DNA from: Methanolobus zinderi
GTDB taxonomy: Archaea > Halobacteriota > Methanosarcinia > Methanosarcinales > Methanosarcinaceae
Assembly: GCF_013388255.1 (NCBI RefSeq)
Contig: NZ_CP058215.1
Span: 868,001 to 932,000 of the forward strand
Length of the DNA: 64,000 bases
Direction: 5' to 3'
This document shows, piece by piece, positions 1 to 64,000 of the stretch; position 1 is the stretch's first letter, and each line of letters starts with the position of its first letter. The notes beneath the pieces are model-generated. The model searched no databases. It had not been told where the DNA came from and saw nothing but the letters and a program-made list of their open reading frames with translations. A program made the translations under genes and the position numbers.

Positions 1-2
1 CG

Positions 3-1163
3 TTCTCAGGTGCCGCCGGGGATATGATACTTGCCAGCCTGATAGATCTTGGAGCTGACAGTCAGAAGCTGCGTGAGTTGATAGAATCCGCTGTTGATGT
101 ATCGGTGTCTGTTGACAGGGTCGACAAAAAGGGTATTGATGCTGTAAATGTGAGGATAGATGTACCCTATGAGACCCATTCCAGACATTATTCCGAAATA
201 GTTGATGTAGTCAAAGGAGTCGGACTGCCTGCTGCTGTGGAGCAGAGTGTACTGGGTGTTTTTAAGATACTGGCAGAAGCGGAATCAAAGGTTCACGGCC
301 TGCCACTTGACAAATTGCATTTCCATGAGGTCGGACAGAAGGATGCGCTTGCGGATGTTATCGGTTCCTGTTTTGCCATCCATGAACTTGGAGTAGATGC
401 GGTATTTACAACCCCTGTCAATGTGGGAGGTGGGAAGGTTCACTCGGCACATGGTGCAATGGCGGTTCCGGCACCTGCAACCCTTGAGATACTCAGACAG
501 AGTGGTCTGATATTCTACGGACAGGGAAGCATGGAGATGCTGACCCCAACCGGTGCAGCCATACTTGCCTATTTTGCAAAACCCCTGGAGGACCTGCCGC
601 GCGGGATAGTGAGATCGACCGGCTATGGTGCGGGAGATGCGGATACCGAAGATCCTAACGTACTACGCTCAATGATGATGGACGTGCAGGATACGCTTTC
701 AAAGGACACGATTGAGGTGCTTGAGACCAACGTGGATGATGTGACCGGTGAGATCCTCGGGAGCCTTTTTGAGAAACTCCTGTCAGTTGGTGCAAGGGAT
801 GTAACGATCATACCCGCGACCATGAAAAAAGGAAGGTCCGGTCATATAATCAAGGTGATCACAAAGCCTGAGAATAGTGACCGTGTGGCCAGAGAGCTCA
901 TGAAGGAGACGGGCACGCTCGGTATACGGGTGATCTCCACCAAACACCGCTATGTTGCAGATCGCAGGATGGACAGTGTGGATATTATGCTCGGTTCCAG
1001 GGAATTTACCGTCGCGGTCAAGATCGCACAGGACAGAAGCGGTGAGATCCTGCACATGTCTGCAGAGTACGAGGACTGCCGCAGGGTTGCGGAACAGATG
1101 AAATTACCGCTGAAGGAAGTTATCAGAAGGGTTGAGGAGGAAGCATGGAACAAGTTCCTCTGA
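3..1163 (+). CDS. larC: LarC-family nickel insertion protein (5' end outside window)
   Basis: The frame is open from the first bases and reads FSGAAGDM before the first ATG at 24. It therefore continues upstream, and the true start lies outside the window. The glycine-rich start, the LHFHEVGQKDALADVIG segment (about residues 105-120) and the PTGAAILAYF segment match the LarC/DUF111 family. LarC is known to insert nickel, with CTP, into the pincer cofactor of lactate racemase. Many methanogens carry LarC without an obvious racemase, so the substrate here is open. The C-terminal half contains LETNVDDVTGEILG, also typical of the family. The 386 visible codons are close to the usual full length of about 390-400 residues, so only a few residues are missing. 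Confidence 0.85.
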   Translation, partial: FSGAAGDMILASLIDLGADSQKLRELIESAVDVSVSVDRVDKKGIDAVNVRIDVPYETHSRHYSEIVDVVKGVGLPAAVEQSVLGVFKILAEAESKVHGLPLDKLHFHEVGQKDALADVIGSCFAIHELGVDAVFTTPVNVGGGKVHSAHGAMAVPAPATLEILRQSGLIFYGQGSMEMLTPTGAAILAYFAKPLEDLPRGIVRSTGYGAGDADTEDPNVLRSMMMDVQDTLSKDTIEVLETNVDDVTGEILGSLFEKLLSVGARDVTIIPATMKKGRSGHIIKVITKPENSDRVARELMKETGTLGIRVISTKHRYVADRRMDSVDIMLGSREFTVAVKIAQDRSGEILHMSAEYEDCRRVAEQMKLPLKEVIRRVEEEAWNKFL

Positions 1164-1230
1164 ATACTTCATCTAAAAATCGTACTTTTTACCACAAATC
1201 ATGTAAACAATCCCGACAATCACACAGCAA

Positions 1231-2127
1231 ATGATAGGCGACGTCATAAAAGTTTTCAAAGAACTTGACAGCAAGGACCTTCGCATACTACAGGGTATCG
1301 AAGTGGGTATGAAGCACTATGAGTGGGTGCCCATGGATGAGTTGCTCAAGATCACAAAAATACCATTCTCCACTCTGGAATATAAGTTGAGGCTGCTGAA
1401 AAAGAAAAATCTTGTAGTGATGACAAATGCACCTTATGAAGGCTACCAGATATATTTCGATGCATATGATACGCTTGCTGTGAACACATTTGTTAAAAGG
1501 GGTACAATAAGTGCCATTGGTGATGAGATCGGTGTCGGTAAGGAATCCGTGGTTGTTGAGGCCATAAAGGAGCCGGAACTTGGTCTGGGAGAGCTGCAGG
1601 GTGTCATCATAAAATTTCACAGGGAGGGGCGGACCAGCTTCAAGAGCGTCAAACGTGTGCGTTCCCATCTCGAGAACAAGGAACACTTTTCATGGATATA
1701 CGCAGCCAGGCTTGCCGCAAAAAGGGAAGCCGATATCATGAACAGGCTCTATCCTGATGTGTCCGTTCCAAGACTTATTGATAATAACAGACATGCTCTT
1801 GTCATGGAAATTGCAGAAGGTGACCTGCTCTACAGAACAAAGCTTGAGGATCCGGGCTGGTTCTTTGACCGTATAATGGATCAATTGAAGAAAACATATG
1901 AGAAAGGTATTATTCACTCGGATATCAGCGCGTATAATGTATTTGTATATGACGGAGGCGTGCAGATCATTGACTGGCCACAATATGTTGAGACGAACCA
2001 TCCGCATGCCGACGAGCTGCTTGAGAGGGATGTCCGCAATCTTCTGGAGTATTTCAAACGCAAGTACGACCTGGACAGGGATATTCCGGCAATACTTGAC
2101 GAAATAAAGGCATCTGAAGAGTCATAA
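1231..2127 (+). CDS. rio2: RIO2-type serine/threonine protein kinase
   Basis: This 298-residue protein has an N-terminal winged helix (about 1-90) followed by a RIO kinase domain. The likely ATP-binding lysine is K128 in GVIIKFHREG. The catalytic loop is HSDISAYN with D231, and the metal-binding loop is IIDWPQ with D248, the RIO variant of DFG. RIO2 kinases act in late maturation of the small ribosomal subunit in archaea and eukaryotes. The ATG at 1231 follows a 67-bp spacer after larC without a clear Shine-Dalgarno sequence. Length and domain order are normal for archaeal RIO2, and nothing is missing. Confidence 0.93.
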   Translation: MIGDVIKVFKELDSKDLRILQGIEVGMKHYEWVPMDELLKITKIPFSTLEYKLRLLKKKNLVVMTNAPYEGYQIYFDAYDTLAVNTFVKRGTISAIGDEIGVGKESVVVEAIKEPELGLGELQGVIIKFHREGRTSFKSVKRVRSHLENKEHFSWIYAARLAAKREADIMNRLYPDVSVPRLIDNNRHALVMEIAEGDLLYRTKLEDPGWFFDRIMDQLKKTYEKGIIHSDISAYNVFVYDGGVQIIDWPQYVETNHPHADELLERDVRNLLEYFKRKYDLDRDIPAILDEIKASEES

Positions 2128-2160
2128 CTATATTACATCACCAACATAAATCAAATATAT

Positions 2161-4134
2161 ATGCAAAATGGGGTTATTTACGGGATCGATATTGCAAAGG
2201 GTTCCTCAAGGGCCCAGGAAGCACCAAGATACGCCGTAGCTGTTCTGGAGAAAGGTGAGGTCGTCCATCACACGATGCTTCGCCGACATAAGATTCTCCG
2301 CATGATCCAGAGAGACCGTCCTGTATATATTGCTGTGGACAATATCTACGAACTTGCGGCTGATAAGCGGAACCTTATCCGTTTTCTGGAAAAACTGCCG
2401 CAAAACACCAAACTCGTCCAGGTTACAGGTGGCATTCACCAGCGACCCCTGACCCGGCTTGCCAGGGAACACAATTTTACATTCAATCAGTTCAATCCCA
2501 ATGAGGAAGCAGAAGCATGTGCAGTACTTGCAAGTCTCGGCGTTGGCTGTGAGGTCTCGCTCTTTGAGGACCTTACTAAGATCAAGGTCAGCAGGGCACG
2601 TTCCCTTGGCAGAGGCGGCTGGAGCCAGAACCGCTACCGTAGGAAGGTTCATGGTGCTGTGAGGCAAAAAAGCCGGGAGATAGAGGACATACTGCGTAAG
2701 TTCTCCCGGGAAACGGGTTTTGAGTATACGTCCAAGATTACCGAAGGTTTCGGGGGGTATGTAAGAGCAGAATACACTGTCAGAGCAAGGCGGGACAGGG
2801 TACCTGTGAAACCTTCATCTACGGCTGATGTACAGGTGACGGTAAAAAGTGTGGAAAGGGACAAGATAAAGTATCTGCCACTGAAAAAGAAAGGCAGAAA
2901 GTATACCATAGTGGGTATAGATCCCGGTACAACCGTTGGTATGGCAATACTTTCCCTTGAAGGTGAATTACTTTTCCTGCAGAGCATACGGGGCATATCG
3001 CATGATGAAGTTGTCAAGCTGATAGCGGATTATGGTAAACCTGCAGTTGTAGCCACTGATGTTTTCCCGACTCCTGCTGCTGTTGAGAAGATACGGCGCA
3101 GCTTCAATGCTGTCATAGGCACTCCGGGCGGGGAGATTCGGGCGGAAGAAAAAATAGCCCTGGCCCGTCCGTTTGGTTATTCCAACGATCATGAGCGAGA
3201 TGCACTTGCAGCCGCGCTGACCACTTATAAGAATTACAAAAATGTATTCTCCAGGGTGGAGAAGAAGACTCCTGCTCATCTTGATATTGACAAGGTGAAA
3301 TTCCATGTTATCCATGGTGCCTCCATCGAGGATGCCATTGAGAAAATAACGCCCTCACCGGTGGTCAGGAAAGAGTCAAAACCCGAGCCTGAATCCGAAG
3401 AAGAGACGGCTCTGAACGATCTTGTCCGCAAGCTCAGGGATGAGGTAAACCAGAAGAACTCCCAGATAAAACAGCTCAAGGACTATGTGGCGGAACTCAA
3501 GTACGAATCAAACCAGAAAGAGCGCACCATAGAAAATCTTGAGATGCGGATCAGGAAGATAAGAAGTGAAAGTTACCAGAAGGTCCGCAAGGACAAGGAA
3601 ATAGTTATCAGGGACAGGGAGATAGAGCGGCTTAAGAGGGATATTAAGAAGGTTCGCAAATCCCTCAAAAGACAACGCAAACGGGCCAAACGTATCAAGC
3701 AGATTCATAAAAAGGAGATCAGGGGTGAGGGTCTGTCTGTGAAGATAATCGCTTCCTTTGCAAAGGAGGCAATACAGCATACAAAGGACACCTATGGTAT
3801 CAGGGAAGGTGATCTTGTATATCTTGAAGATCCGAGTGGAGGTGGCCCGGTCACAGCCTCCATACTTGCGGATTCGGGTGTCAGGGCGGTACTCATCTCG
3901 GAAGAAATGCCTCATGCAGCCCTTGAGTATTTCTATGATTCCGATATCCCTGTGATCAGGGGTCTGAAACTGCAGAGGGTGGATGACCTTGCCACCATCG
4001 ATCCGGAAGCACTTGATAAGGCGATATTTGAATGGGAAGAGAAGGCCAGGGAGCGTCGCAAGGAAAAGGATCATGAACAATTCCAGTCAATTCTGGATGA
4101 ATACAGAAGTGAACGCAGAAGAGGTCTCGTATGA
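2161..4134 (+). CDS. DUF460 protein, RNase H-fold predicted nuclease with coiled coil
   Basis: This 657-residue protein matches the archaeal DUF460 family. Its N-terminal region (1-200) starts GIDIAKGSSRAQEAPRYAVAV. An RNase H/RuvC-like domain begins near residue 250 with VGIDPGTTVGMAIL, where D254 is a likely metal ligand, and carries NDHERDALAAALTTYKN near 340. Residues about 415-520 form a long, highly charged coiled coil. A C-terminal domain follows with VYLEDPSGGGPVTASIL and a helical basic tail. No biochemical function is established for the family as far as I know; comparative genomics suggests a Holliday-junction-like or RNA-directed nuclease. It lies 33 bp after rio2 and overlaps the alternative start of the mobA-like gene. 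Confidence 0.85.
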   Translation: MQNGVIYGIDIAKGSSRAQEAPRYAVAVLEKGEVVHHTMLRRHKILRMIQRDRPVYIAVDNIYELAADKRNLIRFLEKLPQNTKLVQVTGGIHQRPLTRLAREHNFTFNQFNPNEEAEACAVLASLGVGCEVSLFEDLTKIKVSRARSLGRGGWSQNRYRRKVHGAVRQKSREIEDILRKFSRETGFEYTSKITEGFGGYVRAEYTVRARRDRVPVKPSSTADVQVTVKSVERDKIKYLPLKKKGRKYTIVGIDPGTTVGMAILSLEGELLFLQSIRGISHDEVVKLIADYGKPAVVATDVFPTPAAVEKIRRSFNAVIGTPGGEIRAEEKIALARPFGYSNDHERDALAAALTTYKNYKNVFSRVEKKTPAHLDIDKVKFHVIHGASIEDAIEKITPSPVVRKESKPEPESEEETALNDLVRKLRDEVNQKNSQIKQLKDYVAELKYESNQKERTIENLEMRIRKIRSESYQKVRKDKEIVIRDREIERLKRDIKKVRKSLKRQRKRAKRIKQIHKKEIRGEGLSVKIIASFAKEAIQHTKDTYGIREGDLVYLEDPSGGGPVTASILADSGVRAVLISEEMPHAALEYFYDSDIPVIRGLKLQRVDDLATIDPEALDKAIFEWEEKARERRKEKDHEQFQSILDEYRSERRRGLV

Positions 4135-4165
4135 TTTCATATCTACTTTTCAGAGGGATTTGCCT

Positions 4166-4780
4166 GTGACAAGATCCTCAATTCTGCTGGCCGGTGGCCT
4201 TGGAACAAGGTTGAACGGATATGAGAAGGCATTGTTACCCCTGGAAGAAGGAACTTTTATAGAAAATACTCTGCAGGTGCTGGAATCTGTTAGTGACGAA
4301 GTTGTAGTATCATTCAGGGATGAAGAACAGCTCGACCTGTTTCGGGAGTATGTCTGTGGAAAAGAAACAGTGATAGATAAGCTCAGAAACATCGGTCCTC
4401 TCGGGGGTATGCTTGAAGGATTCAAAAAAGCATCAGGTGAATATGTTTTTGTTGTGGCGTGCGATATGCCCTATCTTAACGGGGAGCTTATCAACCTGCT
4501 TTTCGAAAGATTGGAAGGTCATGATGCAGTACTTCCGGTAAACAGCTCCGGGCAGAAAGAACCACTTCATGCGGTGTACAGGAGAAAGCCCATGCTCTCT
4601 GAGACGAAGAGGTGTGTGGGTGAGGGTCTAAGGTCGGTGATGGCTCCTGTTTCCGCACTTGATGATGTACTGTTTCTGGAAAGTGAGGAAATATCTAAGA
4701 TAGATAAAGACCTTCTTTCATTTACCAATATAAACACAGCCCGGGATATGGATATGCTCGGAAAGGACAAACCCAGGTGA
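4166..4780 (+). CDS. mobA: Molybdenum cofactor guanylyltransferase (MobA-like)
   Basis: The protein starts TRSSILLAGGLGTRLNGYEKALLPLEEG, the nucleotide-binding signature of MobA-type NTP transferases, and carries ACDMPYLNGELI at the position of the family's metal-binding Asp. MobA couples GTP to molybdopterin to form the guanine dinucleotide cofactor used by formylmethanofuran dehydrogenase and formate dehydrogenase. I chose GTG 4166 because GAGGG lies six bases upstream and the conserved motif begins at once, giving 204 residues as usual for the family. An in-frame ATG at 4097 would add 23 residues and overlap the DUF460 gene. A sugar or cobinamide nucleotidyltransferase is a less likely alternative. 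Confidence 0.78.
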   Translation: MTRSSILLAGGLGTRLNGYEKALLPLEEGTFIENTLQVLESVSDEVVVSFRDEEQLDLFREYVCGKETVIDKLRNIGPLGGMLEGFKKASGEYVFVVACDMPYLNGELINLLFERLEGHDAVLPVNSSGQKEPLHAVYRRKPMLSETKRCVGEGLRSVMAPVSALDDVLFLESEEISKIDKDLLSFTNINTARDMDMLGKDKPR

Positions 4781-4790
4781 TTTTACGAAA

Positions 4791-5327
4791 ATAAAGGATG
4801 TTGATAAGGATCTGGTCATCGAGAAAGCTATCAGTAGAATCTCCGATACGTACGATGTGGATATCTCCGTGATCAGGAATGCTATTTACGAGCTGGGGGA
4901 ACCGCTTGATCTTGTAAAAATGGTGGAGGAAGGTATCTTCTGCTTCAGGGGTCCCGATGATGAGGTACGTTATGATAATGCGTCGATCTGTCTATCGAAC
5001 AAGATACTTGCCAACAGGGATGTGGCTGATGCGATTTTAAGTGTGATCTATTCCAGGATCAGGAACTGGGACAGAGAGGATGCTAACGCCCTTCTGTCTG
5101 ATCTGAAAAAAGCTATCAGTATCATGGAACTAAATCCCGATGATTATCCCGGTTTTGCTTCTTGCGGTCTTGATATAGAAAAGATCCCTTCTGAAAAGGT
5201 CCCCGGGGACATTGAAGGTCGATGCCGTGTATGGGCAGTGGATAAACAGGGAATGTGTCTTGTTGGTGAAGATGCGGACAGGGTAAGATCCGTACATGAG
5301 ATCAGAAAGTCGGTATCTGGTATCTAA
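4791..5327 (+). CDS. Conserved-looking protein of unknown function with non-standard start
   Basis: I do not recognise this family. The first GTG is at 4857, giving 156 residues. The frame stays open further upstream, and the extra residues (KDVDKDLVIEKAISRISDTYDV) form a plausible helix that runs straight into the body of the protein. A good Shine-Dalgarno, GGTGAT at 4776-4781, sits nine bases before an in-frame ATA at 4791, while no ATG, GTG or TTG lies nearby in that frame. I therefore place the likely start at ATA 4791 (178 residues). A real ATA start, a mutated ATG or a base error are all possible; the conservative start is GTG 4857. The protein is soluble, mixed helix and strand, without clear motifs, and follows mobA by 10 bp. 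Confidence 0.55.
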   Translation: MKDVDKDLVIEKAISRISDTYDVDISVIRNAIYELGEPLDLVKMVEEGIFCFRGPDDEVRYDNASICLSNKILANRDVADAILSVIYSRIRNWDREDANALLSDLKKAISIMELNPDDYPGFASCGLDIEKIPSEKVPGDIEGRCRVWAVDKQGMCLVGEDADRVRSVHEIRKSVSGI

Positions 5328-5654
5328 CAATGTTGTGAATGTGACTTATGCTCTGTGATTTGACACTGTCAGCCTAAAATACTAAAGTTTATATCAAATA
5401 AAATATATTTCATTACATCACAGTGATACATGCATGAATAAAATATTATAGTTGTTATCTGTTCGGTGCTAGCTGAAAGGAGCTGTCTTTGTTTAAAATG
5501 ATGCGAAGAACATGCTTCCGAATGGCCTGTAATGAATGCCGTTTCATCTGACAACTCAATTGTCATGCGTACAAGAATATACTGGAATGTTAATGGCATG
5601 TGCTAAAATATGTTCATTCATTTCGTTGTCGCAATCTCGGAGCTGGTTGGCGGG
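5328..5654. other. Intergenic region without a recognised gene
   Basis: About 330 bases, rich in A and T around 5380-5450, with TATA-like stretches (near 5390-5412) that could serve the TPR gene downstream. I see no tRNA, no convincing small gene and no repeat. The frame of the TPR gene is open from ATG 5610, so the right edge depends on which start is used. Confidence 0.5.
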
Positions 5655-6281
5655 ATGGAAAACGATACCCCTGAAGAGTGGTTCAAGCTTGCTTTCGAAG
5701 CTGAGGACCCGGAAGAAAAGATCGAGTACTTTGATCTCATACTTGAGTGCAAGACCAGGAATCCTGAAATCTGGAGCAATGAGGCTATTGCACTCATATG
5801 GAACAACAAAGGTATTGCTTATTCTTTTCTCGCGATGTACGGGGAAGCACTTGACTGTTTTGAAAGATCGTTAAAACTCAATAAGAACGACACTGATGTC
5901 TGGTATAACAAAGGTGTTGCACTTTTCCAGCTTGGAAGGTTCGAAGAAGCCATAAAATGTTATAACAGGATTTTGTCCATCGATCCCAGGAATGATAATG
6001 CCTGGATCAATATGGGTGATGTCCTTGAATACACAGGCAGGCATAACGAAGCTATTGAATGTTATAGCAAGGTTCACAAGGAGATAGAACTTGATAATAA
6101 GTTTGCTATTGTCTGGAACAAAAAAGGTCTTGTTTATTTTGGTATCGGCCGCTATGCCGATGCGGCAGAGTGCTTCTCAAAGGTGCTTAAGATCGATCCC
6201 GAGCATGCCGAGGCAATCGAGCATTTAAAGGTTGCCGTGGAAGAAGCTAAAAAGAAAAATGACAGGCTCATAAACGCCTGA
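5655..6281 (+). CDS. Tetratricopeptide repeat protein
   Basis: This is a 208-residue protein made almost entirely of TPR helix pairs. The repeats are seen as WNNKGIAYSFLAMYGEALDCFERSLKLN, then VWYNKGVALFQLGRFEEAIKCYNRILSIDP, then AWINMGDVLEYTGRHNEAIECYSKV, then VWNKKGLVYFGIGRYADAAECFSKVLKIDPEH. TPR proteins of this kind are protein-binding scaffolds and are common in Methanosarcinaceae; the partner cannot be told from sequence. I prefer ATG 5655 (MENDTPEEW), which follows GGCGGG. ATG 5610 would add fifteen mostly hydrophobic residues. The gene ends two bases before the convergent beta-CASP gene. Confidence 0.85.
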   Translation: MENDTPEEWFKLAFEAEDPEEKIEYFDLILECKTRNPEIWSNEAIALIWNNKGIAYSFLAMYGEALDCFERSLKLNKNDTDVWYNKGVALFQLGRFEEAIKCYNRILSIDPRNDNAWINMGDVLEYTGRHNEAIECYSKVHKEIELDNKFAIVWNKKGLVYFGIGRYADAAECFSKVLKIDPEHAEAIEHLKVAVEEAKKKNDRLINA

Positions 6282-6283
6282 AT

Positions 6284-7552
6284 CTATACGTTGAATTTCT
6301 CTCCAAGCTCAGGTGCGTGGGCATCCACACCTATCTCTTCTCTAATCCATTCGGCAAAACTTTCCGTATCATCACCATGCATGGTGAATACATGCTCGGT
6401 ACCCCTGTCGCAGAATTCGGAGACGATGGCCTTCAGTTCTCTGTCACCACAGTGGGCTGAGAAATCATACTGTTCAACCTTTATTCCAAGTTGCTGAATG
6501 ACACCATCATTCTCTATGACCCCATTATCCAGGGCCATTCTGCCGTTTGTTCCTTCAACCTGGTAACCTGTGATCAGTATCTTGGATTTTGGGTCCTTGA
6601 ATATCTTCTTAAGATAATACATAACAGGTCCGCCGTTAAGCATTCCTGCGGTGGTGACTATTACTGAGGACTCAAGGGGTACTTTATCCCTTTTTCTGCC
6701 CGAAACAATGGTAGCGTTCTTGAACGCCCTTTTGAGCTGGTTGGGGTTACGCAGATAATGCGGATACTTCATCATGAGTTTGTAGGCGGAAACTCCCATC
6801 CCGTCAACATACGCCCCGATGCCATGCGACTCAAGAAGCATTAGTATTTCCTGTGTTCTTCCGATGGCAAAGGCAGGAATGATCACATTTCCTCCTATGT
6901 TGAGTGTGTCCATAAGAGAATCTATGAATGCGTTTTCCATTTCCTTTCTCGGAGGATGATCCTCTCCGAAATAGGTACTCTCGATAATAAGGGTATCAGC
7001 ATCAGGGAAATCCCCTGCACCAAAAACCAGTCTGGTGTCAAGCGTATTTATATCACCGGTATAGAAGAGGCTCTTTGAATCCTTTCCTTCCAGATATATG
7101 GAAGCAGCACCGGGAATATGACCTGCGTCATGGAACTGTGCCCTGTAGCCGTGGGTATGGAACTCAATATCCGGATCGATCGTGTTTGTTTTTTGCATGA
7201 ACCGGGACAGGTCCATACTGTCAAAACCTGCATCTTCTCCTTTTCTATCTGCGATCTTCAGGGTATCCCTGGCAAGCATGGCCGCAAGATCGAAGGTAAG
7301 CGGGGTCATGAATACTTCCGGTGCCATATCCATAAGATTCGGAACGGCGCCGGCATGGTCGAGATGTGCGTGTGATACAAGTACTGCATCCGGTTTTGAA
7401 CCGTTGAGTGGATACTGTGTATGTTCCCCTGGTTTTAATCCGTAGTCCAGCATGATACTGTCATCAACAAGTACTGCCGAACGCCCTACTTCCCTGGAAG
7501 CTCCTTTGAATTCTAATTTCAGATAAATCACCTTTTTATCAGGCAATGGCAT
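6284..7552 (-). CDS. Beta-CASP metallo-beta-lactamase ribonuclease (archaeal CPSF-like)
   Basis: This 422-residue protein has the metallo-beta-lactamase zinc motif HAHLDHAG, followed by GHIPGAAS, YTGDINT and the beta-CASP region with IESTYFGEDHP, IPAFAIGRTQEIL, GYQVEGTNGR and SAHCGDRE. These are hallmarks of archaeal CPSF73/RNase J-type RNA endo- or exonucleases. It lacks the N-terminal KH domains of aCPSF1, so it resembles the shorter aCPSF2 group. ATG 7552 overlaps the end of topA by 14 bases. The family usually starts close to LEFKGASREVGRS, and GGTGAT lies just before an in-frame CTG at 7522, so a shorter or non-ATG start is possible. It is probably co-transcribed with topA. Confidence 0.88.
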   Translation of the reverse strand: MPLPDKKVIYLKLEFKGASREVGRSAVLVDDSIMLDYGLKPGEHTQYPLNGSKPDAVLVSHAHLDHAGAVPNLMDMAPEVFMTPLTFDLAAMLARDTLKIADRKGEDAGFDSMDLSRFMQKTNTIDPDIEFHTHGYRAQFHDAGHIPGAASIYLEGKDSKSLFYTGDINTLDTRLVFGAGDFPDADTLIIESTYFGEDHPPRKEMENAFIDSLMDTLNIGGNVIIPAFAIGRTQEILMLLESHGIGAYVDGMGVSAYKLMMKYPHYLRNPNQLKRAFKNATIVSGRKRDKVPLESSVIVTTAGMLNGGPVMYYLKKIFKDPKSKILITGYQVEGTNGRMALDNGVIENDGVIQQLGIKVEQYDFSAHCGDRELKAIVSEFCDRGTEHVFTMHGDDTESFAEWIREEIGVDAHAPELGEKFNV

Positions 7553-9764
7553 CCTGCCAGTTCCTGATCTTTTTCACAGGTATGTTAGTGGTCTTTGCAA
7601 GTTCGAAAGCATCAACTTCGATCAGATCATCGACCTCGGATACGCCTGCATCTTCAAGTTTCCCTGCAGTTACCTTTCCGATACCGGATATATCCGTTAT
7701 CTTCTTTGGTTTGATCTTGCCATTATTATTCTTTTTCTCTTCTTCCTGGGCCTTCTGCCATTCTTCGAAATTGCAGTGGGGACATCCCAGTTTCCAGGGC
7801 CTTTTCCCGGAATTGATAATTGTGACGTGATAAAGATCGTGATCCTCGCAGGTCTTATCCGTAACTATGATCTTGCCTCCTCTTGGAAGCGGCAGTGCGA
7901 AATTACAGTCGGGATAACCCTCACATCCGATGAACCTTGATCCCTTTCTGGAACGCATTACCATGAGGTTGGAGCCACAGTTAGGACAGTTACCTATGAT
8001 CTTATCCTCTCTCAGACCGGCACGCAGGGCTTCACTGACATTGTCCTTGTTCTCCTCAAGTTCCTCGAAGATGGAGAACAGCATTTCCCTTGACTCGTTC
8101 AGGACTTCATCTTCCGGTATCTGACCCTCTGCTATCCGGTCCATGTCAGCTTCCAGCTTACTTGTCATATCATGCTTTGATATGGTGGGTGCGAACTTCT
8201 CCAGTGCTTCCACCACTGCATAGGCGGTCTTGGTGGGCTGAAGAGGGTTTCCATGAATATATGCCCTTGAGTATAGTTTGCTTATTATCTCATGGCGTGT
8301 GGCCTTGGTACCGAGTCCGAGCTCTTCCATGATACGTATGAGTCTTCCCTGTCCGTATCTTCCGGGCGGTTTTGTTTCCTTGTCCTCAATGATCTTATCC
8401 AGGACCTCGAGTTTTTCCCCTTCTTTAAGTTCCGGCAGGAGCCTGTCCTCCGGAGCATTATAGTGATAGTACCATCTCCATCCGGGAACTATCAGCCGCG
8501 CACCATTGGCCTTGAATTCCTCGGAATCGATGTCAAATCTCGCTCTGATGGTCTGCCACTGGGCGGGTTCTGCAAAGGTTGCAAAGAAACGCCTGACAAC
8601 AAGTTCGTAGACCTTCCATTCCTGTTCATTGAGCTCTGACTTTTTTGCAAGGGATGCTGGATAGATAGGAGGGTGGTCTGTTGTCTCTTTCTTACCCCTT
8701 GTGGGTTTTAGCTCTTTTTTCTGAAGAAGCTTCTTTGCATATTCCTTGAAGGGTCCCTTGCTGAATACCTCGATCTGTGCCCTCAGGTCAATACTTTCGG
8801 GATAGACTGTATTATCTGTCCTTGGGTACGAGATGAAACCGTTCATATACAGGGATTCGGCTATCCTCATGGCATTTGCTGCCGTGAAACCGATGGAACT
8901 TGCCGCACTGATGAACTCCGTGGTATTGAATGGTGTTGGAGGTTTGTCCGTCTTGGTGGATGTGTTGACACTGGATACCGTGGCGGTGTCTCCGATCTTT
9001 TTTAATATCTCGTCAACCTCTTCCTTCTTCCAGAAGCGCTTTGTCTTGTGTTCGACCTTGAATTCTTCACCTTTTCCCGTCCTGAGATTGGCTGAAAGTT
9101 CCCAGTAGGGTTTGGGAATGAATACATCCCTTTCTTTTTCCCGCTCGACGATCAGGGCAAGTGTCGGTGACTGTACCCTTCCCACGGAAAGGAACATGTT
9201 CCCGAGACGCCCGGCGGCAAGAGAGATAAAACGGGTAAGCGAAGCACCCCATACAAGATCGATGACCTGTCTTGAATGTCCCGCATCTGCCAGGTTGAAA
9301 TCTATTTTAGTGGGATTTCCAAAAGCTTGCTCTATTTCCTTTGGTGTGATGGCACTGTAGTGAACACGGTCGAATTCGATTTCCGAATTCACATTTTTCA
9401 GTATGTCAAGGGCTTCGACACCGATGAGCTCACCTTCCCTGTCATAGTCAGTGGCAATTGTCACCTTTGTGGCCTGCTTACCCAGTTTCTTAAGTGCGGA
9501 CACGATTTTTACCTGGGTGGAAGCTGTGACGATCTCGGCGTCAATAAGATCCTTTGACTCAACCTTCTGCCAGTTGTTGTATGCCTTCGGGAAATCCAGC
9601 TTTACTATATGCCCGCTGAGTCCGATGAACACCTTCTTATCTTCTTCAGAGCCGAATTCGTAGGTATCAACTCCGCTGACGCGTACTTTTTTCAGCTTCT
9701 TCGGTGAAAGGATATTTGCTATCCTCTTTGCTGCAATGTGTTTTTCTGCTATGATGAGATGCAT
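7539..9764 (-). CDS. topA: DNA topoisomerase I (type IA)
   Basis: This 741-residue type IA topoisomerase starts with the TOPRIM domain (MHLIIAEKHIAAKRIA; acidic TDYDREGELIG). The active-site segment NGFISYPRTDNTVYP contains the catalytic tyrosine in YPRTD. A four-cysteine zinc ribbon, CPNCGSNLM...CEGYPDC, and a second cysteine/histidine segment, CEDHDLYH...CPHC, follow. A helix-hairpin-helix tail (ITDISGIGKVTAGKLEDAG) closes the protein. The enzyme relaxes negative supercoils. ATG 9764 has GGAG five bases upstream; the in-frame ATG at 9785 would add MRDSGDN without benefit. The hairpin-helix tail is common in archaeal TopA and is also seen in repair nucleases. Confidence 0.95.
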   Translation of the reverse strand: MHLIIAEKHIAAKRIANILSPKKLKKVRVSGVDTYEFGSEEDKKVFIGLSGHIVKLDFPKAYNNWQKVESKDLIDAEIVTASTQVKIVSALKKLGKQATKVTIATDYDREGELIGVEALDILKNVNSEIEFDRVHYSAITPKEIEQAFGNPTKIDFNLADAGHSRQVIDLVWGASLTRFISLAAGRLGNMFLSVGRVQSPTLALIVEREKERDVFIPKPYWELSANLRTGKGEEFKVEHKTKRFWKKEEVDEILKKIGDTATVSSVNTSTKTDKPPTPFNTTEFISAASSIGFTAANAMRIAESLYMNGFISYPRTDNTVYPESIDLRAQIEVFSKGPFKEYAKKLLQKKELKPTRGKKETTDHPPIYPASLAKKSELNEQEWKVYELVVRRFFATFAEPAQWQTIRARFDIDSEEFKANGARLIVPGWRWYYHYNAPEDRLLPELKEGEKLEVLDKIIEDKETKPPGRYGQGRLIRIMEELGLGTKATRHEIISKLYSRAYIHGNPLQPTKTAYAVVEALEKFAPTISKHDMTSKLEADMDRIAEGQIPEDEVLNESREMLFSIFEELEENKDNVSEALRAGLREDKIIGNCPNCGSNLMVMRSRKGSRFIGCEGYPDCNFALPLPRGGKIIVTDKTCEDHDLYHVTIINSGKRPWKLGCPHCNFEEWQKAQEEEKKNNNGKIKPKKITDISGIGKVTAGKLEDAGVSEVDDLIEVDAFELAKTTNIPVKKIRNWQDAIA

Positions 9765-10059
9765 ATTATCTCCAGAGTCCCTCATGAAATGAATAATAGA
9801 ATATTTAAGACCGGTAACATAATAAAAATACTTATATTAATCGGCTTTTTATGTTCTAGTTTAAAAAACATTCTGATAAATATATCTATCGCAATCAAAA
9901 AAAGTCTGAAATATTCTCATGAAGCTAATGGAAAACGACCGCAGTATGCCGAGTATTTCCTGTGGATGTAGCGTAAATAAAAAAAGTATCTATCTGATAA
10001 TGAGGGGATGCATCCCCCGGCCATGTGACTCAGGGGATGACTGGATAAGACCACTCCGT
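9765..10059. other. Intergenic region between topA promoter side and ferritin operon end
   Basis: The first 200 bases are rich in A and T and must hold the topA promoter. At 10004-10017 there is a perfect 14-base palindrome (ggggatgcatcccc). Read on the minus strand it lies about 45 bases beyond the ferritin stop and is followed by a run of seven T at 9979-9985, so it may end transcription of the fur-prx-dps operon. I see no convincing gene or RNA here. Confidence 0.4.
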
Positions 10060-10563
10060 TTATTGTTTCTGTATAAGCTCGATGTCTTCAAGCACTGCCT
10101 GAAGGTCATCTTCATGCTCGATTTCATCGGTAAGGATCTCCAATACGATCTCGTATGTTACGGGATCCTTATCCTTTACTTTCTCAAGTATGGAATTATA
10201 GACCTGGATCGCACACTGCTCACCCTTTATGTTCTGTTCGAGTATTCTTTTGACAAAGGGATCTTCCGGTGATTCATAACCACAGTTGCCGATCTTGCTC
10301 CACTCTTCCGGTGAGAGCACCGGGGTTCCCCCGAGTTGCATGATCCTGTTGGACAGCATATCCGCATGCCTGAGCTCGTCATTTGCATGTTCGAGAAGTT
10401 CGGCAGCAGCAGCTTCTCTCATCGGACCCTTGATCACTTTTGAACCGACCCAGTACTGGTAGTATGCAAGCCATTCGTCTGCAAGAGCCTTATTTAAGGA
10501 CTCGATCAGGTCGTTTACATCCACTCCAAGTGTTTCAAGTAATTGTACTCCTTTTGTTCCCAT
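10060..10563 (-). CDS. Dps-like ferritin (DPSL type)
   Basis: This 167-residue four-helix ferritin-like protein has the diiron carboxylate and histidine pattern DEWLAYYQYW...EHANDELRHADML and GEQCAIQVYNSIL...DEIEHEDDL. Two cysteines, in KIGNCGYE and GEQCAIQ, match the thioferritin pair that marks archaeal Dps-like (DPSL) proteins, which oxidise and store iron using hydrogen peroxide. ATG 10563 follows GAGGTGAG; an upstream GTG/TTG-type extension lacks a ribosome site. It is the last gene of the fur-prx operon, 32 bp after the peroxiredoxin, so iron sequestration and peroxide removal are probably expressed together. Confidence 0.87.
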   Translation of the reverse strand: MGTKGVQLLETLGVDVNDLIESLNKALADEWLAYYQYWVGSKVIKGPMREAAAAELLEHANDELRHADMLSNRIMQLGGTPVLSPEEWSKIGNCGYESPEDPFVKRILEQNIKGEQCAIQVYNSILEKVKDKDPVTYEIVLEILTDEIEHEDDLQAVLEDIELIQKQ

Positions 10564-10595
10564 TTTTCTCACCTCTGTATTTATAAAATAACTGC

Positions 10596-11267
10596 TCAGG
10601 ATTGTTTCCTGAAGCACATGAACCAGTCAAGACAGTACTTGCCTTCCTCTGCTGACTCGACTCTTTCCTTTGCTGTTCCGCATGATCCTGGTGGTGGAAT
10701 GATCACATCATCTCCTGGCTGCCAGTTTGCAGGGGTTGCAATGTCTTCAGCATCTGATTTCTGCAGTGCCAGCAGGAGCCTTTTGATCTCATCCATGTTC
10801 CTTCCGTTGGAAAGCGGATAGTAGAGTATTGCCCTGATCTTTGCCTTCGGGTCCATCACGAATACCGCCCTTACGGCCTGGGTGTCCGAAGCATTTGGCT
10901 GTACCATTCCGAATTTCTTTGCCACATCCATCTTAAGATCGGCGATTACCGGGAAGGTAATCTCAATGTCCTTCATTCCCTTGTATTCGATCTTCTCTTT
11001 GATGGTTCTCAGCCATGCAATGTGTGCGTATATGCTGTCAATTGACAATCCGATCAGTTCACAGTTGAGCTCTTTGAACTCATCCTGCATGCTTGCAAAG
11101 GTCATGAACTCGGTGGTACATACCGGTGTGAAATCCGCCGGATGGCTGAAAAGGACCACCCACTTACCCTTGTAATCTGTCGGGAAATTGATCTGTCCGT
11201 TGGTCGTTTCTGCTTTAAAAGACGGTGCATCGTCCCCTATAAGTGGCATTGTTACTATATCTTCCAC
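10596..11267 (-). CDS. Peroxiredoxin (Prx6-type archaeal thioredoxin peroxidase)
   Basis: This 223-residue peroxiredoxin has the peroxidatic cysteine C50 in FTPVCTTEF and the catalytic arginine in the RAVFVMDP segment. C-terminal cysteines SCGTAKE and YCLDWFMC correspond to the extra cysteines of archaeal Prx6-type enzymes such as that of Aeropyrum. It reduces peroxides using a thiol donor. The start is GTG 11267, six bases after a strong GGAGG that overlaps the 3' end of the fur gene; ATG 11249 is a weaker choice. The spacing of two bases from fur implies translational coupling. Confidence 0.93.
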   Translation of the reverse strand: MEDIVTMPLIGDDAPSFKAETTNGQINFPTDYKGKWVVLFSHPADFTPVCTTEFMTFASMQDEFKELNCELIGLSIDSIYAHIAWLRTIKEKIEYKGMKDIEITFPVIADLKMDVAKKFGMVQPNASDTQAVRAVFVMDPKAKIRAILYYPLSNGRNMDEIKRLLLALQKSDAEDIATPANWQPGDDVIIPPPGSCGTAKERVESAEEGKYCLDWFMCFRKQS

Positions 11268-11269
11268 AT

Positions 11270-11671
11270 TTACTCCTCCTTACAATCCTTACATATTCCA
11301 TAGAAATTCGTATCTGTACTCTCCACTTCGAAATTCTCAATGTCCCCGGCTACTTTGAGGGAATAGTCGGTCAGATCCTCTGACTCATAGTCGGTTATAC
11401 TTCCGCATCCGATACAGATTATATGGTGATGCGGAACAAGGTTTGCTTCAAATCTTGAGACACCCTTTATGTTAACCTCTTTGATCAGACCCTTTTCTGC
11501 CAGGAACCTGAGGTTTTTGTATACGGTAGCTTTGCTGATCCTTGTCAGTTTCTTTCTTACTCCTTCATAGACATCTTCCACAGTGGGATGACCATCGAAT
11601 TTCCTGAGGAAATCCAGTATCTCTATCCGCTGATTTGTGTACTTGATGTCTTTTGCTTCCTTTTTGATCAT
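11270..11671 (-). CDS. perR: Fur-family metalloregulator, PerR-like
   Basis: The 133-residue protein has the Fur winged helix (YTNQRIEILDFLRKFDGHPTVEDVYEGVRK and ISKATVYKNLRFLAEKGLI), the PHHHIICIGCG metal region and two CxxC pairs (CIGC and CKDC) for a structural zinc. It heads the operon with a peroxiredoxin and a Dps-like ferritin, the classic PerR regulon, so I infer a peroxide or iron sensor that represses its own operon. Fur or Zur specificity cannot be excluded from sequence alone. Its stop codon lies within the peroxiredoxin ribosome site. Confidence 0.88.
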   Translation of the reverse strand: MIKKEAKDIKYTNQRIEILDFLRKFDGHPTVEDVYEGVRKKLTRISKATVYKNLRFLAEKGLIKEVNIKGVSRFEANLVPHHHIICIGCGSITDYESEDLTDYSLKVAGDIENFEVESTDTNFYGICKDCKEE

Positions 11672-11745
11672 ATCTTTTTGTGTGTTGTTTCGGGTTAATA
11701 ACGGTTTTGCCTTTTAGTGGCAAATACCATTTGACAACAAGTACT

Positions 11746-11765
11746 AAGTAATAATTATTATTATT
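11746..11765. promoter_or_regulatory. AT-rich dyad, possible PerR/Fur operator and promoter
   Basis: The stretch aagtaataattattattatt, about 75-95 bases upstream of the perR ATG, contains taataattatta, a near-symmetric dyad. It resembles the TTATAATnATTATAA type of box bound by PerR in bacteria. It also overlaps a candidate TATA element for the minus-strand operon. Self-regulation is a guess from gene order. Confidence 0.3.
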
Positions 11766-11926
11766 TAACTCTTTTTATCGGAATCTATATAGTTGTAAAT
11801 AGTTCTATAATCCGGTATCTGGAGAGGATCCCGGATAACGTGAAGAATGGCGACTGGTATGCTACAGGGGAAACTTAATTAGATGTGGCATACCCAATAA
11901 CTAAAAAAAGTCAGGCAGGGATAACG

Positions 11927-12700
11927 ATGACAAAAATGAATATTATTTCCTGGAATGTGAACGGTATAAGGGCAGTCCAAAAAAAGGGTTTTGTGGAGTG
12001 GCTGCAGAAAGAGCAGCCCGATATTCTATGCGTACAGGAGACAAAGGCACAAAAGCAGCAGCTCAAGGACGAGCTTATCAACATTGATGGCTATAACAGT
12101 TATTTTTCCTCGGCTGAAAGAAAGGGTTACAGCGGTGTTGCGATCTACAGCAAGAACGAACCTGAAAGTATCAGATGCGGATTCGGTATCGAGAAGTTTG
12201 ACCGTGAGGGACGTACACTGATAGCTGATTACGGAGATTTTGTACTGTTCAACACCTATTTCCCAAACGGCAAGGCATCCAGTGAAAGGCTTGATTATAA
12301 GATGGAATTCTATGATGCGTTTCTGGAGTATGCCGATACACTGAAAGGAAAGGGCAGAAAACTGATAATCTGCGGGGATGTCAACACAGCCCACCGGGAA
12401 ATTGACCTTGCCCGACCTAAAGAGAATGAAAAGGTATCAGGTTTCCTGCCGGAGGAAAGGGAATGGATCGATAAATTGCTGAGCCATGGTTATGTTGATA
12501 CTTTCAGGCACTTTAACAAGGAACCTGAACAATATACCTGGTGGAGCATGCGCACCCGTGCAAGGGAGAGAAATGTCGGCTGGAGAATCGATTATTTCTA
12601 TGCAAGCGAAAATGCCATGGGCAATATAACTGATTCCTACATTATGCCGGATGTAACAGGCTCGGATCACTGTCCCATCGGATTGGAACTTGATATATGA
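11927..12700 (+). CDS. xthA: Exodeoxyribonuclease III (AP endonuclease)
   Basis: The 257-residue protein shows all EEP-family motifs in order: [10 protein letters not shown] (Asn/Asp site), CVQETKAQ (metal Glu), [21 protein letters not shown] (catalytic Asp and Asn), and RIDYFYAS with [11 protein letters not shown] (catalytic Asp-His). It cleaves DNA 5' to abasic sites in base excision repair. I chose ATG 11927 (MTKMNIISW), preceded by GGGAT; ATG 11936 is also possible. GTG 11885 would add fourteen residues outside the family's usual start. Its 3' end overlaps the convergent LOG-like gene by 34 bases. Confidence 0.94.
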
Positions 12701-13170
12701 GCTGATTTTGATTTCTTTGCAGCTTCGATGGCCAGTTTTACGGCTTGTTGCGGGGAGTCTGCCCTGGTCGTACCTTCGATATCCCATTTTGATTCGAGTG
12801 TGATCACACTTTTTCCCATTTTCAGGGAAAGAGCAATTTCCGAGAGAGTCCCGTATTCTCCTCCCACCGCTATCAGGGCATCACATGACTGGGCAATGAT
12901 TGCATTTCTTGCATGTCCCATGTTTGTGAGAATGGCAATGTCAATATAAGGGTTCGGGCTGTCTCTGTCGTTTCCGGGAACGATACCCACGGTTGTACCG
13001 CCTGCTTCTCTTGCTCCCTTTGAAGCGGCTTCCATGACTCCGCCAAGTCCTCCACATAACAGGAAGGCATCATTTTTTGCTATCTCCTGACCTACCTGTT
13101 TGGCTTTTTCCTGTAGCTGTGCATCACATGTGCCGGCACCGATCACACCTATCTGCAGTTTCATAGTCAT
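12667..13170 (-). CDS. LOG-like Rossmann-fold protein (TIGR00725 type)
   Basis: This 167-residue protein begins [12 protein letters not shown] and has the glycine-rich [27 protein letters not shown], followed by [19 protein letters not shown]. That is the variant of the lysine-decarboxylase-like PGGxGTxxE motif seen in the TIGR00725 family. Related LOG proteins are phosphoribohydrolases that act on cytokinin-like nucleotides; the substrate of this subgroup is unknown to me. ATG 13170 or ATG 13164 may be used. It lies 24 bp downstream of tsr3 on the same strand and overlaps the end of xthA head to tail. Confidence 0.8.
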
Positions 13171-13194
13171 AACCTGTTATTCTTATTTGGACTA

Positions 13195-13728
13195 TTATAT
13201 ATACTCGCTTTGAATCTCAAGTATTTCTTTACTGTCCCTTGCGGCTGAATATTCTTCCAGGGGTTCGTGATTCAATTCCAGAAATGTGTGTCCCCAGTTG
13301 AACTTGCTCATAACTGTGTGTGCCTGTTCTTTATTGCCAAGAATATATAGTGAAGCGGCAAAGGCCTCTGCAGAGGTAAGTTTGAAAGGCTTTCCAAAAT
13401 TCACCGGATTTCCCGCAACCAGGAAAGGAAGTGCCCTGTGCTGCAGCCTGAGCTTCAACAGTTTCGGGAATACCTCTTCCACATGCTCCCATGAACAATC
13501 AAGTACTGTAATACCTTTGTTTGCATTGTCATGTGGTGAGAGAGCTTTCTCAGCCATAGGGTCCAGGAGAATGGATTCTCTGGGAATCCTGTTGATCTTA
13601 TCAAACATCCTGGCAAGCTCAAAACGTGCCATCTTCTTACCCGTACACTTTTTTGGATCGCACTGGCTTGCATGGTATATGAAGAGTTTGATGTCTTTAT
13701 CTTTCATTACTGGCTCTGTAAGTTTCAT
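13195..13728 (-). CDS. tsr3: 18S/16S rRNA aminocarboxypropyltransferase Tsr3 (DUF367)
   Basis: The 177-residue protein matches Tsr3/DUF367. It has [20 protein letters not shown] at the N-terminus, [15 protein letters not shown], the [11 protein letters not shown] segment, [32 protein letters not shown] and the [10 protein letters not shown] tail. The family transfers the aminocarboxypropyl group of S-adenosylmethionine to a hypermodified uridine of small-subunit rRNA. Two starts, ATG 13728 and ATG 13707, are possible; neither has a strong ribosome site, so a leaderless transcript is likely. Confidence 0.92.
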
Positions 13729-13849
13729 TGTATAAATGCTTGGTCTTACGGTACCGATAAGGAAATATTATAGATATCTTTTTATATTTATACATCCTTT
13801 TTTAATTAAATAAAATTATAGAAGATTGTTTTCGATCTCGGGGTGTTCT

Positions 13850-14641
13850 ATGACCGCAAAAATATACACAATCATATCAGGAAAAGGTGGTACAGGTTCT
13901 ACCACTACTGTGATCAATATCGGAGCTGCTCTTGCAGGATTTGCAAAAAAAACACTTATCATTGACATGGATCTGGGTATGCCCACCGTAGGGTTGATGC
14001 TTGGCCTTGAAACAAAAACAACTTTGCATGATGTTCTTTCAGGTGATGCCGATATCAAGGATGCCATATATGATGGGCCAAGCAACCTGAAGATATTACC
14101 CGGCAGCATTTCTCTGCATAGTTTTTTGAATACCGATCCTGATAAGCTGGCAGGTCTGGTCGAAAGTGTCAAAGACGACTTCGAGTTCATAATTATCGAT
14201 TCTCCAACGGGTATCAGTAAGAATTCCATGGCAGCAATATCTCTGGCAGATGAGCTTATACAGCTAATGAACCCTGATATTGCGTCTCTGGCCGGTGCGA
14301 TGAAGGTCAAAGCAATCTCTGACTCTCTGGAAAAGCAGTTCTTCGGGATTATTGTGAACAGGACAGGAGTAGTAAAGAATGAACTCAGCAGTGAGCGTAT
14401 AGAGACCGCTCTTGGCCTAAAGATCCTTGAGATACTTCCTGAAGATCCTAACATCAGGAACTCTGTGGCATTCAAAGCACCTGTTGTAGTTAAATATCCC
14501 GGATCTCCCGTGTCTGTAGGCTTTAACAGGCTCTCAGCTGAAATATCAGGTATCAAAGTTCCTGCGGTTGAGACTTTCGTTGAGGAAAAGAACAGTAAAA
14601 AGAAGGGCAAACGAAAACTGTTGTCTATAAACCGCAAGTGA
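13850..14641 (+). CDS. ParA/MinD-family protein with altered P-loop, TadZ/CpaE-like
   Basis: The 263-residue protein has a ParA/MinD fold: KIYTIISGKGGTGSTTTVIN near the start, IDMDLGMPTVGLMLG as switch I, and FIIIDSPTGISKNS as Walker B/switch II. The deviant Walker A keeps the first lysine (K12), but the P-loop lysine normally in KGGxGK[ST] is serine (S17). Tad systems carry TadZ/CpaE proteins with similarly atypical P-loops that localise the pilus machine, and the next genes here are a TadA-like ATPase and two TadB/C-like proteins. I infer a localisation role with weak or absent ATP hydrolysis. ATG 13850 follows GGGGTG. The C-terminus is lysine-rich. Confidence 0.8.
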   Translation: MTAKIYTIISGKGGTGSTTTVINIGAALAGFAKKTLIIDMDLGMPTVGLMLGLETKTTLHDVLSGDADIKDAIYDGPSNLKILPGSISLHSFLNTDPDKLAGLVESVKDDFEFIIIDSPTGISKNSMAAISLADELIQLMNPDIASLAGAMKVKAISDSLEKQFFGIIVNRTGVVKNELSSERIETALGLKILEILPEDPNIRNSVAFKAPVVVKYPGSPVSVGFNRLSAEISGIKVPAVETFVEEKNSKKKGKRKLLSINRK

Positions 14642-14722
14642 GGTCTTTCGTGTGTATACAAGGGAACAATGCAGATCGCACAGTTCCTGTATCAGGGTTT
14701 AGTTTTGATCGGGGCTGGTAAA

Positions 14723-16825
14723 ATGGATGATGATATAGCTAAAGAAAAGGATGTTAAAAAGGATTCCTCCAATCTTTCTGATAATAATAAAGCCGGGAAT
14801 CCTACATCTTCGACAGACACTGGAAAAGTGCTGTCATCAGATCATATTGTGCTTGAAGAGGACCAATCTGCTTCAATGCAGTCCGGTTTATCTTCTGAGC
14901 AACTTTCAGATAAGGATAATGGTTCTGTTTCACTACCTGATGGTCTTTCCGGAATCAATGATCCGGAGGAAAGTCTGGCTGACGATAATACTTTTGAGGC
15001 CGTACCGTTTGCTGATGAGGATGCGTTTGTGGATGAACTTGCAGACCTGATCCTGCCTGATGATGAAGTAGTAAGCATAGAGGAGCTCAAAAGTAAAGTA
15101 GATGCTTCACTGGCAGACAGCTCATATGTAGATGAGGTATCCGATGAATTAGAGCTCAGGTGGGAAAAGGTAGCAACAGAAGTTTTCAAGGAAGAGCCTG
15201 TTGAAGAAGAAACAGATGAGGAAGAGGAAGAGACCGAGACCCTTCTGGACCGTGTAAACAAGATTTTTGCAAGAAAGAAAATCAACACTGATCCCTATAA
15301 CATGATCGAGCATGGCCCGATCGTTGATTTCACCATACCTGCGGACAGTCCGTACAAGGAAGTTGAACTGTACGAGGTAAACCCTCCCTATGCCTATGTG
15401 AGAATTGCATACGACCCGGCCACGCATGAATTCCAGTATCAGGCCCTTGAACCTGTACTTACTGAAAAGGAAGAGGAATTGCTTGAGTCGATAAAACTGA
15501 AATTCGTGGAAACTCTTGACATAAATTTGAAAGAAATATCCAGAAAGAATGCAGAGACATATTTACGTGATAATATAATGGCGTATCTTCAGGAATATCA
15601 GATCGATATTTCTCCCAAGAAGCGTGAAAGGATAATCTATCACCTGATACGGGATTATGTGGGCTACGGAGAGATCGATATACTGATGAGGGACAGCTTC
15701 CTCGAGGATATCTCATGTGATGGTCCTGATACTCCGATCTATGTTTACCATAAGGAATACAACTCCATACCTACCAGTATTGAGTTTGTAGACGATGATG
15801 AACTGGACTCTTTTGCAATAAGGATAGCACAGATATGTGGCAGACATGTGTCGATTGCAAATCCGCTTCTGGATGCAACAATGCCGGACGGTTCCCGTAT
15901 ACAGCTGACACTGGGCAGGGAGATCACTACCCGTGGAAGTACCTTCACTATTAGGAGATTCAAGGACAACCCGATAACACCTACCAACCTTATAGATTTC
16001 CATACTTTCTCAACTGCCATGATGGCTTATTTGTGGTTGTCTGTGGAATCCAATAAGAGTCTTATCTTTGCAGGAGGTACGGCATCAGGAAAGACCACTG
16101 CCATGAACGCGGTTTCTCTTTTCATCCAGCCTGAGATGAAAATAGTATCCATCGAGGATACAAGGGAGCTCAATCTTTCCCATCCCAACTGGATTCCGGG
16201 TGTCACCAGACAATCATTTGCAGGTGGTGACAAGGGCTCCATTGAGATGTACGAGCTATTGAGGGCTTCCCTGAGACAAAGGCCGGAATACATTCTTGTG
16301 GGTGAGGTCCGAGGAGCAGAAGCCTATGTGCTGTTCCAGGCAATGTCCACGGGTCACACAACATTCTCCACCATGCACGCAGATTCGGTGCAGTCAGTGG
16401 TTCACAGGCTTGAGAACCCGCCGATAAATGTTCCAAGGATCATGATACAGGCTCTCGATCTTGTATCAATCCAGGTTCAGGTAAAGGTCGGTGATGAACG
16501 TGTCAGAAGGTGTAAGACGCTGACCGAGATCGTAGGAGTTGATCCGAGGACCGGTGAGTTACTCACAAACGATGTATTCACCTGGGATGCTTCCAGGGAT
16601 ATGTTCCAGTATTCAGGAAGGTCGTATGTTGTTGAAAGTGTGATGGAGAGCCGGGGATGGACGGAAGAGAGGGTGCGTGAAGAACTAAAGCGACGCCAGG
16701 ACATCCTTGAGTGGGCCCGTGAGAAGAATATTATTCACTTCAGGGAATTTGCAAAGATCGTGGTCACATACAACCGTGAACCGGAAACAATAATGAAGAT
16801 TGTAAGGCAGGATCTCTATGGTTAA
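14723..16825 (+). CDS. Type II/IV secretion ATPase (TadA/GspE-like) of an archaeal pilus system
   Basis: The 700-residue protein carries a C-terminal GspE/TadA motor domain. Walker A is GGTASGKTT (K457), the Asp box/Walker B region is SIEDTRELNLSHPNW and ILVGEVRGAEAYVLFQAM, and the His box is STGHTTFSTMHADS. An N1/N2-like domain lies at about 200-420. The first 180 residues are an unusual low-complexity acidic and serine-rich extension (for example EETDEEEEETET). Such ATPases power assembly or secretion through a TadC-like platform protein. ATG 14723 follows GGGGCTGGT; ATG 14669 is upstream. It overlaps the next gene by eight bases, so the operon is tightly coupled. Confidence 0.9.
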   Translation: MDDDIAKEKDVKKDSSNLSDNNKAGNPTSSTDTGKVLSSDHIVLEEDQSASMQSGLSSEQLSDKDNGSVSLPDGLSGINDPEESLADDNTFEAVPFADEDAFVDELADLILPDDEVVSIEELKSKVDASLADSSYVDEVSDELELRWEKVATEVFKEEPVEEETDEEEEETETLLDRVNKIFARKKINTDPYNMIEHGPIVDFTIPADSPYKEVELYEVNPPYAYVRIAYDPATHEFQYQALEPVLTEKEEELLESIKLKFVETLDINLKEISRKNAETYLRDNIMAYLQEYQIDISPKKRERIIYHLIRDYVGYGEIDILMRDSFLEDISCDGPDTPIYVYHKEYNSIPTSIEFVDDDELDSFAIRIAQICGRHVSIANPLLDATMPDGSRIQLTLGREITTRGSTFTIRRFKDNPITPTNLIDFHTFSTAMMAYLWLSVESNKSLIFAGGTASGKTTAMNAVSLFIQPEMKIVSIEDTRELNLSHPNWIPGVTRQSFAGGDKGSIEMYELLRASLRQRPEYILVGEVRGAEAYVLFQAMSTGHTTFSTMHADSVQSVVHRLENPPINVPRIMIQALDLVSIQVQVKVGDERVRRCKTLTEIVGVDPRTGELLTNDVFTWDASRDMFQYSGRSYVVESVMESRGWTEERVREELKRRQDILEWAREKNIIHFREFAKIVVTYNREPETIMKIVRQDLYG

Positions 16826-17741
16826 TCCGTATTTCACTTTCGCATTCAACATATTCGGGAACTATTTCACAAGGAAGAGACTTGAATATTTCGATCTGCG
16901 GCATAACCTGCTGAAAAACAGGATGGATATAGCATATGATGCCTATCTTTCAGGCGCAGTACTGACTTCCATAATAGGTTCGCTTGTTGCATTAATAGGC
17001 TTTATATTAATAATTACATTCATTGGGGTTCCCGAATTCAGGGCAACAAGATTGACCTTTCCTGCATGGTTTGCGCCATATCTGGAGTACAAATCCCTGC
17101 TAATAGCGTTAGTTGGCGCAGTCGTAATCACAATTGTGGTTTTCATTGTAATCTATCAATTGTTCCTGCTCTATCCTGTATTGATGTCAAGCGACAGGAA
17201 ACGACGAATAGATATAATGCTTCCTTATGCGGTCAACTATATGTCCGCCATGTCCGGAGCAGGTGTATTTCCTGCAGACCTTTTCAGGTCTCTTGCAAGT
17301 AATCCCATCTATGGTGAGGTTTCTGTTGAATGTCGTTATATGGTGCGTGACCTTGAAGTTCTTGGTACGGACCTTGTAACCGCCATGAAGAACCTTTCGT
17401 TGACAACTCCGTCTCTGATGTTGCAGGATTTCCTGCAGGGAGCAATAACGGTTGTAACTTCAGGAGGAGAACTTGAGACCTATTTCGAGATAAAGACAGA
17501 ACAGTATCTTCTGGAAAACAGACAGCGTCAAAAAGAGTTTCTGGAGACACTGGGCCTTCTTGGAGAGACATATGTCACTGCCTTTGTGGCCGGACCTCTT
17601 TTCCTGATAGTGGTTATATCGATCATGTCTATCATGGGTAATGCGCAGATGATCTTTCTGTATCTGATAATCTATGCCATCATCCCGATTGGTAGCATTA
17701 TGTATGTTATCCTTATAAGCAGTATGACTCCGGAGACCTGA
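16818..17741 (+). CDS. TadB/TadC-type pilus platform membrane protein, first copy
   Basis: The 307-residue integral membrane protein has a pair of hydrophobic segments near residues 35-65 and 85-115, then a cytoplasmic helical region with LPYAVNYMSAMSGAGVFPADLFRSLA. That is the type II secretion F domain signature. Two more membrane segments lie near 255-305. GspF/TadC proteins form the inner-membrane platform turned by the ATPase. It overlaps the ATPase gene by eight bases and is followed two bases later by a paralogue. Two adjacent platform proteins are typical of Tad (TadB plus TadC) and of some archaeal pilus loci. Confidence 0.87.
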   Translation: MVNPYFTFAFNIFGNYFTRKRLEYFDLRHNLLKNRMDIAYDAYLSGAVLTSIIGSLVALIGFILIITFIGVPEFRATRLTFPAWFAPYLEYKSLLIALVGAVVITIVVFIVIYQLFLLYPVLMSSDRKRRIDIMLPYAVNYMSAMSGAGVFPADLFRSLASNPIYGEVSVECRYMVRDLEVLGTDLVTAMKNLSLTTPSLMLQDFLQGAITVVTSGGELETYFEIKTEQYLLENRQRQKEFLETLGLLGETYVTAFVAGPLFLIVVISIMSIMGNAQMIFLYLIIYAIIPIGSIMYVILISSMTPET

Positions 17742-17743
17742 TT

Positions 17744-18736
17744 ATGAAGTTCAAGGAATTATTCAAGAAAGACCTGCATCCTGCTGAAGTGAGCCTTACT
17801 GAGGAGGAGTTGTGTGCACTTGAAGACTCCATGGTCGCCAGGAAAATGGAAGATTCAAAGAAATTTGTGGTCTTTAAAGAATTCCTCAAAAGTCCCGGAA
17901 AAACACTTTTCAGGAATCCTGAATATACGTTCATCCTGAGTGTTCCGGTAGCTTTGCTGGTATTTGTTTTCGGAATGTCCATGACATGGGGTACGCCACT
18001 TATAGATGATGTTATCGTTTTTACTGCATTGATAATAATCACGCCTCCTGCCATTGCATATCAGAAGAAGTACAGTAATACTGATAAGATCGAGGAATAT
18101 CTGCCAACTTTTCTGAGGGATATCTCTGAAATGAGCAGGGCCGGCCTGACTCTTCCAAGATCTGTTAATACTGTTTCCAAGGGAGAATACGGGGCCCTGA
18201 CAACAGAAGTCAGGAAGATGGATCTGTCAATGTCGTGGGGTATTTCCTTCGAGCAAACTCTTCAGAACTTTGCAAACAGGGTACCAACTCCCATCATACT
18301 CAGATCCGTATCCCTTATCAACCAGGCAAGCAGGGCCGGAGGTCGTGTCTCATCCGTACTGGAAGCTGCAGCCCGTGATGCAAGGGAAGTCAAACTGCTT
18401 GAGCAGGAAAGACGTGGAAATATGATGGTCTACGTGGTCATCATTTACATGTCGTTCTTTGTCTTCCTTTTTGTAATAGCAATGCTTACCTCCACGTTTG
18501 TCCCCACCATGGCCGAGGCCGGAAGAGCCGCATCTGCAGCAGGTGCCGGTAATCAGTTCATAGGTGCGTTCGACCCTGCTAAGTATACCCGGTTAATGCT
18601 TCATACCGCAGTTATACAGGGTTTCATGAGCGGACTCGTTGCGGGTCAGATGGGTGAGGGAGCTGTGTCCAGAGGACTGAAGCATTCCATAATCATGACA
18701 ATGATAGCATGGATCGTTTTCACATTCCTGATCTGA
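17744..18736 (+). CDS. TadB/TadC-type pilus platform membrane protein, second copy
   Basis: The 330-residue protein has an N-terminal cytoplasmic helix, membrane segments at about 65-85 and 90-110, and the F-domain helices YLPTFLRDISEMSRAGLTLPRSV and VPTPIILRSVSLINQASRAGGRVSSVLEAAARDAREV. Strongly hydrophobic segments at about 225-250 and at the C-terminus complete it. It is the partner of the preceding protein. No prepilin, class III signal peptide or prepilin peptidase is visible in the window, so pilins must be encoded elsewhere. The gene ends ten bases from the convergent fumarase operon. Confidence 0.87.
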   Translation: MKFKELFKKDLHPAEVSLTEEELCALEDSMVARKMEDSKKFVVFKEFLKSPGKTLFRNPEYTFILSVPVALLVFVFGMSMTWGTPLIDDVIVFTALIIITPPAIAYQKKYSNTDKIEEYLPTFLRDISEMSRAGLTLPRSVNTVSKGEYGALTTEVRKMDLSMSWGISFEQTLQNFANRVPTPIILRSVSLINQASRAGGRVSSVLEAAARDAREVKLLEQERRGNMMVYVVIIYMSFFVFLFVIAMLTSTFVPTMAEAGRAASAAGAGNQFIGAFDPAKYTRLMLHTAVIQGFMSGLVAGQMGEGAVSRGLKHSIIMTMIAWIVFTFLI

Positions 18737-18745
18737 TACACAAAA

Positions 18746-19324
18746 TTAGATATTAAGGTCGGAAAGTACCTTTCCGGCCCTTTCTTCTATTTCTGAAAAA
18801 AGGTCACTGCATTTTGTATCAATACCGACTATGAGCGGGCCAAAATTCTCTACCGTAAGTTCCCATACTGCCTCAGGCATCCCCAGATCCAGCCAGTGGA
18901 CGGTCGGCACATCTTTTATATTCTCCGCAGCAAGGGCTGCACATCCTCCGGTGAATGCCAGGTAGACACAGCTATCTTCCAGAGCCTCGCTGACGTTTGT
19001 CATTCCACCTTTTCCTATAAGTGCAAGAACGTTATGTTTTTCCAGAAGCAGTGGTGTCATTTTCGACATACGTGCACTTGTGGTAGGTCCTGCTGCCACA
19101 ACTTCCCATTTTTCTTCTCTTTTCTGCATCAGGGGTCCGCAGTGGTAAATCACAGAACCTTCGAGGTCAAAGGGAAGTTCCTCTCCCTTTTCAGTCAATT
19201 CCAGTATGCGTGCATGGGCTTCATCCCTTGCGGTGAATATAGTTCCTGATATGTAGACAACATCGCCGGTATTGAACTTGAGGATATCCTCTTTCTTTAA
19301 AGGCGTAGTCAGGTGGTATTCCAT
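18746..19324 (-). CDS. fumB: Class I fumarate hydratase, beta subunit
   Basis: The 192-residue protein matches the C-terminal domain of class I fumarases and L-tartrate dehydratase beta subunits: YHLTTPL at the start, [46 protein letters not shown] and the [10 protein letters not shown] segment. With the alpha subunit it interconverts fumarate and malate in the partial TCA cycle of methanogens. Its ATG overlaps the alpha stop codon (TAATG), which indicates coupled translation and a 1:1 product. Tartrate dehydratase is the alternative but is unlikely in this organism. Confidence 0.92.
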
Positions 19325-20160
19325 TACTCATCACCTCCAAGTACGGCGGATGCATGCCTGTTGGCCCAGCATTGTATGTTCACCGCAACAGGAAGGGAGG
19401 CTGTATGGCAGAAGGCCTTCTTGACATGTACTGCAAGGGCGGTTGTATCTCCTCCGAGTCCCATGGGTCCGATGCCAAGGGAATTGATATCTACAAGGAT
19501 ATCTTTTTCAAATTCGTTCATTTTATCCATATCTTCCAGCAGGGCTGATTTTGCAAGCCTTGCTGCCTTATCAAATGAACCTCCGATACCCACGCCGACA
19601 ACAACCGGCGGACATGGCTTACCACCGGCATTCAGGATGGTTTCGAGAACAAATCGTTTAATCTCCTCAGTTTCCGTTGGATTGAACATCTTCAGGGCAC
19701 TCATGTTCTCCGAACCCGCACCCTTTGGGGCCACGGTAATCCTGATCCTGTCTCCTTCCACGAAATCGTATTTGATATCGGGAATTCCATCCCCTACGTT
19801 ATCGCCTTTGTTATTGCGGGTGAGGGGGTGCACGGCATTCGGGCGTAAGGGTATGGATTCGGTTGCCTGTCTGACACCTTCGATGATAGCATCCTCCAGA
19901 TCGAAATCAAGTCTGATCTCTCTGCCTATCTCAACAAAAAAGATGAGTATGCCCGTATCCTGGCACATGGGTATTCCGCTTTTGCCGGCGATCTCAATGT
20001 TTTTAAGTATGGCTTCAAGCTGTGCCTTTGCAACAGATGAGGATTCATTTTGCTTTGCAGCTTTCAGGGAGTTCACAACGTCTTCCGGGAGGACGGTTTC
20101 GGCACTTTTCAATATGTCTACGGTGGCACTAACAACATCATTATGGGAAATATCTGACAA
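19324..20160 (-). CDS. fumA: Class I fumarate hydratase, alpha subunit (4Fe-4S)
   Basis: The 278-residue protein is the iron-sulfur half of a two-subunit class I fumarase. The three cluster ligands are visible in [18 protein letters not shown] and NIQCWANRH. It also has [16 protein letters not shown] and [17 protein letters not shown]. The start is TTG 20160, preceded by GGTGAT at suitable spacing; no ATG fits. It is the first gene of the fumA-fumB operon, whose promoter must lie in the AT-rich region beyond 20160. Confidence 0.93.
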
Positions 20161-20499
20161 AAAGGATCACCTTTTGATTCTGGCGCAGGAATGGATATTG
20201 GTCTTGAACGCCAGAATAAGTATAATTGTAATAGTCTGTATTTTTTGAATAGAATAAGATCTTATGTTATTTATTTTCCTCTGATTGGGCCTGATTTCAT
20301 CTCAACCTGTTTTTAAAGTGAGTAGTTCAAAATTTAAGTGAATGGTGCAGGGTGTAGTCTCTGTCTCTTTTTTAGTACAAACAAATGCACTCAGAAGGCT
20401 GTATGATACTTTATATTTTTGTATCTAAAAAATAATTTTTTATCATTTGTGTACCTATAATGAATATACACAAAGTGTGGATACGGGCTGGGGAGCAAA
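20161..20499. other. Divergent intergenic region, no gene seen
   Basis: This 339-base, AT-rich stretch lies between the fumarase operon (leftward) and the zinc-ribbon membrane protein (rightward) and must carry both promoters. TATA-like runs occur near 20405-20450 for the right gene, and GGGGAGC just before 20500 may be its ribosome site. A short inverted pair gtgta/tacac brackets 20450-20472. I see no RNA gene or convincing ORF. Confidence 0.45.
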
Positions 20500-21177
20500 A
20501 TGAATTCTGATAAGTTTTATTGTACTGAATGTGGTGCTGAAAATGAGGTCAATAGTAAATACTGCAGGATGTGTGGCACACACCTTTACGCTACTTCAAC
20601 AAAAAAGCCAGGTAATGTCTGGTATCTGCTTCCAATAATCTTCAATATTATTGGAGGAATTATTGCTTATTTTGCAATAAGGAATAAGAATAGACAGATG
20701 GCAAAAAACCTGCTGCAAATTGGATTATTGATTTTTGTGCTTGTTTTTGGATATATTATTTTTTATCCTTATCCTGACACAATTTTAATGAATGTGCAAA
20801 CTCCATCATTGGTTCAAAGTGATCAGGAATTCGATATAGTTGTTAGTATAATGAATAACGGCACTGAACCCCAAATACTAGGGTCTATTGTAATTCCGGA
20901 TGAATATCTGGAGGGTATAGCAATAATCTCTTCAGATCCTCAATTTAAACAGACCTCCAGTACTTTCGGTGAAGAATATCATCACTATGATATTGATATT
21001 CCAGCAGGCAAAGAACAAATAATTACTTTCAAAGCAATAGGAATAAATGCTGGAGTTTTTTCGGCCCGTGTATGGGCTGATACTGCCGGTTATCCGGGGA
21101 TGGACGTTCGTACGGTTGTGAGTAATTCAAATGTATCCACAAATTCGTCTGAAGAATTGGACATTACTGTAGTTTGA
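20500..21177 (+). CDS. Zinc-ribbon membrane protein of unknown function
   Basis: The 225-residue protein begins with a zinc ribbon of two CxxC pairs (FYCTECGAENEVNSKYCRMCG), then a hydrophobic segment at about 40-62 and another at about 75-95. An extracytoplasmic region of beta-sandwich character follows (VQTPSLVQSDQEFDIVVSIMNNGTEPQ), resembling CARDB-like adhesion or repeat domains. The ribbon is common at the N-terminus of archaeal membrane proteins, and no precise role can be given. A GGGGAGC lies eight bases before the ATG. The neighbouring tRNA and broken gene do not suggest a pathway. Confidence 0.7.
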   Translation: MNSDKFYCTECGAENEVNSKYCRMCGTHLYATSTKKPGNVWYLLPIIFNIIGGIIAYFAIRNKNRQMAKNLLQIGLLIFVLVFGYIIFYPYPDTILMNVQTPSLVQSDQEFDIVVSIMNNGTEPQILGSIVIPDEYLEGIAIISSDPQFKQTSSTFGEEYHHYDIDIPAGKEQIITFKAIGINAGVFSARVWADTAGYPGMDVRTVVSNSNVSTNSSEELDITVV

Positions 21178-21244
21178 ATCATTTAGGTATTCAAACTTTA
21201 ATTAAAAGCAAGGTAAGGACTAAAAATCGGCTTTTATGAAAACT

Positions 21245-21330
21245 TGGTGCGGGAGAAGGGATTCGAACCCCCGAACGCCTACGCGAGCAGATCTTGAGTC
21301 TGCCACCGTTGACCGCTTGGTTACTCCCGC
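21245..21330 (-). tRNA. tRNA-Leu (anticodon CAA)
   Basis: On the minus strand the seven-base acceptor stem GCGGGAG pairs with CTCCCGC. The anticodon stem GCAGA/TCTGC encloses the loop CTCAAGA, giving anticodon CAA (leucine codon UUG). A long variable arm (GCGTAGGCGTTCGGG region) and the T-loop GTTCGAATC fit a class II leucine tRNA. The 3' end reads ACCA, so the discriminator A and the CCA tail appear to be encoded. No intron is present. A TATA-like box (attataaat, 21364-21372) lies about 35 bases upstream on the same strand. Confidence 0.96.
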
Positions 21331-21363
21331 ATGTGAGTATTCGGTCTTTGTACAGCGGTATTA

Positions 21364-21372
21364 ATTATAAAT
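21364..21372 (-). promoter_or_regulatory. TATA box of the tRNA-Leu gene
   Basis: The minus strand reads ATTTATAAT here, 34-42 bases before the tRNA 5' end, the distance expected for an archaeal box A with a short leader. This is inferred by position only. Confidence 0.45.
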
Positions 21373-21538
21373 CTATCTGTTGTCCCGTTAATGATTTGTT
21401 GCATCAAGGGTACTGAAAGTAGTATTGTATTCGCGATTTCTATTACGAAAGAATATTCAAAAACGATTAGGTTAAATAGCTGTTCCTCAATAATAACAAC
21501 AAGGGAAAACAGAAACGGAACTATATGTACGAACAAAG

Positions 21539-21785
21539 ATGCGGGGGGGCATTCTTATTAGAAGAAGTAGACTGGATATTACACTTGCTATTCTGAAGAT
21601 CGCAATGAATGGCGCTAAAAAAGACACAGATCGTTTATGGAGCGAACTTAAATTCAACAATAGCAAACAAATATCTTACAAGGCTGGAGGATAAAGAGCT
21701 TATAGAACAGAAAGGTAACATCTTCATTACCACCGACAAAGGCCGGGTCTATAAAGATCTTGCCAGCGAACTGGATGTTCGCTAG
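21539..21785 (+). pseudogene. Winged-helix DNA-binding protein gene with +1 frameshift in an A run
   Basis: From ATG 21539 one frame reads MRGGILIRRSRLDITLAILKIAMNGAKK and then diverges. The next frame continues KKTQIVYGANLNSTIANKYL and ends DLASELDVR at the TAG 21783-21785. Joined, these give an 81-residue protein of the archaeal winged-helix family whose hallmark is NGAKKTQIMYGANLS. The break lies at six A residues, 21617-21622, and removal of one A restores the family sequence. It may be a decayed gene, a sequencing error in the homopolymer, or frameshifting at an A6 slippery site. Neither half alone makes a full winged helix. Confidence 0.75.
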
Positions 21786-21823
21786 CTGCACGACCAAATT
21801 TAAAACGATCTTAAAAACTTATT

Positions 21824-22285
21824 TTACACAAGTCCAAGCATGCTTGACAGTTTAAGCAGGACGTTTGCTACCTGGAATTTGATACTGTCAACAAGGCCCA
21901 CGGGTTCGATCACGATATCGCCGTTTTCCATTGCATCAATGAATATTCCCAGTGGATTCTCTGAATTCATTAGTTGCTGAACGGTACTCTCCTTTGCGGT
22001 CACTTCGAGAGTAGCTCCGATGTTCTCTTCAGGTTCTATCTGCTCGAAGGTTGTTATCCTGGCATTTTCAGTAACTGCTTTGATGTGTAGCTCTGAGCCA
22101 TCATTCATCTCTATGATCAGATAGATAATCTCGTTACCGAGCATGTTCTGGAGCGCAGAGGGTACCTGGCTTGCATTCTCATTGTATTCGTTGACCTTCA
22201 TATCAAGATCGCTAAAAATATCAGCGCTTGCGGGCTGCATAAAGATCGCTGCCAAAAGCAAAACTGTCAGTAGTATCTTTTTCAT
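21824..22285 (-). CDS. Secreted protein of unknown function
   Basis: The 153-residue protein opens with a clear Sec signal peptide: KK, a hydrophobic core ILLTVLLLAAIFM, and a likely cleavage after PASA. The mature part is acidic and of mixed alpha/beta type, with IIYLIIEMNDGSELHIKAVTENARI and a C-terminal hydrophobic stretch VANVLLKLSSMLGLV that could be a weak membrane anchor. Such proteins are common in Methanosarcinaceae and resemble SCP2-like lipid-binding folds in pattern, but I cannot assign a family. The ATG is preceded by GAGAGGT. Confidence 0.65.
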   Translation of the reverse strand: MKKILLTVLLLAAIFMQPASADIFSDLDMKVNEYNENASQVPSALQNMLGNEIIYLIIEMNDGSELHIKAVTENARITTFEQIEPEENIGATLEVTAKESTVQQLMNSENPLGIFIDAMENGDIVIEPVGLVDSIKFQVANVLLKLSSMLGLV

Positions 22286-22451
22286 CTTATACCTCTCAAT
22301 CTTTTTCAGGAAATCATTTGATATTGTATATATATGTTTTAATTATATATTAAATATTAATCTGTAGCTTTTATATCATAACAATATCTTTTAAGCTTTG
22401 AGTGCGTACACGCATAGATCACAATTCATATTCCAAAACAGAGGTAGCTAA

Positions 22452-25400
22452 GTGGGCGAAATAGTAGTCAGCGACTCCATGAAGGCTTATTTTGAAAGGC
22501 TTGAGTCCAGACTCCGGCGTGAGATCGAGATTGCCAATAGTGCACGTTCAAAGGGCAAGGACCCCAAACCCCAGATCGAGATTCCCCTTGCCAAGGACCT
22601 TGCGGACAGGGTCGAGAACCTGATAGGTGTCAAAGGTGTTGCCGAGGAGATACGCAAGTTCGAGGAGAGCATGTCACGTGAGGAAGGAGCCCTTGCGATC
22701 GGTAAGGCGGTAGCTGAAGGTGTTGTAGGCGAGTTTTCTTCAAGGGCCGAGGCAATCGAAGCTGCTATTCGTGTGTCAGTTGCAATGCTTACGGAAGGTG
22801 TTGTGGCCGCTCCCATTGAAGGTATCGACCGCGTGGATATCGACAAGAACGATGACGGCAGCGAATTCATAAGGATATATTATGCAGGACCCATACGCAG
22901 TGCGGGAGGTACCGCGCAGGCATTGTCTGTACTTGTGGGTGATTATGTAAGACGTGCCGTTGGCATAGACCGGTTCAAGCCACGTAAGGAAGAGGTTGAA
23001 AGATACGTGGAGGAGATCCTGCTTTACAGACGTGTTGCCACCCTGCAGTATACGCCTTCCGAGGCAGAGATCCGGCTTATAGTTGAGAACTGCCCCATCT
23101 GCCTTGACGGGGAACCAACAGAGGCTGAAGAGGTGGAAGGTTACCGTAATCTGGAGAGGATACCAACCAACAGGGTACGTGGAGGAATGGCTCTTGTACT
23201 TGCGGAAGGTCTTGCCTTGAAAGCTCCCAAGGTACAGAAGCACGTAAAGAAGCTGGAAATGGATGGCTGGGAGTGGCTGGATCAGATCATCTCAGGCCCC
23301 AAAGGAGGGGGCGATGATTCGAAGGAAGAATCAAAGGGAATAAAACCCAAGGAAAAATACCTTGCAGATCTGATAGCAGGCAGGCCGGTGTTCTCTCACC
23401 CCATGCGTCCGGGAGGTTTCAGGCTCAGGTACGGACGCTCACGAAACACATCCTTTGCAGCAGCCGGAATAAGCCCTGCAAGCATGGTCCTGCTTGACAG
23501 CTTTATAGTTGCAGGGACCCAGTTGAAGGTGGAGAGACCTGGCAAGGCCGCAGGCATGGCTCCCGTGGATTCACTTGAAGGTCCGACAGTACGCCTGAGG
23601 TCCGGGGATGTGATACGGGTAGATGATGAGGAACTTGCCTATGAGTTACACCCTGAGGTAGAATACATTATAGATATAGGTGAAATTCTCATCAACTACG
23701 GGGATTTCCTTGAAAACAACCATCCGCTGATCCCTGCTTCCTACTGCATTGAATGGTGGATGCAGGAGTATGAAAAGATAGCCCCTGAAGATAAGATCGA
23801 TATTTCTGTTCTCAGGGATCCGTCACAGGAACTTGCACTTGATATCTGTAAGAAGTATAGTGTACCGCTTCATCCGAAATTCACGTATCTCTGGCATGAT
23901 ATCAGGATCGAGGAACTTGAAGCGTTATCGTCATTTGTTTCTGAAAATGGGTCTGTGGATGATGGGGTGTCATGTATCACACTACCTTACAAGCTGGCAG
24001 TTGAGAAGGAAATAAAGACAATACTTGAGAACCTTCTTGTGCTGCACAGAGTTGAAAACGACAAAATCTCCATAAAGGATCCTCTGCCCTTTATCAGATG
24101 TCTCGGAATTGATGATAATCTGAACAGAACATGGGACTGCCTTCCATCGGATGATATACTTGAGGCGGTATGCGGGATCAGCGGTCTGATCGTCCGTGCC
24201 CGGGCTCCTATGAGGATCGGGGCAAGGATGGGCCGTCCGGAAAAGTCCAACAGACGAAAGATGTCACCTGCCCCGCACGCACTGTTTCCCATAGGTGAGG
24301 CCGGCGGAAATACCAGAAAAATGGAGACAGCAGCCTCTTATAAATCTTCCATGAATGGCAAGGTCGGTCATATCCGTGTTGAGATCGGCAACAGGATCTG
24401 TCCTTCCTGCGGACAGAACAGCTATGAACACAGGTGTGACTGCGGGGAATTCACTGTTCCCAGATTGTCCTGTCCCAGATGCGGTATCGCAGTACAGAAG
24501 GAAGAATGTCCAAAATGCGGAACCAAGACCACCTGTGTTAAGATGCAGAACCTTGATTTCAAGACAATTTACCAGAAGGCCTTCCAGAAACTGGGCGAAA
24601 GGGATAATATAGAACTCAAGGGCGTCAAGCGCATGATGTCAAGGCACATGACACCCGAACCTCTTGAGAAGGGCATACTCAGGGCAAAATACAAGCTGTT
24701 CACCTTCAAGGATGGTACGGTCAGATATGATATGTCGGATATCCCTCTGACACACATCCGTCCCGACGAGTTGAGTGTACCGGTATCAAAACTAAAGGAG
24801 ATAGGCTATACCGAGGATATCTATGGCAATCCGCTGGAGCGTGACGACCAGATAATATGCCTTAAAGTACAGGATCTTGTTGTTTCACATAACTGTGCCG
24901 AATATCTTTTACGGACGATGCAGTACATTGACGATCTTCTGGTCAAATACTACGGTGAGGAGCCATATTACAATGCAAAGACCGTTGACGATATGGTAGG
25001 TGCCATGCTCATGGGACTTGCGCCGCATACATCGGCAGGTGTACTCGGAAGACTTGTCGGTTTTACCAAGGCATCTGTGGGATATGCTCATCCTTTCTTC
25101 CATGCTGCAAAGAGGCGTAACTGTGACGGGGATGAGGACTGTGTCATGCTGCTACTTGACGGCCTGCTCAACTTCTCCCGTGATTACCTTCCCGAGAAGA
25201 GGGGAGGGAAAATGGACGCACCCCTTGTGCTCACGACCAGGATAGATCCCAGCGAGGTTGATAAGGAAGCACACAATATCGATGTTTGTGATCACTATCC
25301 ACTGGAGTTCTATGAGGCAACGCTGGAATATACCAACCCCAAGGATTTTGAAGAAAAGATCGACCTGGTAAGCGGCAGACTTGGTACGCCCCTGCAGTAT

Positions 25401-25874
25401 GATAATTTCATGTTCACACACCATACTTCCGATATTGCAGCCGGGCCGCTGAACAGTGCCTATAAGACACTGGGAAGCATGGTGGAAAAGATGGATGCCC
25501 AGCTTGCGCTTGCTGATAAGATACGTGCTGTTGATGCTCCCAATGTTGCTGAAAGGGTGCTTATCTCGCATTTCCTTCCTGACATGTTCGGAAATCTGCG
25601 GGCTTTCTCACGTCAGGGGACCAGGTGTCTCAAATGTGCGGCTAAGTTCAGAAGACCTCCTCTGACAGGAATCTGTCCGAAATGCGGTGGTAAGGTAATC
25701 CTTACCGTTCACGAAGGTGCTGTCAAGAAATACCTTGAGGTATCCAAGCTGGTTGCGAAAAAATATAATGTTTCCAATTACACCAAGCAGAGAATAGATC
25801 TGATAGGCCTTGACATTCAGTCACTTTTCGAGAACGACAAGGCCAAACAGATGGATCTGATGGAATTTATGTAA
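22452..25874 (+). CDS. polC: DNA polymerase D large subunit DP2
   Basis: This 1140-residue protein is the catalytic subunit of the archaeal replicative polymerase D. Visible landmarks are [23 protein letters not shown] near 140, [22 protein letters not shown], a cysteine-rich zinc region ([15 protein letters not shown]...CPRC...CPKC) near 650-700, and the catalytic NCDGDED with D892 and D894. A C-terminal zinc ribbon (CLKC...CPKC) follows. The last residues KQMDLMEFM resemble the PIP-like tail that binds PCNA or primase in other DP2 proteins. No intein is present, although DP2 often holds one in other archaea. The start is GTG 22452 after GAGGTAG. Confidence 0.97.
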
Positions 25875-25879
25875 CACCT

Positions 25880-27112
25880 TTATTCGGATTCAAGTCCGTA
25901 TGCGTTTATTCCCTGTATGAGCTCGGTGAATTGCTCTATTTCAAATTCAAGTACTTCCTGTTTTGTCATTCCTATGGACATTTCCCCGTCATAGGAAAGC
26001 ATATCCGGTCCCCTGCGAACGAACCTGTCCACGCCGTCACGCGAGAGCACCTTCTTTGCCTCGGGATCGTGCACAAATGCCCTGCCGGGAAGTATGACAG
26101 TTTCCCTGACATCGGTCAGGTCAAGTTCCTGCAGGTCATCGATTGTCATCAGGCAGCCAATATCCTTTCCGACAGGTACGACATTGACGTTACTACCCAG
26201 TTTTTCGAACACAGTTGCAAGCCTGTCAGCCGCAGCCCTGCTTGTAAGCAAGGTAGCTTCCTTGGTGACCTCTGGAAGTCTGGCAAGTGCTTCTTTTTCA
26301 TTCCTGATGGCAAAGGGTGAGCCGATAAGCGGGTCCTCAAGGGGTGTTCCTGTGATCCTCATGTTGTATTTTTCCGCTGCCCTATGGACGATATCGGTGA
26401 ATTCCTCGATACTGTGTGTCTCTATACCTTCCATTATCGGTGAGTTTTCAAGTATAAGTCCCTCATCCCGGCTGTTGGCAAAACGCATGAGTATAGTTCC
26501 CTTTGCACCCATTTCTTCAAGGTCATCAAGTGTCTTTTCAAGCACTGCCCCGTCATTTATTCCCGGTACCACCACAACGGCAGCATAGACATCACATTCT
26601 GCACAGAAATCTCTTAGGACCTGCAGGGATGCCTCGGGTTCTGGATCGTTCATGTATTTTCCTCTGATCTCAGGGTCAGTTGAAAATACTGTGAATGTTA
26701 CTTCGGTCACACCATAGTTCACATAGAACTCTGCTTCATTGCCTTCACTGAATCCCTTTCCACTGGTGTATCCAAGGTGAATGGGCAGGCCGAACTGTGC
26801 AAGGTTGGCAACAAGTGGCATGAGTTCGGGATAGCAACTGACATCCCCTCCGCCACTGACGGTGATCTTATCGATCTTCCCTGAGCTGAAATTGATCTTC
26901 TGGTAGGTTTCCTGGAATACGTATTGTGCAGGCTTGAATCCTGAATAGGCTTCCTTTACACCTCTTGTGCAGTAATCGCAACCTTTCTGGAAGGGAAAAC
27001 AGTATTTGCAACCAAAAGGCTGTACTTCCTTTACCTTCTTAAAATAACAATAGGTGCAGAATCCCTTGCAGTCGATGCCTGGATTCCCACCCACGTCTGC
27101 CGTGATTTCCAT
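25880..27112 (-). CDS. mmp10: Methyl-coenzyme M reductase arginine methyltransferase Mmp10 (radical SAM)
   Basis: The 410-residue protein has the radical SAM cluster CX3CX2C as CKGFCTYC (C15, C19, C22) and an extra cysteine set [14 protein letters not shown]. It also shows [12 protein letters not shown] and, near the C-terminus, the segments [13 protein letters not shown] and [11 protein letters not shown]. This is methanogenesis marker protein 10, known to C-methylate the active-site arginine of McrA, using cobalamin and SAM. The target arginine is present in the mcrA gene of this window (R286). It is divergent from mcrB with a 327-base shared control region, and it ends five bases from polC, which converges on it. 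Confidence 0.95.
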
Positions 27113-27280
27113 AATGGTTTTTACATAATGTATGTCTTACTTAAGTCTTTGTGGCAAACAGGTATCATCTGAAAATGATTCGAAGTTCCGTCATGCCTTT
27201 GCCATCATATTAAATTATTTTATTGAAAAAATTAATTCCGTCATCGGCGGTTACTGAACTTTGCCTGGCATGATGCAAAA

Positions 27281-27430
27281 GGTTTAAACATCATCGTTAC
27301 TTAATACTCCCGAGAATTCCCACTGGAAAGTTTTGCGTACATAACATGTGATGTGGTACAGAGCAATTGCTTATCATTGCCTAGGATGTGCGGTTCCAGG
27401 AGGGTTATTTCTGTATAGAAACATAGGAGG
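27281..27430 (+). promoter_or_regulatory. Promoter and leader of the mcr operon
   Basis: The 327 bases between mmp10 and mcrB serve divergent genes. For mcr, gcaaaaggtttaaaca (27275-27290) looks like a BRE plus TATA element. With transcription beginning about 25 bases later, the mcr RNA would have a leader of roughly 130 bases. AGGAGG at 27425-27430 is a strong ribosome site nine bases from the GTG start; a second purine-rich AGGAGGG lies about 25-30 bases upstream of it. An AT-rich stretch near 27205-27235 may be the mmp10-side promoter. Position and composition are the only evidence. Confidence 0.45.
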
Positions 27431-27439
27431 AAAATATAA

Positions 27440-28744
27440 GTGTCTGATAAAATAGACATCTACGACGACAGAGGTAAACTGTTGGAAAGCGGCGTCGATC
27501 TTATGGATATTGCGCCAACAAGAAACACAGCGATACAAAATATCATTAAAGACACCAAGAGAACTGTTGCAGTCAATCTCGCAGGAATCGAGAAAGCACT
27601 CAAGACAGGTTCCATGGGTGGAGCAAAGAAAAAGATCCTTGGTAGGGAACTTGACTATGATATTGTCGGCAACTCCGGTGCAATTCAGGATGCTGTAGCA
27701 GATCTCGTAAGTGTAGACGAAGGCGACGACACCAATGTAAAGGAGCTTGGTGGTGGAAAGCAGCTTCTTGTACAGGTACCTAGTGTAAGATCACAGGTAG
27801 GTGCTGACTTCGTATCCGCAAGTACAGTAACAGGTGCAGCTGTTGTCCAGACAATCATTGACATGTTCAACACTGACATGTTCGATGCACCAATCGTAAA
27901 GTCCGCTGTATGGGGAAGCTACCCACAGACCATGGACATGTCCGGTGGTAACATCGCATCCATTCTCAGCATCCCACAGAAGAACGAAGGTCTTGGTTAC
28001 TCACTGAGGAACATCACAACAAACCACATCGCAGCAATTACCGGAAAGAAGGCAATTAATGCAGCAGCACTTTCATCCATCTTCGAGCAGGTAGGTATGT
28101 ACGAGATGGGTAACGCTGTAGGACCATTCGAGAGACACCAGTTACTCGGTCTTGCATACCAGGGTCTTAACGCAAACAACTTCGTTTACGACATCGTAAA
28201 GGAGAACGGTAAGAACGGTACAATAGGCAGTGTGATCGAGTCTACAGTAGACAGAGCTCTTGAAGCTGGTATCATATCAGTTGACAAGACAGCACCATCC
28301 GGATACAACTTCTACAAGGCAAACGACGTTTCCATGTGGAATGCATGCGCAGCAGTCGGTCAGCTTGCAGCAACCATGGTAAACTGTGGTGCAGGCAGGG
28401 CAGCTCAGAACGTATCATCAACCATCCTCTACTTCAACGATATGCTTGAGAAGGAAACAGGTCTTCCAGGCTGTGACATGGGTAGGGCACAGGGTACTGC
28501 AGTAGGATTCTCATTCTTCAGCCACTCTATCTACGGTGGCGGTGGACCAGGTATCTTCAACGGTAACCACGTTGTAACCAGGCACTCCAGAGGTTTCGCA
28601 ATTCCTTGTGTATGTGCAGCAGTCTCACTTGACGCAGGCACACAGATGTTCTCAATCGAGAAGACATCAGGACTTGTCGGCAGCGTATTCGGATCAATTC
28701 CAGAGTTCAAGGAGCCAATCAAAGCAGTGGCAGGAGCTCTCTAA
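27440..28744 (+). CDS. mcrB: Methyl-coenzyme M reductase, beta subunit
   Basis: The 434-residue beta subunit is recognised from [58 protein letters not shown], and the highly conserved [37 protein letters not shown] (alpha2 beta2 gamma2) joins methyl-CoM and coenzyme B to release methane, using nickel coenzyme F430. The start is GTG 27440. Codons strongly prefer C-ending forms (TTC, AAC, GAC, TAC), and proline is almost always CCA, a sign of very high expression shared with mcrG and mcrA but not with mcrD or mcrC. Confidence 0.98.
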
Positions 28745-28782
28745 GACACAAAACCCTCCTAAAATATCACAGGTAATTACAA

Positions 28783-29277
28783 ATGGTAAATTCTTCAGAC
28801 ACAAACTGTGTGCAGCTTGAAATATTCCCTTCGAGACTGCTCAAACCGGAAACAGCCCAGAAGTTGTTGAACGCAATCGCTGATATCAACGGTGTTACAA
28901 GGTTGTTTGTCCATGGGCCCAGACTTCCCGATACTGTCCCGTACGGACCTGCAAAGGGTGAACCTGTGCATCATCTAGGGAAAACAGTAATTGAGGTTGC
29001 AGGGCAGGCTATGGAACTTGCCGTTTATGTCGGTGGCATCCGTATGGAAGTCATCGATGTCGATGTAAAGGAGCAGGTCAGGGAAGTTTGTGAAAATATC
29101 CTTCCGGTCTCATTTGAGTTCAGGGAAGGTCAGTTCATTCCTACAAAACAGACTGTGACAGACTACGCAAAACGCGGGCCTGGTGCAGATCCTCTGATGC
29201 TGGGAATGACCGATCCCAAGGGAAAACTGAAACATAATCCTGTATGTATCCTCAAACCTGACTTTTTGGATGAATAA
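28783..29277 (+). CDS. mcrD: Methyl-coenzyme M reductase operon protein D
   Basis: The 164-residue protein has the McrD pattern QLEIFPSRLLKPETAQKLLNAI, FVHGPRLPDTVPYGPAKGEPVHHLGKTVIEV and the C-terminal YAKRGPGADPLMLGMTDPKG. McrD is not part of the mature enzyme. It binds apo-MCR and is thought to help cofactor insertion or assembly. It sits in its usual Methanosarcinales place between mcrB and mcrC. Codon use is ordinary, matching a chaperone made in smaller amounts than the subunits around it. Confidence 0.97.
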   Translation: MVNSSDTNCVQLEIFPSRLLKPETAQKLLNAIADINGVTRLFVHGPRLPDTVPYGPAKGEPVHHLGKTVIEVAGQAMELAVYVGGIRMEVIDVDVKEQVREVCENILPVSFEFREGQFIPTKQTVTDYAKRGPGADPLMLGMTDPKGKLKHNPVCILKPDFLDE

Positions 29278-29279
29278 TT

Positions 29280-29888
29280 ATGTTTGACCGGGAAACACAG
29301 GTTGTAGACTGCAGACACGGCATGGGCCTTGGCAGAGGAGGAGGACTTGCACAGCGAGGAACTCTTTCCGAGACCGGCAGAGCCGATGTGATTGCAGTTG
29401 CAATGAGTCCCGGAAGAAGACATATAACAAAACCCGTTTGTGAACTAACATACGGGATGCGCAGAGAGGAGATCCAGGTCAGTGTGCTTGTGCTAAGCAC
29501 CGGTTCAGGTGTTCCGGACACCAATATGGGTTCGGGCTCTTTCGGTATCAACCCTGAAGAGATAGCACAGATTAACAGGCACAAGGTTGCCGTTATCCAC
29601 ACAGGGAACATCAGGGAACATGTAGTACGGAAGGTTAAGGCGATACTTGAAGAAGCCAGTGTCCCTGCAGTAGTTGTTTGTCAGATCCCCGTAGATTTCG
29701 AGGATTTTGCAATGGCAGGAGTAAAGACACGGCTTGTAAAACCACAGGAAAGTGATATTTTAACCAAAGGAAGGGTGATGGAAATTGTGAGCGGAGTGAC
29801 ACGAGGAGAATCATGTTCAAGGGAAAAGCTGAACGAGCTCGTGAAAGCCGTGAAAACCACAATGAGATCATTAGAGAATCAGGAGTGA
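29280..29888 (+). CDS. mcrC: Methyl-coenzyme M reductase operon protein C
   Basis: The 202-residue protein has the McrC hallmarks VDCRHGMGLGRGGGLAQRGTLSE, AVAMSPGRRHITKPVCELTYGMRRE and DTNMGSGSFGINPEEIAQI. McrC is part of the ATP-dependent activation complex that reduces the nickel of F430 to the active state in MCR. It lies two bases after mcrD and six before mcrG, so the operon is continuous. It lacks the extreme codon bias of the structural subunits. Confidence 0.97.
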   Translation: MFDRETQVVDCRHGMGLGRGGGLAQRGTLSETGRADVIAVAMSPGRRHITKPVCELTYGMRREEIQVSVLVLSTGSGVPDTNMGSGSFGINPEEIAQINRHKVAVIHTGNIREHVVRKVKAILEEASVPAVVVCQIPVDFEDFAMAGVKTRLVKPQESDILTKGRVMEIVSGVTRGESCSREKLNELVKAVKTTMRSLENQE

Positions 29889-29894
29889 TTAATT

Positions 29895-30644
29895 ATGGCA
29901 TATGAACCACAATATTATCCAGGAGCAACATCCGTTGCAGAAAACAGAAGGAAACACATGTCAGGAAAGGTCGAGAAGCTCAGAGACATTTCCGACGAAG
30001 ACCTGACATTAATACTTGGTCACCGTGCACCAGGCAGTGACTACCCAAGCACACACCCACCTCTTGCAGAAATGGGTGAACCGGAAGACTCAATCAGGGA
30101 ACTGGTAGAGCCAACACCAGGCGCAAAGGCCGGTGACAGGGTAAGGTACGTACAGTTCGTTGACTCAATGTACAACGCACCTTCAACCCCATACTTCAGA
30201 TCCTACGCAGCAGCAATCAACTTCAGAGGTGTCGACCCAGGTACACTTTCCGGTCGTCAGGTAGTTGAAGCTCGTGAGAGGGACATGGAAGAACTTGCAA
30301 AGTTCCAGATCGAGACTGAAATGACCTGTCCGGCACTCGCTGGCCTCAGGGGCGCAACAGTACACGGTCACTCACTCAGGCTTCCTGAAGACGGTGTAAT
30401 GTTCGACATGCTCGAGAGGGTAAGAAAAGAAGGCGACAACATCATTATGCACAAGGACCAGGTAGGAAGACCAATCGACAAGAAGGTCAACCTCGGAAAG
30501 CCAATGTCCGAAGAGGAAGCAGCAAAGAGGACAACAATCTACCGTGTTGACAACGTTGCATTCAGGGACGACGACGAAGTCATTGAGTGGGTCCAGAGAG
30601 TATTTGACCAGAGAACCATCTACGGCTTCAAGCCAGAGAACTGA
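29895..30644 (+). CDS. mcrG: Methyl-coenzyme M reductase, gamma subunit
   Basis: The 249-residue gamma subunit shows [64 protein letters not shown], and the [27 protein letters not shown] segment that helps line the F430 pocket. The length is normal. GGAGTGATTA before the ATG overlaps the end of mcrC. C-ending codons and CCA proline mark it as strongly expressed. Confidence 0.98.
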
Positions 30645-30654
30645 GGTGATTATA

Positions 30655-32373
30655 ATGGCAGATGACAGACAGAGGAAATTTGCAAAACAGATGGAGATCA
30701 AGTTCACTAAAGAACATGGTACCAACAAGATGGAAGGCGGTGAGATCACAGACAAGCATGTAAAATACTACAGGCTTGGTGTCGATCAGAACCCTAGAAA
30801 ATTAGAGATGAAAAAGGCAGGTGCAGAACTTGCAAAGAAGAGAGGACTTGTCGGTTACAACCCAATGATGCACTGTGGTGGTATCCCACTCGGTCAGAGA
30901 GCACTTACCCCATCATTCCTGTCCGGTACAGACATGATGGTCGAGATCGATGACCTTCACTACGTCAACAACTCTGCAATGCAGCAGATGTGGGATGACA
31001 TCAGAAGGAGTATCGTTGTCGGTATGGACCTTGCACACGAGACACTCGAGAAGAGGCTCGGTATCGAGGTCACACCAGAAACAATCAACCACTACCTTGA
31101 GACACTCAACCACGCACTTCCTGGTGGAGCAGTTGTCCAGGAACACATGGTCGAGACACACCCAGCTCTTGTAGATGACTGTTACGTCAAGATGTTCACC
31201 GGTGACGATGAACTCGCAGACGAGATCGACAGCCAGTTCCTTATTGACATCAACAAGGAATTCCCAGAAGAGCAGGCAGAGCAGATCAAGGAAGCAATAG
31301 GCAAGACATCATGGCAGGCAGCTCACATCCCAACCATTGTCAGCAGAACCACAGACGGTGGTCAGACAAGCAGGTGGATGGCTATGCAGGTCGGTATGTC
31401 ATTCATTTCAGCATACAGCATGTGTGCTGGTGAAGCAGCAGTAGCTGACCTTTCATATGCAGCAAAGCACGCTGGTGTTATCCAGATGGGTGACATGCTT
31501 CCAGCAAGACGTGCACGTGCACCAAACGAGCCTGGAGGAATTCCATTCGGTCACATGGCAGATATCGTACAGACAAGCCGTGTAGACGCAGAGGACCCAG
31601 CACACGTAGCTCTTGAAGTAGTCGGTGCAGGATGTATGCTTTACGACCAGATCTGGCTAGGATCATACATGTCCGGTGGTGTAGGTTTCACCCAGTACGC
31701 AACAGCAGCATACTGTAACAACATCCTTGATGACAACCTCTACTACAACGTTGACTACATCAACGACAAGTACGATGGTGCAGCAAACAAGGGTAAAGAC
31801 AACAAGATCGCAGCAAACCTCGATGTAGTAAAGGACATCGCAACAGAGTCCACAATCTACGGTCTCGAGAACTACGAGAAGTACCCAACAACCCTCGAAG
31901 ACCACTTCGGTGGATCACAGAGAGCAACCAGCCTTTCCGCAGCAGCAGGTTCCGCAGTATCAATTGCAACCGGAAACGGAAACGCCGGTCTGTCCGGATG
32001 GTACCTTTCAATGTACCTGCACAAGGAAGCACTCGGAAGACTCGGTTTCTTCGGATACGACCTGCAGGACCAGTGTGGTGCTACAAACGTACTCTCCTAC
32101 CAGTCCGACGAAGGTCTGGCAGTTGAACTCCGTGGACCAAACTATCCAAACTACGCAATGAACGTAGGTCACCAGGGTGGTTACACAGCTATTGCAGCTT
32201 CTGCACACGCAGGACGTGGAGACGCATTCGCAGTCAACCCACTGATCAAGGTCGCTTTCGCAGACAACCTCCTGCCATTTGACTTCACCGCACCAAGGAA
32301 GGAGTTCGGCAGAGGAGCTCTCAGAGAGTTCGAGCCTGCTGGTGAGAGATCACTCATCATACCAGCAAAATAA
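30655..32373 (+). CDS. mcrA: Methyl-coenzyme M reductase, alpha subunit
   Basis: The 572-residue catalytic subunit starts at ATG 30655 ([12 protein letters not shown]) after GAGGTGAT; the frame is open further upstream inside mcrG only by chance. All sites that carry modifications in characterised MCRs are present. These are H272 (N-methylhistidine), R286 (5-methylarginine, installed by Mmp10), Q422 (2-methylglutamine), G467 (thioglycine), D472 (didehydroaspartate) and C474 (S-methylcysteine), the last three in [12 protein letters not shown] infer that the residues are modifiable, not that each modification occurs. The sequence is of the methane-forming Methanosarcinaceae type, not the ANME or alkyl-CoM type. 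Confidence 0.98.
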
Positions 32374-32386
32374 ATTTAAAACAAGT

Positions 32387-32417
32387 GCAGGCTTAATGCC
32401 TGCTACTTACTCTTTTT
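32387..32417 (+). terminator. Terminator of the mcr operon
   Basis: The six-base stem gcaggc (32387-32392) pairs with gcctgc (32398-32403) around the loop ttaat, and a run of five T follows at 32413-32417. It lies 14 bases after the mcrA stop and before a separate promoter for the next gene. Confidence 0.7.
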
Positions 32418-32560
32418 ATTGAATTTACGTTTAAATTCCGGTTTCTGTTCTTTTCTTATACCCTGCTACATAGTATGGTAATGCTTAAATATTGCAAAAC
32501 CATTGTTTTTTACACTATTAATTAGTAAATTTTATCTTTATTTTCCAGGAGTGAACCGAT

Positions 32561-34612
32561 ATGCAATACAGTCTGGGAATCGATGCTGGTGGAACGTTTA
32601 CCGATGCGGTCATAGTCCGTGATTCGGATGGAGCGATCGTTGATAGCACGAAGGTGCTGACCACCTATCCCGACCCGATCGGTGGTATAAAGAAAGCCAT
32701 CGACGAACTTGAGCCCGAATGTGTGAAAGATGTAAAACTGGTTTCCGTCTCAACAACGCTTTCCACAAATACCATACTTGAAGACACAGGTTTTCCTGTT
32801 GGTGTGATACTTGTTGGAGACTATGTTATCCCTGAGGAAGGATTTCCCGCAAAATATTATGTGCAGCTGAGCGGTGGTCACACAAGTAACGGGGAAGAGT
32901 CTGCTCCCCTTGATGAAGAAGGTGTGAAAAGATTTGCCATGGAGATCAAGGACCAGGTTTCCGCATTTGCTGTCTCATCCTTTTTCAGTAACAGGAATTC
33001 AGAGCATGAATTGCGGGTAAAACAAATCATACGTGATCTCACTGGACTGCCGGTGGTCTGCGGACATGAGTTATCTCAGGAAGTGGGTGCTTATGACCGG
33101 TCCATCACCGCTTATTTGAATGCCCAGCTTTTGCCGATAACACATCGCTTCATCAAGTCAATTATGCAGGATATCAAATCCAGGGGTATTGATGCCAATC
33201 TGCTTATGCTCAAATGTGACGGCTCGGTGGTGGGCATGGAAGAGGCCCTTGAGAGACCTATCGAATCTATATTCTCAGGCCCGGCTGCCAGTCTGGTCGG
33301 AGCCGCATATCTCACAAAGTATGACACCTGTGCGATGATAGATGTCGGTGGTACCAGTACGGATGTGGCTCTTATCAAAAACGGTATACCTGAATTGAGC
33401 AGTCAGGGTGCTGTCGTAGGTGGCTGGAAGACCATGGTCAAAGCCATCAGGATGGAAACATCCGCAACAGGTGGTGACAGTCATATATGGACAAAGGACC
33501 AGAAATTCCATGTAGGTCCGAGGAGGGTAATCCCTCTATGTCGTGCTGCGGTGGAGTATACGGGATTCTTGGAAAAACTGAAGGAGTGTAAGAACCCTTC
33601 CAGGAAACTGTTTTGTGAGAACATACAGCCCACCAAGTTCTATGTAAGGACCGGCTTTTTGCCTATTGATCTCAGCAGGACCGAGGAAGAGATCTATGAT
33701 GCCATTCAGGGAGTGCCGATATCATACACCGAACTGTTTCTCAGGCTCAAGAGGCAGCCAAGTGTAAAGGCACTTGACAGTCTTATCCAGAAGAGGCTTA
33801 TCCAGGCAATAGGTTTCACACCCACTGACGCGCTTCATGTGCTTGGTGATTTCCAGAGATGGGAAACGGAAGCATCGGTGCTTGGTGCTGAGAGACTTGC
33901 CAAGTTCATGAATACCAAAAAAGAAATTCTCTGTAAGGATATCAAACGAAAGGTCGCATGGAACATGGCATCAGACCTGATATCCTATCTGGTTAAGGAT
34001 ATCCCTGAACATGTTATCGAAAATATGCTTTCTGGTGATAACTTCGCCCGCTTTAAGGTCGAGACTCCGGTGGTGCTTCTGGGTGGTCCTGTTGTCGCAT
34101 TCAAGGAAGAGATGGAAAGGCTCATTGATGCCAACATCGTCCTGCCCGAGCATTCCAGTGTCGGAAATGCAGTGGGTGCACTGGTGGGTAAGGGCATCAA
34201 GCGTATGGAGATTCTGATAAAAAGGGACTTTGCTCCTATCACCGGTGAAAATGTAACAAAGGAAGAACTGAAGAACGCAAAGGAGGTCATCAGGTACTTC
34301 GTGTTCTCGCCGGACGGAAGACAGATGTTCTCTGAATATCTTGAAGCCGTTGATTTTGCTACGAATACTGCAAAGCGGTATGTAATGGATTACATGAAAT
34401 CAGCAGGCTATTCCGAGAAGGAAGTGGACCTTGAGGTTACCAAAAAAGAACTGTCCATCAGGGATAACGAAGAACCTGTGGAAACAAAGGTGATAGTTGT
34501 GGGAGTTGGCACTTCCAGAGTTGTCGTTGAAAAAGACGTGATCCCTGATTACATGAGAAAGAAGGCGATCAGCTCCCGCAGGGCCGCTGAACATTCGTAT
34601 TCCGGAAAATGA
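32561..34612 (+). CDS. Hydantoinase/oxoprolinase-family ATPase-fold protein
   Basis: The 683-residue protein starts LGIDAGGTFTDAVIV, the ASKHA phosphate-binding motif of the hydantoinase A/oxoprolinase family. It continues with VSVSTTLSTNTILED, GHELSQEVGAYDRSITAYLNAQLLP, and the second phosphate segment AMIDVGGTSTDVALIKNG. Bacterial relatives open 5-oxoproline or hydantoins with ATP; in methanogens the substrate is unknown. It has its own TATA-like element (cttaaatat, 32484-32492) after the mcr terminator, so linkage to mcr is positional only. ATG 32561 has AGGAG eight bases upstream. No partner HyuB gene is present next to it. Confidence 0.85.
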   Translation: MQYSLGIDAGGTFTDAVIVRDSDGAIVDSTKVLTTYPDPIGGIKKAIDELEPECVKDVKLVSVSTTLSTNTILEDTGFPVGVILVGDYVIPEEGFPAKYYVQLSGGHTSNGEESAPLDEEGVKRFAMEIKDQVSAFAVSSFFSNRNSEHELRVKQIIRDLTGLPVVCGHELSQEVGAYDRSITAYLNAQLLPITHRFIKSIMQDIKSRGIDANLLMLKCDGSVVGMEEALERPIESIFSGPAASLVGAAYLTKYDTCAMIDVGGTSTDVALIKNGIPELSSQGAVVGGWKTMVKAIRMETSATGGDSHIWTKDQKFHVGPRRVIPLCRAAVEYTGFLEKLKECKNPSRKLFCENIQPTKFYVRTGFLPIDLSRTEEEIYDAIQGVPISYTELFLRLKRQPSVKALDSLIQKRLIQAIGFTPTDALHVLGDFQRWETEASVLGAERLAKFMNTKKEILCKDIKRKVAWNMASDLISYLVKDIPEHVIENMLSGDNFARFKVETPVVLLGGPVVAFKEEMERLIDANIVLPEHSSVGNAVGALVGKGIKRMEILIKRDFAPITGENVTKEELKNAKEVIRYFVFSPDGRQMFSEYLEAVDFATNTAKRYVMDYMKSAGYSEKEVDLEVTKKELSIRDNEEPVETKVIVVGVGTSRVVVEKDVIPDYMRKKAISSRRAAEHSYSGK

Positions 34613-34634
34613 AGAGGAGTGAATCCCTCTTCAT
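34609..34634. terminator. Bidirectional hairpin terminator between convergent genes
   Basis: Atgaagagg (34609-34617) pairs perfectly over nine bases with cctcttcat (34626-34634) around an eight-base loop, and AT-rich sequence flanks both sides. It overlaps the stop codon of the hydantoinase-like gene and lies 13 bases before the aroA stop, so it can serve both. Confidence 0.65.
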
Positions 34635-34646
34635 ATTTCAGATATT

Positions 34647-35924
34647 TTAAAAAATCTTGAAATCTGCTCCAATCGATTGCATTTCCTCAAAGAAGTTAGG
34701 ATAGGATATCTCCACGGATTCAATGGTATCGATGGTCGTATCTCCCGCCACCATACCTGCAATGCTCAGGGCCATTACTATTCTGTGGTCATGCCAGCCG
34801 TGCAGGTTGGCACCTCTTAATGCACCACCGGTGATGGTAAGCTGGTCAGGTTCCTCTTTTACTGTAATTCCCATCTTGGTAAGCTCAAGTGCCATGGCAT
34901 GGAGCCTGTCTGTTTCCTTGTAGCGCACATGCTCTGCATTCTCGATCACAGTCACGCCATCGGCACATGCAGCCAGAACAGCTATGGTGGGTACCAGATC
35001 CGGGGTTGCACCGGCATCGAATGTGGTGCCTTTAAGTCCGTTTCCGGTGACTCTGATGATACCTTTTACCTTGTCCCATGAAACATCAGCACCCATGCGT
35101 TTGAGTACTTCGATTATCACAATATCTCCCTGCTTTGAAGGGAACATATTCTTAACAGCCACAGTGGAGCCTGTAACTGCAGCAGCAGCCAGTATATAGG
35201 AAGCTGAGGAGAAATCTCCCGGTACCTTATAGTCCTTCAGGTTATACTTCTGGTTAGCGGGGATGATGAACTTGATATTATTTGTTTCTTCAAGAAGGAT
35301 CTCACAGCCCGCAGCCTCGAGGATTTCGGTAGTAACATCCACATAGGGTCTTGATTTCATTTCACCTTTGATGGACAGTGTTGTACTTTTTGTTGTGAGG
35401 GGGCATGCTATAAGCAGTGCGGAAATGAACTGGGAACTAATTGAACCGTCAATGGTCGTGATGGCACCTTTAAGTCCTCCCCTTACGACCAGGGGTGCAC
35501 AACCGTTGTCCCTTGTAGAAAATGCTTCGACTCCAAGCCTTCCAAGAACATCAAGAAGCGGCTGGTTCGGTCGTGTCCTGATAGAGCTATCTCCGGTAAG
35601 TACGGTCACACCATCTGTCAGGGCTGCGACGGCTGTCATGAACCTGAGTGTAGTGCCTGAGTTTGCAACATCTATAACATTCTCGGGAACAGCGGGTTTC
35701 CCCTTTATTCCGTTGATAATTAACCTGTCATCCTTTCTCTCAATGCCGGCACCGAAGGCTTCGCATGCACGGATTGTTGCAAGTGTATCTGCAGAAATGA
35801 GAGGTCTGTGGACTACACACTCATCAGATAGGGAAGCTACTGTTATTGCCCTGTGGGTATAACTCTTTGAAGATGGCGCATATAATTCACCATCGATTTT
35901 CGAGATATTGACTGCTACTTTCAT
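34647..35924 (-). CDS. aroA: 3-phosphoshikimate 1-carboxyvinyltransferase (EPSP synthase)
   Basis: The 425-residue enzyme has LYAPSSKSYTHRAITVASL at the N-terminus, NSGTTLRFMTAVAAL, the GDSSIRTRPNQPLLDVL segment, SSQFISALLIACPL, GDFSSASYILAAAAV, and the C-terminal HVRYKETDRLHAMALEL and DHRIVMALSIAGM. It adds enolpyruvate to shikimate 3-phosphate in aromatic amino acid synthesis. I chose ATG 35924 because AAAGAGGT lies directly upstream. The frame is open to 36056, but the extra 44 residues do not resemble the family. No other shikimate gene is nearby. Confidence 0.96.
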   Translation of the reverse strand: MKVAVNISKIDGELYAPSSKSYTHRAITVASLSDECVVHRPLISADTLATIRACEAFGAGIERKDDRLIINGIKGKPAVPENVIDVANSGTTLRFMTAVAALTDGVTVLTGDSSIRTRPNQPLLDVLGRLGVEAFSTRDNGCAPLVVRGGLKGAITTIDGSISSQFISALLIACPLTTKSTTLSIKGEMKSRPYVDVTTEILEAAGCEILLEETNNIKFIIPANQKYNLKDYKVPGDFSSASYILAAAAVTGSTVAVKNMFPSKQGDIVIIEVLKRMGADVSWDKVKGIIRVTGNGLKGTTFDAGATPDLVPTIAVLAACADGVTVIENAEHVRYKETDRLHAMALELTKMGITVKEEPDQLTITGGALRGANLHGWHDHRIVMALSIAGMVAGDTTIDTIESVEISYPNFFEEMQSIGADFKIF

Positions 35925-36228
35925 TTTTACCTCTTTGATATGGGGTTGAAATGAACAGGACATTATAAAAGATTGCTGGCACAGGAATACACCTTCCTTA
36001 ACACAAAAGGATATTACATACTTCTCTTTTAACGTAAACCCTGACCTATCTTCCATCTATCCATGGTTCAGTATGAGAAAAATAGACGTTCTGAATGATA
36101 TTCTTATCGATTATAATGTGTATCAAAAGCATGATCAGATATATGAGATCAAACGAAAGAAATAAACCCTACATGTTCCATTCATGAACAGGTCTTGCTA
36201 AGCTGGAAAAAATCGAGGTATCAAATCA
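35925..36228. other. Intergenic region holding at most one tiny ORF
   Basis: This stretch between the aroA start and the DUF488 gene is AT-rich and should carry both promoters (divergent genes). A 30-codon ORF at 36073-36165 is listed separately with low confidence. I see no RNA gene or repeat. Confidence 0.4.
36073..36165 (+). CDS. Possible 30-residue basic peptide
   Basis: ATG 36073 to TAA 36165 encodes a short, charged peptide beginning MRKIDVLNDILIDYNVYQ and ending EIKRKK. Its amphipathic helix and codon pattern look protein-like, but there is no clear ribosome site and I recognise no family. It could equally be the remnant of a longer gene or chance. Confidence 0.25.
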   Translation: MRKIDVLNDILIDYNVYQKHDQIYEIKRKK

Positions 36229-36714
36229 ATGAATCCTTTTCTTTGTCTGATGGTCCTGCCAGATGCATCAAAGCACAGATGCTATTCCATAGGGTATGGT
36301 AACAGGTCCCCTGATGAGTTTCTTAAAATGCTTCTGAATAACGGGATAACGGACCTAGTGGATATCCGGAGATACCCACAGTCCACCTTTGAGGATTTCA
36401 ACAGGGAGTCCTTGGAAAAAGTCCTTCCTAAAAACGGTATACGCTATGTACATTGTGAAAATGTCGGAGGTATGCGAGACTCTGCATATATCGAATATAT
36501 GAATACCGACGAATTCAGGGCTGGCTTTGAGAAGTTAATGGATCTGATAGTAAAAGTTAACGAAACCGGTGGCAGGATCGTCCTGATGTGTGCTGAAAAA
36601 AGTCCCAAGGGATGCCACAGGCATTATCTGTCCAATAAGCTTGAAGAAAATAGTATTGAGGTCATCCACCTGGTCGAACCGGGGCAGATGAGCCTTTTCA
36701 AATTCTGTGAATAA
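36229..36714 (+). CDS. DUF488-family protein
   Basis: The 161-residue protein has the DUF488 pattern: YSIGYGNRSPDEFLKMLLNNGITDLVDIRRYPQS near the N-terminus, VGGMRDSAYIEYMNTDEF, and the cysteine/histidine block IVLMCAEKSPKGCHRHYLSN. The family is widespread and lacks a firm function. The conserved cysteines suggest a metal or redox site, and some members accompany repair or stress genes. The ATG at 36229 is used here; the first 16 residues are less conserved-looking, so the protein may start later. It converges with htpX, nine bases away. Confidence 0.8.
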   Translation: MNPFLCLMVLPDASKHRCYSIGYGNRSPDEFLKMLLNNGITDLVDIRRYPQSTFEDFNRESLEKVLPKNGIRYVHCENVGGMRDSAYIEYMNTDEFRAGFEKLMDLIVKVNETGGRIVLMCAEKSPKGCHRHYLSNKLEENSIEVIHLVEPGQMSLFKFCE

Positions 36715-36722
36715 ATTTCTGT

Positions 36723-37577
36723 TTACATTGCACGCAGGCGCCTGATACGCTCCTCTGTTTCGGGGTGGGTCCTGAAAAGGCTCATCAGAGTTTTTCCTTT
36801 CAAGGGATTCACGATGAACATATGTGCGGTACTTTCCGATGCCTGCACGTCTCCTCTTCTTTCCCTGTAGTTCGAAGAGCCATATTCAAGTTTTTCCAGC
36901 GCACTTGCAAGTGCCCATGGTTTTTGTGATATGCGTGCACCGCCCTCATCTGCTGCGAATTCCCTGGACCTTGAGATGGCCAGCTGGATTACCGTTGCTG
37001 CAATAGGTGCAACTATGGCGAGTGCAATGAATCCGATTATATTGTTTCCTTCATCATCATTTCCGCCAAATCCTCCGAAGATGGCAGCCCATTGAACCCA
37101 GTGGGCTATCATTGTGATAACACCGGCTATGGTCGCAGCGACTGCACTTATGAGTGTGTCACGGTTCTTTACGTGCGCAAGCTCGTGAGCAAGTACTCCT
37201 TCAAGCTCTTCTGAGCTCAGGAGGTTCATTATGCCTGTGGTTGCTGCAACTGCTGCATGCTGTGGATCTCTGCCGGTTGCAAATGCGTTCGGCATGGATG
37301 TATTAACTATGTATACCTTTGGCATGGGAAGGTTTGCACGCATTGCAAGTTTCTGCACAATGCCATACAACTCCGGCTGCTCCGAAGCTGTGACTTCCTG
37401 AGCACGGTACATTTTGAGTACTATCTTGTCACTGTACCAGTAACTGCCAAAGTTCAGAACAATCGCAAATAAAAATGCGATTATCATTCCTGACACCCCG
37501 CCTACAAGGCGTCCGACCAATATCAGTAAGCCTGTAAGGGATGCAAGAAGAATTGTGGTTTTTAACATATTCCCCAT
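36723..37577 (-). CDS. htpX: Membrane zinc metalloprotease HtpX
   Basis: The 284-residue M48B protease has two N-terminal membrane segments (about 5-50), the zinc site [13 protein letters not shown] and the third ligand in [14 protein letters not shown]. Two further hydrophobic segments lie between them (about 145-195). HtpX degrades misfolded membrane proteins. The C-terminal [30 protein letters not shown] is typical. ATG 37577 follows GAGGTAAATA. It is alone on its strand between DUF488 and the exported-protein block. Confidence 0.95.
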
Positions 37578-37717
37578 TATTTACCTCGTAGAGATATTTT
37601 TTCAAATCTGTAATGAGCAATAGCTGATTGTTTGTTGTTCTATATAAAAGCTTCTATATATTTTGTCAGCTTGTCACAAGAGTAAGCAAAAAAGGAGAGA
37701 GACATGAAAAGTTTTTT

Positions 37718-37996
37718 TCATATCTCTTCAACGGATATTTCCTCTCCCTGATCCATATCGTTGATCAGATTTTCAATCTCTTCCATCTCTGCTTCAAGAT
37801 CCTGGATCTCTGAATCGGTGACCCCCACCATTTCATTATTTAACGTCTCATCAGCAACTGAGACATCCGGGTTATCCTCGTTTTCCGAAACAGTTGAAAC
37901 GTTTCCATCATCTGTTGATGTGCTGTCCGTACAACCTGATACAATCAGTCCCAGGGCCAGAACTGCCAGTACTAGAATGTATTTTTTCCTGAACAT
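37718..37996 (-). CDS. Small acidic lipoprotein
   Basis: The 92-residue protein has a lipoprotein signal peptide, with positively charged FRKK, a hydrophobic core and the lipobox LIVSGC (cysteine at about 22). The acidic linker contains many Thr, Ser and Asp residues, followed by a helix (EIQDLEAEMEEIENLINDMDQG) likely to form a coiled coil. It should be anchored on the outer face of the membrane. No family is recognised. It follows the 499-residue exported protein on the same strand with a 22-base gap, so they are probably co-transcribed. Confidence 0.72.
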   Translation of the reverse strand: MFRKKYILVLAVLALGLIVSGCTDSTSTDDGNVSTVSENEDNPDVSVADETLNNEMVGVTDSEIQDLEAEMEEIENLINDMDQGEEISVEEI

Positions 37997-38018
37997 TTTA
38001 TCTCCTCAAATGTCTCAT

Positions 38019-39518
38019 TTAAGTACTGGTCTGATTTCCAGAATCTGTGGACTCATTTCCTATTCCTTCATCAGAGCTGTTGTTGCCATCGTCGTAGGTG
38101 TAGTTACCACTTCCTTCGTAACCGGATGAAGAATTGTCCGAGGAATTATAGTTTGTCTCGTTATTGGAAGTTTCGTTGTCGTATGAATCATCTTCCGTTT
38201 CATCGTCTGATTCTTCTACTTCTTCTTCTTCTTCTTCTTCTTCTTCAGATTCCTCTTCCTCCTCATCTTCATCAGGCACAGCCCATGAACTTTCTGCCCC
38301 GTTCACTTCATAGCTTCCGTCTCCGGAAAGCATGGCGGTACCTTTTCCGTCCGCTTCGAGGGATATGTCCGTTCCGCGTATCATTACAGTAAGGCGGCTG
38401 CCCTCAATTGTCACATCTCCTGTCAGGTTGTGGTAGACAAAAGCCCTGTTGTTGTATTCACTGTTACCTGAATCAACGTTCGATGATGCAAAACTTGCAT
38501 CAGTGGTGTTGATATCCGCATCCTGTGCCATATCCTTAATCACGAGCATGGAATCATTTGCCGTAAAGTTCAGTGTGAAGTTACCGGAAATGACTGCTGT
38601 TCCGTCACCTTCTGCATTGAGGGCACCATCTCCTGTCAGGACAACGAGTCCTTCACGGTTCTGTTTGAGTGCCTGGAGCATTTTCTTGAGAATGGCGTTG
38701 GCATCTTTTATACTCTCTCCTGCCTGGTTCATGTTGCGTATGATCTCTTCCTGGTCCTCACCACCGGAATATGCTTCTCGTGCCTGTTCCTGGTATTGTT
38801 TTGCTTCGTCAATGAGTGCATTGTAGTCCTCAAGCATTGCTTCGAGTTCACTCACATCTTCGCCGTTCTGCTCCATACGCTTGATCTCGTTCTCAAGGCG
38901 GAGGGCCATGGCCTCGGATGTCCTTATAACTGCATTTAGCCTGTTGTTGACAGATCTTGCTTTTGTGACTGTTTTTTCCTTGCGGGCATCCTTCCAGATA
39001 TCCCTGATATCCTTTGCGGATTCGGCAAGTTCGGCCCTTGTGCTTGCAGCGGCAATATCTTCCTTTTCAGCGTTCAGCGCTTCTATATATTCCTCATCAT
39101 CAAGTGATTCGATCATCACATCGATTGTGCTGTTGAGATATTCCTTGGTTGCATTGATGGCTTCCGCTGTATCGAGGTTCTTGTTGTTTGCCTTGATCTT
39201 CAGGAACTTATCCTTGGTCTGTCCGTAGTTTGCTTTTGCGCTATTGTTATTATTACCACGGTTTTCGAATGCATTGCGAGGTGCATCCTCAGTTGCATTT
39301 ACCCTGTCCCTGTCGCGTATCTTATCACCGGTACCGGCATCATCATCATTATCTTCAGAACTGTCATCACTATCTGAATCTGTATTCTGACCACTGTTTC
39401 CATATATTCCCTTTTTCTGCCCGTTATCCGAGTCAGCGATTGCCACAGCCGGAATAACACTTACCAGCATCAACACAATGGCAATATATGCAAAAATTTT
39501 CATTCCCATGTTTTTCAT
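38019..39518 (-). CDS. Large secreted acidic protein with poly-Glu/Asp tail
   Basis: The 499-residue protein has a signal peptide (KIFAYIAIVLMLVSVIPAVAIA). An Asp/Ser/Asn-rich linker follows, then a long helical region (about 110-290, EDIAAASTRAELAESAKDIRDIW and onward). A beta-rich domain comes next (about 295-410, VVLTGDGALNAEGDGTAVISGNFTLNFTAND). The C-terminus is extreme in composition: a run of Glu encoded by a (GAA)n-type repeat, then Asn/Ser/Asp-rich sequence with many N-glycosylation sequons. No membrane anchor is seen. The design suggests a cell-surface or matrix protein; I cannot assign a function. Confidence 0.7.
   Translation of the reverse strand: MKNMGMKIFAYIAIVLMLVSVIPAVAIADSDNGQKKGIYGNSGQNTDSDSDDSSEDNDDDAGTGDKIRDRDRVNATEDAPRNAFENRGNNNNSAKANYGQTKDKFLKIKANNKNLDTAEAINATKEYLNSTIDVMIESLDDEEYIEALNAEKEDIAAASTRAELAESAKDIRDIWKDARKEKTVTKARSVNNRLNAVIRTSEAMALRLENEIKRMEQNGEDVSELEAMLEDYNALIDEAKQYQEQAREAYSGGEDQEEIIRNMNQAGESIKDANAILKKMLQALKQNREGLVVLTGDGALNAEGDGTAVISGNFTLNFTANDSMLVIKDMAQDADINTTDASFASSNVDSGNSEYNNRAFVYHNLTGDVTIEGSRLTVMIRGTDISLEADGKGTAMLSGDGSYEVNGAESSWAVPDEDEEEEESEEEEEEEEEVEESDDETEDDSYDNETSNNETNYNSSDNSSSGYEGSGNYTYDDGNNSSDEGIGNESTDSGNQTST
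38220..38246. repeat. (TTC)9 microsatellite coding for poly-Glu
   Basis: Nine perfect TTC triplets on the plus strand give a run of GAA glutamate codons in the secreted acidic protein gene. Repeat number could change by slippage in steps of three without breaking the frame. Confidence 0.85.
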
Positions 39519-39564
39519 CTTTTCAACCTCTTCTGTGTTTCTCTCTCCAATGTTTTAATATAAT

Positions 39565-39587
39565 AGGGGTTAGGGGGGCTAACCCCT
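39565..39587 (-). terminator. Strong hairpin after the Cys-rich exported protein gene
   Basis: Aggggtta (39565-39572) pairs perfectly with taacccct (39580-39587) around a ggggggc loop. It lies nine bases after the stop of the 123-residue gene on the minus strand and is followed by an AT-rich stretch. It is probably a terminator that separates this gene from the 499-residue gene, though a leader structure of the latter is possible. Confidence 0.5.
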
Positions 39588-39595
39588 ATATTTAT

Positions 39596-39967
39596 TTAGT
39601 CCAGGCATGAACCGTCACGCAGGCGATCACAATCACCGTACCCTTTCTGTTCAGAAGGTCCTGAAGCTGTTGCAACGACGGTTTCATAATCTTCCTGGCA
39701 CGAGCCATCACGATCAGGTGTTCCGTCGCAATCATCATTACAAGATCTGTCTTTCAGGCGATCTCTGTCCTGGTCACCCGGTGTTTCTGCCGTATCGGCT
39801 GACAGGGAAACAGAACTTGTGCATGATCCATCACGCAACTGGTCTTTATCCTGATCTTTTAACTGGTCCTGTATACGGTCTCCGGCAGCAAAAGCTGTTG
39901 CTGTGAATATGCTTCCTACTAAGAGTGCAACAGCAACATATGCTATTAATTTCTGTCCGATTCTCAT
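39596..39967 (-). CDS. Secreted Cys-containing repeat protein
   Basis: The 123-residue protein has a signal peptide ending near TATAFAA and a mature part built of short repeats around DGSC: DQLRDGSC, DRLKDRSC, PDRDGSC and DRLRDGSC, plus NDDCDG and YGDCDR. Charged Asp/Arg/Gln spacers separate the cysteines. The pattern suggests disulfide bonds or metal binding outside the cell. I do not recognise a family. The 499-residue neighbour shares the DKIRDRDRVN-like spacer style, so the two may be functionally linked. Confidence 0.65.
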   Translation of the reverse strand: MRIGQKLIAYVAVALLVGSIFTATAFAAGDRIQDQLKDQDKDQLRDGSCTSSVSLSADTAETPGDQDRDRLKDRSCNDDCDGTPDRDGSCQEDYETVVATASGPSEQKGYGDCDRLRDGSCLD

Positions 39968-40227
39968 CTATTTTACCTCAATCATATTTCAATTGTTTAT
40001 TCCCGTGCATTTGCAGTCCCGGAATATAATCCTGAGGACTTGCGCCTGCAATTCTTCCTTGATCAGATGAGCATATAAGCATACTTTACTTTAGACAATT
40101 ATTTCATACTTGATACTTCGATTTCAAGCCTTATAAGGCCTTATTTTACTTGATAATACTTTAATTGGCTTTATTTTCTTGGCTTTGAGAAACTATTATA
40201 TGCATGTAATGAATAAATATACAGTCT

Positions 40228-41034
40228 GTGTCGATACAAAAAAAGCAATATTTTCTGTTCTTTTTAATTCTCATTTCAATTATATCTATTACCGGAGCTC
40301 AGGAAATGGCAACGGTGCATGGTGCGATCTATGAATGGGATACATTCCAACCACTGGAAAATGTCATCGTGGAGGTAAATTCAACCCCACCCCAGTCAAT
40401 GGTTGCAAGGTATGGTATATATTCATTCAATCTGGCTCCCGGAAACTATGTGATATCTGCCAGTTACTATCAGAATTCAACCCTGGTTCACTATACGGAG
40501 GAAGAGATCACGATAACCAATGATGGGGACTACGTGATAGACATAATTTTCCTTCCCACCTATTATGAAGAAGAGGAGCTTAACGGAACAGAGTTTGATG
40601 AACTTGATGAGCTTGCCGACCTTGCAGAGAACGACGATCAGGATAACAGTATCCTGTCATCTACGCTGATATATGTCCTTGCAGCTCTGGCTATGACAGT
40701 TGCAGGGGCATATGTGCTGTCAAGAAGAAAAACAGACGGTAACGGTGGAAATGCGCATGAGGGAAGTGACCACTTCGAGGGCAGTGACCTTGCAGCTTTT
40801 TCAGATGAACTTGCGGATCTGCCTGATGACCTTCGGGAAGTTGTGGATATTATTGCAGGCAATGGGGGACGTATCAAGCAGAAGGACCTGAGGGACCGGC
40901 TCAGACATTCCGAAGCAAAGGTAAGTCTCATGGTGTCCGATCTTGAGGACCGTGGTATTATCCGTAAATTCAAAAAAGGCCGTGGCAATGTTATAATCCT
41001 TGAAGGCTCTGATCATACAAACCAAAATGTATAA
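40228..41034 (+). CDS. Membrane-anchored winged-helix regulator with extracellular beta domain
   Basis: The 268-residue protein has an N-terminal signal/anchor (FLFFLILISIISITGA) and an extracellular carboxypeptidase-regulatory-like beta-sandwich (about 27-115: VHGAIYEWDTFQPLENVIVEV...NLAPGNYVISASY). An acidic linker and a single membrane helix follow (about 150-170, TLIYVLAALAMTVAGAYVL). The cytoplasmic winged helix (about 205-260) contains GGRIKQKDLRDRLRHSEAKVSLMVSDLEDRGIIRKFKKGRGNVIIL. This layout is common in Methanosarcinaceae and suggests a one-component surface sensor that acts on DNA directly. The start is GTG 40228. Its targets may include the exported-protein genes upstream, but that is a guess. 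Confidence 0.8.
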   Translation: MSIQKKQYFLFFLILISIISITGAQEMATVHGAIYEWDTFQPLENVIVEVNSTPPQSMVARYGIYSFNLAPGNYVISASYYQNSTLVHYTEEEITITNDGDYVIDIIFLPTYYEEEELNGTEFDELDELADLAENDDQDNSILSSTLIYVLAALAMTVAGAYVLSRRKTDGNGGNAHEGSDHFEGSDLAAFSDELADLPDDLREVVDIIAGNGGRIKQKDLRDRLRHSEAKVSLMVSDLEDRGIIRKFKKGRGNVIILEGSDHTNQNV

Positions 41035-41098
41035 CTGTATCTAATGAGTATGGGTAGCAAATTACTGAATTTAGTTAAACCTATACACGAGGGTATAT

Positions 41099-41614
41099 AT
41101 GCGAGTTTCAATGGACCTTGAGTTACAAGATATCCCCGGCCAATTACTGCTTGCGCTAAAACCGATTTCCGATTTTAAAGGTAATCTGATCTCCGTGGTT
41201 CACCATCACGAAAAGAAAACACCCCGCGGAACAATTCCCGTTCAGGTGCAGTTTGAGATCAAATCCGATCACCTTGAGGATCTGGTAGCCGACCTTGAGG
41301 AAAGGGGTGTCCGTGTAGTAAGCATGGATGAGAAACGATTCCTGGAACACGGTGCTGTTATACTGATCGGTCACATCGTGCACACCGATATACAGGACAC
41401 CATCGATCAGATCGATAATACGGGCTACGCCGAGGTAGTTGATCTTAACCTGTCCATGCCTAAGATCAATATGCCATCGTCGGCTTCGCTGAAAATAGAT
41501 GCTGTGAGCAAAAAGGAATTACAGGCTGTGATCGACCTGCTCAAGTATATTGCCAAAGAGAAGGACTTGCTGGTAATAGAACCTGTAGAGAGCCAGTTGA
41601 GGTTGATGGAATGA
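41099..41614 (+). CDS. ACT-domain regulatory protein of homoserine dehydrogenase
   Basis: The 171-residue protein carries an ACT-like domain: MDLELQDIPGQLLLALKPISDFKGNLISVVHHHEKKTPRGTIPVQVQFEI. A second alpha/beta segment, SSASLKIDAVSKKELQAVIDLLKYI, follows it. ACT domains bind amino acids and regulate enzymes. The stop overlaps the start of the homoserine dehydrogenase gene (ATGA), and that enzyme lacks its own ACT domain here, so this is probably its separate regulatory subunit, sensing threonine or methionine. The ligand is inferred. Confidence 0.85.
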   Translation: MRVSMDLELQDIPGQLLLALKPISDFKGNLISVVHHHEKKTPRGTIPVQVQFEIKSDHLEDLVADLEERGVRVVSMDEKRFLEHGAVILIGHIVHTDIQDTIDQIDNTGYAEVVDLNLSMPKINMPSSASLKIDAVSKKELQAVIDLLKYIAKEKDLLVIEPVESQLRLME

Positions 41615-42606
41615 AAACGATACGTGCATCATTGATAGGATTCGGTGCTGTAGGTCAGGGTGTCGCAAAGGTCCTGCTTGCTAAGAAAGATTACCTGCAA
41701 AGCATAGGTATAGACCTCAGGATAGTTGCGATAGCTGACTCCAGAACTGCTGTAATTGACAGTGAAGGTGTGAATCTGGCTGCAGTCCTTGATTCTAAAA
41801 AGAAAAAAGGTGTAGTGGGTTCCGAGAAGATCAGCGGTACTGATATTATAAAGACCATCGATCATGAACTTGTGATCGAGACCACTCCTACAAACATCGA
41901 TGACGGAGGCGTGGGTCTTACCAATATGCTTGCAGCGTTTGAGAAAGGAATGGATGTGGTTACATCCAATAAAGGTCCTCTCGCTCTGAAATACGGTGAA
42001 CTGATCGAAACTGCAAACAGATCAGGTTCAAAGCTCAAGTTCGAGGCAACCGTCGGAGGAGCCATGCCTGTCATCAATCTGGCATGTGATACCCTTGCAG
42101 GTAATAAGATACTGAGTATGGAAGGCATATTCAACGGTACCTGTAACTATATTCTCAGCCGTATGGTGGAAGAGCATGCCTCATATGAGCAGATGCTCGC
42201 AGAGGCTCAGGAACTTGGTATAGCCGAAGCTGACCCGATATATGACGTTGAGGGTATAGATACGGCTTCCAAGCTTGTGATCGTTGCAAATGTAATATTC
42301 GGAATGAATGCCAGTTACAGGGATGTAACTGTAACCGGGATCACAAGGATAACCCCGGAAGCCCTTTTGCTTGCAAATAGGGACGGTTATGCTATCAAGC
42401 TCATCGGTGAGGTTAACGATGGTAAGATAAATGTTGCTCCTAAGCTGGTACCACTGGATAATCCTCTTGCTGTGGGAGGTACGCTGAACGTATTTTCCGT
42501 ACAGACTGATATATCCGGTCCGATCACTATCACCGGAAGGGGTGCGGGCTCCATCGAAACCGCAAGTGCTATCCTGAGTGACATAATATCTCTCTACAAA
42601 AACTGA
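41611..42606 (+). CDS. hom: Homoserine dehydrogenase
   Basis: The 331-residue enzyme has the NAD(P)-binding GFGAVGQGVAKVLL, the catalytic-domain segments TSNKGPLAL, FEATVGGAMPVINLA and GIFNGTCNYILSRM, and AEADPIYDVEGIDTASKLVIVANVIFG. It reduces aspartate semialdehyde to homoserine for threonine and methionine synthesis. It is shorter than bacterial enzymes because it has no C-terminal ACT domain; the upstream overlapping gene supplies one in trans. ATG 41611 overlaps the upstream stop by four bases. Confidence 0.95.
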   Translation: MKTIRASLIGFGAVGQGVAKVLLAKKDYLQSIGIDLRIVAIADSRTAVIDSEGVNLAAVLDSKKKKGVVGSEKISGTDIIKTIDHELVIETTPTNIDDGGVGLTNMLAAFEKGMDVVTSNKGPLALKYGELIETANRSGSKLKFEATVGGAMPVINLACDTLAGNKILSMEGIFNGTCNYILSRMVEEHASYEQMLAEAQELGIAEADPIYDVEGIDTASKLVIVANVIFGMNASYRDVTVTGITRITPEALLLANRDGYAIKLIGEVNDGKINVAPKLVPLDNPLAVGGTLNVFSVQTDISGPITITGRGAGSIETASAILSDIISLYKN

Positions 42607-42636
42607 CTTTATCGTCCTGTAGATTAACAGATCACC

Positions 42637-44328
42637 ATGACCAGCTTTAGAGAATTCGCAGAGGCCTGTAAAGTAATTGAAGATACTCCGGGCTCACTTG
42701 AGATGACCTCACAGGTTGCTGAGCTGCTGGACAGGGTAAGCATAGAGGAGCTTCCCATAGTAACTCATTTTGTGATGGGTGAGGTCTTTCCTGCGTGGAG
42801 TAGCGAGGATATAGGTGTCGGTGCGGGAATTCTTTATTCAGCCCTTGCAAAATCGTCCGGTTTCTCAGTTGATGAGATCGAGGATATTGTGAAGGAGACG
42901 GGTGATATAGGCAAGACCGCTGTCAGAGCGCTTGGCAAGAATTCGAATGGACAGGCAACGTTCTCATCCTTTTTAACTGAGCTTGATGAGCTTTCGGTGA
43001 CAGAGGTATTCCAGCGTTTCCAATCCATATCAAAGGCATCGGGAAAAGGATCACAGACAGCAAAGATAAAAAACCTCCAATATCTTTTCAACTCGGCTTC
43101 TCCTGAGGAAGTAAGCTATATTGCAAGGCTTGCAGTTGAGGATATGCGCATAGGCGTGGGAGAAGGTATAGTGCGCGATGCCATAGCAGCTGCTTTTTAT
43201 GTTCCGGTCGAAGTTGTAGAACGCGGATTCATGCTCACAAATGATCTCGGGCTTGTGGCAACCACTGCAAAGCAGGGAGGCGTGGAAGCTGTTTCAGGGC
43301 TTGACATGCAACTGAATCGTCCCATAAGGATGATGCTTGCACAGGTGGCACCCACACTGGAGGCCGCCATCTCGGATATAGGCACACCTGCAATCGAGTG
43401 GAAATTCGATGGTGCAAGGGTCCAGATCCACAAGGACGGGGACAATGTGAAACTCTACTCTCGCCGCCTTGAGGATATAAGCAATTCACTGCCTGATATT
43501 GTAGCCTCTATCAAAAAGTATGTTCATGCGGATTCTGCGATACTTGACGGAGAAGCAGTGGCGATTGATGAGAACGGACATCCACGGGCTTTTCAGGATA
43601 TACTGAAACGTTTCAGAAGAAAATACGATATTCAACTGACCGCAAAAGAAATTCCCCTTACTCTGAATATCTTTGATATCATGTATCTTAACGGGGAAAA
43701 TCTTCTTGATGAGCCTCTTATCAGGAGAAGAGAACTGCTTGAAAGCTGTGTCGAGAATGCGGATTCTATTCGGGTGGACAGCCAGGTTGTAACGGACGAT
43801 CCGGAAATGATCAATGAGATCTACTCGAAGGCTCTCAAGGCAGGCCATGAGGGAATAATGATAAAGAATCCAGAGTCTCCCTATTCTCCCGGTAAACGTG
43901 GTAAGAACTGGCTGAAGAAAAAACCCGTGATGGAAACACTGGACCTTGTGGTCATAGGTGCCGAATGGGGATACGGAAGGCGTACCAGCTATATAGGTTC
44001 CTATGCACTTGCATGCCATGATCCCGAAACCGGCCGTTTCCTGCCTGTTGGTAAGGTGGCAACCGGTTTTTCCGATGAACAACTGGCTGAACTTACCGCT
44101 CTTTTCTCGGATCTGATAATAATGGAAGCAGGAAAGAAGATTGAAGTCAAACCTGAGATAATCTTTGAGATAGCCTTCGAAGAGATCCAGAAAAGCACCA
44201 ATTACGAATCCGGCTATGCTCTACGTTTTCCGAGACTTGTTAATGTCCGGGATGACAAATCCCTTGAAGATGTCGAGAGCATTGGGCGTATCGAGGAAAT
44301 GTACAGGATGCAGAGGGAAAGAAGCTAA
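42637..44328 (+). CDS. lig: ATP-dependent DNA ligase
   Basis: The 563-residue archaeal ligase has an N-terminal helical DNA-binding domain (1-215), the nucleotidyltransferase motif [12 protein letters not shown] with adenylated lysine K256, and ILDGEAVAI (motif III region). It also shows [27 protein letters not shown] (motifs IV-V) and an OB-fold with [14 protein letters not shown]. It seals Okazaki nicks. No PIP box is obvious at the C-terminus (YRMQRERS). ATG 42637 lies 31 bases after hom. Confidence 0.96.
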
Positions 44329-44390
44329 GATTCGCCTCCTTGCGAACATTTATCTAGGTAAGAGCCGTACTTTGAATAGTCGTGGTCTTT

Positions 44391-44792
44391 ATGAAAAAAT
44401 CAATTCTTACATTATTGATGGTATTTGTATTCCTGGTCCTTGCAGGTTGTGTGGAAGACCGGCCTTCCGATGTAGCGGAAATGGAAGAAGAGTTCCCCCG
44501 ATCGGAGGATTCCATGGTAGATGAGAACGCCACTGAAGGTGATACCGTTGTTGTTTACCTTGAGAATTACAAATTTGAGCCTTATATGGTAACAATTTCC
44601 GAAGGCGATACTGTCAAGTGGGTTAAAAAGGATCATCCTGCCCAGATCATCAAAAGCAATGTATTCCAGTCACCCACTCTGAGGGAGGGAGACACCTTCA
44701 GCTATACGTTTACCGAAGCGGGAAACTATGATTACCAGATAGTTTCACATCCCTGGGCTCCCGGAGGTATCGTGGTGGTCGAAGCAGAATAA
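44391..44792 (+). CDS. Cupredoxin-fold lipoprotein lacking most copper ligands
   Basis: The protein (133 residues from ATG 44391; 136 from GTG 44382) has a lipoprotein signal with lipobox VLAGC and an acidic linker. The plastocyanin-like fold reads VVVYLENYKFEPYMVTISEGDTVKWVKKDHPAQI...EAGNYDYQIVSHPWAPGGIVVVE. In type 1 copper relatives the loop reads roughly YxYxCxxHPWM; here the cysteine and methionine positions are not conserved (IVSHPWAPG) and only the histidines remain. It is therefore probably not a blue copper protein, though other metal binding is possible. It should be tethered on the cell surface. Confidence 0.75.
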   Translation: MKKSILTLLMVFVFLVLAGCVEDRPSDVAEMEEEFPRSEDSMVDENATEGDTVVVYLENYKFEPYMVTISEGDTVKWVKKDHPAQIIKSNVFQSPTLREGDTFSYTFTEAGNYDYQIVSHPWAPGGIVVVEAE

Positions 44793-44812
44793 GTTTTCCC
44801 GGATGCATCGGT

Positions 44813-44830
44813 TCAGACCAGTATGCTCTC
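44813..44830 (-). other. Severed 3' end of the radical SAM gene
   Basis: Read on the minus strand, the codons just outside the casposon's left end are GAG AGC ATA CTG GTC TGA. They continue exactly in the frame of the radical SAM gene that ends on the other side of the element. They are the displaced last codons of the original gene (ESILV and stop). Confidence 0.85.
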
Positions 44831-44841
44831 AAGTCCTTCCT
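44828..44841. repeat. Casposon target-site duplication, left copy
   Basis: The 14 bases ctcaagtccttcct directly abut the left terminal inverted repeat. The identical sequence abuts the right one at 52964-52977. A 14-15 base duplication is the length known for casposon integration. Confidence 0.95.
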
Positions 44842-44871
44842 GGGTAATAGTAATAACCAAAAAACGCAACG
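44842..44871 (+). repeat. Casposon terminal inverted repeat, left
   Basis: Thirty bases from gggtaatag to acgcaacg match the reverse complement of 52934-52963 without a mismatch; identity ends abruptly at 44872. The outer 15 bases hold stop codons in tandem (taa tag taa taa after ggg). Confidence 0.97.
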
Positions 44872-44995
44872 ATAATAAAATGGATATGATAGTTCCTAAT
44901 TATTTTAAAATAGTTTCTTGATTAAATACACTTATATTGGATGTACACAAATTTCGCTAATAACTTTTGTATAAACTTAAAAGAGCGAAATAGAT

Positions 44996-45637
44996 ATGAA
45001 GGCATCAGAATTCAAGAAACTGCTTAAAAATGAGTTTTCACCAGCTCTTCGAAATCTGGGATTCAAAGGTTCAGGATTTAATTACCGAAAAATAACCAAT
45101 GAACATTATATCTATACTGCTACTGTCCAATCTTGTACATGGGGAGAAGGATGCTGGATTGAATTAGGAGTTACAACAGACTTTTTACCTGACACCCTAG
45201 GAAAAGAGATTGATGTTAAAAAAGTGACTCCATACAAATGTGAGTTCAGAAAGAGATTAAAATCTCCAACTAGCACAATAAATGATTCTATGTGGCCATA
45301 CGGAAATACAGAAGATGAAGCTAATTTAAGCATAGAAGAAATGATTCAGGTCTTTGAAACAGAGGGAATTGCTTACTTTGATAAATTCAAAAACTTCCCA
45401 GAACCTTTGTCATCAATAACTGTTGAAGACATTGTTACCGATATTCCAAGAAAGAATGGATTAAGAGAATATTCAATGACTGAAGTAAGATTAGCATTAA
45501 CACTTGCACGAGTTCATACTTTCCTGGGCAATAAGAATGAAGCAATTGAATTATGCAATTGGGGATTGGAGAATATTGGTCGAGGTATAGGGTTAATAGA
45601 AGTATTTGAAGACATTAAAAGAAAAAACATGAATTAA
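44996..45637 (+). CDS. DUF4304 protein, casposon cargo
   Basis: The 213-residue protein matches the DUF4304 pattern: FKKLLKNEFSPALRNLGFKGSGFNYRKI, WIELGVTTDFLPDT and ARVHTFLGNKNEAIELCNWGL. The family is common in bacteria, often near polymorphic toxins or on mobile DNA, with no proven role. It sits between the left terminal repeat and the PolB terminator and is AT-rich with A/T-ending codons, unlike the host genes outside. It faces inward alone, so it is probably cargo with its own promoter, not part of the transposition machinery. Confidence 0.72.
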   Translation: MKASEFKKLLKNEFSPALRNLGFKGSGFNYRKITNEHYIYTATVQSCTWGEGCWIELGVTTDFLPDTLGKEIDVKKVTPYKCEFRKRLKSPTSTINDSMWPYGNTEDEANLSIEEMIQVFETEGIAYFDKFKNFPEPLSSITVEDIVTDIPRKNGLREYSMTEVRLALTLARVHTFLGNKNEAIELCNWGLENIGRGIGLIEVFEDIKRKNMN

Positions 45638-45674
45638 TTTATCATTCTTTTAATTTTATAAAACATAGATTTAC

Positions 45675-45707
45675 AAAAAAAAAAAGTAAGCGTCAAAAGA
45701 CACTTAC
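45675..45707 (-). terminator. Intrinsic terminator of the casposon polymerase operon
   Basis: On the minus strand, gtaagtgtc (45707-45699) pairs with gacgcttac (45694-45686) over nine positions with one T-G wobble around a four-T loop. Eleven T residues follow directly (45685-45675). The stem includes the stop codon of the polymerase gene. Confidence 0.85.
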
Positions 45708-48350
45708 CAATTTCCTCACTTCCTTTGTCCAGAAATTAAAAGGCTTGTCACTTTTAATCCTGTCCTTCATCCTCTTGAGAGTGCTCCTCTCCATAACTCC
45801 ATATTTCCTTGCTTCTTTTGGAGTCATGGCCAGTATCTTTTGCTTGATACCTTCCTCATCAATGAAGGTCTGTGCTCTCTGAAGCTCTAATTCCTCTTCA
45901 TCAATGTTGTTGGCTTCCTTCCCAATGTAAAGGACACCATCTGCATGAATGTGTCTCCTTTCCAGAAGTCCAATATCACCCTCAAACTTATGTTCTGGGT
46001 GCTCTGCATACTGCAATATGGTTTTACTCAACGATTTGAAGTAGTGTGACCCTTGCATGATCTCTCCTGTTTCATAATCAATGAATGGTTCATGAACTAT
46101 CTTTTGAGGATTGTCACAAAAAGGAGCAAGCGGTTTTATTGCTCTGCCATCTTTTTCTACTGCCTGAAATCCCACAAGAAAGAAATTGAAAGGCTTAATC
46201 ATTTCCTTCCAAGACTTGCCTTTATTGAGCTTCTTGAACCTATTCCATACATTAGGAGTGCTAACAGCAAGCTTTGAGATAGCATACATGTTGCTGTATT
46301 TTTCCACAATATCTCTAGAACTAATCATATCATATTCTAATTGCAGTAGATCTTCCCATATTTCCTCATGCCAGTCCCCTTTTCCATCCTTTGAGAAAGG
46401 ATTTGTCAGATGACCTAATCCATGAAGCTTGTAATCCTTGAATATGATCTTACCTTTTCTGAATTTATACAATGGATAGCGTTTAGATGAGATTCCATAA
46501 AACCAGTAATCCACCTTTTCAGGCTTTAGCAATGGAATATCTAAGTTATAGGGATTTAGAGGTTGGAAATACTCTGTAATATCCTCTGCATATTCAGGAG
46601 GTACAAAAATAGAGTCAGTATCCATATAGGAGTGTCTAGCCCCTAAATCCTCTACTTTTGCCTCTGCCATTGCCAAAAACAGCTTTGATCCAGAGGTAAT
46701 CATAACTGCTAATAGAGGGTGATAGAAGTTACCTGGCTTTTCATACCTATTCTGTGATGTACTGAAAGAGTCAAGTCCGTAAACCTCTATGTCACTTTTC
46801 CTGTCCTCTGGATTAAGCTCAATAAATATCCCATAGCTCATGGCATTTACAAGTATCTTAATTGCCTGTGCTCTGCTCTTTAGCTGTTGATACTCTGGAC
46901 TTTCTGAATCAATGCCCTTCATTTGAATTTTGATATTTTGTCTTTCCTCAACAAGAACCTGAACAAGATTATCCATTTCAGGATCAATATCAATTCCAAG
47001 TATCTGAGACCTTCTTAATCCTTCCTGAATGCCTATTGGAACATATCTGACAGCTTCAATGATCTCTGGAGCTTTGCCAGTGAGAATTACAGAAGCTATG
47101 ACATCAGGTAATGCATACCATAGTTCATGCTCTGAGGAAAGATAATTGACACCAACATTAAATGAACCATTATCTTCCTTGTAATCCATTCTCACAGGTA
47201 ATATATCTCTATCAGGACGAAGCTTAACCATTACAACAAAGTCTTTCCAATTATCCGCATTTTGCAGATATCCCAGATTGACTATTTCCAGTAACTCTCT
47301 GATTTCCGCAGTTACATTCTGTGTTTCAATGTAATCTGCAATCATGAGATTCCATAGACCCATTACCATTGTAACCGTTGGATACATGCTTGTAAAATCA
47401 AGAGTTGTAACTTTTGTTGGAACTTTCCTATTTCGGCACTCACACCTACCTCCATAATATGAGGTCATTATCTGACCTTTCATATTATCGGGAAAATCAA
47501 AATTCCGTTCACTCAATGAGTTCATTCCCAACTGCTTCAAAGCGTATTTTCCAAGAGAAGCAGGACTGTATATTTTGGTTGGAGGAACATCAATATTGTA
47601 GAGATCAAGTTCATTGATCAATCCTTCATATACATCAAAAGTACTCTCTACATCCCTTATCAGATAATCAAGATACTTTTTGGTAACAGTACCGTGTTTA
47701 ATATCCTTCATCTTTTTGTGTCTTGTATCGAGCAATTCACAGGCATTTGCAAGGGATATATGATGATATTGAAGCAGGACTTCTGCAAGCGTTTGAGCAT
47801 CAAGAAAATGTCCTGAAAAATACTCATCGTCTTGATTCCACATTGTTGTGAACTTGGAACTGTTAGCTGCTCCAAGTTTTTTGATCACGATAGGAGGGTT
47901 GAATTTGTTATCTGAAAGTGTGAATGTAAATCCTCCTCTGTTCTTTGCCTTAGAATTATTACCGAACTTTGCCAGTCTGCTTATGTCAAATGAAAGGTTG
48001 AATCCTACACAAAGTGTTTTTAATCCAAATACCTCTGGATAAAACACATCATCAACGAACTCTTCACAAAGGTACAATTCTATGTCTTGTTCTTTGGCAT
48101 AGTTTAGAAGGGTCTTTGTTTCTCTATCGTTGAGCATTTGATGATTATAAAAGAGACCGTCATGCTGAATATAGCCATCTTGATATATCTGGAAGAAACC
48201 AACCTTCAGATTCTGATACTGGTCTATCGTGGTTTCAGTATCAAAGACAAATATCCTATCATGCCTTAATTGAAGATTGTTATTGTAAAAAGGGTTATAC
48301 TGTTGATTCTTTACTTTCACAGTATAGCCCCTTACAGCTATCTTGCTCAT
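45693..48350 (-). CDS. Family B DNA polymerase of the casposon
   Basis: The 885-residue polymerase has an exonuclease domain with FVFDTETT (D37, E39) and a polymerase domain with motif A LDFTSMYPTVTMVMG (D318), motif B region KILVNAMSYGIF and motif C YMDTDSIFVPP (D577, D579). Spacing between motifs A and C is long, and an insertion-rich palm is expected of the protein-primed or casposon PolB clade. It is believed to copy the element. ATG 48350 overlaps the HNH stop (ATGA). It is clearly distinct from the host PolD and from cellular PolB enzymes, and its codons are AT-rich. Confidence 0.92.
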   Translation of the reverse strand: MSKIAVRGYTVKVKNQQYNPFYNNNLQLRHDRIFVFDTETTIDQYQNLKVGFFQIYQDGYIQHDGLFYNHQMLNDRETKTLLNYAKEQDIELYLCEEFVDDVFYPEVFGLKTLCVGFNLSFDISRLAKFGNNSKAKNRGGFTFTLSDNKFNPPIVIKKLGAANSSKFTTMWNQDDEYFSGHFLDAQTLAEVLLQYHHISLANACELLDTRHKKMKDIKHGTVTKKYLDYLIRDVESTFDVYEGLINELDLYNIDVPPTKIYSPASLGKYALKQLGMNSLSERNFDFPDNMKGQIMTSYYGGRCECRNRKVPTKVTTLDFTSMYPTVTMVMGLWNLMIADYIETQNVTAEIRELLEIVNLGYLQNADNWKDFVVMVKLRPDRDILPVRMDYKEDNGSFNVGVNYLSSEHELWYALPDVIASVILTGKAPEIIEAVRYVPIGIQEGLRRSQILGIDIDPEMDNLVQVLVEERQNIKIQMKGIDSESPEYQQLKSRAQAIKILVNAMSYGIFIELNPEDRKSDIEVYGLDSFSTSQNRYEKPGNFYHPLLAVMITSGSKLFLAMAEAKVEDLGARHSYMDTDSIFVPPEYAEDITEYFQPLNPYNLDIPLLKPEKVDYWFYGISSKRYPLYKFRKGKIIFKDYKLHGLGHLTNPFSKDGKGDWHEEIWEDLLQLEYDMISSRDIVEKYSNMYAISKLAVSTPNVWNRFKKLNKGKSWKEMIKPFNFFLVGFQAVEKDGRAIKPLAPFCDNPQKIVHEPFIDYETGEIMQGSHYFKSLSKTILQYAEHPEHKFEGDIGLLERRHIHADGVLYIGKEANNIDEEELELQRAQTFIDEEGIKQKILAMTPKEARKYGVMERSTLKRMKDRIKSDKPFNFWTKEVRKLVSVF

Positions 48351-48676
48351 ATTGAATCAGCCTCCAAACCAATGAGACGAAGCTGTTTACCCAGACCTTC
48401 CATTAATGCTCCTACAGAAACAAGGATGAACCTTAGATTATCCTCACGTGAAGCATTACTTGATCTAACCTTACGAGGTAGTTTATTTTGCTGTTTTGTG
48501 ACCTTGAAATGACAGTTCTTACACAAGGGAACTGTTTCTTCTGAATTATTCCTTCCATAAACATGATGTAATTCTATCAGTTCAGGGTCATCCTCACCAC
48601 ATTGAATGCACCTAAGTGCTGTTCTTCCTTCCAATTTTTGCCTTTTCATATTTCTCTTATACTCAATTTTGTTCAT
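48347..48676 (-). CDS. HNH endonuclease of the casposon
   Basis: The 109-residue protein holds an HNH/McrA-type nuclease core: CIQCGEDDPELIELHHVYGRNNSEETVPLCKNCH, with two CxxC zinc pairs, the catalytic HH pair and a final H. A helical tail (LGKQLRLIGLEADSI) follows. HNH nucleases accompany PolB and Cas1 in many casposons; a role in excision or in nicking the donor is suspected but unproven. I chose ATG 48676, eight bases after GGAG; GTG 48685 is in frame. It is translationally coupled to PolB. Confidence 0.88.
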   Translation of the reverse strand: MNKIEYKRNMKRQKLEGRTALRCIQCGEDDPELIELHHVYGRNNSEETVPLCKNCHFKVTKQQNKLPRKVRSSNASREDNLRFILVSVGALMEGLGKQLRLIGLEADSI

Positions 48677-48688
48677 AGTTACCACTCC

Positions 48689-49330
48689 TCAATTAACATA
48701 TAATTCCTGAAATTCACCTTCAACCTGAGCTTCCTCGATATCGTAAAGGCGGTCTAACCGCGTTTCAAATGAATGCTCCTTTCCCGCGTTATCGACAATC
48801 TTAACGCCCTCGAACTTCTTTAATCGGGATGTATCACCACCTTTCAGTGTTCTATCAACCGCGTCCTTGTATTCCGCGATCAAATAACGGTCTTTAGAAT
48901 TCCGCGTTACTATCGTTATATGACCCGCGTCTCGATCATAAAACCTCATCTCAACTTCAAGACTATCGTTTTTTGTAGCCTTCCATCTTCCATTCTCTTT
49001 GTACAGGTTACGTCCCAGAAGCTTGACTGCATCTTTATTTTTCATCCCAAACTTCTCTGTCATTTGGTTGAGACTTGCACCCTTTCTCATGGCTCTGAGA
49101 ATCTGAAGTGACCTGTGCCTCTCCATTCTTTGCTGAGATGTCAGAGTTTCCCATCCTGCTTTAGAAAGGTCATAGTCACTTATTTTAAGGTCTCTGAGTT
49201 GCTTCAGACTCTTGTCTGGAAACATCTTGTGTTTTCTGATGATCTCCTTTGCATACCTGGTATCTCTGGGCATAGCCTTGAGCCATTGACCATAGGTTCT
49301 GAAATCCTTGGTAAACTCAGGTCTGCTCAC
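48689..49330 (-). CDS. Helix-turn-helix protein of the casposon, compositionally mosaic
   Basis: The 213-residue protein has a basic helical N-terminus with a likely helix-turn-helix (ILRAMRKGASLNQMTEKFGMKNKDAVKLLG, about 82-111) and a beta-rich C-terminal domain (LEVEMRFYDRDAGHITIVTRNSKDRYLIAEYKDAV...). The start is GTG 49330, which overlaps the TGA of the ribbon-helix-helix gene (GTGA). The second half uses GCG and CGG codons repeatedly (six CGCG sites in 171 bases) unlike the rest of the element, so the C-terminal domain may come from another source. It is probably a DNA-binding regulator or replication factor. Confidence 0.72.
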   Translation of the reverse strand: MSRPEFTKDFRTYGQWLKAMPRDTRYAKEIIRKHKMFPDKSLKQLRDLKISDYDLSKAGWETLTSQQRMERHRSLQILRAMRKGASLNQMTEKFGMKNKDAVKLLGRNLYKENGRWKATKNDSLEVEMRFYDRDAGHITIVTRNSKDRYLIAEYKDAVDRTLKGGDTSRLKKFEGVKIVDNAGKEHSFETRLDRLYDIEEAQVEGEFQELYVN

Positions 49331-49461
49331 TTCTCAGCCTCCCAGAGTTTCATAAGCGCTATTCTGACAACTTCAGCCTGAGAGCACCCGAAATAGTCTG
49401 ACATCAATTCAAGTTTCTCCTTTAGGTAAGGAGACAAAGTTGCTATTGTTCTGCTATTCAT
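49327..49461 (-). CDS. Ribbon-helix-helix repressor candidate (44 residues)
   Basis: This small gene reads MNSRTIATLSPYLKEKLELM and ends in ALMKLWEAEK. It has the MetJ/Arc pattern of one strand (RTIATLS) and two helices, the second containing SQAEVVRIALMKL. It is the first gene of the leftward casposon operon, begins after AAGGTGATTG, and its stop codon overlaps the next start (GTGA). The inverted repeat over its ribosome site suggests that it represses its own operon. Such short RHH regulators often control copy number or integrase expression on mobile elements. Confidence 0.78.
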   Translation of the reverse strand: MNSRTIATLSPYLKEKLELMSDYFGCSQAEVVRIALMKLWEAEK

Positions 49462-49464
49462 TTC

Positions 49465-49484
49465 AATCACCTTATTAGGTGATT
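49465..49484. promoter_or_regulatory. Inverted repeat over the RHH gene leader
   Basis: Aatcacc (49465-49471) and ggtgatt (49478-49484) are perfect inverted arms around ttatta, just four bases before the RHH start. The left arm is the complement of its Shine-Dalgarno (GGTGATT on the minus strand). It may be a repressor operator, or a hairpin that hides the ribosome site. Confidence 0.6.
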
Positions 49485-49602
49485 AATAAAATGATATAAT
49501 TATTGATATTAACAATGATAACTATAATAATAGTAAATTTAGAGTAAATGATATAAACTATAACAATTATGATATCATTAAGAGTAAGTGAGGATATAGG
49601 GT
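49485..49602. promoter_or_regulatory. Divergent control region of the casposon with ATGATAT repeats
   Basis: About 120 very AT-rich bases separate the two casposon operons. An 11-base direct repeat aaatgatataa occurs at 49489-49499 and 49546-49556, and a third related motif, the palindrome atgatatcat, is at 49569-49578. These could be operator sites or iterons for replication by the element's polymerase. Both operons must start transcription here. Confidence 0.5.
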
Positions 49603-50535
49603 ATGTCAAAAGATGATATCGAATTCGAGGAAGAGGTTATAGCCTATTTAAACAAGAACGGTAAGATGCGTAGGGAACACTTAATTGATGCCCTTATAAA
49701 AAAACATACCACCCTTAATAAAAAGGGAGAAGAAATCATAGACCTTGGATATAGCAAGCCTACCCTTAACAGAAGACTAAAAGAGCTAATTGAATCAGGC
49801 AAAATCCTTAGTTTAGGTTATGAGGATCTTAATAAATATGGGTTTAAGGTAACTGACAAACGAGCAAAGTACCTGTTCACACCTGAAGGATTAAAAATTA
49901 AAGAACATATTGACGATGTCCTCGATCTTTTAATAAATGGTGATGATATTGACAAACAACTGGCTTTGAAAGAACTAAATCGTCTTGAGATGATGTATTC
50001 TTTTGATGAGAGTCAGTTAGATTTGCTTGTGCAAAACCTTGCTTTAGATAATCCTGAACTGATAAACAGATTCTTAGTGACACTTTCCGATTATATTACT
50101 AATAAAGGCAAAGAACCCCAGGATAAAGAGTCTTTGTTGCAGGCTCTAAGAGACGTTTTAGACAAAAATGGAGAGCCAAAAGGTAAAAGTGGACATATTA
50201 GAAACGTTGCTCTTTATCTATTGAGTTACTACAAAGATGAGTCGATTATTGATCAAATTGTTAAGGATGCCACCACTCTAGCCAATCCTCTTGAAGTCGA
50301 AGAAGATTATCATCCCGCCTATATTGCAGAGATTGTTGTAAACAACCCTTCCAAGCTATTCCATCTTGAACGAGAGTTAATGAAAGAAGGAAAACATGAT
50401 CCTGCTCAGTTTGTGTCTAACATTAGATACAAGTGTATGGATCACCTGGGAATGATAGACCACTCTGATGAGAAAAAAGCAAGTAAAGCCTTTGCAGAAA
50501 CAGAAAAGAAAATGAGGGAGGGTGACTCCCAATGA
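49603..50535 (+). CDS. Winged-helix protein preceding the casposase
   Basis: The 310-residue protein has an N-terminal winged helix (about 5-90: VIAYLNKNGKMRREHLIDALIKKH...SKPTLNRRLKELIESGKILSLGYEDLNKYGFKV). A long alpha-helical, possibly HEAT-like region follows (about 95-290: DKQLALKELNRLEMMYSFDESQLDLLVQNLALDNPELINRFLVTL). Its stop overlaps the Cas1 start (ATGA), so the two are translationally coupled. It may bind the terminal repeats or the control region and assist or regulate the casposase. I do not recognise a named family. Confidence 0.7.
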   Translation: MSKDDIEFEEEVIAYLNKNGKMRREHLIDALIKKHTTLNKKGEEIIDLGYSKPTLNRRLKELIESGKILSLGYEDLNKYGFKVTDKRAKYLFTPEGLKIKEHIDDVLDLLINGDDIDKQLALKELNRLEMMYSFDESQLDLLVQNLALDNPELINRFLVTLSDYITNKGKEPQDKESLLQALRDVLDKNGEPKGKSGHIRNVALYLLSYYKDESIIDQIVKDATTLANPLEVEEDYHPAYIAEIVVNNPSKLFHLERELMKEGKHDPAQFVSNIRYKCMDHLGMIDHSDEKKASKAFAETEKKMREGDSQ

Positions 50536-51737
50536 AACTCCTACTGCTCAACGGACACGGAATAGACACACGTGTGAATGGGTCTAAATTGCATATTAAG
50601 GATGGTAGACATACCACAGACATAGAACCAGAAAAGTATGTCTTTTCTCCCCAGAAAATAGACATAGACAATATAGTTGTCTATGGTAAGAATGGGAATA
50701 TGACCATTGATTCTATCAGATGGCTGATAAAACATAATGTGCAGGTCACTATTCTGGATTGGGATGGTAAGTTACTAACAACCATGCTCCCTCCTGAAAG
50801 TACCAATGTCAAAACCAAGTTTGCACAGTATCACGCTTATGAGAATCAGGAAACTAGGCTAAAGCTTGCCAAGGAGTTCATTAAAGCCAAGTTTGACAAG
50901 ACTCAGGTAGTTCTGGATTACCTGAAACAACGCTATCCTGAAATTGACAACGATTTTTCAAAGGACTCTTCCAAGCTTGCTGATGCAAGTAACATCAAGG
51001 AAGTCATGGGTGTTGAGGGGGCTGTTGCTGTCTATTACTGGACTCAGTTTGAAAAGTTCATTCCTGAAAAATACGAATTTGATGACCGTACAGGCAGATA
51101 CAAAACACGTCCTAGTGGTGCAGGTGATATGGTCAATTGTATGCTTAACTATGGCTATGCACTCCTTGAAGCTGAGTGTATGAGAACTATCAATGCGGTT
51201 GGTATGGACGTTCATGTAGGCTTCCTGCATGAGATGGCATCAGGTAAGAACAGTTTAGCCTATGACATTCAAGAGCCTTTCAGATTCCTTGTTGATCTAG
51301 CTGTAATTAACCTCATTGAGACGGACAGGATGGAAAAGAAGGACTTTATCAGGACTGATAACTACTCACTCAGACTCAGACCAAGTGGAGCTAAGAAGCT
51401 TACAGAGGAGTTCCAGACGTGGATGAACAAGAAAGTAACCTATCAGGAGAAATCAATGATGTGGAGATATGTCCTTTTATTCAAAACAAGGGAATTGGCT
51501 CAATACCTGAATGGGAAAAAGAGGAAAATTGATTTTGTTAATCCTTCTTACGTGATTGAAAGACAGGATACTGATGAAATCAGGAAGAAGATATTAGCTA
51601 TCAGTTATTCTGAATGGAAGGAATTGGGATTTTCTAAGGGAACACTACACTACATGAAGAAAAATGCAAAAGGGGATAAACCGTTTACTCTTAATGCTCA
51701 TGTGAGGGAACGGTTGGAGATGTGGAGTGGGTGCTGA
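50532..51737 (+). CDS. cas1: Casposase (Cas1-family integrase of the casposon)
   Basis: The 401-residue protein has the two-domain Cas1 fold: a beta-rich N-terminus (LLLLNGHGIDTRVNGSKLHIKDG...NIVVYGKNGNMTIDSIRWLIKHNVQVTILDWDG) and the helical catalytic domain. The catalytic residues are E162 in MGVEGAV, H233 in VGFLHEM, and D245/E248 in LAYDIQEPFR, matching E, H and D of CRISPR Cas1. A C-terminal helix-turn-helix tail (about 350-401, EWKELGFSKGTLHYMKKNAKG) is a casposase feature that CRISPR Cas1 lacks. The enzyme joins the transposon ends to staggered target cuts, which yields the 14-base duplication. No cas2 or array is nearby. Confidence 0.96.
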   Translation: MKLLLLNGHGIDTRVNGSKLHIKDGRHTTDIEPEKYVFSPQKIDIDNIVVYGKNGNMTIDSIRWLIKHNVQVTILDWDGKLLTTMLPPESTNVKTKFAQYHAYENQETRLKLAKEFIKAKFDKTQVVLDYLKQRYPEIDNDFSKDSSKLADASNIKEVMGVEGAVAVYYWTQFEKFIPEKYEFDDRTGRYKTRPSGAGDMVNCMLNYGYALLEAECMRTINAVGMDVHVGFLHEMASGKNSLAYDIQEPFRFLVDLAVINLIETDRMEKKDFIRTDNYSLRLRPSGAKKLTEEFQTWMNKKVTYQEKSMMWRYVLLFKTRELAQYLNGKKRKIDFVNPSYVIERQDTDEIRKKILAISYSEWKELGFSKGTLHYMKKNAKGDKPFTLNAHVRERLEMWSGC

Positions 51738-51739
51738 AA

Positions 51740-52144
51740 ATGGATAGTCTTCATATGATCAAACAATACAGGGATTTATCAATTTCAATGGAAGAGCTAT
51801 CTAATGTTATTGATGTGAATTCATTTGCTCCGCCTGAATATTCCTATTCCATAATTATTTGTAACGAACACGCAACAAGTGTTTTAGAGAAATACAAGCA
51901 AAATGAAGTAACAGAATTAGATATAGCAAGATGGGCTAAATTTATTATGTTGTCTGAATGGTATGATTACTGTGAAGAAAGCTATGAGACAATTGCAAGT
52001 GTAGTAGCTAATTTAGAAGCCCCTTTATTGTGGGGTAATTATGCTGATGGAGATTGTGGAGAACTTAATGAGTTCATGGGAAAGTTATCTCCTGAGAAGG
52101 CAGACAGTTACATAAACGCTCTCAAGAACAATACTGAAATCTGA
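51740..52144 (+). CDS. Unknown casposon protein, acidic
   Basis: The 134-residue protein (from ATG 51740; an upstream in-frame start at 51722 overlaps cas1) is acidic and helical: LSISMEELSNVIDVNSFAPPEYSYSIIICNEHATSVLEKYKQNEVTELDIARWAKFIM. It resembles small immunity-type proteins in size and composition, but I recognise no family. It follows the casposase by two bases and is probably co-transcribed. It is a candidate regulator or cargo. Confidence 0.62.
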   Translation: MDSLHMIKQYRDLSISMEELSNVIDVNSFAPPEYSYSIIICNEHATSVLEKYKQNEVTELDIARWAKFIMLSEWYDYCEESYETIASVVANLEAPLLWGNYADGDCGELNEFMGKLSPEKADSYINALKNNTEI

Positions 52145-52216
52145 AAATTGAAGCTTAGGAAGGATATAGTATATGTTAGTGAGTTTTTTGATATTTTGTA
52201 GCTTAATGGTGATTCA

Positions 52217-52855
52217 ATGTTTGAAGACATAGAGTTCAAATCAAAAAGTCCTATCTATAATCCAGAAAAATATATTCTTGGTAGAAACCTTGATGAACAA
52301 GATTTAGACGAAGATTTGTTCCAAGTGAATTATGATATTGAAGATATTCGCTATACAATTGATGTAGGGTGGTATCCTGCCTTTTCACTTGATGGCTCCT
52401 TCAGGATTGTGGTTGTCAAGAATTGTAATTGGGAAGACTTTCTTTATGATAAAAGAACTAGAGACTATGAACAATTACACAGATACATGGAAGAATGTGT
52501 TGATATTGTCATAGATTTAATTGATAAGTATGAAGAAACTGTTAATGTAATAAACCAGCTAAAAGAAATTTGTTTCTTGCTTCACTTTGGAGAAATTCCA
52601 GATGGTGATATTGAAAGTGATTTGTATGGAGAATTAGTTTTAGCATTCGATGAAATTTGTGGTACACTTAGCTACAGTAAGCTAGATTCTCTAAATGAAG
52701 ATTTTGTTAATTTTTTAGTCTCAACTCGATTAAAAAATCTCACTCAATTAAGTGAGCAAATTAATATTCAAGACTATCCTCAAATGCATCTGAATTATCT
52801 AATGGCAACATACACGATTAAGCTGCTAGAAAAATACTATTATTTAAGGAAATAA
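52217..52855 (+). CDS. Unknown casposon cargo protein, acidic helical
   Basis: The 212-residue protein has an acidic N-terminal part with short strands (YTIDVGWYPAFSLDGSFRIVVVKNCNWEDFLYDK) and a helical remainder (EECVDIVIDLIDKYEETVNVINQLKEICFLL). It is extremely AT-rich in codon use, like the DUF4304 gene at the other end. No motif of a nuclease, methylase or toxin is visible. Its place next to the right terminal repeat, beyond the core genes, suggests cargo, perhaps with a defence or immunity role, but this is inference from position. Confidence 0.6.
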   Translation: MFEDIEFKSKSPIYNPEKYILGRNLDEQDLDEDLFQVNYDIEDIRYTIDVGWYPAFSLDGSFRIVVVKNCNWEDFLYDKRTRDYEQLHRYMEECVDIVIDLIDKYEETVNVINQLKEICFLLHFGEIPDGDIESDLYGELVLAFDEICGTLSYSKLDSLNEDFVNFLVSTRLKNLTQLSEQINIQDYPQMHLNYLMATYTIKLLEKYYYLRK

Positions 52856-52933
52856 AAATTTCTTTTTTTAGTATCCAACATTAGTAAATTTTTAATATGT
52901 ATTGAAATTTGAAATGTATCATTAATTTTAAAG

Positions 52934-52963
52934 CGTTGCGTTTTTTGGTTATTACTATTACCC
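52934..52963 (-). repeat. Casposon terminal inverted repeat, right
   Basis: This is a perfect 30-bp inverted copy of 44842-44871. Its outer bases now form the last codon (GGG) and the stop codon (TAA) of the radical SAM gene. Confidence 0.97.
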
Positions 52964-53986
52964 CTCAAGTCCTTCCTCTTTTACGATCAAGAGAGCTTTT
53001 TTTATTTCCTCATTTGTAAGATGTCTGTTGATCTCAGGATATCTGCAGGCTATATACTCCGGCCTGTACTGGAACATCAGATTTAGTCTTGCTTGTGGAG
53101 TATTTTCCGCTATCCACTTCATGACCGGTCGTGTGCAGCAATCCAGATGTCCCGGCATGACGAGGTGTCGTACAAGCACCTCTGCCTGACGGGCTGCAGC
53201 TTTAAAATTCTGCCCCACCGTATCCATGTAGTTTCTGACCTTTGAATACCTGAATGCACACCTGTCATTACCGTACTTGAAGTCACCAAGGTAGAGATCC
53301 ACTACCCCTTCAAGCAATTTCGCAGATTCAGGAGAATGATACATGTTCGAATTCCATATCACCGGTATGTTGACTTCTATATTTCTGACGATTTTCAGTA
53401 CATTCATCAGGTGAGGTGTGGGTGTAACGAAGTTGACATTTTCAGAACCCTTTGCACGCATGTTGTCTATAATATGTGCGAGCTCTTCCGGTATGACCTG
53501 CCTGCCGTTTTCAGGGTGTGTGGAAATATCCCAGTTCTGGCAGAATACGCAGGAAAAGACACATCCTGTGAAAAAGATCGTATGGGAGGGCACAAGCTGT
53601 GGCTCTTCTCCCATATGCATGAATTCCGCAGCATATCGTGATACGTCCGTAAGTCTGCAGAACCCTTTCTCACCTGCAGGGCGATCAACCATGCAACGGT
53701 GCTGACAAAGGTGGCAGTAGCTTATGATTCTTTCCGATAGTTCGATCTTCAGATCAAGCAAGTTCTTTTCAGCTTCAGGAAGATTTACAGCTTTACCCGT
53801 CTGGAATATCTTTCTCTCAAGATTTCTGTATCTCTTCATTCCTCTGTCATGTATATTCCAGAGTTCCTCTTCCCTAAGACCCGTTTCGAACGAAACATCT
53901 AAGTGTCTCAGGATAATATTTCTTGCAGGAAGTGTGTTGGCCTTTATTCCTGAGTATCTGTCCATAAAGAGTTCAGGCATAAACAT
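52958..53986 (-). CDS. PflX-like radical SAM protein, 3' end rewritten by the casposon
   Basis: The 342-residue protein has an N-terminal cysteine set (CHLCQHRCMV...GEKGFCRL) and the radical SAM CX3CX2C in FFTGCVFSCVFCQNWDIS. It continues with VNFVTPTPHL and VDLYLGDFKYGND, as in PflX/COG1313 proteins related to pyruvate-formate-lyase activase. The substrate is unknown. Its last residues read KEEGLEG because the casposon replaced the original ending ESILV: glycine and stop come from the terminal repeat. The loss of four C-terminal residues probably leaves the enzyme active. Confidence 0.88.
   Translation of the reverse strand: MFMPELFMDRYSGIKANTLPARNIILRHLDVSFETGLREEELWNIHDRGMKRYRNLERKIFQTGKAVNLPEAEKNLLDLKIELSERIISYCHLCQHRCMVDRPAGEKGFCRLTDVSRYAAEFMHMGEEPQLVPSHTIFFTGCVFSCVFCQNWDISTHPENGRQVIPEELAHIIDNMRAKGSENVNFVTPTPHLMNVLKIVRNIEVNIPVIWNSNMYHSPESAKLLEGVVDLYLGDFKYGNDRCAFRYSKVRNYMDTVGQNFKAAARQAEVLVRHLVMPGHLDCCTRPVMKWIAENTPQARLNLMFQYRPEYIACRYPEINRHLTNEEIKKALLIVKEEGLEG
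52964..52977. repeat. Casposon target-site duplication, right copy
   Basis: Ctcaagtccttcct here is identical to 44828-44841. It is part of the radical SAM coding sequence (EEGLE region on the minus strand). Confidence 0.95.
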
Positions 53987-54047
53987 TATTTATTAATTAT
54001 ACTAATTTATAGTAACTCTGGTTAAAAAATTTAGGCGAAATGATAAA

Positions 54048-54905
54048 ATGACAGCTATTGCCCTGATGACAGTAATGGTCCCGGTTGTAATAATGCTTAA
54101 CCTTTTAGCATATTATTTTCTTGTTCCAAAGAAATACAGAAACCTGTATGATTCTTCTGCCATCTCCGACAAGCTAGGCAATTTCTTTTCATACAGTGTT
54201 CTGCCATATTTCCTCATAGTCTCTTTTGTTTACCTGCTTGTAAAATCGCAGGGAGTGATCGCAGAATCAATGGATATAACTCCTTACTATAGGCTTGCGG
54301 AGTTTATCTTTAGTATGGAAGGGAACACTGTCAGCTCTTTCCAGACAATAATGAGCCCGGCCCTGACATATTTCAGTGCTTTCATCTATCTGTTTGGTTT
54401 CTCGTTCCTGCTGATATTCACCTTTGTGGTACTGGTGTGTACCGGCAAGGTTGCTGTACTTCAGGAATATTCCATTGCGGTTGTCCTGGCATATCTGATA
54501 GCCTTCCCTTTCTATATCTTTACACCTGTGAAAGTGACAGGCTATACTCTGCCCACGGTCACTCCGTTGCTGTACGAACTCAATCCGGTCATAAGTGAGG
54601 GTTTACGCAGCGTGGATCCTTATTTTGATAATTGTTTCCCTAGCCTGCATGCAGCATTATCCATTATTGCCATGATGCTTATCGTATTCAGGACCGATCT
54701 CAAACAACTCAAGGTAGTGGCTGTAGTATTGGCTTTACTTATCCAGTTCACGATCTTCTATCTCGGGATACACTGGATAATAGATTTCGTAGGCGGAATC
54801 GTGCTTGCGGGTCTGTGCTACTATGTGGCTACAAGATACAGGGAGAGGATAGTCCGGAAGATGACTGTTTTGCTTGAGCCGCTGGGAAAGAAAACTCTTA
54901 AATGA
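54048..54905 (+). CDS. PAP2-family membrane phosphatase or phosphotransferase
   Basis: The 285-residue protein has about six membrane helices and the PAP2 signature pieces NCFPSLHAALSIIAMM and LGIHWIIDFVGGIVLAG, carrying the two catalytic histidines. The arrangement, with a lumen-facing catalytic site and long preceding helices, resembles the Aur1/inositolphosphotransferase branch, so it may handle lipid phosphates or archaetidyl headgroups. ATG 54048 follows GGCGAAATG-type sequence with weak ribosome complementarity. An MFS gene follows, overlapping only if a longer start is used for it. Confidence 0.82.
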   Translation: MTAIALMTVMVPVVIMLNLLAYYFLVPKKYRNLYDSSAISDKLGNFFSYSVLPYFLIVSFVYLLVKSQGVIAESMDITPYYRLAEFIFSMEGNTVSSFQTIMSPALTYFSAFIYLFGFSFLLIFTFVVLVCTGKVAVLQEYSIAVVLAYLIAFPFYIFTPVKVTGYTLPTVTPLLYELNPVISEGLRSVDPYFDNCFPSLHAALSIIAMMLIVFRTDLKQLKVVAVVLALLIQFTIFYLGIHWIIDFVGGIVLAGLCYYVATRYRERIVRKMTVLLEPLGKKTLK

Positions 54906-54972
54906 ATCTCTTCAATCCGCAGTAACTTCGTTTAATATTCTGATCATAATTCCCGATGGAAGGAAGGCCTTA

Positions 54973-56199
54973 ATGGAAGAAGCATCCGATAAACCTGGAT
55001 CCGGATATGGTTCTCAAAAAGGAAAACTGGATCCGCAGTTATATATTTTATCCTTTTCAAAGCTGTTCAAAGACCTTGGTACGGGAATGCTTGCCTTCCT
55101 GATTCCGCTTTATATTGTAGATCTGAATACTTCGTTTTTTGCTGACACTCCGGTCGTTGTAAAGGCCGGCATTGTTGCAACCGTATTTGGTCTGTCCAAT
55201 GCACTATCCCAGCCCTTTATGGGAAGATTGTCCGACAGGCTTGATCGTAGAAAGATATTTATTGTTGCGGGAATGGTCGGATTCACTATTCTGTCCTTTA
55301 TATATGCCAGAACCACTGAGTTCGAGTATGTGGTTCTATTTCGCTTCATTCAGGGAATTACCGTGGGTGCAACGGTTCCTGCGATAGTTGCAACGGTAAC
55401 ATATCTGTCAACAAGTCAAACGCGGGGAAGGGCGATAGGTATATACTCTTCCCTGCGTGGTTTTGGTTTCGGTACCGGGTCCATACTGGGTGGTATCATA
55501 GTCAATTACTATGATTTCAGTTCCGCATTCTATGTATGCGCACTTCTTGGCCTGATAAGCACCTTTTTGATAACATTCTTTGTAAGGGATGCCCGGGATC
55601 CTTCCGTAAAAAAAAGCAATGTGACCATATCATCTGCAAACGGCATCCAGTTCCGGATACTCGCGCTTGCCATGTTCATGATGATGGTCGGTATCATGAT
55701 AATCTTTGCCTTCCTGCCGGAATACAGGGTCAGACTGGATGCAAGTGAGCTATCCCTGAGTATAGCAGTTTCGGCGTATGTGATATCAAGGGTGCTTTTC
55801 CAGACGCCAATGGGAGTGATCTCTGACAGCATGGGAAGAAAGAGTATGGTGGCCCTGGGTCTTCTTATCAATGTCCCGATAGTTGTGGGTCTTGGATATG
55901 TGGATAGTATTATTCAGCTGATCATCCTGCGTGCATTTCAGGGTATAGCCATGGCAGCGGTTGAAACGCCTGTTATGGCTCTGGCAGTTGAACTTACTGG
56001 TGGCTCTGCTGTGGGTTCCAGGGTCAGCACAATAACAGCTTCACAGGCAGCCGGCATGGCTTTGGGGCCATTGATCGGAGGAGTACTTGCGGGATATGTC
56101 TCTTTCAGGACTCCTTTCTACATCTGTGGTATCCTGATATTGCTGTCCTTTGTACTGGTACTTGCTGTGATACAGGAACCTGAATCATCTAGTGATTGA
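54973..56199 (+). CDS. Major facilitator superfamily transporter
   Basis: The 408-residue protein has twelve predicted membrane helices. The MFS motif A is seen as GRLSDRLDRRKIFIVAG after helix 2, and a matching GVISDSMGRKSMVALG occurs in the second half. The helix 5-like GIYSSLRGFGFGTGSILGG resembles drug or sugar-efflux carriers. The substrate is not evident. I chose ATG 54973 after AAGGAAGG; the frame is open to 54874 inside the PAP2 gene, but the extra residues are not membrane-like. It overlaps the convergent response-regulator gene by 11 bases. Confidence 0.87.
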   Translation: MEEASDKPGSGYGSQKGKLDPQLYILSFSKLFKDLGTGMLAFLIPLYIVDLNTSFFADTPVVVKAGIVATVFGLSNALSQPFMGRLSDRLDRRKIFIVAGMVGFTILSFIYARTTEFEYVVLFRFIQGITVGATVPAIVATVTYLSTSQTRGRAIGIYSSLRGFGFGTGSILGGIIVNYYDFSSAFYVCALLGLISTFLITFFVRDARDPSVKKSNVTISSANGIQFRILALAMFMMMVGIMIIFAFLPEYRVRLDASELSLSIAVSAYVISRVLFQTPMGVISDSMGRKSMVALGLLINVPIVVGLGYVDSIIQLIILRAFQGIAMAAVETPVMALAVELTGGSAVGSRVSTITASQAAGMALGPLIGGVLAGYVSFRTPFYICGILILLSFVLVLAVIQEPESSSD

Positions 56200-57019
56200 C
56201 AGCCTGATTGTCGTTGTAGTTAAAAGAATAGTTCAAAAAAGATTTCTCGACATTCTTTCTGTCGGTTATATCATAGAATACGATAATTGTACCTGTGATC
56301 TCATTGTGGCTGTTTCTGATGGGTGAACCGATAACATCTATTGGTGTACGGATATTTTCCCTGGAAACAAGTACCGTCTTATCCTGAAGTCCGTAGAATG
56401 CACCTTCGTTCATGACCTTCCGGGTGGGGTCAGGGGCCTTTTTCCCGTTTTCCTCACATATGACCCTGAAAATCTCCTCGATGGGTTTTCCAAGAGCTTC
56501 TTCCTGTTTATAGCCGGTGAGTGCCTGTGCAAGAGGATTGACAAATTCAACTCTGCCCTGTGCATCGGTGGAAATGATCGCATCCCCTATATTGCTCATC
56601 AGGGAATTGATCCAGTTCTGGTTATCCTGTACCTTCTCCTTTTCAAGTTCTCGTTTGTACAGTGCGATCTCAATATTGGTTCTCAGTTCCCTGGTCTCAA
56701 AGGGTTTTAAAATATGTCCGAAGGGGCTTGTCAGTTTTGCTCTGGCTATTGTTTTTTCGTCCGAATATGCCGTCAGGTAGATCACGGGAATGTCAGAATC
56801 ATCATGTATTATCCCGGCGGCCTCGATGCCATCCATATCTCCCTTGAGGACGATATCCATCAGTATCAGGTCCGGATTATGTATCTTTGCCATCTCCACG
56901 GCATCCTTTCCCGTGGAAGCCATGCAGGGTACGTTATATCCGAAGCTTTCAAGACTATCCCTGATATCCAGAGCAACTATTTTCTCGTCTTCGACGACCA
57001 TTATCCTTTCATCTGTCAT
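56189..57019 (-). CDS. Response regulator with receiver and PAS domains
   Basis: The 276-residue protein has a CheY-like receiver (RIMVVEDEKIVALDIRDSL, phosphoacceptor Asp in DLILMDIVLKG, lysine in GHILKPFETRELR) and a PAS domain (about 140-255, NIGDAIISTDAQGRVEFVNPLAQALTGYKQEEALGKPIEEIF). It has no DNA-binding or catalytic output, as is usual in methanogen two-component systems, so it probably relays a signal to other proteins. ATG 57019 overlaps the kinase stop (TGATG). Confidence 0.88.
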   Translation of the reverse strand: MTDERIMVVEDEKIVALDIRDSLESFGYNVPCMASTGKDAVEMAKIHNPDLILMDIVLKGDMDGIEAAGIIHDDSDIPVIYLTAYSDEKTIARAKLTSPFGHILKPFETRELRTNIEIALYKRELEKEKVQDNQNWINSLMSNIGDAIISTDAQGRVEFVNPLAQALTGYKQEEALGKPIEEIFRVICEENGKKAPDPTRKVMNEGAFYGLQDKTVLVSRENIRTPIDVIGSPIRNSHNEITGTIIVFYDITDRKNVEKSFLNYSFNYNDNQAVNH

Positions 57020-59055
57020 CAATAGTCCCTTCTTTTGTAGGATAGTTCCTTGAAAGTTATTGTAAATTCCGTACCATGGCTTCTATCAAGTTCGATATTT
57101 CCTTCGATCTGCTCCACCAGTGAACTGACCAGTTGAAGTCCAAGGGAGTCGGTATCCCTGAAATCCATATCTTCAGGGAAACCGGCTCCGTTATCACTTA
57201 CTTTCAGGACGAAACCGTCCTCTTCAGGATACAGCTCCACCCTGATCTCTCCCGTACCTTCCCTGAATGCATGTTTCAGGGAATTTGATACGAGCTCGTT
57301 TATGATCAGTCCTATGGGGATAGATGTATCTATGCCAAATATAATGTTTTTAATATTTATATTGATTTTGATACTGTCCCTGGAGAAACCATACGAACTC
57401 ACAAGATAGTCAACAAGTGTAGGTATGTAGGTTTGAAGGTCTATGTTCTCGAGGTTCTTTGAGTTATAGAGGTTTTCATGGGCCAGTGCCATGGAACGTG
57501 CCCTGTGCTGACTTTCTCTGAAAGCCTCGACGACTTCGCTGTCTGTGAACTTCCTTGACTGGAGCCTTAGCAGACTGGATATGATCTGGAGGTTGTTCTT
57601 CACCCTGTGGTGTATCTCTTTTAAGAGTATGTCCTTTTTACGTGCTTCTTCTGCCTGTTTTACTTCAGTGATATCCTTTACAACGGACAATACTTCATTT
57701 TCACCGTTTACAACAATACGTGCCTCAAAATCCCTCACTTCTCCCTTTACGGGCAACTGATACTGCATTATCTGCATCTTTCCATTTTTCAGTACTTCCT
57801 GTATTATTTCCATTTCTCTGGCTGCAATCTCATGCGGCAGTACATCATCTATCTTGATATCGAGCGGGATGTCCGGGGATTCGTAGAGGCATTCATCGGT
57901 CGAAAGCTTATAGTTGCAAACCCTTCCGTCTTCTTTTATCTGGAATACCATGTCAGGCATTGCCTCAATAATTGCCCGAATTGTTGTATCTCTCTTTGAA
58001 ATAAGTTCTTCGGACTTTTCCAGGGATTTGAACATTCTGTTCATTGAGACCGTGAGTTTTGAGATCTCATCGTCACCCTCTTCGAATATACGTCTCGAAA
58101 AACTCTGATTTTCCCCGATATATCTTATCTCTTTGTTCAGGTTGTTGAGGCGTGAAATGAATAAGTTCTCAAGAAGGGACATCGTCACGACTCCGAAAAC
58201 TGCTCCGGACAGGAGGAGTATCATAATAAAGTAAGTCATTGTTGCCTTACTCTGTTGGTATATACGTCTGGGTACTCCTGCATCGAGGACAATTGAAGGC
58301 TCGCCGTATATATCATCAAGCATAATGCTTCCGTAGATCATTCTCTCATTAGCAGGATTTACGAAAAGGTATTCTCCGGAATCAAGCATCATGTCCGGCT
58401 CTTCCGTGATCATGCTGGAATTTTCGGCATGTTTAATATCCAGTGTCAGATAATTCTCATCCGAAAGCAGGTTTATCTCCGCTTGATCAAGAAAACGTCC
58501 CATCAGTATTGTACCGCCGATGGAATCATCGCCATAGGACCTGATCACTGGCTGAGATGTGACGATCATAGGTGTGTCTGTAAGGAATAACAGGCCTGTC
58601 TTTTTGCTCGAGCCGTTCTCGTGCTGAAGCAGATAACTGTTTGTTTCAAGATGTTCGATCAGGTCCCTGGGTGGCAGGGTCCGGTCGTTTGTGGAGAGAT
58701 CCACACCCTTGGAATATACCAGATCATTGGAAGTATTGTAAAAAAGTGCGAAATTGATCCTTTGATTGATGAATGTTTCATCCATGAGATAACTATCTAT
58801 ATATCTCTGGTTCCTCTGCTGAATAAAATCATATGACTCATCCCATACTGCCCAGTCAACTGTTTTTTTCTCGATGTTTTCCATCTCTGCGTACAATGAG
58901 TTCCTTGCACCCTGTACGTCGTTTTTCAGCTCTTCCTGCTCAAGATAGGCAAAACTGTTCACGATAATTACCTGGGAGCTCATGTAAAGAACGATTATCA
59001 GGCCTATAAGGGTTGCACCGATAATTATGAGAGTCTTTTTTCGTAGTGAGGTCAT
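57019..59055 (-). CDS. Sensor histidine kinase (CHASE4-HAMP-PAS-HisKA_2-HATPase)
   Basis: The 678-residue protein has two membrane helices (about 8-32 and 275-300) that flank an extracellular CHASE4 domain (EKKTVDWAVWDESYDFIQ...INFALFYNTSNDLVYSKGVDL), then HAMP, a PAS domain and the HisKA_2 dimerisation region KEIHHRVKNNLQIISSLLRLQSR with phosphoacceptor histidine. The ATPase has N-box ELVSNSLKHAF and VSDNGAGFPED. It senses an unknown external ligand. It is coupled to the following receiver-PAS gene. Confidence 0.92.
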   Translation of the reverse strand: MTSLRKKTLIIIGATLIGLIIVLYMSSQVIIVNSFAYLEQEELKNDVQGARNSLYAEMENIEKKTVDWAVWDESYDFIQQRNQRYIDSYLMDETFINQRINFALFYNTSNDLVYSKGVDLSTNDRTLPPRDLIEHLETNSYLLQHENGSSKKTGLLFLTDTPMIVTSQPVIRSYGDDSIGGTILMGRFLDQAEINLLSDENYLTLDIKHAENSSMITEEPDMMLDSGEYLFVNPANERMIYGSIMLDDIYGEPSIVLDAGVPRRIYQQSKATMTYFIMILLLSGAVFGVVTMSLLENLFISRLNNLNKEIRYIGENQSFSRRIFEEGDDEISKLTVSMNRMFKSLEKSEELISKRDTTIRAIIEAMPDMVFQIKEDGRVCNYKLSTDECLYESPDIPLDIKIDDVLPHEIAAREMEIIQEVLKNGKMQIMQYQLPVKGEVRDFEARIVVNGENEVLSVVKDITEVKQAEEARKKDILLKEIHHRVKNNLQIISSLLRLQSRKFTDSEVVEAFRESQHRARSMALAHENLYNSKNLENIDLQTYIPTLVDYLVSSYGFSRDSIKININIKNIIFGIDTSIPIGLIINELVSNSLKHAFREGTGEIRVELYPEEDGFVLKVSDNGAGFPEDMDFRDTDSLGLQLVSSLVEQIEGNIELDRSHGTEFTITFKELSYKRRDY

Positions 59056-59204
59056 TATCCACTTTCCCGGGTACTGCAGGAGAGGAAAATATCATCTAGT
59101 ACTTTTTATAAAATTCAATGAAAAAAGGATTTATTAAGTATAAATATTTATCGTTTTTATCACGATATAAATCAGGATTCAAAAAGGGAGTTGAGTGTCT
59201 TAAA

Positions 59205-60524
59205 TTATCCTACGACACTCATTTCCTCTATCCTGACAGAAGGTGTAACCACCCCTCCAACTTTCCTGGTATCGGTGCCTGCACCATCCATTTTTTTGAG
59301 CATATCGAAAATATTGCCTGATATCATCAGGGATTTAATGGGTTTGTCAATCTTTCCGTCCTTGATGGTAAAGGCATTTCTTGCTTCTACGGAGAAATCT
59401 CCCGAAATGGAGTTTGCAGTATGGGCACCGATTACAGTGTTTACAAGTACTCCGTTCTCCGTATCTTTGATTATGTCAGTGCCTGGATAGTCCACGATAA
59501 AGTTCCTCGGTCCCACGGAAGGCGTGGAGAAATATGAGCCTCTTGAAGCATTTCCCGTGCTTTCTACATTGTCTTTTCCGGCGGTATATGAATCATAAAG
59601 ATATGATTTAAACACTCCTTTATCCAGAACGGTGGTACGCTGTGAAGGTACTCCTTCATCATCAGACCGGCCGGTCTCGATTCCACCGTCAAGCACCCCA
59701 TCATCAATTATTGACAGTTTTTCGGTGGCAATATTTTCTCCGATCCTGCCTGTAAGGTTTGACCTTCCCTTCTGTACATTATTTGCATCTATGGAAGGCA
59801 TGAATGCATTACCCAGCAGGTCAGAGAATGCGAAGGGATGCAGGATTACGCTTGTTCTCTGTGCTTCAATGGATATTGCGTTCCTTGAGTTGTCTGCGAG
59901 TTTTGCAGCACTCTTTCCGATAACCTGAAAATCAATGTCATTCTTGCGGGATACTGCAAAGTCATATGCTGTTGAGACACTGTCCCCGGTGGTAATAACA
60001 TCCGTAAAGCCGGAGATGCCTGTGGAGCTTTCCTCGATCTCAACACCATTGGTGTTCATTATCAGGCGTGAGCCAGAGCTTCGGCTGAAATTCCCCGATG
60101 TAACCACAATGCCTGAAACTGACTTTGCACCCTCTATCATCTGCATAGAGCGGGATATACAATCATCAAGTTCCATCTGTTCCAGTTCACTGTCAAGTAC
60201 ACCTGAAACTTCCGGATAGTTTCCGTTGGAGGGCAATGACTTCCAGTCGGGATCACTGTCGCGGACCCTGGCAGAGCTGACAGCACTCTTTGCCGCATCA
60301 TCGATACGGCTGATGATGTTGGTGCTCGCAAATCCCACCGCTCCGTTTATAATGGCGCGTATCCCAAGCCCCTGGGAGATATTCTCCTTTGCGCCCTCGA
60401 TCTCGTCCTTGCGGATGTCCACCGAGGTCTTATGGTTCTCCATTATAAAGATCTCTGCTTCTTCCGCTCCGAAATCCGTTGCGGCTTTCAGTCCCTTTTT
60501 AGCAAGCTCGTACATATCCATCAT
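59205..60524 (-). CDS. tldE: TldE/PmbA-family protein
   Basis: The 439-residue protein is the PmbA/TldE partner of TldD: YELAKKGLKAATDFGAEEAEIF, the HPFAFSDLLGNAFMPSIDANNVQKG segment, PSQRTTVLDKGVFKSYLYDSYTAGKDN and NSISGDFSVEARNAFTIKDGKI. It lacks the HExxxH zinc site, as expected. TldD and TldE form a heterodimeric protease that processes peptides in other organisms. ATG 60524 overlaps the tldD stop (ATGA); upstream in-frame ATG is inside tldD and unlikely. Confidence 0.93.
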   Translation of the reverse strand: MMDMYELAKKGLKAATDFGAEEAEIFIMENHKTSVDIRKDEIEGAKENISQGLGIRAIINGAVGFASTNIISRIDDAAKSAVSSARVRDSDPDWKSLPSNGNYPEVSGVLDSELEQMELDDCISRSMQMIEGAKSVSGIVVTSGNFSRSSGSRLIMNTNGVEIEESSTGISGFTDVITTGDSVSTAYDFAVSRKNDIDFQVIGKSAAKLADNSRNAISIEAQRTSVILHPFAFSDLLGNAFMPSIDANNVQKGRSNLTGRIGENIATEKLSIIDDGVLDGGIETGRSDDEGVPSQRTTVLDKGVFKSYLYDSYTAGKDNVESTGNASRGSYFSTPSVGPRNFIVDYPGTDIIKDTENGVLVNTVIGAHTANSISGDFSVEARNAFTIKDGKIDKPIKSLMISGNIFDMLKKMDGAGTDTRKVGGVVTPSVRIEEMSVVG

Positions 60525-61852
60525 GCACCACCTACCAGAGCTTCGGTAACCATAAGGTGCGGTGACCCGTCTGTCACAGGTACCAGTTGTCCTCCTTTTC
60601 CACATCTTCCGGAGTTCATCGTAAGATCATCGCCTACCATCTTGACATTGTTGAGTATTTCAAGGATCTTCCCGGAAAGTGATACGTCCCTGAGCAGGGT
60701 CGTGAGCTCTCCGTTCTCGATCAGGTAGCCTTTTTCCGCATTGAACTGGAACACTCCTTCACCGGTGTTCACCTGTCCGCCCCTTGAGCCTATAAGGTAC
60801 ACACCGTCACCGATATCTTCAAGCATTTCATCGAACTTCGAGGTTCCGTTATCGATGTAAGTATTACTCATCCTGACGATTGGCCTGGAATGTCCCTGTG
60901 CCCTGCTGTGTCCTGGTGTGCCGCCAAGTTTTGCGGCTGTTTCTCTTGAATGAAGATATGAATTAAGTATCCCATCCTTGATCAGAACTGTCTTTTCGGA
61001 CTGCGCTCCCTCATCGTCAAATGGGAAATAGCCGTACTCATGCAGAGTAGGGTCATCGATTACATTGATAAGTGGTGATCCGATTTCCTGACCTATCCTG
61101 TTCTCGAGAATGGAACTTCCCTCAAGCACAAGATCTGCTTCGGATGCATGTCCCACTGCCTCATGTGCAAAAACACCTGCAAGCTCGGGATCTAGTATTA
61201 CCGGAAGGTTTCCGCCCTTTGCAGGTTTTGCATCGAGGAGCTCAAGGGCTGTCTTTGCAGCTGATTCTGCAAGCTCCATAGCGTCATTTTTCTCAAAAAG
61301 TTCGTAACCCGTGACTCCGAACCTGCTCTCACGACCTGCCTGGTATATTCCGTTCCTTGATGCAACGGCACTGACGGCAAAACCGGTTCTGGTGATGTCA
61401 TATTCTCCCTCGATTCCTGTTGAATCAGAATACATGATTTTGTAGTTGGATTCACTGTAGACGGCACTGACACTTGATATGCCATCCAGATCAGCTCTTT
61501 TTCCCATTTCACTTAGCTGCTTTACCTTCTCTTCAAGGGAAACATCTCTGGGGTCGATCTTTACTTTTGGAAGGTTATCCACCACAGGTTTTGAGACTTC
61601 CATCATCTCTACTTTTTCTTTTGGTGATCGCTCGTCCATACCCTGGGCAAGTTCTGCTGCTGCTCTGATTGCTTTGTTAAGGTCGAAATCCCCGTCTGCA
61701 GAGGTGATTCCCCATGACCCTCCACTAAGGGCACGGATACCCGCCCCCCTGGTGTAGTTGACAGATACCTCTTTAATGTTACCATTATCAAGAACAATAG
61801 ATGTTGTCGTTCCTTCAATTATCTTCGAATCAAAAAAGTCTACTCCAAACAT
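60521..61852 (-). CDS. tldD: TldD metalloprotease
   Basis: The 443-residue protein carries the HExxxH-type zinc site in FAHEAVGHASEADLVLEG and the C-terminal TGEGVFQFNAEKGYLIENGELTTLLRDVSLSGK and NSGRCGKGGQLVPVTDGSPHL. The active site works in an enclosed heterodimer with TldE. ATG 61852 follows GGGAG with suitable spacing; GTG 61858 is just upstream in frame. The tldD-tldE pair lies 34 bases downstream of lonB on the same strand, so all three protease genes may be co-transcribed. Confidence 0.94.
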   Translation of the reverse strand: MFGVDFFDSKIIEGTTTSIVLDNGNIKEVSVNYTRGAGIRALSGGSWGITSADGDFDLNKAIRAAAELAQGMDERSPKEKVEMMEVSKPVVDNLPKVKIDPRDVSLEEKVKQLSEMGKRADLDGISSVSAVYSESNYKIMYSDSTGIEGEYDITRTGFAVSAVASRNGIYQAGRESRFGVTGYELFEKNDAMELAESAAKTALELLDAKPAKGGNLPVILDPELAGVFAHEAVGHASEADLVLEGSSILENRIGQEIGSPLINVIDDPTLHEYGYFPFDDEGAQSEKTVLIKDGILNSYLHSRETAAKLGGTPGHSRAQGHSRPIVRMSNTYIDNGTSKFDEMLEDIGDGVYLIGSRGGQVNTGEGVFQFNAEKGYLIENGELTTLLRDVSLSGKILEILNNVKMVGDDLTMNSGRCGKGGQLVPVTDGSPHLMVTEALVGGA

Positions 61853-61886
61853 ATTCACACTCCCGTAAAAAAGTAAGGTCCCTGTT

Positions 61887-63788
61887 TTATACAGGGACTA
61901 CATCGGGCAGGTCCAGATTAAGCTTGAAATTAGCCAGGCTCTGGAGCTTTTCCACAATACGATTCTTATCAGGTCCTACGAGACTGTGCTCGATAACCTC
62001 TATTATGCTGGTTACAGGTACGATTTCGATCTTGTCCCTGTAAGCCTCTTCTATCAGGACATCATCCTCGTTGGATTTAGGGATGATTACCTTCTTAATT
62101 CCTGCCTGGGCGGCTGCCTCTATCTTGTAGGTTACACCACCGATAGGCAGGACATCTCCACGCACTGACAGTGAGCCTGTCATTGCGACCGACTGGTCAA
62201 TGGGTATGCCTTCAAGTGCGGATATCACGGCTGTTGCAATGGATATCGACGCACTGTCACCTTCAACTCCCTCATAGGTTCCTATGAACTGTATGTGGAT
62301 ATCGTGGTTGATCACGTTCTTTCCGGTGACGTTCTTGATCACAGCGGACACGTTCTGCACAGCTTCCTTTGCAATGTCCTTGAGCATACCGGTCGCAATA
62401 ACACGGCCTTCGGAACTGGACTGGGAAGGTGTGACTTCCGCCATTATCGGCAGTACGATTCCAGAATCTCCGCCCATGACCGCAAGTCCGTTGACCCTTC
62501 CTACTGCTCCTCCAAGTTTCTTGAAGAGCTGGTAGTCCTTCTTGCGTTCCAGGTAATTGTCAGCAAGCTGCTGTTCGATGGACCTTGCCATCTTCTTAGC
62601 TGCAAGTACATGCTTGTCTGTGACGATCTTTACTTCCTCGGAGTGTGCAATATCTCCTGCTACTCTTACAAGACCTCCAAGGTCACGCAGTTTAAGGGTG
62701 AGATGGCCTTTTCTTCCGGCTCTTCTCTGTGCCTCTCTGATAACCTCGTCAACAGCACTCTTAGCAAATGGAGGAATGTGTCCGTCTCTCATGACTTCCT
62801 GTGCCACGAACCTGACAAGGCTCTTGCGGTTCTCAGGTGTGTCCTCCATGGATTCGCGCATGAAGAGCTCATAACCATATCCCTTGATACGGGATCTGAG
62901 CGCAGGATGCATCTTTTCCATTGCATCCAGGTTTCCTGCTGCGACCATAATAAAGTCACAGGGAACAGGCTCGGTCTTTACAAGTGCTCCGGAACTCCTT
63001 TCGGACTGACCTGTGATCGGGTACTCTCTTTCCTGAAGTGCTGTCAGCAGGCTCTGCTGTGATTCCAGGCTGAGGGTGTTGATCTCGTCAATGAAGAGTA
63101 CACCTTTGTGTGATTTGTGGATGTCTCCACTCTCTACCCTGTCGTGTGCAGGAGTCTCAAGTCCTCCTGACTGGAACGGGTCGTGCCTTACATCACCAAG
63201 AAGTGCACCTGCGTGGGTTCCTGTGGCATCGATGAATGAAGCATGTTCTTTCTGGTAATTAGAAACAATCAACTTCGGGATCATCAGTTCTTCCTTTGGC
63301 ATGAACTGACGTGTCAGCAGCAATATCATGATAGCTGCAATGATACCCCACAGAAGCTGGCCCACATAGAATGAATATATTATGATACCGAACACCAGTA
63401 TCATCATAAGCATGTTTCGTGACTGGACCTTTTTCTGTGCTTCCATCTTATGGGCCATCACGATCTCTCTGCCCTTTCCGGCAGGAACTGACCTTATTTT
63501 CGGATTGTTATTATCTTCAGGATTGGGATAGGCGAGTATATCCTGCAGCTCCTCCTTTGGCAGGAGTTCTGCCATAGCCTTTGCTAGCAGTGACTTTCCC
63601 GTTCCGGGACTTCCTATCATCATTACATGTCTTCTCTGGCTGGCTGCTTTTTTTACAACCTCTACTGCATGCTCCTGTCCTATTATCTGATCTATCAGCA
63701 ATTTTGGGACATCAATGGAGTCAGTTGTATCAAAAGATTCGCCATAGAGTTCAATCTCTTCACCAGAAGTAGTTGTATCGTTCTCCAT
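61887..63788 (-). CDS. lonB: Membrane-anchored ATP-dependent protease LonB
   Basis: The 633-residue archaeal LonB has an AAA+ domain with Walker A GSPGTGKS (K65) and Walker B GVLFIDEINTLS. Two membrane helices (about 124-162) are inserted between them, which anchor it to the membrane. The C-terminal protease domain has the catalytic serine in GVEGDSASISIATAV and lysine in YKIEAAAQAGIKKVIIP. It degrades unfolded or regulated proteins, including membrane proteins. ATG 63788 fits the family start. Confidence 0.96.
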   Translation of the reverse strand: MENDTTTSGEEIELYGESFDTTDSIDVPKLLIDQIIGQEHAVEVVKKAASQRRHVMMIGSPGTGKSLLAKAMAELLPKEELQDILAYPNPEDNNNPKIRSVPAGKGREIVMAHKMEAQKKVQSRNMLMMILVFGIIIYSFYVGQLLWGIIAAIMILLLTRQFMPKEELMIPKLIVSNYQKEHASFIDATGTHAGALLGDVRHDPFQSGGLETPAHDRVESGDIHKSHKGVLFIDEINTLSLESQQSLLTALQEREYPITGQSERSSGALVKTEPVPCDFIMVAAGNLDAMEKMHPALRSRIKGYGYELFMRESMEDTPENRKSLVRFVAQEVMRDGHIPPFAKSAVDEVIREAQRRAGRKGHLTLKLRDLGGLVRVAGDIAHSEEVKIVTDKHVLAAKKMARSIEQQLADNYLERKKDYQLFKKLGGAVGRVNGLAVMGGDSGIVLPIMAEVTPSQSSSEGRVIATGMLKDIAKEAVQNVSAVIKNVTGKNVINHDIHIQFIGTYEGVEGDSASISIATAVISALEGIPIDQSVAMTGSLSVRGDVLPIGGVTYKIEAAAQAGIKKVIIPKSNEDDVLIEEAYRDKIEIVPVTSIIEVIEHSLVGPDKNRIVEKLQSLANFKLNLDLPDVVPV

Positions 63789-63831
63789 AGTCTACTCACA
63801 AAGTTTAGGTTTGTTCTCTGAGGTACGTACA

Positions 63832-63841
63832 AAATATATAC
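63832..63841 (-). promoter_or_regulatory. TATA box of lonB
   Basis: The minus strand reads AGTATATATTTT, 44-53 bases before the lonB start codon, the position expected for an archaeal TATA element with a short leader. Confidence 0.45.
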
Positions 63842-63966
63842 TTGACGGTTTTTAAGTAATTTGTAAATATCATTATATGAAGGTACCTGCAGGTAAAAAC
63901 TAATAAATAATTAATGTAGTCACACTATAAGAACCTATTTATCATTGCGGAGGTATATCAGCTATC

Positions 63967-64000
63967 ATGAGACTGGCCCCATTGTTACTTTTCGCACTTA
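63967..64000 (+). CDS. Start of a hydrophobic protein (cut by window edge)
   Basis: ATG 63967 begins MRLAPLLLFAL and continues past the window. The hydrophobic start suggests a signal peptide or membrane helix. GCGGAGG lies about 12-18 bases upstream, rather far for a ribosome site, so the start is uncertain. Confidence 0.4.
   Translation, partial: MRLAPLLLFAL

Follow-up and report, generated by a model that had tools for sequence, protein, structure and literature searches.

The MinD-family protein encoded at the head of a type IV pilus motor operon in Methanolobus zinderi has a serine where the P-loop lysine is expected, and, as far as sequence comparison can tell, this lysine was lost in the ancestor of the genus, independently of the bacterial TadZ/CpaE proteins. 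Its sequence, its fold, and its place in the tree all identify the protein as an archaeal MinD (of the arCOG00589/TIGR01969 type) and not a TadZ by descent. That MinD is a component of archaeal type IV pili has already been published: arCOG00589 MinD/FleN ATPases are described as components of these pili, with Clade 1 encoded in the pilus locus and Clade 2 usually stand-alone (PMC4858521). What appears to be new is the genus-wide loss of both the lysine and the membrane helix in an operon-encoded archaeal MinD, independently of TadZ. No paper addressing the Methanolobus MinD by title or abstract was found.

The window analyzed here is a stretch of 64,000 nucleotides, and the features of the operon are collected in the table. 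The MinD gene starts at an ATG at 13850; the listed TTG at 13826 lies eight codons upstream and is unconserved. The DNA of the P-loop (13880–13909), ggaaaaggtggtacaggttctaccactact, translates to GKGGTGSTTT, in which the signature lysine K12 is kept and Ser17 (codon TCT, 13898–13900) takes the place of the P-loop lysine, just as the preliminary description had read it. Pfam/NCBIfam identify the product as ParA/MinD, with 249.8 bits against TIGR01969 (minD_arch), over a cut-off of 201.75 that is passed in 26 of the 27 genomes of the genus. Its AF2 model (pLDDT 88) has P. furiosus MinD as the closest PDB structure (Z 36.1, 1.4 Å). The previously described gene order MinD-TadA-TadB-TadC is borne out by the domains found (ParA/MinD, T2SSE, T2SSF, T2SSF; Pfam/NCBIfam), and the Walker A of the motor ATPase is intact (GGTASGKTT). 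The accompanying label of a Tad-type operon, however, fits the gene layout but only loosely the family of the motor, which scores 416.6 bits against the ArlI family (its best family score, below the cut-off of 550) versus 158.7 bits against the TadA family TIGR03819, whose cut-off of 373 is strict: a rhizobial CpaF also falls below it (344.9). The match to PilB3 is weak, and the archaellum motor ArlI of the same genome is encoded elsewhere and scores 775 bits. The motor of the window operon is therefore an ArlI relative of the archaeal type IV pilus kind. A simple pattern for type IV pilin signal peptides found none in the 64-kb window; pilin-family genes are located elsewhere in the genome.

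Table. Positions of the operon genes and of the MinD residues discussed, numbered from the first letter of the window
Feature	Position	Strand	Evidence
MinD-family protein, 263 aa, operon gene 1	13850..14641	+	ORF list, Pfam/NCBIfam, alignment, AF2 model
Deviant Walker A GKGGTGSTTT, residues 11–20	13880..13909	+	Sequence, alignment
Ser17 codon TCT where the P-loop lysine is expected	13898..13900	+	Sequence; genus S/T/V vs outgroup K
Thr46 replacing Asn (E. coli MinD N45 position)	13985..13987	+	Alignment
Walker B Asp117, kept	14198..14200	+	Invariant in genus and outgroup
Asp143 replacing Glu (E. coli MinD E146 position)	14276..14278	+	Alignment
Gly149 replacing Asp (E. coli MinD D152 position)	14294..14296	+	Alignment
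Polybasic C-terminal tail replacing MinD-type amphipathic membrane-targeting helix	14597..14638	+	Tail alignment; pLDDT <50 in model
TadA/ArlI-like motor ATPase, acidic N-terminal extension	14669..16825	+	Pfam/NCBIfam T2SSE; ATG 14723 possible start
Platform protein, one T2SSF domain, TadB/C-like	16818..17741	+	Pfam/NCBIfam
Platform protein, one T2SSF domain, TadB/C-like	17744..18736	+	Pfam/NCBIfam

The absence of the P-loop lysine is a property of the whole genus. Our sample included 27 genomes, counting that of the window, and the P-loop is masked in one of them; the 26 readable genomes have Thr (15), Ser (10), or Val (1) at this position and never Lys, and the signature lysine is invariant throughout their alignment. 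Because it is fixed in all 26, the loss is not a matter of chance. Sequencing error and strain-specific mutation were considered as sources of Ser17, and the genus-wide alignment rules them out. Outside the genus, by contrast, orthologs keep Lys in 20 of 20 readable genomes, drawn from genera g4, g6, g24, and g25 of the same family and families f2, f3, and f5 of the same order. Within the Methanosarcinaceae, a MinD ortholog is present in five examined genera, four of which have Lys, and the other genera are without an ortholog. The change is therefore not conserved across this family: a residue other than lysine (S/T/V) is fixed in the genus, whereas the other four ortholog-bearing genera have Lys, so that close relatives with the lysine are found only outside the genus and not within it. 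In a DNA scan that covered 238 genomes from the class and a sample of 393 from the phylum, MinD-type matches to GKGGxG[S/T/A/P]T occurred only in this genus, with the qualification that pattern scans miss some non-Lys codon combinations (e.g., AGY serine); the matches outside the genus, as read, were out of frame, in a short ORF, in another protein, or in a fumarase. A scan of the class for variant P-loops matched nothing in the genus; of its 14 matches, four were read, and none of these four is a MinD.

Each of the 26 further genomes of the genus has the operon. The order MinD-motor-platform is the same in all sampled genus members and in most outgroups, and the operon flanks in g4 and g25 are mostly the same genes as in the genus. 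For close pairs, the dN/dS of the MinD gene is 0.04–0.14, much like the values for the motor and platform genes; the protein is therefore maintained by strong purifying selection. One genus has a motor operon (L239, genome G028) that is closely related to this one but contains no MinD gene, which implies that the motor has no strict need for MinD.

The origin of the protein was addressed with a maximum-likelihood tree of 66 sequences, including eight TadZ/CpaE references picked from bacterial Tad loci that had been located via their motor ATPase. The genus forms one clade (100/100) nested in archaeal MinD, and its sister (100/98) is genus g25, which has the lysine. Of the eight TadZ/CpaE sequences, seven group in a clade of their own (99/95); the remaining one has a very long branch and stays unplaced. 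Constraining the genus together with the seven TadZ is worse by 22.9 log-likelihood units (p-AU 0.037, which is modest, in a tree with long TadZ branches); the nesting itself is strongly supported. Since the genus is monophyletic within lysine-bearing archaeal MinD, the lysine was lost once in the genus, independently of TadZ. In addition, the window protein starts at the NTPase domain, without the N-terminal receiver domain, whereas a rhizobial CpaE matches CpaE receiver-domain structures. The E. rectale TadZ is absent from the structure-match lists and the phmmer matches, an absence that carries no weight, and the Pfam family TadZ_N (PF16968) gave no match in any genome tried, controls included. 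The TadZ identity initially suggested for this protein consequently does not stand as a statement of descent, as the phylogeny places it with ordinary MinD, next to kin that have the lysine.

The loss of lysine is accompanied by other changes. Nine positions conserved in archaeal and bacterial MinD are altered in the genus, including K17, N46, E143, and D149. In the alignment, these four correspond to K16, N45, E146, and D152 of E. coli MinD, which we place at or close to the ATP site and the dimer interface of the E. coli MinD dimer. K12, D39, D41, and D117 do not vary within the genus, and some Mg-ATP binding therefore probably remains. The C-terminus is a polybasic tail of the type KKKGK(R/K)xSLSKxK, e.g., KKKKGKRFSLSKNKK, while that of most lysine-bearing orthologs is a helix of the type GFxxRLxxxLFGGK, resembling the E. 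coli MinD membrane-targeting sequence. In the sister genus g25 the P-loop Lys is present and the tail is already polybasic; the tail therefore probably changed first, and the lysine was lost later. We also considered that the polybasic tail may dock electrostatically on the acidic N-terminal extension of the TadA-like motor. This idea is weakened by g4, where the extension is equally acidic and the MinD tail is normal, so that tail and extension do not co-vary cleanly.

On balance, we lean towards reading the protein as a switch-impaired archaeal MinD that works specifically for a type IV pilus motor with two platform proteins, either as its scaffold or as the subunit that positions it, as has been proposed for CpaE. 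In the ancestor of the genus, the P-loop lysine was lost and the active-site and interface positions N46, E143, and D149 changed, with a polybasic tail standing where related operon proteins have the MinD membrane-targeting helix. Such a protein may hydrolyze ATP too poorly to drive the usual cycle of membrane binding and release. Instead, it could serve largely constitutively as a scaffold anchored to the membrane, or to the acidic extension of the motor ATPase, where it would recruit the TadA-like ATPase with its platform, keep them in place, or set their position, comparable to what is proposed for CpaE around CpaF. Some Mg-ATP binding is probably left, given the invariant Lys12, Asp39, Asp41, and Walker B Asp117, and the retention of these residues argues against decay. 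In Caulobacter, six CpaE dimers have been fitted around CpaF, and CpaE is proposed to move onto the CpaF base in the piliated state (PMC13170226); the localization of CpaF has been described as requiring CpaE (PMC8513845). In Haloferax, the MinD2 mutant K16A retains about 78–100% of motility and a Walker B mutant fails (PMC11588486, PMC11621097), which shows that the P-loop lysine can be largely dispensable when an archaeal MinD serves a filament machine. Whether the protein is an archaeal counterpart of TadZ/CpaE, that is, a static scaffold of the pilus motor reached by independent lysine loss, remodeled sites, and helix replacement, we regard as an evenly balanced question. A role as localization factor remains plausible.

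Several points speak against the scaffold model. The L239 motor operon does without MinD, the TadA extension is acidic also where the MinD tail is normal (g4), a compensating lysine could restore hydrolysis, and in Haloferax MinD4 the Walker motifs are required for motility and polar caps (PMC11621097).

The strongest of the alternatives, although an unlikely one in our estimate, is that the protein is a nucleotide-sensing motor cofactor similar to ArlH/FlaH, which would bind ATP without turnover and form a ring on the TadA-like ATPase, licensing the motor rather than positioning it. Makarova 2016 (PMC4858521) raised the possibility of a FlaH-like action for the FleN/MinD ATPase of archaeal pili, and TadZ and FlaH occupy the same genomic slot (Denise 2019, PMC6668835). 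The invariant K12, D39, D41, and D117 would suit such a cofactor, but the ArlH fold differs from that of the window MinD, and the loss of D149 and N46 suggests an altered nucleotide-bound dimer of the MinD type.

Less probable again is an ordinary dynamic MinD, in which another lysine (such as K152 or K154, located on the helix that follows the NPD loop, or K12) makes the phosphate contacts instead and hydrolysis positions the motor. There is a precedent in E. rectale TadZ, for which ATPase activity is reported without the lysines, compensated by a lysine from the adjacent helix (PMC10482377). Within the genus, K152 never varies and K154 hardly does, and the change of D149 to G could free both. 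However, lysine-bearing orthologs conserve K152 and K154 just as well, so these two are no new compensation, and the membrane-targeting helix has been lost too.

True descent from TadZ, as an archaeal branch of the TadZ/CpaE family, would explain the alike P-loop type and gene order and the noted similarity of the TadZ profile to arCOG00589 (PMC6668835), but we consider it very improbable given the nesting of the genus in lysine-bearing archaeal MinD apart from TadZ, the cost of the constraint, and the lacking receiver domain. That the gene is drifting neutrally towards loss, as its absence from the corresponding operon of G028 might suggest, is equally hard to credit with a dN/dS like that of the motor genes and with all other nucleotide residues tested invariant.

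One operon family that has the same MinD with and without the P-loop lysine and membrane helix amounts to a natural before-and-after experiment, in which the lysine-bearing sister lineages represent the "before" state. It opens a direct way to test in Archaea whether a pilus-positioning MinD needs to switch with ATP. The case also shows that there is more than one evolutionary route to the atypical P-loop of TadZ/CpaE, which suggests that such pilus motors have a requirement in common, and not that the proteins have a common ancestry.

Among known systems, one comparison is with TadZ/CpaE. The P-loop lysine is missing in seven of the eight bacterial TadZ from Tad loci; the signature lysine is retained in five of these. 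Among alphaproteobacterial CpaE, two rhizobial Tad loci have AKGGVGAST and AKGGVGSST, and Liberibacter CpaE has KGGVGSS (PMC8513845), which confirms the likeness to the degenerate CpaE P-loop that had been pointed out before. Other bacterial TadZ have SKGGVGATL, AKGGVGASF and TKGGAGAST in Vibrio, and VRGG(V/A)GATT in two others. The window protein thus shares with TadZ/CpaE a P-loop of the type KGGxG[S/T/A][S/T], with the signature lysine in most TadZ copies, and a gene adjoining those of the motor ATPase and platform. The same MinD-conserved positions are altered in both: TadZ/CpaE have a non-MinD residue at K17 and E143 in 7/7 sequences, and at N46 and D149 in 5/7. The window protein differs in having no receiver domain, a separate origin in the tree, and a polybasic tail rather than an amphipathic helix. 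With the archaeal MinD of P. furiosus and A. fulgidus it shares the family score, the fold (Z 36 at 1.4 Å), the tree position, the Walker B, and the signature lysine, but it is altered at the P-loop lysine, N46, E143, D149, and the membrane-targeting helix. For the FleN/MinD of archaeal type IV pili, a MinD serving such pili is the published expectation (PMC4858521), whereas the window MinD lies in the motor operon and is without the P-loop lysine. Finally, Haloferax volcanii MinD2 and MinD4 are likewise archaeal MinD proteins that position motility machinery, and MinD2 works largely without K16; unlike the window protein, they serve archaella and chemosensory arrays, and their P-loops are intact.

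The motor ATPase of the window carries an N-terminal extension of about 180 residues that is strongly acidic. Such an acidic extension is also found in the Methanosarcinaceae genus g4 and in part of family f2; in family f5, the extension is near neutral, and in the lysine-bearing sister genus g25 it is short.

In two MinD proteins from genus g4, the C-terminal membrane-targeting helix seems to be present as two tandem copies; the duplication is visible in the complete tail at L063 and is indicated at L219 by equal length and a matching end. One genome of genus g6 (G150; L226, L227) has two related MinD copies, one inside the pilus motor operon and the other without a nearby motor gene. In G028, from a genus other than that of the window, locus L239 has a closely related TadA-TadB-TadC-fumarase arrangement, and since no MinD gene precedes the motor, MinD seems to have been lost from this locus or never to have been there. 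In DNA pattern scans, the lysine-free ParA P-loop is imitated by GKGGMG[A/T]T in fumarase beta subunits (L263, L264, L265).

Coordinates of the motor ATPase and of the g4 MinD genes
Feature	Sequence	Position
Motor ATPase	window	14669-16825
MinD, genus g4	L063	5743-6612
MinD, genus g4	L219	6353-7222

Across loci L063-L074 and L219-L229, the platform protein is encoded by two one-domain genes in the Methanosarcinaceae genera g1 (that of the window), g4, g6, g24, and g25, whereas families f2 and f5 have a single fused protein of ~650-685 aa. The two-gene form resembles the TadB/TadC split, of which it is possibly independent.
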